From assembly GCA_001604035.1 (NCBI GenBank), contig LVAK01000044.1, forward strand, positions 1 through 44,330: a stretch of 44,330 nt of DNA, given 5' to 3'. Below, piece after piece: positions 1 through 44,330 of this stretch. The position numbers and the translations under genes were made by a program. Positions within the stretch are counted from its first letter, which is position 1, and every line of letters starts with the position of its first letter. A model generated the notes under the pieces. It was not told the origin of the DNA and did not search any database. It was given only the letters and a program-made list of their open reading frames with translations. This DNA comes from Clostridiales bacterium Firm_05. Its GTDB lineage: Bacteria; Bacillota; Clostridia; Oscillospirales; Ruminococcaceae.

Positions 1-21
1 TTTTGCTAAAGCATTTTTATT

Positions 22-40
22 CCCCCAGTAGAACTGGGGG
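22..40. repeat. Perfect 7-bp hairpin CCCCCAG-TAGAA-CTGGGGG at the window edge
   Basis: Read directly; flanked by direct repeats GCTAAAGC at about 5-12 and 50-57. Confidence 0.6.
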
Positions 41-64
41 TTTAGTTACGCTAAAGCGCCAAAC

Positions 65-100
65 AAAAAACCGAAGCGATAAGAATCACTTCGGTTTTTT
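65..100. terminator. Putative bidirectional intrinsic terminator
   Basis: AAAAAACCGAAG ... CTTCGGTTTTTT stem with A/T runs on both sides, downstream of the minus-strand pyrB/118-465 genes. Confidence 0.75.
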
Positions 101-117
101 TATATCAAAATAACAAT

Positions 118-465
118 TTATTTCCAGAATTTTCCTTTATGGAAATTTTCGTTGCCAAGGGGAGTAGCTGTCAGTCTGAACATAACACAGCCATCCGGAC
201 AGACAATGGTTTTGGTGTATTTGCTGTCACCGCCGAGATTTTCAAGATCTCCGCCGCTCCTTACAGCCTCCATAAGAGGATAAAGCATCATCATCGTCTT
301 TGAACATATTCCGCAGCCGTCCTGATTTACAGGGCATCCATACGTACAGGTATACTTGTCGCCGATTTCTTCGCCGTTACGGCAGTAATTTTCCGTTTTT
401 TCGCCTCGCAGGAATCCTGTTACTTCAACCGTAAACTCGTATTCCTCTGCATACCATTTCTTCAT
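118..465 (-). CDS. Small Cys-rich protein, TIGR04076-like
   Basis: 115-aa ORF with CPDG and several Cys; ATGA overlap with the pyrB stop (462-465). Confidence 0.7.
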   Translation of the reverse strand: MKKWYAEEYEFTVEVTGFLRGEKTENYCRNGEEIGDKYTCTYGCPVNQDGCGICSKTMMMLYPLMEAVRSGGDLENLGGDSKYTKTIVCPDGCVMFRLTATPLGNENFHKGKFWK

Positions 466-1544
466 ATCAGCTTTCTCTCGTCACAGTACTCGCATTCAAG
501 AAGCGTCTGATCACCGCTTGAACGGAAGCTCTTAGGAAGATAATGCTCATGATTAGTTATACATCTCGGATTATCACAGCACACACCTGCATAAACCTTT
601 CCTTTAAGAGTTTCAGATGATTTTTTCTCGTTCAGTATAGTGAGGATAAGTGCCATACGTACAAATACACCATATTTAGCCTGAGTAAAATACTTAGCCC
701 TCGGATCATCATCCACTTCAACGGTGATCTCATCAACACGGGGCAGGGGATGCATTACGATCATATCCTGTTTAGCCAGCTGCATCTTCTTTCTGTCAAG
801 CACATATGTATTCTTCTGCGCCAGATAGTCTTCAACACTTGCAAAACGCTCCTGCTGGATACGTGTCATATAAAGCACATCAAGCTTTCCGATTGCCTCC
901 TCAAGGGTATCAACTTCTTCAAAGGAGCTTCCGTTTGCCTTGATTATATCCTTTATGTAAGCGGGCATTCTCAGTTCAGGGGTTGATATGAAGATAAATT
1001 TATTATCTGGAAACATACTGAGCGCCTTGCAAAGCGAATGAACAGTTCTTCCGTTTATAAGGTCTCCGCACATACCTACAGTAAGCCCCGAAAGTGTCTT
1101 CTTCTCTATCTTAAGAGTAAGAAGATCAGTAAGTGTCTGTGTAGGGTGGAGGTGTCCGCCATCGCCTGCATTTATTACTGAACAATCAGCGGTCAATGAA
1201 GCGGCCTTTGCAGCTCCTGCAACCGGATGACGTATAACAAGAACATCAGCATAGCTGCTTACGATCTTTGTGGTATCCTTAATCGTCTCACCTTTGGCTA
1301 CTGATGAATTTGCCGGATTATCAAAACCGATTATCTGTCCACCAAGCCTTATCATAGCAGTCTGGAATGACATCTGTGTACGAGTTGACGGTTCATAGAA
1401 AAGAGTAGCCATAACCTTTCCGTTACATTCGTGTGCAAAGCGTGCAGGATCATTCTTGATCTCCTCACCAAGCTCCACTACCTTTTTCCACCATGAAACA
1501 GGATAGTCATTCAAATCAATAAGGTGCTGATACTCTGAATGCAT
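462..1544 (-). CDS. pyrB: Aspartate carbamoyltransferase catalytic chain with C-terminal PyrI-like zinc-binding tail
   Basis: ATCase motifs (FYEPSTRTQMSFQTAM, HPTQTLTDLLT, MHPLPR); C-terminal CDNPRCITNHEHYLPKSF...LLECEYC. Confidence 0.93.
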   Translation of the reverse strand: MHSEYQHLIDLNDYPVSWWKKVVELGEEIKNDPARFAHECNGKVMATLFYEPSTRTQMSFQTAMIRLGGQIIGFDNPANSSVAKGETIKDTTKIVSSYADVLVIRHPVAGAAKAASLTADCSVINAGDGGHLHPTQTLTDLLTLKIEKKTLSGLTVGMCGDLINGRTVHSLCKALSMFPDNKFIFISTPELRMPAYIKDIIKANGSSFEEVDTLEEAIGKLDVLYMTRIQQERFASVEDYLAQKNTYVLDRKKMQLAKQDMIVMHPLPRVDEITVEVDDDPRAKYFTQAKYGVFVRMALILTILNEKKSSETLKGKVYAGVCCDNPRCITNHEHYLPKSFRSSGDQTLLECEYCDERKLI

Positions 1545-1591
1545 ATTTTTTACCTCCGTATATTATATTTGTACGCACACCAGTGCGGTAA

Positions 1592-2260
1592 TTACAGTAT
1601 CTTACTTCCGTTCACAATCATTTCAAACTGTACACCCAGAAATGCTGAAGCTCTGCGGCAAAGAAGCATACGCTCCATAAATATCTCAAAATACTCCATC
1701 ACGGAAGATATTTCAGTATCTATTTTCAGTTCAAGTATGATCGATCTCTTATCTTCGCTGAACGAAACTTCAGAATGTTCAACTGCGTAGTTAACTCTGT
1801 CATGGATATCAAATGTCAGAAAATCAGTGTTTCTGACTCTTGTTCTGCGGACATCAGTTTTATCGCCTATGATAAGTGCTGCAGAGATAGGATCAAGCGG
1901 AAGACCAGTACTTTCGTCATGATTTCCGATAGCTGAAATAACAGAGCAGATCTCTGCAGCAGGCATACTGAGATTATCAAGAAGCCTGAAAGCCATTACA
2001 GCACCGCTCTGAGCATGGTCTATGCGGTTGATGACATTGCCGATATCATGCATTATGGAGGCAATGCGTGCAAGCTCAACTGTTCTTTCATCGTAACCCA
2101 GCGTAGTCAGTATCAAGCTGGAAGTCGCTGCAACACGCTCAACATGAGCAAAGGAATGTTCAGTATACCCCTGAGCTTCAAGCGCTTTGTCTGCACGCCG
2201 GATATATTCCATGATATCCGGATTCTGTTTTATGTATTTGTAAGTAACTATACTTGGCAT
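1592..2260 (-). CDS. HD-domain hydrolase
   Basis: HD signature H..R...IMHDIGN; 222 aa. Confidence 0.8.
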   Translation of the reverse strand: MPSIVTYKYIKQNPDIMEYIRRADKALEAQGYTEHSFAHVERVAATSSLILTTLGYDERTVELARIASIMHDIGNVINRIDHAQSGAVMAFRLLDNLSMPAAEICSVISAIGNHDESTGLPLDPISAALIIGDKTDVRRTRVRNTDFLTFDIHDRVNYAVEHSEVSFSEDKRSIILELKIDTEISSVMEYFEIFMERMLLCRRASAFLGVQFEMIVNGSKIL

Positions 2261-2269
2261 GATCTCTCC

Positions 2270-4141
2270 TTAATATTCGCCGTTATTTTCAAAATATACC
2301 TTATACCACACAAGGAAAATGAACACTGTCCAGATCTTACGGCTGTTGTCAGCTTTTCCTTCACGGTGATCATCAAGCAGTTTGATAAGAGGTGCGGTAC
2401 GGAAGAACTCCTTTGCGCTATCACTCTCAAAAGCTGTGCGGACAATATTATAATACTTATCCTCCTTGAGCCATACTCTTATCGGAACAGGGAAGCCCAG
2501 TTTCTTCTTTGCAGCAGTTTTGGCAGTCTGCTTAGGAGTATCCTTCTTTGCAGCAAGACGCATTGCGTACTTTGTTATGTACTTTGTCTCATCTGTGCCT
2601 TTATTGTGAGTTACTCTGTACTTTGTCGGGATCTTTTCAGCCATGGCCATTATCTCTTTGTCAAGGAACGGCACACGCAGCTCCAGAGAATTAGCCATAC
2701 TCATCTTATCGGCCTTAAGCAGGATATCACCTGCCATCCACATATGCAGATCGAGATACTGCATTTTGGTCACATCGTCCTTGTCACTGACATTTTTGTA
2801 GAAAGGACTTGTAAGCACAGTTGGATCAGGTGCAGATGTAGTTATATTGAGTATTTCTCTTCTCTGCTCGGGGGTGAACATATAGGCATTTCCGATAAAA
2901 CGCTCCTCAACGTCACGGCCTTTTCTCACAAAGAAGTTTACACCTCTTTTAGCTGGAAGCTTTGCAGCAACATTACCGATACCTCTTCTGATGATACGGG
3001 GAAGCTTATCGTACAGAGTTCCGTCCGGATCGCTGTAAACATTATATCCGCCGAATATCTCATCTGCTCCCTCACCGGAAAGAACTACTTTAAGCTTTTC
3101 AGAAGCTATATTGCAGACGAAATACAACGCTACTGCTGAAGGATCAGCAAGAGGTTCGTCCATATGATACTGTATCATTGAAAGGCTGTTCCAGTAATCT
3201 TCAGGGGATATGACCTTGCTTGTATTTTCCTTGCCGATAGCTTTGGAGAAGTTCTTAGCCCATCCGATCTCGTTGTATTTCTCGTCATTTCCGAAACCAA
3301 CTGTAAATGTCTTGTCAACATCTGCAACGGCAGCAACATAGCTTGAATCCACACCGCTGGACAGGAATGATCCGACTTCAACATCAGCTATTTTGTGAGC
3401 TTCAACAGAATCATGGAAGGTATCGGAGATCTTATTAACCCATTCCTTCAATGAAGGGCTTTCATCTGCTTCAAAATGAACATCCCAATATTTTGTGATC
3501 GAAAGCTTGCCGTCTTTAAGCTTGAAATAATGTGCAGGTGGAAGCTTGTAGACGTTCTTGAAGAATGTCTCGGCAGCAGGGGAGTACTGGAAAGTAAGAT
3601 AGTTCTCAAGTGCTGCTGTATTCAGCTCTTTTTTAAAGGCCGGATGTGGCAAAAAGCTCTTGATCTCTGAACCAAACATGAACGTACCATCCATAAGAGC
3701 ATAATACATCGGCTTTATACCAAAGAAGTCACGGGCTCCGAACAATTCCTTGGTATTTTTGTTCCAGATAACAAATGAGAACATTCCTCTGAGCATATTC
3801 AGAAGCTTTTCACCATATTCCTCATAGCCGTGTATAAGAACTTCTGTATCTGTATTGGTAGAAAATGTATGTCCGGCAGCAGCCAGCTTTTCTCTAATCT
3901 CCTTATAGTTGTATATCTCACCGTTAAAAACTATAACAAGGGATCGATCCTCGTTGAATATCGGCTGATTGCCCTGAGAGCTGATATCGATTATACTCAG
4001 TCTGCGGTGACCAAGAGCAATATCCTCATCGATGTATTTTCCCTCAGCGTCCGGACCTCTGTGACGTATTCTGTCCATCATTTTTCCGAGCACTGCATCT
4101 GAATCGTCTATTTTATTTGTAAAGCCTACGATTCCGCACAT
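2270..4141 (-). CDS. asnB: Asparagine synthase (glutamine-hydrolysing)
   Basis: N-terminal MCGIVGF class-II GATase, synthase motif SSGVDSSYVA, LSGEGADEIFGGY. Confidence 0.95.
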   Translation of the reverse strand: MCGIVGFTNKIDDSDAVLGKMMDRIRHRGPDAEGKYIDEDIALGHRRLSIIDISSQGNQPIFNEDRSLVIVFNGEIYNYKEIREKLAAAGHTFSTNTDTEVLIHGYEEYGEKLLNMLRGMFSFVIWNKNTKELFGARDFFGIKPMYYALMDGTFMFGSEIKSFLPHPAFKKELNTAALENYLTFQYSPAAETFFKNVYKLPPAHYFKLKDGKLSITKYWDVHFEADESPSLKEWVNKISDTFHDSVEAHKIADVEVGSFLSSGVDSSYVAAVADVDKTFTVGFGNDEKYNEIGWAKNFSKAIGKENTSKVISPEDYWNSLSMIQYHMDEPLADPSAVALYFVCNIASEKLKVVLSGEGADEIFGGYNVYSDPDGTLYDKLPRIIRRGIGNVAAKLPAKRGVNFFVRKGRDVEERFIGNAYMFTPEQRREILNITTSAPDPTVLTSPFYKNVSDKDDVTKMQYLDLHMWMAGDILLKADKMSMANSLELRVPFLDKEIMAMAEKIPTKYRVTHNKGTDETKYITKYAMRLAAKKDTPKQTAKTAAKKKLGFPVPIRVWLKEDKYYNIVRTAFESDSAKEFFRTAPLIKLLDDHREGKADNSRKIWTVFIFLVWYKVYFENNGEY

Positions 4142-4213
4142 ATAATAATAACCTCCGATTTATTGAATTGATCCCACATTATATAACGGCATATTCAAGT
4201 TTATACCTTAAAT

Positions 4214-4242
4214 ATTATACTACATCCGCTGATGTTTTGCAA
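4214..4242 (-). promoter_or_regulatory. Putative sigma-A promoter of asnB (TTGCAA-17-TATAAT)
   Basis: -35 at 4237-4242, -10 at 4214-4219, 17-bp spacer, minus strand. Confidence 0.6.
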
Positions 4243-4294
4243 CAGAAATCGAAAAAATTATATACCAATTTTTTTAACTAAAAGAGTAGAGGAG

Positions 4295-5284
4295 TTACCT
4301 CTTCTTTTTTCCCTGACTTATATCCGCAAGCGGATTTGACTCAACCGCCTTCCGGACATTTTCATCATTAAGATGGGTATATATCTCTGTTGTTGATATA
4401 TTGGCATGACCAAGCAGCTCCTTCAGTTGAAGAACATCTGCATCACCATACTGATACATCAGCGTTGCGGCAGTGTGTCTGAGCTTGTGCGTCGTTATAC
4501 CTTTGCCGTCAAGACCGGCTTTTTCAAGTGTTGATTCTACTATCTGCTGCACACGGCGCTTGGATATGCGATGATTCTGATTACTTATAAAAAGTGCCGG
4601 TTCATTTTCAGCAGCTTTTACGCTCCTTCTTACTTCAAGATATTTGTTAATAGCATCTACACAGGCTTTATTAAGATAAACAGTACGCTTTTTGCTGCCT
4701 TTACCGATAACTTCCATACGGTTCTCATAAAAATCGATATCCCTTATATTTATTCCGACAAGCTCACTGAGACGCATACCACAGTTCAGGAATAATGTAA
4801 TGATACAGTAGTCACGCTTGGAATCTGTGCTATCAGAGGCTTCAAGCAAGCGCAGACTTTCATCCAAGGAAAGAAATTTAGGCCTTGCAGATTTCGGTGT
4901 TCTTACATCAAGTTCCTTGCATGGATCCTTATCTATAAGATGAGCAACACGATCCATATACTTAAAAAAGCTTCTCAGCGAAGATATCTTCCTGTAGCGT
5001 GAGCGTTCAAGATTCTTACGTTCGTCTGCGGCAAAAAATATAAAATTGTATATATCAGATACAGTTATTTTCCTGATATCCTCAGCAGTCATTTTACTGA
5101 TATCAACACTGCTTATATCAGCTGCATTTGCTCCGTCTGTACGGTTACAGATATACTTCAGGAATAATCTTGTGTCCATATAGTATTCCTCAATAGTTCT
5201 CTGTGCAAGCATTTTGACTACTTTAAGGTGCATAATATAATCATTCAGGAACTCCGGATTCTCTGAACTGTTCAGATTCAACAT
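4295..5284 (-). CDS. Tyrosine recombinase, XerC/XerD/XerS-like
   Basis: LFLNCGMRLSEL, THKLRHTAATLMYQYG, LLGHANISTTEIYTH motifs. Confidence 0.9.
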   Translation of the reverse strand: MLNLNSSENPEFLNDYIMHLKVVKMLAQRTIEEYYMDTRLFLKYICNRTDGANAADISSVDISKMTAEDIRKITVSDIYNFIFFAADERKNLERSRYRKISSLRSFFKYMDRVAHLIDKDPCKELDVRTPKSARPKFLSLDESLRLLEASDSTDSKRDYCIITLFLNCGMRLSELVGINIRDIDFYENRMEVIGKGSKKRTVYLNKACVDAINKYLEVRRSVKAAENEPALFISNQNHRISKRRVQQIVESTLEKAGLDGKGITTHKLRHTAATLMYQYGDADVLQLKELLGHANISTTEIYTHLNDENVRKAVESNPLADISQGKKKR

Positions 5285-5309
5285 TTCATTCCCCCTCGCT
5301 TTTTATCTC

Positions 5310-5343
5310 AAAGTTTCACCAAACTTTCATTTGGTGCAACTTT
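5310..5343. promoter_or_regulatory. dif-like imperfect inverted repeat in the recombinase leader
   Basis: AAAGTTTCACCAAA-CTTTCA-TTTGGTGCAACTTT: 13/14 matching arms with a 6-bp centre. Confidence 0.6.
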
Positions 5344-5365
5344 ATCACCGTAATTCTATGGTATT

Positions 5366-5394
5366 ATTATATCACCTTTTTAATGCATGGTCAA
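5366..5394 (-). promoter_or_regulatory. Putative promoter of the tyrosine recombinase (TTGACC-17-TATAAT)
   Basis: -35 at 5389-5394, -10 at 5366-5371. Confidence 0.65.
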
Positions 5395-5418
5395 CATTAT
5401 AGGAACTTCTGAAATATT

Positions 5419-5450
5419 AAAACCTCCCTGGAGATTACCAAGGAGGTTTT
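5419..5450 (-). terminator. Intrinsic terminator downstream of copA
   Basis: AAAACCTCC ... GGAGGTTTT stem immediately after the stop codon. Confidence 0.65.
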
Positions 5451-5452
5451 AA

Positions 5453-7966
5453 TCATTTGATACCTATATATTTATATCCCGCTTTTACAACAGCATTTTT
5501 CAAAGCCTTAGCATCAACATTTCCTGACACTAAGATAACCGCAGTTCCTTTTTTATGATCTGTAGCTGCGCTGTCTACAAACGGAAGCTCTTCAAGAGCT
5601 TTTTTTACTCGTGCTTCACAGTGACCGCACATCATACCTTTTATTATTACTGTATGAGTTCCTGAACGTTCAATATCATCCGGGGTTTCATTGTGGCTAT
5701 AGATCTTTTTATCCTTTGCCGGATCATGCAGCCTGAACAGATTAAGTCTCAAAGCATTAGTTACCACACAGAAGCTTGACAAACTCATCGCTGCTGCGCC
5801 AAACATCGGATTAAGCTCCCAGCCGAAAAGCTTGATATAAACTCCGGCTGCCAACGGGATGCCTATAACATTATATATAAATGCCCAGAACAAATTTTCG
5901 TGTATATTCCTTAGCGTTGCACGGCTCAGACGAATAGCTGCCGGAACGTCTGTTAGCTTGCTTTTCATCAGAACTACATCTGCTGCATCTATAGCTACAT
6001 CCGCACCAGCACCTATTGCTATACCTATATCAGCACTGGTAAGCGCCGGAGCATCATTTATACCATCTCCGACCATGGCTGTCGGACCAAGCTTTCTGAG
6101 TCTTCGTATCACGGCTTCTTTGCCGTCCGGCTTCACATCTGCTATAACTTCGTCTACACCTGCTTGTCTGCCTACTGCATTGGCTGTACGTTCGTTATCT
6201 CCGGTGAGCATTATAACTCGTATGCCCATATTGCGTAATTGACGTATCGCTTCAGGACTTCCATCCTTTATGGTATCAGCTACTGCTATAACGCCGTCAA
6301 GCTTGCCGTTCCTTGCAAAATACAGTGGAGTTTTGCCATTGGCAGCAATTTCTTCTGTAATTGTCTTTATATCCTCAGATATGCTGAGCTTACTGCTTAT
6401 AAAATCGTAATTGCCTCCCAGGAGCTCTTCATTGCTGATAGTTCCTGAAAGTCCGTTACCTGATATCGCCTTGAAACCATTAACTTCATATGGATTTATT
6501 CCATGCTCATTTCCATACATTATTACAGCTTTAGCAAGCGGATGCTCACTTTTCGCTTCAAGTGAGACTGCTGTCATCAGTAATTCCTTTTCAGTTGTTC
6601 CGCTGCATGGTATTACATCTGTAACACGAGGTTCACCTCTGGTTATGGTACCCGTTTTATCAAGTGCAACAACTGCAACTTTTCCCGTCTCTTCCAGTGA
6701 TACAGCAGTTTTGAAAAGAATACCGTTCTTTGCGCCAACGCCGCTTCCGACCATTATTGCGACCGGTGTTGCAAGTCCGAGCGCACAGGGACAGCTTATA
6801 ACAAGTACGGATATAGCTCTTGCAAGTGAAAATCCGATCGTTCTGCCCAACACCAGCCATACAGCAAAAGTGACACAGGCAACGCCTATTACAGCCGGGA
6901 CAAATATGCCTGACACCTTATCGGCGATCTTGGCTATAGGTGCTTTGGTAGCAGCTGCATCACTCACCATTTTAATGATCTGTGAAAGTGTTGTATCTTC
7001 GCCGACTCTTTTAGCTTCACAGCGTATAAACCCGGATTGATTGAGCGTCGCAGATGATACTGTATCCCCTGCTGTTTTATCCACAGGTATACTCTCTCCT
7101 GTAAGTGCTGACTCGTTGACTGCTGTTTCTCCGTCAATGACTATTCCGTCAACAGGAATATTCTCGCCAGGCCTCACAACAAAAATATCACCTTTTTTTA
7201 CCTGATCTATCGGAATAGTCTGCTCCTCCCCTGCTATAATTACATTTGCGGTTTTAGGAGCAAGCTTCATTAGGCTTTTTAATGCATCAGTGGTTTTACC
7301 CTTTGATCTCGCTTCAAGCATTTTGCCGACAGTAATGAGTGTGAGTATCATCGCCGCAGATTCAAAGTATAAACCGTGCATATACCCTCTTACAGCATCC
7401 ATATCATTATTCATCTGTGCATCGGTCATGGCAAACAACGACCATGTACTGTAGACAAACGATGCCATTGAACCAAGCGCTACAAGTGTATCCATATTAG
7501 GTGATCGTCGGATAAGGCCCTTGAATCCATTTATGAAGAACTTCTGATTTATAACCATCACAATTGCCGCAAGCAGCATCTGCGCTATACCGATCATTAT
7601 ATGATTTCCATCCATAAATGACGGCAGAGGAAGATCAAGCATATTGTGTCCCATAGAAATATACATAAGCACAATAAGAAAGCCAATGGATGCTATCAGT
7701 CTTTTTTTCATAAGCGGAGTCTCTGTATCTTTCAATGGTTCTTCACTGACTGTGTCTACGGAAACACCATTTTTCAGTGAAGCACCATAACCTGCGTCCT
7801 TTACCGCCTGAATGATCGCACTGTCAGGAAATGTACCTTCAACGCCCATTGAATTTGTAAGAAGACTTACCGAACATGATGTTACGCCTTCAACTGACGA
7901 AACTGCCTTTTCTATCCTGGCACTGCAAGCTGCACATGACATTCCGGTAACATTATATTGCTTCAT
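5453..7966 (-). CDS. copA: Copper-translocating P1B-type ATPase with N- and C-terminal HMA domains
   Basis: GMSCAACSAR and GMMCGHCEAR metal sites, CPC (SCPCALGLATP), DKTGTITRGEP, GDGINDAPAL. Start chosen at MKQYNV, behind GGAGGG. Confidence 0.95.
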   Translation of the reverse strand: MKQYNVTGMSCAACSARIEKAVSSVEGVTSCSVSLLTNSMGVEGTFPDSAIIQAVKDAGYGASLKNGVSVDTVSEEPLKDTETPLMKKRLIASIGFLIVLMYISMGHNMLDLPLPSFMDGNHIMIGIAQMLLAAIVMVINQKFFINGFKGLIRRSPNMDTLVALGSMASFVYSTWSLFAMTDAQMNNDMDAVRGYMHGLYFESAAMILTLITVGKMLEARSKGKTTDALKSLMKLAPKTANVIIAGEEQTIPIDQVKKGDIFVVRPGENIPVDGIVIDGETAVNESALTGESIPVDKTAGDTVSSATLNQSGFIRCEAKRVGEDTTLSQIIKMVSDAAATKAPIAKIADKVSGIFVPAVIGVACVTFAVWLVLGRTIGFSLARAISVLVISCPCALGLATPVAIMVGSGVGAKNGILFKTAVSLEETGKVAVVALDKTGTITRGEPRVTDVIPCSGTTEKELLMTAVSLEAKSEHPLAKAVIMYGNEHGINPYEVNGFKAISGNGLSGTISNEELLGGNYDFISSKLSISEDIKTITEEIAANGKTPLYFARNGKLDGVIAVADTIKDGSPEAIRQLRNMGIRVIMLTGDNERTANAVGRQAGVDEVIADVKPDGKEAVIRRLRKLGPTAMVGDGINDAPALTSADIGIAIGAGADVAIDAADVVLMKSKLTDVPAAIRLSRATLRNIHENLFWAFIYNVIGIPLAAGVYIKLFGWELNPMFGAAAMSLSSFCVVTNALRLNLFRLHDPAKDKKIYSHNETPDDIERSGTHTVIIKGMMCGHCEARVKKALEELPFVDSAATDHKKGTAVILVSGNVDAKALKNAVVKAGYKYIGIK

Positions 7967-8039
7967 TGCATCCCTCCAAGCATGATATATTTTATTATAA
8001 CATACTAACACATGATAATTTTATTAATTACCTGCAGCT

Positions 8040-8074
8040 AACAAAGGACGTACCTTCCTGATACGTCCTTTGTT
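8040..8074. repeat. 13-bp perfect inverted repeat between the arsC-like gene and copA
   Basis: AACAAAGGACGTA ... TACGTCCTTTGTT; possible terminator or operator. Confidence 0.7.
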
Positions 8075-8075
8075 G

Positions 8076-8426
8076 TCACTTTACAGCTTCTTCCCAGTCT
8101 TTTTCTTTAAATCCGGTCAGTACACTGCTGCCATTTATAAGAATAGGACGCTTTACAAGCATACCGTCTGTTGCAAGCAGCCGGAGCTGTTCGTCTTCGC
8201 TCATTCCCGGAAGCTTATCCTTCAATTCCATTGATCTGTAAAGCTGACCGCTTGTATTAAAAAATTTTTTAAGCGGCAGCCCGCTTTTTCCATACCATTC
8301 CTTAAGCTCGTCATATGTGGGATTCTGCTCTTTTATATCACGTATCTCATAGCTCACAGACTTACTGTCAAGCCATGCCTGAGCTTTCTTGCAAGTAGTA
8401 CATCTTGGATAACATATAAATAACAT
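8076..8426 (-). CDS. ArsC/Spx-family thioredoxin-fold protein
   Basis: CYPRCTTCKKAQAWL N-terminus, KKFFNTSG, KRPIL motif. Confidence 0.88.
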   Translation of the reverse strand: MLFICYPRCTTCKKAQAWLDSKSVSYEIRDIKEQNPTYDELKEWYGKSGLPLKKFFNTSGQLYRSMELKDKLPGMSEDEQLRLLATDGMLVKRPILINGSSVLTGFKEKDWEEAVK

Positions 8427-8438
8427 CTTTATTCCTCC

Positions 8439-10538
<2,100 letters not shown>

Positions 10539-10554
10539 TCATATGTTTTTCTTG

Positions 10555-13500
10555 TCAGGATCTTCTTCTGCGGAGGAAATGGAACAGTACACCTGCTCCA
10601 ATGCCAGCTATTCCGATAGCCGAACCAAGAATAATCCTGAAATTTCCGACTCTGACATATTTTACTCTGTCAATATGCCACTGGTTTCCTGCTTCATCTT
10701 CAAGTGTGATATCGATATGATGTATACCCTTTCCGAGAGTAAATGAAAGTGTTCCGCTCTCAGGATCGTATACATGAGGTATTTCCTTTCGGTCGCCGTT
10801 TCTCGGGCATTCAAATACCTTTGTGTTTTCGTCATTCAGAGTTTCTGTAATACCTGTAAGTGTAATAGTCTCTTCGTCTGTAAAGGCGAAATTCGCCCAG
10901 TTGTGGAACTTTTCAGGTATTTCTGCCCTGGGGATCTCATTATCGATATGTATCGACGCAAGATCCTGATAAACGTCATCACGGACACTTACTGACAAGT
11001 ACATTCTTGTATCAAGTCCGTCGTCTTTGAAAGTCTCTGAGAAATAGCTTCCCGGCAGATGCATCTTCTCCATGATACAGGTCTCTGAGATCTCCTCTGT
11101 GTCAACATCGAAGGCCGCATAGTCATCAGGAGAATACTGCTTCGCATCTTCACGCAGAACGAGCTTTCCAGCCTTTTTATCATCCTTTGGCTTTATTACA
11201 AGAATATCTATGTCCTTGAAATCTGTGGCCTTTTTGCTTAGTGCTTTTCCGTTTTCACTCATAAGTGAATAGTAACCGGTAGGCCCATTTTTTGTATCAA
11301 TGGCACTATTGTAGATGTATGCAAGAACGTCTGTATCGACCATTCTGAAATAGGTATTGCTGATAGTTTCACTTTCATTTCCGGCCTTATCTACCGCAGT
11401 GAACTTAAGAGCATAAACTCCGTCCTTCTTGAAATCATCAAGAGTATATTTCTTACTGTTTATCCTGCCTGAAAGCCTGTCTGTCAGCGGACTTTCAACT
11501 ATCTCTCCCATTTCCTTCTTATTGGTATACTCCGGAGAATAAACAAGTGCTTCTACCCTTATTTCCTTGAAATTTGTATCATCAAATTCTACTGAAGGCT
11601 TCGGATCATCCTTGCGTTTCTCGTCATATACATCATAGAACGGTGTGAGCTTCGGCTCGTCATTCAACAGACTGCCATTTCTGCTCTTATATACCGGAGG
11701 AGTCTTATCTATCTCGTAAACTGTGGTATGATCTGCAGAGCCTTTCTCAAATGAGCCCTTGTTGCCGGCACGGTCAGAAGGTGACATAGATATCCTATAT
11801 ACACCATCCTCTGCAATCGTGATGTCAAGATCATGCTTATCGCCGTCATGTTTCCAGTTATATCCGCCGCCTACACTTACCCAGTCGCTTCCGCCTGTAC
11901 TATGTTCTGATCCGGGAACTTTTCTCAATATCGAAATGTTCATGTCAGTCGGATCAAAATTATGTTCATTTACAGTGATCTTTGCTGTCTGATCCTTGCT
12001 GTAGAATATCTCTTTATCATCATCCTTACCGAAGGATGTAAAGTTATTGCTTACAACAGGTGCGGTGGTATCAACGTTGAAGAACGCTGAGAAATAGCTG
12101 TTTGTTTTGCCGTCAGCAGTAATATTAGCAGAATGTCTTCCCAGGTCGTATCCTGAGAATGAGAAGTTGTAATCACCCTCCGGGAAAGTAAGCGTCGCCT
12201 TATACTCTGAAGGAGCTGTCTCCTTAAAGGAGCAGGCCGGTACAGTCTGCGTATAGGTATTAGAAATTTTTGCGTTCATAAGATCGGCCGAGAAATTTCT
12301 TTCCTTTACTACGATATCATATGTTACCGGACCGCTGTAGTATCTGCCGTTTCTTGCCGAAGCATTTTTAGTGATCGTTACTTCCGGAGCGATCGTATCG
12401 ATCGTGAATGTCTCACTCTCTTCATTATCCCTTATGTTGCCCGAGCGATCTGAAGCGCTGAACATCATAGAGATATCATTGTCATCTGTATTGAAAGTAA
12501 ACACCTTGCTTACTTCTGTTACAAGGTTAGTATCAGCACCGGTTATCTCCCAGCCATTGTCAAGTATTTCGCCTACGTTATATCCGGCAGTATTGCTTAT
12601 TTCAGTTTTTACGCTGTCAAAGCTGTCCTTCTCCGATTTTTTTGAATAGCTTACGTTTCTGAGACCTGACTTAGTATCTGAGATCGTAACTCTGAACTGA
12701 ACTTCTTCCGTAAAGAGTTTATTTCCGTTATTATCGGTTCCTGAACCTCTTCCGGGAAGTGGCTCGATAAAGATATCCGGAGCTGTTTTATCGATTACGA
12801 AGCCCTGAGGAGTCCGCTCCTCGGAAACATTACCGACATTATCATATGTCCTGGCATATATCTGTCCTTTAAAGCCTGCTCCTACCTTTATCTTTGCCTT
12901 GCCGTTGGTAACAGGAACGCTGTAGACCTTCTGTTCAAGCCTTTCTTCATTCTCGTATGGAACAAGTCTGAACTGAACTCTATCAAGCTTTGAAGAAGGC
13001 TCTGCATCTGAAACATCGACAGTTACTTCAAAGTCATCCTTGAAATAATAGCCGTATTCAAGCGCAACGATGAAACTATTTCTGTCTGCACCAGACAATC
13101 CGTCAGACGATGCCCTGTCAAAAGTGAATTTTTCAACCTCAGGCTCAATAATATCACGATAGAATACTACCTTTGAATCCTTATACTCAGTTCCATCGCT
13201 TGTTACAGGCATACGCTTGACGTTTCCGGCGTTATCTGTAACAAGGAACTCGATCACATAGCTTCCATCATTGTTAGCCGGTATCATCTCGGCGATCTTT
13301 TCGATGGAATAGCTGAATTTGTACTCGCCGCATAACGATGTCCTATCCTGCTTGCCTGCTTCCATAGTTGATGCAATGTCGGGAAGGACCTTGTGATCCT
13401 TTTCAAGCTCGCCGCTTATTGAGGAGACATTCTTTCCATTTATGAACATCTCCACCTGACGTATACCTGAATCCTCATCACGCAAAGACAATGCGATCAG

Positions 13501-16452
13501 TTTTTCTTTATCTTTATCACTGTTGGTATGCTTTCTATACCATATCCTGCCGTTATCCTTCTGAACGCTGTCAGGCTCAGGAAGATCTACTATCAGAGCA
13601 GGCTGATGATCTTCAAGCATAACAAAGTGATTGTCAGAAACACCTTTCTCCCTCTCGGTATTCTCTATGTTCGGGCAGGATATGCTGTGCTTTCCGACTT
13701 TATCATATACATTAACGATAATATCGCTCTGGAATACTTTTGTATCTATATCAAGGTCATAGACAAACCTGTTCTCTCCGAGAGGCACCATCTTCAGAGG
13801 CGTTTCAATGCCGTCATGCGTTATTGTAACATAATCTACACCGCTGTCGTGCTCACCGTCATGCACATCAACTGAAAGCCTTACGGAATCATTTGAGAAC
13901 GAGCCGAAGGGAAGTACATTCAGTATCGCTTCTCTTATCGAAAACTTTTTCTCAATGGTGAATCTGTCGATCACCGGCGCTTCTGTATCCATGTGCAGCG
14001 TGTAGTAAGCGTGACCTGTATTTCCGGAAAGCGCTTCTATATCGGCACTTATAAAGTATTCGTTGTAATCGTCATATCTGTCCTTGGAAGGATCTATTTT
14101 AATATCGGCATAAGTATTTCCTTCTTCATCAGTCTCATAAGTATCGGCGGTATATTCCTTGCCGTTGACCTTGAAATGGATCTTATAAAGGTCAGAACCT
14201 TCAAGCTTATAATTTAGCCTCAGAACAACAGGCTTTACTGCATTGTTCTCGTCCTTTTCAATGATCCAGTTCTGGCCGTCAATTTCTGTTACCTCATGAG
14301 ATACAACAGAGAAATCTCCCTTTGGTACTTCATGATCTACAAAAATCATTGCAGAGCTTTCTGTCTCCGGATTACCTGCATTATCTGAGGCAGTATTCTT
14401 AAAGATATACATACCTGTATCAAGCTTGGAGGTATCTACTGTGTAAGAAGTGCTGTACTTATCGGAACTGTACTTTTCATTTTTCAGTACGACCTCATCA
14501 CCAAGAGCCGCACCCTCTCCGGATGATATCTTCGAGACACAAGCCGATGCAAGGCCGCCATCATCGTTGAAGGATATCCTGAGCTCTCCGCCGTTGTTGT
14601 TATAGTAATGCGAGCCGTCACGGTTCTTCTCTGCACCGTAATCGTAGGTTATTTCCGGGGATTCTGTATCAATGATCCATTTGTCAGTAGTGATATTCTT
14701 CCAATCTATGATCGGCTCTTCATCCTCTGCCGGCTTTGTGACCGGTGTTTTATTGCAGGAACTGTTTTTCAAGAGACTTGAAAGAGATACATCCTTCTGA
14801 TTGTTTCCGTCGGTCACTCTTACATAAAGCGAGCCAACTACAGCTCCATTAGCAAGATCAAACGAGTACTCGCCACTCTTATTTCCATTAAGTGAGGAAA
14901 TAACATGATCGTTGTTGCTCTTATCGATCAGTGATACCTTTTGCACGCCTCGGATCCTTTCACTCTCTGACACATCTTCAATGTTCATCGTGATAGTAAG
15001 AGGCTTGTTGCAGTAGTTTGCCCTTGAAGTGAATGTAAGCGCATTTTCAACTTCTGATCCATCATCAGTCTTTAATACGATAGTATTTATATCAGGTGCC
15101 TGCGAATCTGGTCCCTGGTCGCTGCTGCAGTATTTTCCGCTTTCAGTATAGTGATTTCCCGCATTATCTGTTATGTCAAGATGAAGAGTATGCAAGCCCT
15201 GCGGTACAGACTGCGAATCCCTATACATAACTTTTGATGAAAAATAAACTGATAATACTATACCGTCTTTTTCAAATGCATAATCTTTTTCGCCCTGCGT
15301 ATCCCATTCGTATTTTATTTTGTTTATACCTGATGCATTATCCTTTATGTAGCCCTTTGCCGTAAACGATCTGTCCTGATCGTCATAGGTTATGTTCATA
15401 CCTGATACAACAGGTTTTTTGCTGTCAAGAATTAGCTTTGAAGTGGTATCATTGGTGCCTGGAATGCTCATCGGAATAGGAACTATTTCCTTCTGACCGT
15501 TATCACCTGAACAGTTAAGTTCAAGGATACGCTCTGCCTTTCCGGCAGCGATCGCCTCTGTAAACTCGGCAGTATATATGTATACCGTCTCACCCTTATC
15601 GTTGACTCTTGTACCGTCAGGAACAGATATACGCTGCTTCTGAGAATCAGAAAGACCAATAGTTACCGGAATCTTATGAACACTTTCAGCTGTTACTTTG
15701 ACACATACATTCCTGTTGGATGCGATACCAAAGTCATACTGAGCTATTTTACCGTCTTTATCCTCTTCATCATTTGGTATAAGACTTACAACAGCAGATG
15801 TGATAACAGGTGCTGTAGGAGTTTCTTCATGGGGATCGCTTGTGCTGTTTATCGTAAAAATATAGTTATTACCGGTGACAGAAGAGCTGTCTATATCGTA
15901 ATACAGCTTGTCATCATCATCCTTCTTTATGTACAGCTTTATCTCAGGAAGAAGATCACTGTTTAGCTTCTGGCCGTTTATCGTCAGATAATATGGTATC
16001 TCCTTAGGAAGTTCCTCACCCTTATAATAATATCCATTAGGAACGACCTCTATTTCCGCAGCATTTATAGTGCCTGTTGTCTGGAATTCATCGCTTTCAC
16101 CGGGAAGCTGAAGCTCGTACTTGTCAGAGTTATGTCCTGTAAGAGCAAAGTCTGAAAGTATCACTGTCTTTCCCTCTCCGGCGTCTGCATCCTCGAATTC
16201 AGCATTACAAGTCAGTCTTACCTGATCTGTTGTGCTGACGCCATGAAGGATGACTCCGGACAGATCAACTGTCGCATCAGTGTCTCCGTCATAGGTCTTA
16301 GCGTTAACTACTATGCTGTCAATAAAATCGCTGTCAACAGTAACAACGATCTGCTGTGCCGCATACGAATATGAATATGGAACAGATATCGGTACACTGC
16401 TGCCGGATAATGCCAGTGCGCCGAGCAGTGCAAGAGATCTCTTTTTCTTCAT
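10555..16452 (-). CDS. Giant secreted, membrane-anchored Ig-like repeat surface protein
   Basis: 1965 aa; N-terminal signal peptide; many 'D(T/K)xAPxV' Ig-like module boundaries; C-terminal TM helix followed by FLRRRRS; no LPxTG. Confidence 0.85.
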   Translation of the reverse strand: MKKKRSLALLGALALSGSSVPISVPYSYSYAAQQIVVTVDSDFIDSIVVNAKTYDGDTDATVDLSGVILHGVSTTDQVRLTCNAEFEDADAGEGKTVILSDFALTGHNSDKYELQLPGESDEFQTTGTINAAEIEVVPNGYYYKGEELPKEIPYYLTINGQKLNSDLLPEIKLYIKKDDDDKLYYDIDSSSVTGNNYIFTINSTSDPHEETPTAPVITSAVVSLIPNDEEDKDGKIAQYDFGIASNRNVCVKVTAESVHKIPVTIGLSDSQKQRISVPDGTRVNDKGETVYIYTAEFTEAIAAGKAERILELNCSGDNGQKEIVPIPMSIPGTNDTTSKLILDSKKPVVSGMNITYDDQDRSFTAKGYIKDNASGINKIKYEWDTQGEKDYAFEKDGIVLSVYFSSKVMYRDSQSVPQGLHTLHLDITDNAGNHYTESGKYCSSDQGPDSQAPDINTIVLKTDDGSEVENALTFTSRANYCNKPLTITMNIEDVSESERIRGVQKVSLIDKSNNDHVISSLNGNKSGEYSFDLANGAVVGSLYVRVTDGNNQKDVSLSSLLKNSSCNKTPVTKPAEDEEPIIDWKNITTDKWIIDTESPEITYDYGAEKNRDGSHYYNNNGGELRISFNDDGGLASACVSKISSGEGAALGDEVVLKNEKYSSDKYSTSYTVDTSKLDTGMYIFKNTASDNAGNPETESSAMIFVDHEVPKGDFSVVSHEVTEIDGQNWIIEKDENNAVKPVVLRLNYKLEGSDLYKIHFKVNGKEYTADTYETDEEGNTYADIKIDPSKDRYDDYNEYFISADIEALSGNTGHAYYTLHMDTEAPVIDRFTIEKKFSIREAILNVLPFGSFSNDSVRLSVDVHDGEHDSGVDYVTITHDGIETPLKMVPLGENRFVYDLDIDTKVFQSDIIVNVYDKVGKHSISCPNIENTEREKGVSDNHFVMLEDHQPALIVDLPEPDSVQKDNGRIWYRKHTNSDKDKEKLIALSLRDEDSGIRQVEMFINGKNVSSISGELEKDHKVLPDIASTMEAGKQDRTSLCGEYKFSYSIEKIAEMIPANNDGSYVIEFLVTDNAGNVKRMPVTSDGTEYKDSKVVFYRDIIEPEVEKFTFDRASSDGLSGADRNSFIVALEYGYYFKDDFEVTVDVSDAEPSSKLDRVQFRLVPYENEERLEQKVYSVPVTNGKAKIKVGAGFKGQIYARTYDNVGNVSEERTPQGFVIDKTAPDIFIEPLPGRGSGTDNNGNKLFTEEVQFRVTISDTKSGLRNVSYSKKSEKDSFDSVKTEISNTAGYNVGEILDNGWEITGADTNLVTEVSKVFTFNTDDNDISMMFSASDRSGNIRDNEESETFTIDTIAPEVTITKNASARNGRYYSGPVTYDIVVKERNFSADLMNAKISNTYTQTVPACSFKETAPSEYKATLTFPEGDYNFSFSGYDLGRHSANITADGKTNSYFSAFFNVDTTAPVVSNNFTSFGKDDDKEIFYSKDQTAKITVNEHNFDPTDMNISILRKVPGSEHSTGGSDWVSVGGGYNWKHDGDKHDLDITIAEDGVYRISMSPSDRAGNKGSFEKGSADHTTVYEIDKTPPVYKSRNGSLLNDEPKLTPFYDVYDEKRKDDPKPSVEFDDTNFKEIRVEALVYSPEYTNKKEMGEIVESPLTDRLSGRINSKKYTLDDFKKDGVYALKFTAVDKAGNESETISNTYFRMVDTDVLAYIYNSAIDTKNGPTGYYSLMSENGKALSKKATDFKDIDILVIKPKDDKKAGKLVLREDAKQYSPDDYAAFDVDTEEISETCIMEKMHLPGSYFSETFKDDGLDTRMYLSVSVRDDVYQDLASIHIDNEIPRAEIPEKFHNWANFAFTDEETITLTGITETLNDENTKVFECPRNGDRKEIPHVYDPESGTLSFTLGKGIHHIDITLEDEAGNQWHIDRVKYVRVGNFRIILGSAIGIAGIGAGVLFHFLRRRRS

Positions 16453-16524
16453 TAGAAACTTTCCTTTCTGTTGATACCGATACGGTGATCAGTACATTTT
16501 ATATGAAGCTTGCTGTTTCAGACA

Positions 16525-16905
16525 TCAAGCCTTATTATCACGGGATCCATCAGTATTGACTGTATTGATAACTCTGTATTTTGTGTTTCTTCTGTGCTGG
16601 GTGTTATAAAGGAATGACGCTCCAAGCCAGCACACAAATATGAGTATGACAAGAAGTATGCATACGACCAAAAAGATCAGCGGATAGTTCAGGTCGGTCT
16701 CATAGAACAGATCCCATTTCAGGACAAATCTCAGAAAAATATACAAAAGTATGACCGCTGCAGAACAAATACATCCGATCTTTATCCATATCCTGAAGGA
16801 AGCAAAAAAATCTTCCCGGAACTTTCTCAGCGTCTTTCTTCTTTCATCTTTTTCATCACGGAATTTCAACTCCTCGGAATTTGTTGTTACAGCCATATCA
16901 ATCAC
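16525..16905 (-). CDS. Small membrane protein (two predicted TM helices)
   Basis: Two hydrophobic stretches; overlaps the kinase ORF by 8 nt. Confidence 0.75.
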   Translation of the reverse strand: MIDMAVTTNSEELKFRDEKDERRKTLRKFREDFFASFRIWIKIGCICSAAVILLYIFLRFVLKWDLFYETDLNYPLIFLVVCILLVILIFVCWLGASFLYNTQHRRNTKYRVINTVNTDGSRDNKA

Positions 16906-18829
16906 CTCCGAGTTTAGTCAGCGGAACAAGAGTATCCTGTATCGTCTCACGTTCTGTTCCTGCCGCATCTGCAAGCGTATCAGTCTTTTCACCGGACATA
17001 AGCTTCATTGCAAGCTTTGACAAGATCGTGCTGTATCTCTTGTCGTCACAGTTTTCCAGCAATACATCATAGGCTGATTTCAGCTTGTCTGTATCGGTAT
17101 CAGCGGCTTCATTGACCTGAGTCAGCGCCTTAGCAAGATCATAACCGCTGGATTTGTTTTCACGAGGCAGATTAAGAAGATATATATTCTTTGCAATATC
17201 ATCCATATTATCACTCTTGCCATTCTGAATGATTGTATCTATATAGCCGCCCCACTTTGACTTGTCAGAGATATGCTCCTTCATCAGCGAAGTAAGCAGT
17301 TCTGTTTCGTCAATATCAATAACGTTATCATTTGGCGAACCGCCGTGTACAAATTCGACAATATCATCAAAATTTTTCAGCTTTGCCTTCTTCCCGGGCA
17401 CCTTCATCATATCATTTGCTGCTCTTGCCAGCGCAGTTTTTTTCTGATTGTCGGTATAATTCTTTTTCATTGTGTTCCAACGATCCCTGGCAAGCGGATT
17501 AGCAAGGAGCATCAATATGAGCCAAAGACCAAGAAAACAGGATGCAAATGCTGCACAGAATCCCGATACTGCCAGCATCTGCCGTACAAGAGGATCTGAT
17601 TTTCGGTCAAGTGACGGTATCGAATCACGAGCGTGTTCGATATCTTCCTGAAGCTGTGCAAAATTGTGATAAAAATCACCGATATCCCTGTCCGGATCCT
17701 GAAAATGCTTCTGTCGTGTAGCTGTGCATTTTCTTATGATAGATTCAAGGGATTCGTGATATGCCCTATCGATATTACGGAAATCACGGTCGCAGTAAGT
17801 GAAGGTGTTTCCGTTACGGACGTCCTCCTCATACTCATGCATGATGGCACGGTTGAAGAATCTCGGGTCTGATGACTCCGGAGAAGCTTCAAAATACTTC
17901 CGGCACATCTCATAAATGGAAAGACACTCATAGAAGGTCGTGCCAAATCCGAAGATATCGCTCTCTATGGATACACATCCGTTTACAAACACCGAGCTCT
18001 GTGAAGTAAACGGAAAGAATCCTGCCAGAGGCTCTGCATAGCACTCCGGTGCGGCATAGCCTACGGTTCCGTAAGCGTAGAAATTATCCTTGCCTACATC
18101 CTGCCACTGACGATCACTGTAGTCGGCAATGAACGTCATATTTGTCAGGTCGTTATAGTGCTGATAAGTCCTGTCATCCATAAATTCCTGAGAACGGCCG
18201 AAATCTATAAGAACAAGCTCACGGCCATGCTTTGTCACCATTATATTCTCAGGCTTGATGTCACAATGCAGTACCACAGGCTTATTCGGATCGTTCTTGG
18301 CATTATGAATGTTGACATTTGATACAAACTTCATTATTTCACAGAGGTTTATCATAAACTGTATCATCTGATTCTGATACTTAACTATCTCACGATAATT
18401 ATACTCTGTTGAATTGCGCTCCCATTTTCTTGACACAGTATTATACCTGAACCACTGATTGATACAATAGTCCTGAAGGGATTCTCCGTCTATGAACTCC
18501 TCAACAACACAGAAAAAATTCTTTGTGCTGATAAATCCTCCTCCATAGGGCAGCTTGAAATCACCCAGATCCTCAACGACATCAAGAACACGTACTACGG
18601 ACCGACAGGTCTGCAGCGCTTCAAGTATCTTATATTCTCTCTTCATAAAATCACGAAGTCTGCTCCTGGGTTTGAATTTCAATACACAGGAATATACAAG
18701 GTCGTTTCCGTACTTTATTCCTTTGAAAACGATACTTTCTGTTCCCTCAGCAATAAAACCGTCATGGTTTATTCCGTACTCGGTGTCTATTCTGTAGTCA
18801 AAATCTGTTCCCTTGATAACATATGCCAT
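16898..18829 (-). CDS. Membrane-anchored Ser/Thr protein kinase, EssB/YukC-like layout
   Basis: VLK, LHCDIKPENIMV, IDFGRSQ, GTVGYAAPE motifs; one TM (AVSGFCAAFASCFLGLWLILMLL), then a helical extracytoplasmic C-terminus. Confidence 0.85.
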   Translation of the reverse strand: MAYVIKGTDFDYRIDTEYGINHDGFIAEGTESIVFKGIKYGNDLVYSCVLKFKPRSRLRDFMKREYKILEALQTCRSVVRVLDVVEDLGDFKLPYGGGFISTKNFFCVVEEFIDGESLQDYCINQWFRYNTVSRKWERNSTEYNYREIVKYQNQMIQFMINLCEIMKFVSNVNIHNAKNDPNKPVVLHCDIKPENIMVTKHGRELVLIDFGRSQEFMDDRTYQHYNDLTNMTFIADYSDRQWQDVGKDNFYAYGTVGYAAPECYAEPLAGFFPFTSQSSVFVNGCVSIESDIFGFGTTFYECLSIYEMCRKYFEASPESSDPRFFNRAIMHEYEEDVRNGNTFTYCDRDFRNIDRAYHESLESIIRKCTATRQKHFQDPDRDIGDFYHNFAQLQEDIEHARDSIPSLDRKSDPLVRQMLAVSGFCAAFASCFLGLWLILMLLANPLARDRWNTMKKNYTDNQKKTALARAANDMMKVPGKKAKLKNFDDIVEFVHGGSPNDNVIDIDETELLTSLMKEHISDKSKWGGYIDTIIQNGKSDNMDDIAKNIYLLNLPRENKSSGYDLAKALTQVNEAADTDTDKLKSAYDVLLENCDDKRYSTILSKLAMKLMSGEKTDTLADAAGTERETIQDTLVPLTKLGGD

Positions 18830-18996
18830 TAATCATGCCCCTCTTCGGCTTCTCTGAAAATAAGATTATATATAGTTTCCGGAGAATCCTCAGGGATAGG
18901 TTTCAAAAGAAGCTTCTTGGACTCCCCCGAAGTATCCGGCACCGTATCGCCTACAGAACCGAATACTCCTGTCCCCCTTTCGTCATTCAATATCAT
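18829..18996 (-). CDS. 55-aa small protein, translationally coupled on both sides (absent from ORF track)
   Basis: MILNDERGTGVFGSVGDTVPDTSGESKKLLLKPIPEDSPETIYNLIFREAEEGHD*; ATGA overlap with the upstream WXG100 stop, TAATG overlap with the downstream kinase start. Confidence 0.75.
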   Translation of the reverse strand: MILNDERGTGVFGSVGDTVPDTSGESKKLLLKPIPEDSPETIYNLIFREAEEGHD

Positions 18997-19313
18997 TCGC
19001 CCTCCTCAGGATCGCCGGCTGTGATATTGTACTGGCCAAGATCGTTGTCTATCTGCTTGTACTGCTCTATAAGGTCATTAACGACCTCGTCATTGATAGT
19101 GTTGAGAACGTCGGAAATATTCTCTATATTTTCAGTTATGTGTAAAGCTACCTGCTGAAAAGCAGTTTTACCTGCTCCTTCCCAGTTTGCCATCAGAGTG
19201 AAGTTTATGCGGTCAAACTCTTCTCTTATGGCTGCAAACTCGGTTATAGCCTCCTCACTCTGAGTTACAAAGCTTTCAAGCTTTCCGATATCTGCTTTGA
19301 TAAAATCTGCCAT
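18993..19313 (-). CDS. WXG100-family protein (WEG motif)
   Basis: 106 aa, helical, central NWEGAGKTAFQ; C-terminal YKQID fits YxxxD/E. Confidence 0.85.
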   Translation of the reverse strand: MADFIKADIGKLESFVTQSEEAITEFAAIREEFDRINFTLMANWEGAGKTAFQQVALHITENIENISDVLNTINDEVVNDLIEQYKQIDNDLGQYNITAGDPEEGE

Positions 19314-19316
19314 AAA

Positions 19317-21035
19317 TTACTCCTCCGTTTCCTTTATGAACTTTAACTTCTTAAGATCATCTTTTTCTATCGAATAATAATATCCGTCGCCCTCTTCGCA
19401 CTGTGCATATTCCTCTTTGAGAGTCTTCACATCCATTGCTCCGAAAATTGATTTTCTTCCTCTTTCGCCGACAAATTCTGCAATATTGTCAAGCAGGAAT
19501 GCTGTTCCGATAGCTGAATGGAAATTATCTCTCGTCTCGCTGTCACTTATGGTCTTAACGTCCGAGAAAATAATTATCCAGTTCATATCATCTGCCCGGG
19601 CAGCAAGCGACGGCAGGATTATCTCCATAAAATCTTTCGATGCAAGGGAATTGATATACAGGAACTTACTCTGAAGAACAAATACTGTATTCTTTATATT
19701 TCTTTCAGATGCCATTGACGGCAGAGCGATTCCTGTACCAAACACCTCATTCAGCACAAGGTTGCTCAGTCGTCTTGCCTGAGAAAGATCCATGTAATAC
19801 TCATGTATCAGCTTAATGAAGAGCTGCATAGGCGTTACCTTGCTCTTTACCTCTGTTATGGCGCCCTTTTCCTTGAATGGAAGAAGCATTTCCGTGTTGT
19901 CCCTGATGTACATTTTGCGGCCGTCATCATCTATTCGATCAGCAAATTCCTGTAGCTGGCTCCTTCCGTCATCGAAGAATACAAAATTGTATTTCGGATC
20001 AGCTATGAAATCCTTGAGCAGTCTCCTGAGGAGATTCGTCTTGCCAAAACCTTTTTTGCCATATACAGCAGCAACCTTCGATGAGTAAAAATCCATTATC
20101 ACAGGACGGCATTCAGTATAGTCCAGGCCTATATTTACCGAAAGATCATCCGTTGGAACTTCAATGTCGTCACCGGCAAAGCTCTTGCAGGCCTCTTCGG
20201 TAAGAACATCAGGAAAGCGTTTGTACTTCAATACACTGCTGCTGCCGAAATAGCGCTCGATATTGCTGCTGAATTCAGGTGAGGAAATATTGTCAGCTAT
20301 ATTGAGCTGAAGCTCATATGGTACCTGAAGCGGAAATGTTCCTGTTATATCATCAGGAATGATAGTAACATTTGCAAATCCATGACCGGGATTGTTTCCA
20401 ACCGGTATGACCTTCTGATTGAAGATCTCCGTATAACTTTCCGGAGGCATCTCCAGGGCTATCTTTTGCTTGAAGCTGCTCATCAGTGTTCCGAGTCCTT
20501 TTGTAGAGCTCGCTGTCATCACAACTGTGATACCCTTTGAAAGGCCGTCTCTGCATACCTTAGCGAGCTTCTCCTGATATGCTGTGTACCTCGGCTCATC
20601 AAGAAATGCATTGACATTGTCAATAAAGAGAGTCGTATGCACCGGCTGACCGGACTCAACTCCACGAAAATTCTTTCCGCCAAGCTTCTTTATGTTTTCC
20701 TTGAGCTGATCTTCCATAAGCTTGAAAACACGCTTTACATATTCTTCATTTGAATTGTCAAAGTATGCTGATACCAGCGGAAGATGCTCAAGATCAGCAA
20801 GCGCTCCGCCGAAATCAAGTATGAATATCTGCTCATCGCCTACTCTGTACTGCTTGTGCAGCACTGTTACAAGAAGACGGATAAGGTTTGTCTTTCCGCT
20901 CATAGAGCTTCCGAAGAGTAGGATGTTCGTATCCAGCAGGTCAACAATGAACTGCGGCTGATCCTGAATAACAGGGATATCCTGTCTTCCAAGAACGCAT
21001 TTTATCTTATCTCTCGCCAAAAAGCTCACCTCCAC
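19317..21035 (-). CDS. FtsK/SpoIIIE-type ATPase, EssC D2-D3-like half
   Basis: Two Walker A motifs (GSSMSGKTN, GKKGFGKTN); follows the D1-bearing ORF with a 10-nt overlap. Confidence 0.85.
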   Translation of the reverse strand: MEVSFLARDKIKCVLGRQDIPVIQDQPQFIVDLLDTNILLFGSSMSGKTNLIRLLVTVLHKQYRVGDEQIFILDFGGALADLEHLPLVSAYFDNSNEEYVKRVFKLMEDQLKENIKKLGGKNFRGVESGQPVHTTLFIDNVNAFLDEPRYTAYQEKLAKVCRDGLSKGITVVMTASSTKGLGTLMSSFKQKIALEMPPESYTEIFNQKVIPVGNNPGHGFANVTIIPDDITGTFPLQVPYELQLNIADNISSPEFSSNIERYFGSSSVLKYKRFPDVLTEEACKSFAGDDIEVPTDDLSVNIGLDYTECRPVIMDFYSSKVAAVYGKKGFGKTNLLRRLLKDFIADPKYNFVFFDDGRSQLQEFADRIDDDGRKMYIRDNTEMLLPFKEKGAITEVKSKVTPMQLFIKLIHEYYMDLSQARRLSNLVLNEVFGTGIALPSMASERNIKNTVFVLQSKFLYINSLASKDFMEIILPSLAARADDMNWIIIFSDVKTISDSETRDNFHSAIGTAFLLDNIAEFVGERGRKSIFGAMDVKTLKEEYAQCEEGDGYYYSIEKDDLKKLKFIKETEE

Positions 21036-24000
21036 TCCGTAGGATCGTGTATCAGGCTGCTGAGCGGGCGCCGGAATATCTCACGGGGAACTATATAATG
21101 CTTCTTTTCATCATTCTCCGCTTTGATCTTACCGATCGTCTGTACGATATAGCTGAGCTGTGTGTCGTGCTCGCTGACATTCCTTGATGAACGTCTGATC
21201 CTTTCGTTATGCTTATTGGAAATATAAAAGCTTGTATTATGCCTTCCGCAAGGCATGACCTGTGTTGCCTTTACGATAGGCTCTATATTCTGATCCTTGT
21301 TTGCACCGGTGTAGGCCGACTGGAAATACATGAACTTGCTTCCGGTTCCGACAAGAAGGTATGCTCTTCCGTTACCGGGCATTGTGGGGGAGGCTGCATC
21401 TATTCTTCCGTCAAGCATTTCCTTTGAGGCTGCTCTCGTTGCAACTTTCAGACAAAGTCTTGACTTGGAATTGATACGTATATCCTCCGTGATCGCACCT
21501 TCAATATTCTGGGAAACAAGTATGATATGGAATCCCAGAGTACGGCCAACTCTGGCTATGGTAGTTATCTCGGCAATAAAATCGATATCATCGCTCTCAC
21601 TGCTGAAGCGCTTGAGCTCTGTAAACTCATCAACAACAAGTACAAGATGTGACAATGTAGTAGGACGTCCGCCCCTTTTAAGCTCCTCAAGCTTCTCACG
21701 CTGCTTGGGATTCAGAGAGTTGTAAAGATCATGATTGGTGTCGCCGTTAAGTATCTTTGTTATAGTCCGCTCTGCACGGATATATGCATCAACATTATCT
21801 ACACCGAAATCATTGAGCAGTATCTTCCTGCGCTTTATTTCGGCATTAAGCACTTCAAGGAAGCGCTTAAGCATATATACAGCGGAGATACCCTCACTTT
21901 CACCGGCAGTATCATCTACAACACCCACACAATGCGGCAGTGTCTGTAGACGATTGGAGAAGCCGCCGCCCTTCATGTCAACAAGCATAAGATTGAGATA
22001 CGTAGGCGAAAACTTCATGCAAAGCCCGATAAGATATGTAATGATCGTCTCCGACTTACCGGAACCAGTGGTACCCGCAACCAGCATATGCGGACCATCC
22101 GCCTTCTCATAGAGATCCAGAGTTACTATGCCGTGCTCATTTTTTCCCATAGGAACGCAAAGATCACGGGTAACATCATTCTTCTTCCAGTTTTCAAGGA
22201 GCTTGGGCAGGATCTCGTTATTGCTGACCATTTCCGAAGAATATCCATAGAGATCAAACAGTGTCACCATTGACGGAACATTTCCGTTTTCAGCTATCCT
22301 TCGGTAATAAATAGCACTTAGCTGACGGAAAGCTCTGTCATAGGCTCTTCTGATATCCAGGTCGCTCTTCTGCTGCGGATCATAGAATATATACGGATTA
22401 TCAAACTTTCTGTAATCGATCAGATTTTCGATGTCGCTGGTGGTATCATTACCGCCGGCAGAACGACCGTTGCGACTGAGACTGTTGAGCACTTCACGGG
22501 AAAGCACATTGTAACGGCTGCTAACCTTTGCATCATCGCTGGTGGTTCCTGTATACTCTATTATGTTGCCGCAATATCTCGGAAGCTGTGCAAGATTGCG
22601 GCAGGCAAATATGAACGTGAGACCGTTCTTGTTCTCATAGTCCTCCCCTTCCTTCGGAGGCTTGGGAAGATATTTTGAGAAACCGGTTTCTTTTATATCG
22701 TAATCATCAAATATAACGCAAACGATCTGGGTGTACTGCTCTTCCTCCTTATCCTCATCTTCATCATCGCCCTTATCCATAGTTCTTTCACCCATTATAG
22801 CCTGGAGCTTTCCGAAAACGATAGCTGCACTGGCCTTGTCAAATACAAACTGTGAGGCGTCCTCGAACAATTCATTCGTGTGAGGAAGGTTCTTATAGCT
22901 GCTTATAATTTCGGCCTGCTTTTTTCTGTCATCCTCTCGGTTGAAGAAGAACACAAATTGCAGATCCTCAGGAGTATGATAATATGCAAGCTCGAATACT
23001 ATATGCTCAACAAAATTCGCCGAATAATTGGTAACAGGCTCGATTATGCCCAATGCGCCGCAATTGCGCAGATCAAGCACCAGCGGAGGATAATTGTCAG
23101 TTCCCTCAGCCTGAAGATACCGGAACTCCTTATTGGCAAGATAGTATGGAAGATCGCTGAGGAGGCCATCAGTCTCCTGAGGAGCCTTGATCTTTTTCCT
23201 CATCTTCTTTGTCATCTTTTCCGGCGGGATAACTACTTCAATGCGCTTATCCCTGTTATCCTTATGTATCTTAAAGCCGATATCTGAAAATACCTCTTCC
23301 TTCTTTTCATTCTTGATCTCAAACATCGGATCTACCTGCTTTGAGGTTCCGAGGGTGATCTTGAAGAAGTCAAGATCGTTCTGTGAACGAGCAAAGATAG
23401 CTCTGTCAAGATTCGAGGTTTTGGTGAACAATTCATTTATGCACGGGTAAGTTGTTGAGAGATAATTGATATCACTGCGCTGCCATTCAAGTATAGTCTC
23501 CCATATCCTTGTAAGGTACTTCTCGTAATTCGCCTTCCATTCCTCAAGGGAGATCTCTCCGTCCTTGCCCTGTTTTACAAAATTATAGCTCTGAGTGACC
23601 ATTGTCGCTATGGATGTTGTCATCATCATGGCAATCATATTAAAACCGCTGGCATTATCCCTGAAAAGCGCAAGCAGAGCTCGGCTTCCGCAAAGAGCAG
23701 CCATGGATATTGCAGTAGGGATAATTACATCCGCATACTTTCTGCGTGGTATTGTCGGAAGCTCTCCTGCCGGGAGAACATCTATGACAGAAGGCTCTGT
23801 TACGGCAATTCTTCTTGTGCTTATATTGTATTCCAGTTTACCCTGATCACAGAGAGAAGGATAATCATAATGAGGAAAAAGTGCCGTCAGCCTTACCACA
23901 TCCCCTGCTGGGATAACGATACAGCTTGTCGTTACAATACCAAGCTCATAAAGCATTTTATCCATGCACTTCGGAACGCTTATGAGCTCCAGTTCCTTTC

Positions 24001-24202
24001 TTGCACGATAATACACCACAAGCTTTGAATGACTAATGGTGTACTCTCTGAACAGCTCAAAATGTCTGCGGTCGTTGAGCTTCAATCCATAATATATCGC
24101 TTCGAGCAGCGCCTTGAGCTTTATATCTTTATTCAATAAAAGTGAAAGTTCTTCACCATCTTTTTCAAATTTAACTGTCAGAAGCAACTCATTATTTTTC
24201 AT
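21026..24202 (-). CDS. FtsK/SpoIIIE-type ATPase, EssC/EccCa-like with D1 domain
   Basis: Two TM segments, Walker A GTTGSGKSE, Walker B LVLVVDEF; N-terminal beta-grasp-like segment. Confidence 0.9.
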   Translation of the reverse strand: MKNNELLLTVKFEKDGEELSLLLNKDIKLKALLEAIYYGLKLNDRRHFELFREYTISHSKLVVYYRARKELELISVPKCMDKMLYELGIVTTSCIVIPAGDVVRLTALFPHYDYPSLCDQGKLEYNISTRRIAVTEPSVIDVLPAGELPTIPRRKYADVIIPTAISMAALCGSRALLALFRDNASGFNMIAMMMTTSIATMVTQSYNFVKQGKDGEISLEEWKANYEKYLTRIWETILEWQRSDINYLSTTYPCINELFTKTSNLDRAIFARSQNDLDFFKITLGTSKQVDPMFEIKNEKKEEVFSDIGFKIHKDNRDKRIEVVIPPEKMTKKMRKKIKAPQETDGLLSDLPYYLANKEFRYLQAEGTDNYPPLVLDLRNCGALGIIEPVTNYSANFVEHIVFELAYYHTPEDLQFVFFFNREDDRKKQAEIISSYKNLPHTNELFEDASQFVFDKASAAIVFGKLQAIMGERTMDKGDDEDEDKEEEQYTQIVCVIFDDYDIKETGFSKYLPKPPKEGEDYENKNGLTFIFACRNLAQLPRYCGNIIEYTGTTSDDAKVSSRYNVLSREVLNSLSRNGRSAGGNDTTSDIENLIDYRKFDNPYIFYDPQQKSDLDIRRAYDRAFRQLSAIYYRRIAENGNVPSMVTLFDLYGYSSEMVSNNEILPKLLENWKKNDVTRDLCVPMGKNEHGIVTLDLYEKADGPHMLVAGTTGSGKSETIITYLIGLCMKFSPTYLNLMLVDMKGGGFSNRLQTLPHCVGVVDDTAGESEGISAVYMLKRFLEVLNAEIKRRKILLNDFGVDNVDAYIRAERTITKILNGDTNHDLYNSLNPKQREKLEELKRGGRPTTLSHLVLVVDEFTELKRFSSESDDIDFIAEITTIARVGRTLGFHIILVSQNIEGAITEDIRINSKSRLCLKVATRAASKEMLDGRIDAASPTMPGNGRAYLLVGTGSKFMYFQSAYTGANKDQNIEPIVKATQVMPCGRHNTSFYISNKHNERIRRSSRNVSEHDTQLSYIVQTIGKIKAENDEKKHYIVPREIFRRPLSSLIHDPTEWR

Positions 24203-25560
24203 TGAGTTCCATTCCTTCCTATCTGGGATCTGTCGCTATTAATAACATCTGTCAAATCAGATATCGTTATCTTATCTACAACAGGCATAGCTGTTGGCTT
24301 TATATTGATAACCGGCTTTATTCTGGTCAGATCTATGCCTTTGGATATGCTTACAGTTGGTGCGGAAGGCTTGATACCTGTACCGACCTTGACCTGAGCA
24401 TCGATTTTTTTAATATTTTTTGGTAGCTTGATATCCTTTACAGAAATACCTATATTATTGACAGGAAGCTTCTTATTCTTAGGCAGCTCAACGCTGTCAG
24501 GAAGCTTTGCGCCGACTTTTATTCCTGCAAACTTAGCAGCAAATGCGGTCTTGTCTTCTTCTGTCTTATCCGGCAGCTCAACACTGTCAGGAAGCTGTGC
24601 GCCGACTTTTATTCCTGCAAACTTAGCAGCAAATGCGGTCTTGTCTTCTTCTGTCTTCTCCGGCAGTTCAACACTGTCAGGAAGCTGTGCGCCCACCTTT
24701 ATGCCTGCAAACTTAGCAGCAAATGCGGTCTTGTCTTCTTCTGTCTTCTCCGGCAGCTCAACACTGTCAGGAAGCTGTGCGCCGACTTTTATTCCTGCAA
24801 ACTTTGCGGCAAATGCGTTCTTGTCCTCTTCTGTCTTATCCGGCAGCTCAACGCTGTCAGGAAGCTGTGCGCCGACTTTTATTCCTGCAAACTTTGCGGC
24901 AAATGCGTTCTTGTCCTCTTCTGTCTTCTCCGGCAGCTCAACGCTGTCAGGAAGCTGTGCGCCCACCTTTATTCCTGCAAACTTAGCAGCAAATTCGTTC
25001 TTATCTTCATCTGTCTTCTCTGGCAGCTCTACACTGTCAGGAAGCTGTGCACCGACTTTTATTCCTGCAAACTTTGCGGCAAATGCGGTCTTGTCTTCTT
25101 CTGTCTTCTCCGGCAGCTCAACGCTGTCAGGAAGCTGTGCGCCGACTTTTATTCCTGCAAACTTTGCGGCAAATGCGTTCTTGTCCTCTTCTGTCTTATC
25201 CGGCAGCTCAACGCTGTCAGGAAGCTGTGCGCCGACTTTTATTCCTGCAAACTTTGCGGCAAATGCGTTCTTGTCCTCTTCTGTCTTTTCCGGCAGCTCA
25301 ACACTGTCAGGAAGCTGTGCGCCCACCTTTATTCCTGCAAACTTTGCAGCAAATGCGGTCTTATCTTCTTCCGTCTGATCTGGTATTACGACTTCAGACG
25401 GCAGCTTTCTTGGAACTTTATATCTTTTTGTCGGAATCGCTATACTTTCTTTTACAGCTCTTATCTTTTCCGATTTTGCGGATTCCAACAGAGAGATAAG
25501 CAGATGCCTTTGGTGAGCTCTGATATGTGCATCATAACGTATTTCGTATCTTTCTTGCAT
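24199..25560 (-). CDS. 30-aa tandem-repeat protein in the type VII-like operon
   Basis: Ten LPDSVELPEKTEEDKTAFAAKFAGIKVGAQ-like units plus a partial one. Start at MQERYEIRYD, behind GGAGGG. Confidence 0.85.
   Translation of the reverse strand: MQERYEIRYDAHIRAHQRHLLISLLESAKSEKIRAVKESIAIPTKRYKVPRKLPSEVVIPDQTEEDKTAFAAKFAGIKVGAQLPDSVELPEKTEEDKNAFAAKFAGIKVGAQLPDSVELPDKTEEDKNAFAAKFAGIKVGAQLPDSVELPEKTEEDKTAFAAKFAGIKVGAQLPDSVELPEKTDEDKNEFAAKFAGIKVGAQLPDSVELPEKTEEDKNAFAAKFAGIKVGAQLPDSVELPDKTEEDKNAFAAKFAGIKVGAQLPDSVELPEKTEEDKTAFAAKFAGIKVGAQLPDSVELPEKTEEDKTAFAAKFAGIKVGAQLPDSVELPDKTEEDKTAFAAKFAGIKVGAKLPDSVELPKNKKLPVNNIGISVKDIKLPKNIKKIDAQVKVGTGIKPSAPTVSISKGIDLTRIKPVINIKPTAMPVVDKITISDLTDVINSDRSQIGRNGTQ
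24505..25404 (-). repeat. Ten tandem 90-bp repeats within the coding sequence
   Basis: In-frame 90-bp periodicity read from DNA and translation. Confidence 0.95.
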
Positions 25561-25579
25561 TGAAATCCCTCCATTAAAC

Positions 25580-25639
25580 GGAACGGCACAGTCCTGCTGC
25601 ACAGAGGGAACTCCCCAAAGGCATGGCTGTGCCGTTTCC
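25580..25639 (-). promoter_or_regulatory. Strong hairpin in the intercistronic gap between the WXG100 cluster and the repeat-protein gene
   Basis: GGAACGGCACAG (25580-25591) against CTGTGCCGTTTCC (25627-25639). Confidence 0.7.
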
Positions 25640-25656
25640 AACTAACATATTACTTT

Positions 25657-25974
25657 TTAACCGGAAATAGCTTCAGCAAGCTGACGGTCACTGTCCTCGA
25701 CTGTGCTTCTGTTTCCTTCAAGAAGCTGAGCAAGGCCGTTGATGAGATCAGGGATCTGCTTCTCAACAAAGTAAGCAAGTGTACCCTCTGTCTCGCTTCC
25801 GGATGTACCGATCTTGTATGTAATAAGAGCGTCCTTTGTCTCACCCTCAAATGTGCTGAGAGCAGATGTGAGTGAAGTGATGAATGATGAACCAGCTGTA
25901 GCAAAGCTTGTGGATATTCTCTCGATATCTGCCTTTGCTGTTGCAAGCTTATTGTTATCTACTAACATTGCCAT
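25657..25974 (-). CDS. WXG100-like protein (FEG variant)
   Basis: 105 aa helical hairpin pattern with central STFEGETKDAL. Confidence 0.75.
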   Translation of the reverse strand: MAMLVDNNKLATAKADIERISTSFATAGSSFITSLTSALSTFEGETKDALITYKIGTSGSETEGTLAYFVEKQIPDLINGLAQLLEGNRSTVEDSDRQLAEAISG

Positions 25975-25999
25975 GGTAAACCTCTCCTTTCAAATATCA

Positions 26000-26365
26000 T
26001 TATGAACCAGAACCAGTTGACTGGCCGATGTTCTTGTTGTTATCGCCAAGTGCAGGATCTACACCATCGCCGATAGTTAATGCTTTTTCGATACTATCAA
26101 AGAGACCATCGCCGTCCTTATCAAACATTGAAAGGAACTGATCGAAAGTACCGCCGTCTGCAAGAAAAGCAGCAATGTTGTTATCATAGAACTGCTTTAA
26201 TCCGTCTGCTGCTTCACCCTGGAAGCCTGTGCTGAGAAGAGTATTGATAATAGAATCAAGCTCCTGAGCCAAGCTCTTGACCTGTGAACGGAATGACTGG
26301 CATTCACCCTTTGCTTTCTGCATTTCATCGCTGAGGACTACTCTGCTTGTTGTACCCATTGACAT
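26000..26365 (-). CDS. WXG100-like protein (FQG variant) with EF-hand/TSP3-like calcium loop
   Basis: GFQGEAADGLKQFY, then FDKDGDGLFDSIEKALTIGDGVDPALGDNN. Confidence 0.8.
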   Translation of the reverse strand: MSMGTTSRVVLSDEMQKAKGECQSFRSQVKSLAQELDSIINTLLSTGFQGEAADGLKQFYDNNIAAFLADGGTFDQFLSMFDKDGDGLFDSIEKALTIGDGVDPALGDNNKNIGQSTGSGS

Positions 26366-26378
26366 TACTTATTCCTCC

Positions 26379-26714
26379 TTATTGAGTTGTTTTATTCCTT
26401 AAAATATGATCAAGCTCTTCGTAATCATCAAAAAGCTTATCATAATAAGTACCTGTAGGTTCACCGCCCTGACCAATAATCTTGTTCAGAGTTGTGGATA
26501 CGTGATCTATGACCAATCCCATGTCTTCGATAGGCCCGATAACAACATCAAGACCGCATAGCCTCAGTGTATCACCTGCCGGGGTATTAAGTGCGGTCAG
26601 AAGATCGCTGTACATATTCTCGAGCTTGGTCTTTAGCTGATCGTTGCGATCACGCAAAGCCGCCATATCATCAGCAGCCTGTTTCAAAGCTTCTTCATTG
26701 ATCTCGATACCCAT
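26379..26714 (-). CDS. WXG100-like small helical protein
   Basis: 111 aa, helix-turn-helix pattern (NTPAGDTLRLCG); C-terminal YEELD fits YxxxD/E; clustered with other WXG100-like genes. Confidence 0.65.
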   Translation of the reverse strand: MGIEINEEALKQAADDMAALRDRNDQLKTKLENMYSDLLTALNTPAGDTLRLCGLDVVIGPIEDMGLVIDHVSTTLNKIIGQGGEPTGTYYDKLFDDYEELDHILRNKTTQ

Positions 26715-26716
26715 TC

Positions 26717-28267
26717 TCAGACACCTCCTTGTTCTTTAGCCTTACTTATCTCCTCCGCTAACGGCTTCTTTGCATCAGCAGGAAGACAACTGCATAACTG
26801 TTCTGCTCTTTCAAAATCGCCGATATCTATATATGAACGTATGCGATAGCTTGCTGATACAGCATCCTTCGGATCTTCCAGCATCCTCTTTGTCCAGAAG
26901 CTGATACGCTCCTGATATTTCTTCTCCCAGTTCTCTTTATTGAGATATTTTCCGGCCTTCAGTTCATAATAAATGCCGGCATACTGGTTTGGCACGATAG
27001 ATGAGGACTGAAGCTCCTTGGCCTTGATGAGCATATTCTCATATTCCCCATTCACCTCATATATGCCTAAATAAAGGCTGTTGCGAAGATCTTTCTGAAC
27101 CTGATTCATCTTGAAATCGCCGCTCAGCTTGTATGCGGAGCCTGTCTTTTCCATTGCAGGAACACTTCCCAGCGGGCTGAGGCTGTCATGTATGGCAGCT
27201 GCCAGCTCTTCCGGATCATCACTGCCGTTTTCATCAAGAGCAGCAGTGATCTCATCACGGAGATCGTCAAATTCTCCGTTGTCCCATTTTTCCTGCAATA
27301 TAGCTTCCTGTTCTTCAGGAGAAAGTATCTCTCCGGAGTCTGATGATATATCCTCAGCTGCATCAGAGGGAAGAACGGAGAAGCCGTTATTGAAAGATGA
27401 AACAACATCCGCCAACGCATCAAGAACTCTTAATGCGTCATTATACTGCTCAAGAGTTACGTACATCTGAGCCGCTCTCAGATAAAGGTCAGCCGCATTT
27501 ATTCCGTCAGGCTCTCCTTTAAGAAGGGCATTATTTATAGCCTTAACAGAATCCCTGCATCTTGCCCTGACCTCATCATCCGTTTCTGAAGGATCAGTAC
27601 TTCTTGAAGTAAAGAGGACACGATCGAAATAATACGCAAATTCAGGCTTTGCATATTTTTTTGCCCTCTCAAGCTCTGCTTTTGCCTCATCGTATATGCC
27701 AAGCTCCATAAAAAGGTGGAAGGCAAGGCTGTACGCCTTATAGTTATGCGGCTGGACCAGTTTCATCTGATTGATACTAAACAACGCATTCTTATACTCC
27801 TTAAGAAAGGCGTAGCAGACTGCTTTGTGCTGAAGCACTTCATAATCAATGCCAGACTGTTCCTCTGCCTGCTTAAAGTTGATAAGCGCATTTGCATGAT
27901 CTCTTCTCTCGATATTGATCATGCCCATTATCTTATATATCTGGCCTCTGATGTCAGGCTTGCAGTTTCTTTCGATAGCCCTTGTAAAGCTTCTGAGAGA
28001 ATCTGTAGTATCTCCTTTCATCGCCTGTGCATAGCCCAAAAGGAAAAAGTTGTCACCGATCTTAGGATCTTTTTCTGTGGCCTTTGTAAAATATGTAACT
28101 GCGTCCGAAAGCGTATTCTTTGACATACACGCTCTTCCAGCACTCACATATCCATCAGGCGAATCAGGCTGTTCTTTGATAGCTTTTTTGGCGTAATCAA
28201 GTGCAAGCTCGTAATTTTTGCTTGCAGTCGCAAGATTGGAATTTGCTATATTTTCGTTAAATGACAA
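26717..28267 (-). CDS. TPR-repeat protein
   Basis: Repeated A..Y..A/P..DP TPR pattern (ALDYAKKAIKEQPDSPDGYVSAGRA...). Confidence 0.85.
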   Translation of the reverse strand: MSFNENIANSNLATASKNYELALDYAKKAIKEQPDSPDGYVSAGRACMSKNTLSDAVTYFTKATEKDPKIGDNFFLLGYAQAMKGDTTDSLRSFTRAIERNCKPDIRGQIYKIMGMINIERRDHANALINFKQAEEQSGIDYEVLQHKAVCYAFLKEYKNALFSINQMKLVQPHNYKAYSLAFHLFMELGIYDEAKAELERAKKYAKPEFAYYFDRVLFTSRSTDPSETDDEVRARCRDSVKAINNALLKGEPDGINAADLYLRAAQMYVTLEQYNDALRVLDALADVVSSFNNGFSVLPSDAAEDISSDSGEILSPEEQEAILQEKWDNGEFDDLRDEITAALDENGSDDPEELAAAIHDSLSPLGSVPAMEKTGSAYKLSGDFKMNQVQKDLRNSLYLGIYEVNGEYENMLIKAKELQSSSIVPNQYAGIYYELKAGKYLNKENWEKKYQERISFWTKRMLEDPKDAVSASYRIRSYIDIGDFERAEQLCSCLPADAKKPLAEEISKAKEQGGV

Positions 28268-28299
28268 TCGTTATCACTCCTTCGTAACAGAATCATTTT

Positions 28300-28767
28300 T
28301 CATATTCTTCCCGTTCCAAAACATTTATCAATGTATCTTATTTTTGAGGCTGGAATGTTTTCGCCGAGAAAAGCGGCCATTTTATCGAACCCTATCATGG
28401 ATGATTCTATAGAAAACTTGATTCTGCCCGCTTTTATACTTACATTTTCATTCAACATAGCTGCCGTCTTGGTACGTCTCCACACTATATTGTCTATATC
28501 AGAGATATGAAAGCTCTTTTCTCTGCCAAATGTCTTGCGAAGAGTCATTTCGCTTCCGTTAGCAGTGACTCTGAAACGCTTCACCCACAAAACGATCAGT
28601 GATGTGAATAATATAACTATCAGAAAGAATATGTATAACCCAAGCTGGAATTTTCCTGAGGCGATCGTGGCTACTATTGATATGATTATTGCAAGGGAAT
28701 CAACTATCCATACAAGGAAAGTCAATACCGGTGAGATCTTTACTGTAATGTTATCTTTATTGCCCAA
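28300..28767 (-). CDS. Membrane protein with possible PH-like domain
   Basis: Two TM helices followed by a beta-rich segment (RVTANGSEMTLRKTFGREKSFHISDIDNIVW). Confidence 0.6.
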   Translation of the reverse strand: MGNKDNITVKISPVLTFLVWIVDSLAIIISIVATIASGKFQLGLYIFFLIVILFTSLIVLWVKRFRVTANGSEMTLRKTFGREKSFHISDIDNIVWRRTKTAAMLNENVSIKAGRIKFSIESSMIGFDKMAAFLGENIPASKIRYIDKCFGTGRI

Positions 28768-28788
28768 TGTATATTCCTCATTTCAAAA

Positions 28789-29949
28789 TTAATCAGACAG
28801 ACCGACAGCATCAGTAAACGAGTTATCCCAGATATCAAAATGGAAGAAATACTTTGATCCCTTGTCAACCCAGTAATCTATACCGCTGCCAATTCCCTGT
28901 ACACCAGTCTGAATAATTCCGTCGAACATATTACCGAATAATCCGTTGCGAACAGTTTTCGACGTAAAGTTTCTTGCTGTTCCGTTACGAAGCCTTGTAA
29001 GAACTCTCGAATAATCTGCTGAATAGCTATGAGTACCGGTAAGGCGTGTCAGCGCATTGAATTTTCCGCCCAGGAAATCGCCGAGTTTTTTAGTAAATTC
29101 AAACTTTCCGTCAAGGAAGCTGAATGCATATGCAAATCCAACACTGAGTCCCGTATCAAAAAGAATACGACCGAATGTCTGATGTTCTCCGCCGGTTATG
29201 TTGCTTAAATGTCCGGTAAAGAATGTTGATACTCCTGCTTCAACACCTATCGCAAGATTAGGGAAGCCTGCAAGTGTAAGAACACCGCCAAGAGCTCCGC
29301 CGAGAGCTGCACCAAGGTAGCCCTGCCATGTTCCCTGCCATTCGCCGGTAACAGCCCATGTGATAACATCACTTATGAGCTGACCGGCAAGCCCCACAGC
29401 CATGCCGATAAGTGCCGCCAGTGCCACAGCGCCAGCACCGAATGTAACGATACATATACATATTACAACAGCTGCAACAACGATCGTTACGATGACACAT
29501 ACAAGTGATGCCCAGTTCTCAGCGAGCCAGTCGCCTAAATAATCAAAGAAACCGTCGACATCATCCCAGAACAATTCCCAGTCTGACTTCTCGCAGTCAG
29601 GTTTGAGATAATCATACTCATCATAAAAATCATCTTTACGCTCGCTGATAAGTTCTGCAACAGCGCTGTCTATTCTTCCTACCTCAGCAAGAAGATCATC
29701 AAGCTTATCATATGCCAATGACAATGAGCTCTCTTTTATCTCTTCCCTCTGTTCTGAATTATCAGCGTCGCTCCATGATTCATCAAGATCTACTGCCGCT
29801 TCAGCGCTGAGGATCTTGTCCTTCAGTGAATCAAGCGCATCAATAAGCTCGCTTACAGCTGTCATGGCGCCTGCAAAAGCTGTGCCGACTTCAAAACTAT
29901 CTATCCCGGCGGTCACTCCAGGATACAAAGGTATTGATATAGTAGCCAA
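28789..29949 (-). CDS. Candidate type VII substrate: LXG-like helical N-terminus plus Gly/Ala-rich hydrophobic region
   Basis: Helical N-terminus, VTIVVAAVVICICIVTFGAGAVALAAL, TGEWQGTWQGYLGAALGGALGGVLTL; no toxin domain recognised. Confidence 0.55.
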   Translation of the reverse strand: MATISIPLYPGVTAGIDSFEVGTAFAGAMTAVSELIDALDSLKDKILSAEAAVDLDESWSDADNSEQREEIKESSLSLAYDKLDDLLAEVGRIDSAVAELISERKDDFYDEYDYLKPDCEKSDWELFWDDVDGFFDYLGDWLAENWASLVCVIVTIVVAAVVICICIVTFGAGAVALAALIGMAVGLAGQLISDVITWAVTGEWQGTWQGYLGAALGGALGGVLTLAGFPNLAIGVEAGVSTFFTGHLSNITGGEHQTFGRILFDTGLSVGFAYAFSFLDGKFEFTKKLGDFLGGKFNALTRLTGTHSYSADYSRVLTRLRNGTARNFTSKTVRNGLFGNMFDGIIQTGVQGIGSGIDYWVDKGSKYFFHFDIWDNSFTDAVGLSD

Positions 29950-29967
29950 TTTTTAACTCACCTCTCC

Positions 29968-30531
29968 TTATTCACCATTCTGCCATCTCTGTTCATATTC
30001 CTTCATTTCACCATAATATGAATTCACCTGACTCTGAGCATAGCCCTCATCACCTACATTGGCCAGATCGTTCTCCACCGCTGTAAGTTCATTTGACACT
30101 CTGTTGACCTCGCTTTCTGCATATTCAACCTGTTCGTTGACGATATTCATTTTAGCTTCAAGGTCACCAATGATACAGCTCAGGTCATTCTGAGTCGATG
30201 TTATATCATCCGAATATATGGACCAAATATCCGCTACACCCGTATCTGCGGATATCAAAGCCTTGTATTCATCGCTCGCATCTTCAAGATTTGTCTTCAT
30301 CGTGGCAAATTCACCTGTAGAAACGCTTCTTGCTTTTGTAAGTGCATTCTCAACAAGCTCCCTCTTATCGTTTGCAAGCCTGAGATCAGCTTCTTTGTCC
30401 GACAGTTCACTGGAAAGCTGATTTTTTCTCGTCACAAGCTCGCTCCTGCGTGAGCGTATAGAATTCAGGTTATCCACCGCCTGATAATAATTGCTGCGGG
30501 CTATATAATACAGCTCCTCATAATTGGGCAT
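29968..30531 (-). CDS. Coiled-coil protein, first gene of the operon
   Basis: Long heptad-like helices (YYQAVDNLNSIRSRRSELVTRKNQLSSELSDKEADL), reminiscent of coiled-coil partners in LXG loci. Start at MPNYEE. Confidence 0.65.
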   Translation of the reverse strand: MPNYEELYYIARSNYYQAVDNLNSIRSRRSELVTRKNQLSSELSDKEADLRLANDKRELVENALTKARSVSTGEFATMKTNLEDASDEYKALISADTGVADIWSIYSDDITSTQNDLSCIIGDLEAKMNIVNEQVEYAESEVNRVSNELTAVENDLANVGDEGYAQSQVNSYYGEMKEYEQRWQNGE

Positions 30532-30791
30532 ACGATCAACTCCTTTGCTAAAAATCATTTATTTGATTACTGTTTGCACAATAAAATAATACAGTTAGTA
30601 TTAATTTGACAAATTTTTCTAATTTCAAATTTTATTTTAGCACAAATCCATACAAAAGTCAAGTGAAATCAAGTAATTTTTGAATTTTCTATAGAAATGT
30701 CATATCAATTAAAAATATTCCCTCGATCACATCGAAGGAATACCGGTATTTGATAAACAGACTCCCGCATTTATCCGCTTCAAACTCAAAA

Positions 30792-30839
30792 AAAGCCCGA
30801 AGGATCCGGCAGAATAGGTTCACCTGACCTTTGGGCTTT
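30792..30839 (-). terminator. Intrinsic terminator of the 30884-31495 methyltransferase
   Basis: AAAGCCCGAAGG ... CCTTTGGGCTTT; minus-strand U-run from 30788-30794. Confidence 0.8.
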
Positions 30840-30883
30840 ATACAATGACATATTTTAGAGCTTTTACAGATCGTATAAACCGA

Positions 30884-31495
30884 TCATTTTTTTGCAATAA
30901 CAGTTATCCACGGTTTTGAATCGTGATGTGCTGTTCTGACACTTGAGAAGCCGGCTGACATCAGCGCTGTCTCTATTTCTTCAGCAGTATGCTGCTTAAC
31001 ACCGTCTATAAGCTTTTCAAGCTTGGTTCCTGGCTGCTCGATCCCGTCAGACTCATTGACGATCATAAATGTTCCGCCTTTTTTGAGTACCCTTGCTACT
31101 TCTGCGAAACAGCTCTTGAGTGTTGGCCATAAACTGATAGTCTCAAATGCAGTTGCAAGATCATACTGCTCACTGCCCTCATCAAGTTTTGACACATCTC
31201 CCCATCTTGCAGTATAGCGTCCGGACTCAATGGCACGTTTATTATACTCTTTAGCTTTTTCAACAGATATCTCTGACTGATCTACAGCTGTAACTCTTGA
31301 TGAAGGATATGTCTTTAAGAGTTCAGGAACATTTCTTCCTGCTCCGCATCCGAGCTCAATTATCTCTGACGGATAAAGATTTCCAAGATGTCTTATCCCC
31401 CAGTTAGCAAGTTTTGCGTTTCCTGTAGATACAGAGATCTCGCTTCCATTCTTATTCTCTGATTTTTTGCTTAATAGATTCTTAAATAATCCCAT
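30884..31495 (-). CDS. Class I SAM-dependent methyltransferase
   Basis: IIELGCGAGRNVPELL motif I, RVLKKGGTFMI. Start at MGLFKNLL behind GGAGGG. Confidence 0.88.
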   Translation of the reverse strand: MGLFKNLLSKKSENKNGSEISVSTGNAKLANWGIRHLGNLYPSEIIELGCGAGRNVPELLKTYPSSRVTAVDQSEISVEKAKEYNKRAIESGRYTARWGDVSKLDEGSEQYDLATAFETISLWPTLKSCFAEVARVLKKGGTFMIVNESDGIEQPGTKLEKLIDGVKQHTAEEIETALMSAGFSSVRTAHHDSKPWITVIAKK

Positions 31496-31585
31496 GATCG
31501 TGTTCCCTCCTGAATAAAATAAAGTAATGAATGTTGTGGTTTTTATCTTTCTATGCAAATAATCTATTGTTTTTAAATTGATTTT

Positions 31586-31614
31586 AATTTATCATAAATT
31601 CATTATAATGTCAA
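31586..31614 (-). promoter_or_regulatory. Putative promoter of the methyltransferase (TTGACA-17-TAAATT, extended TGA)
   Basis: -35 TTGACA at 31609-31614, -10 about 31586-31591. Confidence 0.55.
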
Positions 31615-31859
31615 TAGCAATATTATACATTTGTATTTTTGCACATATACAGGTTTTTTTCCATATTTCATTTTATGATATTCTTTAATAAAATTCTTCT
31701 CATCCAAGGATATTTTTCGCGAAAATTAATAAGTTTATTCAATGAGCTGAAAAACCGCTTTATTGCAGTATATCTTCAATATAAGTTCGTTAGTAAGGAT
31801 ATATTCTTTCCAAAGCTTCAAACCTCTTTATATTTTGCATATTTTTTTCATCTTTGGTC

Positions 31860-31888
31860 TTGAAAAACCAGCTTAAAAGTGATATAAT
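31860..31888 (+). promoter_or_regulatory. Putative promoter of the moxR operon (TTGAAA-17-TATAAT)
   Basis: -35 at 31860-31865, -10 at 31883-31888. Confidence 0.7.
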
Positions 31889-31921
31889 ATTAAGGTACAA
31901 TTTTTTCACAGGAGATTTACA

Positions 31922-32878
31922 ATGAACAATAATTATTCTGCCCAGATCAATTCTATCCTGACCGAGGTCAAAAAAGCGGTCATCGGCAAAGATCCGATAA
32001 TAATCAAGGTTCTTCTCGCTATCCTTTGCAAAGGCCACGTCCTTATCGAAGACATACCGGGTGTTGGTAAGACTACTCTCGCCCTTGCCTTCTCCAAGGC
32101 GCTTTCACTTGAACATAACCGTATGCAGTTCACCCCCGATGTACTCCCTTCAGATGTAACCGGCTTCAATGTCTACAATAAGGCTGCCGGCAAATTTGAA
32201 TTCCGTCCCGGTGTCGCATTCTGCAACCTCTTCCTCGCTGATGAGATCAATCGTACTTCAAGCAAGACTCAATCTGCTCTTCTTGAACTTATGGAGGAAA
32301 AAAGCATTACAGTTGATGGCCGCACATACAAGCTGCCCGAACCATATACCGTTATCGCTACACAGAACCCCATCGGCTCTGCCGGTACCCATAATCTTCC
32401 GGATTCACAGCTGGACAGATTTATGATAAAGCTCAGCATGGGCTATCCGGATTTTGGCGGAGAGGTGAACATCCTCAAATCCAAGTTCAACTCCAATCCT
32501 CTTGACACCGTTATATCGGTCGCTGACGCTTCTACTATAACTGCTCTTCAGGAATATATATCCAACATCTATGTTGATGACAGAATATATGAATATATCG
32601 TTTCACTTTCAGCTGCAACAAGAAATCACCCGATGGTGAAGCTCGGTGTCAGCCCACGAGGAACCCTCGCTCTTATGCAGATCGCTAAGGGTATCGCTGT
32701 TGCAATGGGCAGAGATTACGTGATCCCTGACGACATCTCTTACATATGTCACGATGTTTTTGAACACAGGATCATGCTCAACTCTAAAGCAAAGCTCTCT
32801 GATATCACTGCATCTGATGTTATAAATGAAGTTATAAAATCTGTTCCCGTACCGGGAATAAGCGCCGCAGGTAACTGA
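31922..32878 (+). CDS. MoxR-family AAA ATPase
   Basis: EDIPGVGKTTLA Walker A, FLADEINRTSSKTQSALLELMEE. Confidence 0.94.
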   Translation: MNNNYSAQINSILTEVKKAVIGKDPIIIKVLLAILCKGHVLIEDIPGVGKTTLALAFSKALSLEHNRMQFTPDVLPSDVTGFNVYNKAAGKFEFRPGVAFCNLFLADEINRTSSKTQSALLELMEEKSITVDGRTYKLPEPYTVIATQNPIGSAGTHNLPDSQLDRFMIKLSMGYPDFGGEVNILKSKFNSNPLDTVISVADASTITALQEYISNIYVDDRIYEYIVSLSAATRNHPMVKLGVSPRGTLALMQIAKGIAVAMGRDYVIPDDISYICHDVFEHRIMLNSKAKLSDITASDVINEVIKSVPVPGISAAGN

Positions 32879-32879
32879 T

Positions 32880-34070
32880 ATGTTCCTGACAAAGCTACTG
32901 TTCATTGTTCTGATAATTATCTGCGCAGCTTTCTATGTCCTTTACATATGGGATTTTGCCCTTGTTCTGCTTATAGTTATGATAGCAATACCGGTAATCA
33001 TGTTCTTTTCGGTATTCATCACAAAAAAACTCATTTCTGCTGAATTCGCACTTAAGAATGACACCGTTGCAAAGAATGAGCCGTTCCCGGTCCAGCTCTG
33101 CATCAACAACCGCAGCATACTTCCTATCGGCAAAGCTGAGGTCAGGATCGAATACTACAACCTGTTCAGCAACCAGATCACTTCATTCGATCTGTTCGTT
33201 CCTATCCAGGCAAGAAATTCCCAGCGTGTCACCTTCCAGCTCAACTCCAGATTCTGCGGCATTATCAACATCAGGACAGTCTATATAAATATTTTCGATC
33301 CCCTTCGCATATTCAGGTTCAGGATAGGCAAAGGCATATCAGCTCAGATATCTGTTATGCCTGAAGGTCACGAAATAAACGGTACCGTTAATTATACTGA
33401 CCGTGTCAATGAGGAGAGCTCAATGTTCTCCGAAAATAAGCCCGGCGATGATCCTTCAGAGGTATTTGATCTGCGTGAATATATCCCCGGAGACAAGCTT
33501 AACCGCATCCACTGGAAGCTGAGTTCAAAAAAAGACGATTTTATCGTCAAGGATTACAGCCTCCCGATAGATGTACCTTCTACTATATTCCTGAACCTCA
33601 AATGTTATGAGGATTCAGAGTATACCCTGCCGGTATTTGACACACTGATCGAAACTCTTATCTCTCTTTCACAGTTCATGCTTGAAAACGAGAGGATGCA
33701 TAACGTTATCTACTACAGCAGCAAATATAAGAATTTCATAGAAAAGACAATAAACGCTCCAGATGAACTTGCAGAACTTGTCAAAGAGATAATCGATTCC
33801 TTCAGTGACAACCTATACTGTAAGGGACCAGAGGATTATCTGTACGATAATTCGCTCTCACTTGCATCGTTTATCTTTCTTTCATCTGTGCCCGACGGAG
33901 CTGTGCTCCCGTTTATCGACGAGAATATCGATGCCGATATAAAGAACGCAGTCCTCGTTGTTCGCTCTGTCAATGAAGCTGCCGAGCTTACAGACAGCTT
34001 CTCAAACCTCAATATTATCCCTGTCGTTATCGGCAGGATCACATCATCTATAAAGGATATTGAACTTTAA
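32880..34070 (+). CDS. DUF58-domain protein
   Basis: EVFDLREYIPGDKLNRIHWKLSSKKDDFIVKDY signature; follows moxR. Confidence 0.92.
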   Translation: MFLTKLLFIVLIIICAAFYVLYIWDFALVLLIVMIAIPVIMFFSVFITKKLISAEFALKNDTVAKNEPFPVQLCINNRSILPIGKAEVRIEYYNLFSNQITSFDLFVPIQARNSQRVTFQLNSRFCGIINIRTVYINIFDPLRIFRFRIGKGISAQISVMPEGHEINGTVNYTDRVNEESSMFSENKPGDDPSEVFDLREYIPGDKLNRIHWKLSSKKDDFIVKDYSLPIDVPSTIFLNLKCYEDSEYTLPVFDTLIETLISLSQFMLENERMHNVIYYSSKYKNFIEKTINAPDELAELVKEIIDSFSDNLYCKGPEDYLYDNSLSLASFIFLSSVPDGAVLPFIDENIDADIKNAVLVVRSVNEAAELTDSFSNLNIIPVVIGRITSSIKDIEL

Positions 34071-36766
34071 TGAAGAAAAAGGCTATCCAGAATGCAAACG
34101 GTATCACCATATGCGACAGCATTGTGATGTCCGTAAAAAAGAAACGTCCGAATTTCAGGAAGCTTGAGTCAGTCCTCATAGCGGTCATAGGCTTTACTTC
34201 GGTTATAATGTCATTTCTCGGAATGTTTGAGTTTGAATATGATGCAGGTAAAGTCGCAATTGCCGCAGTACTGTTCTCAGCTTTTTATATAACCCTGATA
34301 CTTATCGCCAGAAAGGCGTTGTGGATCATTCTTTACTCCATCGGAGTTTTCGCTTTTGCTGCGTATAAAATGATCGACAAGATAACGGACGGCTTCAAAT
34401 TCGTCTATAATGTCATCTACAAGGACTCCTTCAATACGGAGATAAACTACTATAAATATGTCAAGCCTTCTATGGAAGAAGAATCCGTAACGGTACTGTT
34501 CATCTTCGCAATATGGCTCATGGCTATCGTTATCTACTTCTTTACCATATACAGACCTAACCCCATTCTGCCGCTGCTGGTAACCTTCCCGGTTATTGAG
34601 ATCGGACTGTACAACGGCATAGAGATACCCATATTCTGGGGTATCATGGTCATCGCTTACTGGCTGGCTCTCCTCAGTATGTCTACTATCGACATCGGTG
34701 AATACTCCGGCGGCACCAGCGGATTCGTCCGGAAGGATAATCTTTTCTTCCCCAAAAGACAGATGAAGCTTAAAGTCACCGAAAAATGCGGTATGTATAT
34801 CATGGCTGTTATTCTGGCTGTTGCAATTTTAGCAGTGACCATACTCAATGCTTTTGACTATCAGCGAAGCGATGAGATCAACAAGAAACGCCGTGATATC
34901 AGTGAGGCGTTCAATGAGTTCACTCTTGAAGATCTTGCTGCCAGTCTCTCCAGGATAACAAGTGCTTTCGGTTTTACTATCGATTATGAGAATAACAAGC
35001 TCGGCAATAAAGATCATATCACTTATGATAATACTACAGATCTTGTGGTAACAGTGGACAAAAAGCATAACTGTGCGATCTATCTCAAAGACGACGTAAA
35101 CAGCATCTACGACGATAATGAGTGGTCGCAGCTTGACAGTGACGAGTATGATTCTGAGGTGTTCGATGATTTCAGTAATAACGGTATCTTCCCTCAGGAT
35201 TTTCCAAGTCTCTTCAGCAGATTGATCGATCCACAGGTAAATGAGCTGTCTTTACTTATCGATTCAAAAGTAAAAAAGAGCAGGAAATTCTGCCCCTATG
35301 GAACCGATAATTTCGGCGGCCTTTCATATAACAGAGACAAACTCGTTTCTTCTCTCGATGACAAGGAAAGAGAGTTCAATTACAAATTCGTGCCTATAAA
35401 TATCGACTACGTTGCTGCAAATCTCACACCGCCTGCAAGAACAGTATTCAGCTCGTCAGCTGTCTCAGATCATAACTGGTTGACCGCAATCACTGATATG
35501 TGCAGGAAGTATTCTCTGTATACCTACGATGACTACTTCCCTGTTGATCTCGAGATCCCGGTGGATCAGGATTCAATGTACATGAACGGACAGTATCTTG
35601 CAGCCGAGCTCCTTGAAGACAGATACAATAAATTTGTCTACGATAATTATCTACAGGTCCCGGACAATAAAAACATGGATGAAGTCCGTGCAGCATATTC
35701 GGATATCCTCGATAAGGCTGCTCAGGCTAAAACTGCTGAGGATAAGGTGGCCGTACTCGATGCGATCCGCAAGCGTATGGCAGACGACTGCAAATATACG
35801 CTGTCCCCCGGTAAAACTCCCTCAAACAGAGATTTTATCAACTACTTCCTCATTGAAAATAAAAAAGGATATTGTATACACTATGCTACTTCCGGTGTAA
35901 TGCTTGCAAGAATGGCTGGAATACCTGCAAGATATGCAACAGGATACATCGTTGTGGCAGATGATTTCAGCGTTGAAAATATGAACCCTGACGGCTCTTA
36001 TACTATCGATGTTCAGGACAACAGAAGCCACGCATGGGCTGAGATATACCTTGACGGTTATGGCTGGGTGCCTTTTGAGTTTACTGACGGGTATACCAGC
36101 CGCCCGGTCGGCAATGCTCCTGCACCGCCTGAGCCAGGCCCTGATCCGCCAAGACCTACAGAGCCGGATCCATCCGTCGTTACAACTACAAGCCCACAGG
36201 CGCTTACAACTGCTCGTTCAGCCATTACTACTACTACTGCTGCACCTAATGGCGGCAACAGTGCTGTAAACTCCGGAACAGGTACCCCCGGCGCTGCAAG
36301 CAGCACCCATAAGCACAGCGGATTTAAAATGCCAGTATGGCTAAAAACTGTTATTGTAACATTTGTGATAGCCGCTGCGGCAGTCGGATTCATTCTTCTC
36401 AGAAGAAAATTCATAACCAATAAACGCCGTGACCAATTCACCAGAGGAGCAGGCTCAAATCGTATCGGACATATGTATCTGTACGCAGAAAAACTGCTCG
36501 ACACGCTCCAACTGAAAAATGACAGCAGCAATTATACCGGATTCGCTGAAAATGTCGAAAAGCATATCGGCGGATCGTTCATTGAAAAGGGCAGCTTTGA
36601 GAAATTTATGGAGATCGCTCTCCGCTCCGGCTTCAGCGGCGTTCAGCCATCTCAGGAAGAGATAGAGAGCTGCAAAAAGCTGGTGGATCAGCTTTCAGGA
36701 AGTATTTACGCAAGATCAGGCTTCTTCCGCAGACTATGGCTGAAGCTCATCAATGCACTCGTATAG
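34070..36766 (+). CDS. Transglutaminase-like membrane protein (TgpA/DUF3488-like)
   Basis: Multiple TM helices, KKGYCIHYATSGVMLARMAGIPARYATGY, NRSHAWAEIYLDGYGWVPFE, Pro/Thr-rich linker, C-terminal TM. Confidence 0.92.
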   Translation: MKKKAIQNANGITICDSIVMSVKKKRPNFRKLESVLIAVIGFTSVIMSFLGMFEFEYDAGKVAIAAVLFSAFYITLILIARKALWIILYSIGVFAFAAYKMIDKITDGFKFVYNVIYKDSFNTEINYYKYVKPSMEEESVTVLFIFAIWLMAIVIYFFTIYRPNPILPLLVTFPVIEIGLYNGIEIPIFWGIMVIAYWLALLSMSTIDIGEYSGGTSGFVRKDNLFFPKRQMKLKVTEKCGMYIMAVILAVAILAVTILNAFDYQRSDEINKKRRDISEAFNEFTLEDLAASLSRITSAFGFTIDYENNKLGNKDHITYDNTTDLVVTVDKKHNCAIYLKDDVNSIYDDNEWSQLDSDEYDSEVFDDFSNNGIFPQDFPSLFSRLIDPQVNELSLLIDSKVKKSRKFCPYGTDNFGGLSYNRDKLVSSLDDKEREFNYKFVPINIDYVAANLTPPARTVFSSSAVSDHNWLTAITDMCRKYSLYTYDDYFPVDLEIPVDQDSMYMNGQYLAAELLEDRYNKFVYDNYLQVPDNKNMDEVRAAYSDILDKAAQAKTAEDKVAVLDAIRKRMADDCKYTLSPGKTPSNRDFINYFLIENKKGYCIHYATSGVMLARMAGIPARYATGYIVVADDFSVENMNPDGSYTIDVQDNRSHAWAEIYLDGYGWVPFEFTDGYTSRPVGNAPAPPEPGPDPPRPTEPDPSVVTTTSPQALTTARSAITTTTAAPNGGNSAVNSGTGTPGAASSTHKHSGFKMPVWLKTVIVTFVIAAAAVGFILLRRKFITNKRRDQFTRGAGSNRIGHMYLYAEKLLDTLQLKNDSSNYTGFAENVEKHIGGSFIEKGSFEKFMEIALRSGFSGVQPSQEEIESCKKLVDQLSGSIYARSGFFRRLWLKLINALV

Positions 36767-36776
36767 GAGGAATACA

Positions 36777-37349
36777 ATGAAAATAGACAATTCAGGATAT
36801 ATCACAAAATGCATTCTTCTGATAATAAGCGGAGGTCTTATAGCCTTTTTCCCGCAGATAATTACATGGATGTTCTATATCATCGGCGGCATTATCGTTG
36901 TATCCTGCATATTGATGATGTTCACCTCCTTCGGTTCCGGCGACGGAGGACTGCTGTCATCAAGCAGCATCGTCGGTATCCTTATAGGCGTTGGTGTAAT
37001 GTTCCTGCCTAAGATATTGACGCTGGGCATCACGATCGTTGGCGGCTGTATTTTCCTTGTGCTTGGAATTGTAAGGATAATAAAAGCCTTGAGTGCAGAG
37101 AACTCACAAAGCAACAGGATACTCAGCGGTATCATTGGCTGCATTCTTGTCTTGACAGCTATCATTCTGTTCGTTAATCCCTTCTCTGCTGCCAGCGCTG
37201 CAAGAGTTATCGTTGGACTGATAATGATAGTTTATGGATTATTCAACGGCTATGTTGCTTATGAGATTTCCAGACGAAATTCTGGATACACTTCATCATC
37301 TCCCGATATCATCGATGTCAGTGATTTCTCTGTTCACGACGACAAGTAA
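36777..37349 (+). CDS. DUF308/HdeD-like membrane protein
   Basis: Several TM helices; start after AGGAGG. Confidence 0.7.
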   Translation: MKIDNSGYITKCILLIISGGLIAFFPQIITWMFYIIGGIIVVSCILMMFTSFGSGDGGLLSSSSIVGILIGVGVMFLPKILTLGITIVGGCIFLVLGIVRIIKALSAENSQSNRILSGIIGCILVLTAIILFVNPFSAASAARVIVGLIMIVYGLFNGYVAYEISRRNSGYTSSSPDIIDVSDFSVHDDK

Positions 37350-37363
37350 TAACAAGCAATTCA

Positions 37364-37399
37364 AAAAAATGCTGCACAGTTTTCTGTGCAGCATTTTTT
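37364..37399 (+). terminator. Intrinsic terminator of the moxR operon
   Basis: AAAAAATGCTGCACAG-tttt-CTGTGCAGCATTTTTT. Confidence 0.92.
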
Positions 37400-37496
37400 A
37401 TTATTTTCTTGCAGCAATATAAAAACGATGTATCCTGCCGCTGATACGGCCTTTTTCTCGTATTTCTTCTTCTGTAGCAAGCAGCTTTTCAAAGCA

Positions 37497-38162
37497 TTAA
37501 TCAACGGAAAAACCAATAAATTCCCATTCGATTATTTTAGCGAACCAGACCAGTGCTCCGGTATCAAAAAAGCTTATAGGCCGGAAGGCCTCACCGCTTT
37601 CTATTACTGAGAAGCCAGCATCAGTAAGCTCACTTATACAATGAGAAAGATCATGTCCCTCAAAACGCTTTTCTGCACCCGGAAGAAGTTTTTCAACAAG
37701 CTCACGATCGTTATCTTCTCCCACCTGCTGTGTTATAAAAAAACCGCCGGGTTTCAATATCCGGTAAAGCTCCTCGGCTTCATATGCACCATGTCTGTTT
37801 ATAACCACATCAAAAAAGCTGTCAGGAAAAGGCATTGTTTCATAGTCTGTTACCTTGTGAAAACCTATTCCGAGTTTGCCTAATACCTTTCTGCAAAGCT
37901 CAACATTAGGCGGATAGCCTTCTGTTGCAAAGGTATTTTCAAAAGGATGGCCAAGACTTAACAGTAATTCGCCTCCGCCAGTGTCGATGTCAAGAAGTTT
38001 ATCAGTGCTGCGCCTGTATCTGTTTATGACAGCCTTATAATCCCATGGCAGATCATCTTCCTCGGAATAGAATCTGCCCTTGATATGACTGAAATCCCAG
38101 CCCTTTATCATAGCGTTCTGCTCTTCGTTTTTCCAGTTTTTTCTTAATTCTTCTATGTTCAT
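37497..38162 (-). CDS. Class I SAM-dependent methyltransferase with attenuator-like leader
   Basis: LLDIDTGGGELLLSLG motif I, RILKPGGFFITQQVG. Confidence 0.88.
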   Translation of the reverse strand: MNIEELRKNWKNEEQNAMIKGWDFSHIKGRFYSEEDDLPWDYKAVINRYRRSTDKLLDIDTGGGELLLSLGHPFENTFATEGYPPNVELCRKVLGKLGIGFHKVTDYETMPFPDSFFDVVINRHGAYEAEELYRILKPGGFFITQQVGEDNDRELVEKLLPGAEKRFEGHDLSHCISELTDAGFSVIESGEAFRPISFFDTGALVWFAKIIEWEFIGFSVD

Positions 38163-38194
38163 AATAACTACTCCTTTATATTTTCATTCAAAAA

Positions 38195-38261
38195 GGTGCA
38201 GTCAACTGATAACCTCAATTACTCGGTGCGATCTGTTATCAGATTTCAAAACTGCACCGAG
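38195..38261 (-). promoter_or_regulatory. Mutually exclusive hairpins / candidate conditional terminator in the methyltransferase leader
   Basis: GGTGCAGT(38251-38258):ACTGCACC(38195-38202)+TTTTT and CTGATAAC(38235-38242):GTTATCAG(38206-38213), versus CTCGGTGC(38254-38261):GCACCGAG(38222-38229). Confidence 0.8.
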
Positions 38262-38278
38262 AAGTTATCTCGAATCAT
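38246..38278 (-). CDS. 10-aa leader peptide MIRDNFSVQF
   Basis: ATG ATT CGA GAT AAC TTC TCG GTG CAG TTT TGA, preceded by GGAGG (38288-38292) at 9-nt spacing; overlaps the 5' arm of the hairpins. Confidence 0.75.
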   Translation of the reverse strand: MIRDNFSVQF

Positions 38279-38312
38279 TATTATTGTCCTCCGTAATCAT
38301 CAATGTAAGGAT

Positions 38313-38341
38313 ATTATATATCACCAATTCATAAAAGTCAA
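38313..38341 (-). promoter_or_regulatory. Near-consensus promoter (TTGACT-17-TATAAT) of the leader/methyltransferase unit
   Basis: -35 at 38336-38341, -10 at 38313-38318, 17-bp spacer. Confidence 0.8.
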
Positions 38342-38354
38342 TACATAAAAGAAA

Positions 38355-38380
38355 AAACCACCTGTCAAAGCAGGTGGTTT
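38355..38380 (-). terminator. Intrinsic terminator of the M18 aminopeptidase gene
   Basis: AAACCACCTG-tcaaag-CAGGTGGTTT with minus-strand U-run. Confidence 0.88.
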
Positions 38381-38387
38381 GTATAGA

Positions 38388-39791
38388 TCAGTCTTCGCAG
38401 AAAGCAATGAATGCCTTATATGCCATATAAGTATCGATCTTAGAAACTATCTCATACGGTGCGTGCATTGAAAGCACAGGCACGCCAAGGTCTATGGTGT
38501 CAACGTTGAGGTTTGCAATATAAGCTGCAACTGTTCCGCCGCCGCCTTCATCCACCTTACCAAGCTCACCTGTCTGCCAGATGACCTTCTTCTCATCCAT
38601 AAGGCGTCTTACACGGCCTGTAAATTCAGCAGAGGCATCTGATGTGCCGGACTTTCCTCTTGCACCTGTATACTTTGTTACAACAACTCCCCTGTTGATA
38701 TATGCACAGTTATTGCGCTCATTCACCTCAGGGAATGTCGGATCAAACGCAGCGTTTACATCAGCCGAAAGACACTCAGATGCAGAAAGAACAGTTCTTC
38801 CGTCTGAACCAAGCTCCTCCGCTATATCAGCGATAAAGTATTCAAGATATGCTGAGCAAAGGCCTGTATTTCCATCGCTGCCAGTCTCCTCCTTATCAGT
38901 GAGGACTGTTACAACTGTATGAACAGGATCCTTGCAGTCAACTGTAGCTCTTAAAGCTGTATAAGCGCACACCTTGTCGTCGTGACCGTAAGCACCGATC
39001 ATGCTTCTGTCAAAGCCGATATCCTTTGCCTTGAATGCAGGCACAGCTTCAAGCTCGCTGGATATGAAATCTGCTTCGGTGATACCATACTTCTCATAAA
39101 GGATATTCATTATATTGAGTTTTACAGCTCCACTCTCCTCATCGTCCTTAAAAGGTCTTGAGCCGATGATTATATTGAGCTGCTCGCCTGTTATACCCTT
39201 TGCAAGAGGCTTCTGCATCTGTGCAGTTGCAAGATGCGGAAGAAGGTCTGTTACACAAAATACCGGATCATTTTCGTCCTCACCGATAGTAACCTTTACT
39301 CTTGTTCCGTCAGCCTTTACTACAACACCGTGAAGAGCAAGCGGGATAGTGGTCCACTGATACTTCTTTATGCCGCCGTAATAATGAGTCTTGAAGAGAG
39401 CTATCTCGTTATCCTCGTACAGCGGATTCTGCTTGAGATCAAGTCTTGGAGAATCAATATGAGCTGCACAAAGTCTTACGCCCTCCTCAATAGGGGCTTT
39501 GCCGATAACGGCCATAAGTATAGCCTTATCTCTGTTGTTGCGGTAGATCTTATCTCCTGCTTTTAGCTTCATTCCTTTTTTATATTCAACAAATCCGTTT
39601 TTTTCAAGAAGGTCTATCGAATATATAACAGCCTCCCTTTCGATCTTAGAGCGATCCATAAAGTCCTTGTAGTCCTCACAGAACTTGTCGCAGTCTGCGA
39701 TATCCTCATCGGACATATTATAATATGCATTTTTCCGCTTTAACAGGAGCTTTTCTTTGAGTTCCTTTAATGCTTCTTTGTTTTCTTCCAT
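38388..39791 (-). CDS. M18-family aminopeptidase
   Basis: LCAAHIDSPRLDLKQNPLYED, GAYGHDDKVCAYTAL, DKEETGSDGNTG, SMHAPYEIVSKIDTYMAYKA. Confidence 0.93.
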   Translation of the reverse strand: MEENKEALKELKEKLLLKRKNAYYNMSDEDIADCDKFCEDYKDFMDRSKIEREAVIYSIDLLEKNGFVEYKKGMKLKAGDKIYRNNRDKAILMAVIGKAPIEEGVRLCAAHIDSPRLDLKQNPLYEDNEIALFKTHYYGGIKKYQWTTIPLALHGVVVKADGTRVKVTIGEDENDPVFCVTDLLPHLATAQMQKPLAKGITGEQLNIIIGSRPFKDDEESGAVKLNIMNILYEKYGITEADFISSELEAVPAFKAKDIGFDRSMIGAYGHDDKVCAYTALRATVDCKDPVHTVVTVLTDKEETGSDGNTGLCSAYLEYFIADIAEELGSDGRTVLSASECLSADVNAAFDPTFPEVNERNNCAYINRGVVVTKYTGARGKSGTSDASAEFTGRVRRLMDEKKVIWQTGELGKVDEGGGGTVAAYIANLNVDTIDLGVPVLSMHAPYEIVSKIDTYMAYKAFIAFCED

Positions 39792-39826
39792 ATTTATTCT
39801 CCCTTCGGAAATATTAAGCGGCTGAG

Positions 39827-40498
39827 CTATTCAGCCACAGCCGCTTTTGCGCTGTTTGTAATGATATCTGCGTCATTTGAAAGATAACAATCCTTTATCT
39901 TATCCGATACTTCTCTTGATATCTTCGTCACTGTTTCGATATCTCCGTCATTCCTGATTATATAATCGGAATGGCTCATAAAGAACTCATCGCTGTACTG
40001 TGAGTCCATGCGCTGTCTCGCCTGCTCATGAGTTATACCGTCACGGGCTATAATACGCTGTTCTCTAACATTTTCATCTGCAAGTACAGATATGATTATC
40101 TCACAGAAATCATCAGCATGGCTCTCAAAAAGAGTTGGTGCATCAAGGAGTATGAGTCTGACACCGTTATTTGAGTTTTCCTTTATCATACTGAGTATCT
40201 CTTTGGTGATGTAAGGATGCATGATAGTATTCAGCGTTTCAAGCTTTGCCTTGTCTGTAAAGACTATTGCTGCAAGAGCCTTTCTGTCGAGAGTTTCATC
40301 GTCATTGAGTATCTCCCTGCCGAAGAGCTCCTCTATCTCATAAAGACAGTTGCTGCCTTTTTCTACAACTTTTCTTGCAACCTTGTCAGCATCTATTATA
40401 GTAAAGCCATTTTCAGAAAAGATCTTTGAGATCGTTGTCTTTCCCGCACCGGTCTGGCCGGTCAGTCCGACAACGGTTACACCGCTAAGACTGTTCAT
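39827..40498 (-). CDS. coaE: Dephospho-CoA kinase
   Basis: VVGLTGQTGAGKTTIS P-loop, IIDADKVAR, LLDAPTLFES. Confidence 0.93.
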   Translation of the reverse strand: MNSLSGVTVVGLTGQTGAGKTTISKIFSENGFTIIDADKVARKVVEKGSNCLYEIEELFGREILNDDETLDRKALAAIVFTDKAKLETLNTIMHPYITKEILSMIKENSNNGVRLILLDAPTLFESHADDFCEIIISVLADENVREQRIIARDGITHEQARQRMDSQYSDEFFMSHSDYIIRNDGDIETVTKISREVSDKIKDCYLSNDADIITNSAKAAVAE

Positions 40499-41508
40499 AT
40501 CCTTATCACCTCGAATCCTGCCGCCCTTATAAGGCGGTTATATACAGCAAGTCCGACGCCCTCTGAGGACGGAGCTCGGACATACACCTTTTTTGCACCG
40601 ATATCATCAAGCTCTCTCAGTCTCTGGAAAAGCCAGTGTGCCTGTTCTGAGCTGTCTTCTCCATATGTCATATGCCGATACGGGAAATTCCTTTCATCGC
40701 CGTCATATATAAGGCAGTATGTATCAGCGCTCATCTTATCGCCAACATATCTTCTGAAGGCGTCAGCATCGCCTTCAACCATTATTATATCTGCCTTCGG
40801 AGAATAGTGCTTATATTTCATTCCTGGTGATGCAGCCTTCTGACCAGCTTCAAGTTCGTGCAGTATCGCATGATCGATCACCACTTCATCACATACCTCA
40901 AGAAGCATTTCCCTGGTTATGCAGCCAGGACGAAGTATCCTTACAGTATTCTCCCCTTCAAAGGAGATCACTGTTGACTCCACGCCGAATTCAGACTGTC
41001 CTCCGTCTACAACAGCAGCGATCTTACCATTCATATCACGCATTACGTGATCTGCTGAGGTCGGGCTGGGATAGCCTGATGTATTTGCTGAGGGAGCTGC
41101 TATAGGACATCCTGAGAGCTCTATTATCCTGTGCATTACAGGATGTGAAGGTACTCTTATACCTACTGTGTCAAGTCCGCCTGAGGTTATCATCGGAATC
41201 TGCTCATTCTTTGGCAGCACCATCGTAAGCGGTCCCGGACAGAATCTCTCAGCAAGTCTGTATGCAAGCTCAGGGATAGATGAAGTATACTTGCAGGCAT
41301 GAGAAAAATCAGCAAGATGTACTATTAACGGATTATCAGCCGGGCGTCCCTTTGCAGCAAAGACCTTCCGAACTGCTTCTTCATTTGAAGCGTCTGCGCC
41401 AAGGCCGTATACTGTTTCTGTGGGAATACCAACTATCTCTCCGCTTTTTATAAATCCGGCAGCGATTTCCAGCTGCGCTTCGTTATCACTTAGCAGAATC
41501 GTTTCCAT
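40495..41508 (-). CDS. L-threonylcarbamoyladenylate synthase (Sua5/YwlC type)
   Basis: PTETVYGLGADA, KGRPADNPL, APSANTSGYPSPT; C-terminal Sua5-type extension. Confidence 0.93.
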   Translation of the reverse strand: METILLSDNEAQLEIAAGFIKSGEIVGIPTETVYGLGADASNEEAVRKVFAAKGRPADNPLIVHLADFSHACKYTSSIPELAYRLAERFCPGPLTMVLPKNEQIPMITSGGLDTVGIRVPSHPVMHRIIELSGCPIAAPSANTSGYPSPTSADHVMRDMNGKIAAVVDGGQSEFGVESTVISFEGENTVRILRPGCITREMLLEVCDEVVIDHAILHELEAGQKAASPGMKYKHYSPKADIIMVEGDADAFRRYVGDKMSADTYCLIYDGDERNFPYRHMTYGEDSSEQAHWLFQRLRELDDIGAKKVYVRAPSSEGVGLAVYNRLIRAAGFEVIRI

Positions 41509-41510
41509 AA

Positions 41511-42581
41511 TTACGCTTCCTGAGCAGCAAGCTTAGCTGCCTGATCGGCAGTAGCCAGTGCATCGAATACCTCATCAAGATTTCCGTTAAGGATATCCTC
41601 AAGCCTGTATATGGTAAGGCCGATACGATGATCTGTGAGTCTACCCTGCGGATAGTTATAGGTCCTTATTCTCTCGGAGCGGTCACCTGTGCCGACCTGC
41701 ATTTTTCTCTCCGAGGCGATCTTAGCGTCTTGTTCCTCCTGCATAGCTTCGTAGATCCTTGAACGAAGGATCTTCATAGCTTTGTCTTTGTTCTTATGCT
41801 GACTTCTTTCGTCCTGACATTCTACGACCACATTCGTGGGCAGATATGTTATTCTTACAGCGGACTCTGTTTTATTTATATGCTGTCCGCCTGCACCGCT
41901 TGCACGGAAATAATCGATCTTCAGATCTGTCGGATTTATCTCCAGCTCGACTTCATCTGCCTCTACAAGTACGGCAACTGTTACAGTCGAGGTGTGGATA
42001 CGTCCCTGAGATTCTGTCTCAGGAACACGCTGCACACGGTGTACGCCGCTTTCATATTTAAGCCTTGAATAAGCACCGTCACCTTCTACGGAGAAGCTTA
42101 TCTCCTTGAAGCCGCCCAGCTCGGTGGGATTGGCACTAAGGATCTCCTGCTTCCAGCCCCGGGCTTCTGCGTACATTGTGTACATACGATAAAGAGAATT
42201 CGCAAACAGAGAAGCTTCCTCGCCGCCTGCGCCTCCTCTTATCTCTATAATAACGTTTTTGTCATCATTAGGATCTTTTGGAAGAAGCAGGACTTTCAGC
42301 TCCTGAGTAAGGGACTCCATAGCCTCCTTGGACTCCTCAAGCTCTTCCTGAGCCATTTCCTTGAGTTCCTTATCACCGCCGTCTGCAAGAAGCTCCTTGG
42401 CCTCTTCAAACGCTCTCAAGGCTCTGACATACTCCCGATATTTCTCAATGATAGGAGTCATATTCTTGTACTCCCTCATAAGCTGTGTATACAGCTTATT
42501 ATCATTAACTATATCAGGATCTGACAGCTTGGCACTGATATCCTCATATTTTTCTTCCATTACTGCAAGTTTTTCAAACAT
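41511..42581 (-). CDS. prfA: Peptide chain release factor 1
   Basis: [40 protein letters not shown]. Confidence 0.96.
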
Positions 42582-42627
42582 TCTACTACTCCTTAAGCAA
42601 AAATCAGTTCAATAAAAATGCAGCCGG

Positions 42628-42825
42628 CTAACCCTCTTCCGGATGTTTAACGCTCCGGATATTCTTTTCGATCTTGTTCCTCGGCACAAGAAATTCTCTG
42701 GAACACTTCACACATCTCAATCTGAAATCCATTCCCGAGCGGATAACGTACATTTCATTTGCACCGCAAGGATGATTTTTTTTCATTGTCAGAATATCTC
42801 CCGGCCGGATGTCCAAAGTATTCAC
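42628..42825 (-). CDS. DUF951-like small zinc-binding-type protein
   Basis: GDILTMKKNHPCGANEMYVIRSGMDFRLRCVKCSREFLVPR. Confidence 0.85.
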   Translation of the reverse strand: MNTLDIRPGDILTMKKNHPCGANEMYVIRSGMDFRLRCVKCSREFLVPRNKIEKNIRSVKHPEEG

Positions 42826-42986
42826 TCCTTTCTATAAATACCGAAAATCGTACATTTAACATTATACCCCAAAATTACTCCTAAATCAATATTAAAAGCG
42901 TATATTTTTTTGGATTTGTGGAAAAATAATAAAAATCCATAAATAAACATATTGAAGTCAACCAAAAAAACATGAAAGGTGATAAC

Positions 42987-43340
42987 ATGATGTCAAGAAT
43001 TTCAGCAGAATTTGAATCGCCGGATATGGCGGAAGCCGCACTTTCACGTATCAGCAAAGATGTGACCGGTATATACCGGACAGGTGTGATCTATAACAAA
43101 ATATCTGACAAGGCTCAGAAGCTTCGCAACGGAAGTATCTTTACGATAATCCCTACTGCTGTGACAACTTATAATTACTATACCGCTTCCATCGAATCGC
43201 CTGCTTCAGAAGACGTTATCCCCGAGCCTCACAGAAGCAGGACTGCAAGAGGATTTGTTATTTGCGATGCAGCAAGTGCAGGAAAGGTTTGTTCACTTTT
43301 CTACTCCCTTGGCGGCTCAAAAATAAAAAGTGAGATCTGA
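42987..43340 (+). CDS. Uncharacterised protein of about 117 aa
   Basis: Intact ORF with upstream RBS-like AAAGGTG; no family recognised. Confidence 0.7.
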   Translation: MMSRISAEFESPDMAEAALSRISKDVTGIYRTGVIYNKISDKAQKLRNGSIFTIIPTAVTTYNYYTASIESPASEDVIPEPHRSRTARGFVICDAASAGKVCSLFYSLGGSKIKSEI

Positions 43341-43408
43341 GGTAATATCCTTGAATGCCGCCGCATAAGATTGACTACCTATGAATCTACAGCAACGGAG
43401 GTACAAAT

Positions 43409-44329
43409 ATGGATTACAGACCAGAAGGTTCACTTATCAAAACCCCTGAAAACGCCAGACTTACAGCAAGCTACGAAGGACTTTCCGAGGCCACGAAAAA
43501 GGGCATTATCCTTGAAGCCAGGGCTGCCGTTTGCAGCAATTCACACGACCTCATCATCGATCTTCCCTGCGGTAAGGGGATAATTCCCCGTGAGGAAGGT
43601 GCTGTTGGTATAACCGAAGGCAAAACACGGGATATCGCTCTGATATCCCGTGTAAATAAACCGGTATGCTTTATAGTAACAAGCGTAAGCATTGATGAAA
43701 CAGGAGCTGTAAAAGCTGCCCTTTCACGAAAAAAAGCCCAGGAAAGATGTATCTCGGACTATCTTACACCTCTTTCTCCCGGTGATATAATTGAGGCAAG
43801 AGTTACTCATCTTGAACAGTTTGGCTGCTTTGTGGACATTGGCTGTGGAGTACCTTCCATGCTGCCGATAGACACAATCTCCGTCTCACGCATAGCTCAT
43901 CCCTCGGACAGGTTCAGAGTTGGTCAGTACATACGTGCAGTGGTCAAAGCAAAAGAAAAAGAACGGATACAGCTTACCCATAAAGAACTGCTGGGTACAT
44001 GGGACGAGAATGCCGCCCTTTTTTCAGCAGGAGAAACTGTATCCGGAATAGTCAGGTCTGTTGAGGAATACGGCGTATTTGTCGAGCTCGCACCTAATCT
44101 TGCGGGCCTTGCCGAACCTAAGGATAATATTCAGCCAGGACAGCTTGTAAGCGTCTATATAAAGGCTATAATACCTGATAAAATGAAGTTCAAGCTGGTT
44201 ATCGTAGACGTATGTGAAGCAATAAGTACAGAACCAGCGATCAGATATTGGTACACGGATGACCATATCTCTCACTGGAACTATGCCTCAGAAGCCTCCG
44301 GACGTATCATATCTGCTGATTTCACATAA
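43409..44329 (+). CDS. S1 RNA-binding-domain protein (two S1 domains)
   Basis: GDIIEARVTHLEQFGCFVDIGCGVPSMLP and GETVSGIVRSVEEYGVFVELAPNLAGLAEP; stop TAA at 44327-44329. Confidence 0.88.
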   Translation: MDYRPEGSLIKTPENARLTASYEGLSEATKKGIILEARAAVCSNSHDLIIDLPCGKGIIPREEGAVGITEGKTRDIALISRVNKPVCFIVTSVSIDETGAVKAALSRKKAQERCISDYLTPLSPGDIIEARVTHLEQFGCFVDIGCGVPSMLPIDTISVSRIAHPSDRFRVGQYIRAVVKAKEKERIQLTHKELLGTWDENAALFSAGETVSGIVRSVEEYGVFVELAPNLAGLAEPKDNIQPGQLVSVYIKAIIPDKMKFKLVIVDVCEAISTEPAIRYWYTDDHISHWNYASEASGRIISADFT

Positions 44330-44330
44330 T

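What the first reader, a model, noticed from the sequence alone, without database searches (positions are those of the whole stretch)
38195..38341. Leader-peptide-controlled attenuator upstream of a SAM methyltransferase
On the minus strand, in order: TTGACT-17-TATAAT promoter, GGAGG, a 10-codon ORF (MIRDNFSVQF*), then overlapping complementary segments. CTCGGTGC can pair with proximal GCACCGAG (around an inner ATCTG-ATAA-CAGAT hairpin). Alternatively the same GGTGC, as GGTGCAGT...CTGATAAC, pairs with distal GTTATCAG...ACTGCACC followed by TTTTT, a terminator shape. The leader ORF spans the shared 5' arm, so a translating or stalled ribosome would decide which fold forms. GATAAC also occurs within leader codons 4-5. 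This architecture matches the erm-type and Listeria lmo0919-type antibiotic-responsive attenuators. It suggests the methyltransferase is induced by a ribosome-targeting stress; inducer and substrate are unknown.
Basis: partly seen in the sequence, partly recalled or inferred. Interest (0 to 1): 0.82.

Follow-up and report, generated by a model that had tools for sequence, protein, structure and literature searches.

The report
Ribosome-gated leader of putative resistance genes
A short RNA leader that encodes a tiny peptide, shared by many gut Clostridia and by Lactobacillaceae plasmids, probably keeps methyltransferase, drug-pump and other likely defence genes off until a ribosome stalls at one particular spot; it is a family of antibiotic-type gene switches not found in Rfam or in the papers searched.

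Summary
Promoter, SD, leader ORF (MIRDNFSVQF*) and both competing pairings lie at the stated coordinates. Across 67 distinct homologues both exclusive folds are kept by compensatory changes: A:B 97.8% of cells paired, A:C plus inner helix P2 97.0%. The leader frame is conserved (74 of 83; 2 and 0 in the other frames). Rfam has no match.

The element is modular. It precedes the methyltransferase in 40 of 80 orthologous loci and on six of seven Bacilli plasmids examined. Elsewhere it precedes MFS transporters, ABC exporters and two kinds of radical SAM protein. This fits a translation-inhibitor response; the inducer is unknown.

A terminator is not supported in general: the T-run is not conserved. 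Inferred: OFF = SD sequestered; ON = A:C formed by a stalled ribosome. Simulated occlusion frees the SD only with leader codon CGA in the ribosome's A or P site (63 of 74 leaders). That codon is CGA in 80 of 89 leaders, never another Arg codon.

Verdict: new variant of leader-peptide translation attenuation. In the window genome the methyltransferase is truncated by a TAA.

The parts
38313..38341 (-). sigma-70 type promoter TTGACT-17-TATAAT
   Evidence: 11 of 12 consensus matches; lies just after the upstream gene's terminator
38288..38292 (-). Shine-Dalgarno GGAGG of the leader ORF
   Evidence: sequence
38246..38278 (-). leader ORF MIRDNFSVQF*
   Evidence: in-frame start with SD in 74 of 83 distinct homologues, 2 and 0 in the other frames
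38270..38272 (-). CGA (Arg) codon 3, predicted stall codon
   Evidence: CGA in frame in 80 of 89 leaders although CGA is 6.4% of Arg codons in the methyltransferase genes; simulated stall here frees the downstream SD
38259..38269 (-). segment L, GATAACTTCTC, can pair with the methyltransferase SD region (L:D)
   Evidence: part of the minimum-energy fold of the window; own-partner pairing exceeds shuffled partners, family-specific in rSAM and some MTase leaders only
38251..38261 (-). segment A, CTCGGTGCAGT (leader codons S-V-Q): CTCGGTGC pairs B, GGTGCAGT pairs C
   Evidence: covariation of both pairings; triple changes in A, B and C together
38235..38242 (-). P2 5' arm CTGATAAC
   Evidence: pairs 38206-38213; 95.6% of cells paired, 7 of 8 pairs with two-sided changes
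38222..38229 (-). segment B, GCACCGAG, proximal partner of A
   Evidence: 97.8% of cells paired, 5 of 8 pairs with two-sided changes
38206..38213 (-). P2 3' arm GTTATCAG
38192..38202 (-). segment C, ACTGCACCTTT: partner of A and anti-Shine-Dalgarno of the downstream gene
   Evidence: A:C 98.5% of cells paired; C:D stronger than C with generic SDs and family-specific
38190..38194 (-).
   Evidence: not conserved
38163..38177 (-). segment D, AAAGGAGTAGTTATT: SD region of the methyltransferase, resembles A
   Evidence: complementary to C and to L
37497..38162 (-). class I SAM methyltransferase, 221 aa, cut short by TAA; the frame continues to 37404
   Evidence: Pfam Methyltransf_11 8.9e-9; orthologues are about 251 aa

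Best explanation
The element is a leader-peptide translation attenuator. Shown by sequence comparison: a short translated ORF whose last conserved codons (A) can pair either with B or with C, and a segment C that can also pair with the Shine-Dalgarno region (D) of the downstream gene, D being a look-alike of A. Inferred: without stalling, the leader is translated and released and the RNA folds so that the SD is covered, by C (A:B + C:D) or in the window and its near relatives also by the leader itself (L:D outside A:C). When a ribosome stalls with the CGA codon in its A or P site it covers L and the first three bases of the A:B stem but leaves GGTGCAG free; A then takes C, C can no longer cover the SD, and the downstream gene is translated. 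A ribosome stalled further on covers A itself and leaves C to cover the SD. The likely inducer is an inhibitor of ribosomes acting in early elongation, because the regulated genes are a methyltransferase with an RlmA-like fold, MFS and ABC exporters and radical SAM proteins; inducer and methyltransferase substrate are unknown.
For: Both exclusive folds covary in 67 distinct homologues, and the same A positions change together with both partners (A18 G to A with B and C both C to T in 13 of 14 sequences; A21 in 9 of 9). Leader frame conserved despite 1 to 5 codons between start and CGA. C:D pairs far better with its own family's SD than with other families' (ABC -13.5 against -6.5, MFS -13.4 against -6.9 kcal/mol; permutation p 2e-4; A:D control p 0.96) and than with generic SDs of the window. 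Occlusion simulation: SD opening energy 4.6 free, 2.2-2.5 with P site at codon -1 or 0, 6.0-6.6 at +2 to +6; minimum at -1 or 0 in 63 of 74 non-redundant leaders; shuffling leader or middle flattens the profile. CGA in 80 of 89 leaders. Upstream of five gene families and on mobilizable plasmids. CGA is decoded slowly in Salmonella (PMC4046918).
Against: No expression, toeprint or drug data. The simulation is thermodynamic, ignores co-transcriptional kinetics and pseudoknots, and its best codon shifts by one with the assumed footprint edge. L:D is not kept in ABC and MFS families. CGA is replaced in nine leaders (TGC, CCA, TTC, TTG, AGC, CAT, CAA, TAC). About half of the methyltransferase orthologues lack the element. 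Homologues are related, so counts are not independent events. In the window itself TTTTT after C leaves termination possible, and the methyltransferase is truncated, so the switch may be a relic in this one genome.
Confidence: 0.7

Rival explanations
1. Transcription attenuator: A:C plus P2 followed by T is an intrinsic terminator, A:B is the antiterminator, and a ribosome on the leader decides between them.
For: Window has TTTTT after C; a few homologues have TTTT (L030, L063) or TTTTTTTT (L157). Known relatives such as tlrB and cplR combine termination with SD sequestration (PMC6851288, PMC10201436).
Against: T-run absent in most homologues, including the closest one and all ABC leaders; the terminator scan did not list it, though that scan only looks for loops of 3-8; the hairpin is interrupted with a long loop; the sequence after C is explained as anti-SD.
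Confidence: 0.15
2. Codon-specific sensor: the CGA codon is read out because its decoding (tRNA-Arg with inosine, or charged Arg-tRNA) is what fails; the signal is tRNA or arginine stress and not a ribosome-bound drug.
For: Only CGA among six Arg codons is used, though it is the rarest in the same genes, and it lies outside all helices; the simulation puts the useful stall at CGA; CGA is slowly read in Salmonella (PMC4046918).
Against: Nine leaders lack CGA yet keep the structural logic; the regulated genes look like drug defence and not arginine metabolism; no run of Arg codons as in amino-acid attenuators.
Confidence: 0.25
3. Plain RNA switch (riboswitch or protein-binding leader) in which the ORF is incidental.
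For: Strong structural covariation without any experiment on translation.
Against: Frame kept with a start codon and SD at varying distance, 74 of 83 against 2 and 0.
Confidence: 0.07

Closest known systems
Bacillus subtilis tlrB (yxjB) leader, MIIQFIRYR (PMC6851288)
   Same: Short leader peptide, stalled ribosome, SD-sequestering hairpin, downstream methyltransferase; RlmA is also among the nearest folds of this one
   Different: tlrB stalls at C-terminal RYR and carries a conserved intrinsic terminator; here the conserved end is xxNxSVQ, there is no conserved terminator, the leader arm chooses between two partners, and the stall is predicted several codons before the end
erm-type translation attenuators (ermC and others)
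   Same: Four-segment logic with a stalled ribosome shifting pairing so that the methyltransferase SD is freed
   Different: In ermC (from general knowledge) occluding segment 1 lets 2 pair 3; here segment A itself must stay free to pair segment C, so only an upstream stall works. Peptide and RNA are unrelated and the methyltransferase is not Erm
Clostridial cplR and Listeria lmo0919/vgaL leaders (PMC10201436)
   Same: Very short uORF, anti-SD segment, early-elongation inhibitors as inducers, Clostridia
   Different: cplR has a 3-codon uORF MR[I/M], an intrinsic terminator and an ABC-F gene; here the uORF is 9-13 codons or more, there is no conserved terminator and the genes are other families
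Escherichia coli toiL (PMC12121999)
   Same: uORF pairs with the downstream SD region and can answer several ribosome inhibitors
   Different: Any stall in toiL activates; here stalls beyond CGA are predicted to repress

Membership tests
erm-type attenuator | Downstream Erm (23S A2058) methyltransferase | tested here: not met
   Pfam Methyltransf_11; no Erm A2058 dimethylase model matched; only sub-threshold NCBIfam hits to RlmA, ChrB and Erm(32) G745/G748-type enzymes
erm-type attenuator | Leader peptide with alternative stems and a sequestered SD | tested here: met
tlrB/RlmA-II leader | R/K-X-R/K at the leader C terminus | tested here: not met
   leaders end in SVQ, SVQF or SVQL, some run longer
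tlrB/RlmA-II leader | Conserved intrinsic terminator | tested here: not met
   T-run not conserved
tlrB/RlmA-II leader | Methyltransferase acts on 23S G748 | not testable with these tools
   fold resembles RlmA(I) 1p91 (E 5e-13, rank 3) but also many small-molecule methyltransferases
lmo0919/cplR type ABC-F leader | 3-4 codon uORF before an ARE-ABCF gene | tested here: not met
   uORF is 9 or more codons; no ABC-F gene found downstream
Any Rfam family | Score above the gathering threshold | tested here: not met
Ribosome-mediated translation attenuator (general kind) | Drug- or starvation-dependent stalling on the leader that raises downstream translation | not testable with these tools
   needs toeprint and reporter

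The most novel reading that the evidence does not exclude
A modular, horizontally spread leader RNA in which the SD region mimics a leader-ORF segment, so that two look-alike sequences compete for one anti-SD, and which works as a position-specific gate: only a ribosome held at a nucleotide-conserved CGA codon switches the gene on, while ribosomes held further along tighten repression. The CGA codon itself may be the sensor of translation stress.
Probability: 0.3. Interest if true: 0.85.

Novelty: new variant of a known kind. Interest (0 to 1): 0.72.

Why it matters
One regulatory RNA family, absent from Rfam and from the papers searched, links a methyltransferase family, an MFS pump, an ABC exporter and two radical SAM families in gut Clostridia and on mobilizable Lactobacillaceae plasmids. 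If it answers a ribosome inhibitor, it marks these uncharacterised genes as inducible resistance candidates, and the covariance model gives a way to find more of them. The codon-specific gate is directly testable with a small reporter set.

Tried and rejected
Intrinsic terminator as the conserved output: rejected in general because the T-run is not kept; left open for the window alone. L:D as the only sequestering pairing (my first idea): kept for Ruminococcus MTase and rSAM leaders, rejected as general because ABC and MFS leaders do not show it. Stall at S-V-Q as inducer: rejected on the simulation (more sequestration). Inner CTG-CAG hairpin: not conserved. Hairpin CGAG-CTCG as the reason for CGA conservation: fails in leaders with CCCGG or CGCAATG. 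Rfam match: none. Phage or viral origin: no hit. Literature on this leader: none found in seven searches, including searches for the peptide strings; the library lacks most subscription papers. The genes behind L132 and L134 looked like a recoding case but are decayed methyltransferases.

Full report
What was checked. The single-strand fold is more stable than all 200 shuffles (z -2.96). The window is contig 99 of a Ruminococcus-like draft genome (kinship, genus of the closest named relatives), and the element occurs once in it. An upstream terminator-like hairpin at 38380-38355 separates it from the preceding gene.

Homologues. Orthologues of the methyltransferase were fetched from relatives, from GTDB species genomes and from a class-wide sample. 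Their upstream regions show the same layout. In 36 trimmed sequences, A:C plus P2 is 95.0% paired with 9 of 15 pairs changed on both sides, and the A:B helix is 99% paired with 4 of 8; slid controls fall to 19-50% and 26-43%. A covariance model then found the element in 44 of 125 genomes of the genus, 15 of 180 of a second family, 6 of 32 of a third, and thinly across class and phylum. On 67 aligned distinct matches A:B is 97.8% paired (5 of 8 pairs two-sided) and A:C plus P2 97.0% (13 of 15). That alignment was fitted to A:C plus P2, not to A:B. The same base of A changes together with both partners: A/B/C goes from G/C/C to A/T/T in 13 sequences at column 18 and 9 at column 21, in MTase, ABC, MFS and plasmid leaders. 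That is what two exclusive stems sharing an arm should show.

Leader ORF. In 83 distinct leaders the frame that reads R-x-N-x-S-V-Q has a start codon with SD and stays open in 74; the other frames in 2 and 0, although the start lies 1 to 5 codons before the CGA. The missing cases include a one-base register shift of the automatic match: L128 reads MEIKYDNCSVQL* and L133 MKLKFGKCSVQF (read). The codon before x-N is CGA in 80 of 89 leaders and never another Arg codon, although CGA makes up 6.4% of Arg codons in the methyltransferase genes (counts there are by string position, and L128 and L133 were corrected by hand). CGA is not part of any helix found. CGA is read poorly in Salmonella (PMC4046918).

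Downstream genes. Besides the methyltransferase the element precedes a 250-aa radical SAM protein (12 leaders), another radical SAM protein (L135), MFS transporters (L136, L137, L151, L157, L158) and ABC exporters (L167, L168, L170, L171, L172). It also precedes the methyltransferase on five Lactiplantibacillus and Levilactobacillus plasmids typed as mobilizable or conjugative plus the conjugative plasmid of L128, six of the seven Bacilli plasmids examined (29.8-35.3 bits). Forty of 80 species-genome methyltransferase loci carry it. Use before unrelated pumps and enzymes argues for a shared inducer rather than autoregulation by the methyltransferase.

Third pairing. C (AACTGCACCTTT) is complementary to the downstream SD region D (AAAGGAGYAGTT) with one A-A mismatch; D resembles A. 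In ABC leaders all three segments differ together (A AGTACAGTT, C AACTGTACT, D AGTACAGTT), as in MFS leaders. Duplex energies of C with its own D are -13.5 (ABC) and -13.4 (MFS), against -6.5 and -6.9 with D of other families; permutation p 2e-4, and the control pairing A:D gives p 0.96. Against SD contexts of other window genes C is weaker (-11.7 own against -6.5 for the methyltransferase group). The T-run after C is therefore mostly anti-SD. The leader can also pair with D (L:D) in the window, its relatives and most rSAM leaders.

Mechanism. I masked a ribosome footprint at successive leader codons and computed the cost of opening the downstream SD. Free RNA costs 4.6 kcal/mol, P site at -1 or 0 relative to CGA 2.2-2.5, codons +2 to +6 6.0-6.6; 63 of 74 non-redundant leaders have the minimum at -1 or 0, and shuffling leader or middle removes the dip. 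With assumed edges of +11 or +17 the best codon moves by one. For the window: 4.5 free, 1.6 at P site CGA. A stall there covers L and CTC, which blocks L:D and A:B, but leaves GGTGCAG for C. Shown: conservation, covariation, frame, gene contexts. Inferred: the OFF and ON assignment, the stall site, the inducer.

The enzyme. AlphaFold2 of the full-length orthologue family is confident (pLDDT 96); the nearest folds include RlmA(I) 1p91 (E 5e-13, rank 3) but also many small-molecule methyltransferases, and 1p91 is the best sequence hit in the PDB (2e-4). A ribosomal RNA target is plausible, not shown. The window copy stops at TAA after residue 221; the frame goes on with the family's conserved C-terminus.

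Literature. tlrB (PMC6851288), cplR (PMC10201436) and toiL (PMC12121999) are the nearest described systems. No paper on this leader was found in the held library, which lacks most subscription journals.

Noticed in passing
37497-37499 (minus strand), frame continuing to 37404: The methyltransferase is cut by an in-frame TAA where orthologues have K or E; the remaining 31 conserved codons are intact. Orthologues L004/L034 (TAA) and L006 (TAG) also have single in-frame stops, and L132 and L134 are decayed: the gene seems often lost.
   Followed up: partly
38355-38380: Strong terminator-like hairpin on the minus strand just after the upstream gene (38388-39791), which looks like an M18-type aminopeptidase (from general knowledge).
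   Followed up: no
L144, L146-L149, L163, L186-L195: A 250-aa radical SAM protein (CxxxCxxC, no curated family above cut-off) sits behind the same leader in many Ruminococcus genomes; its role is unknown.
   Followed up: partly
L128, L196-L200: Plasmids of Lactiplantibacillus and Levilactobacillus carry the leader and methyltransferase near repA and mobQ; in L128 (NZ_CP023493.1) the methyltransferase is annotated as two overlapping pieces.
   Followed up: partly
L030, L005, L039, L075: In several Ruminococcus relatives the element or gene lies directly behind a gene ending in NIRDVIMFPRTVGSIR, which looks like asparaginyl-tRNA synthetase, with no terminator between.
   Followed up: no
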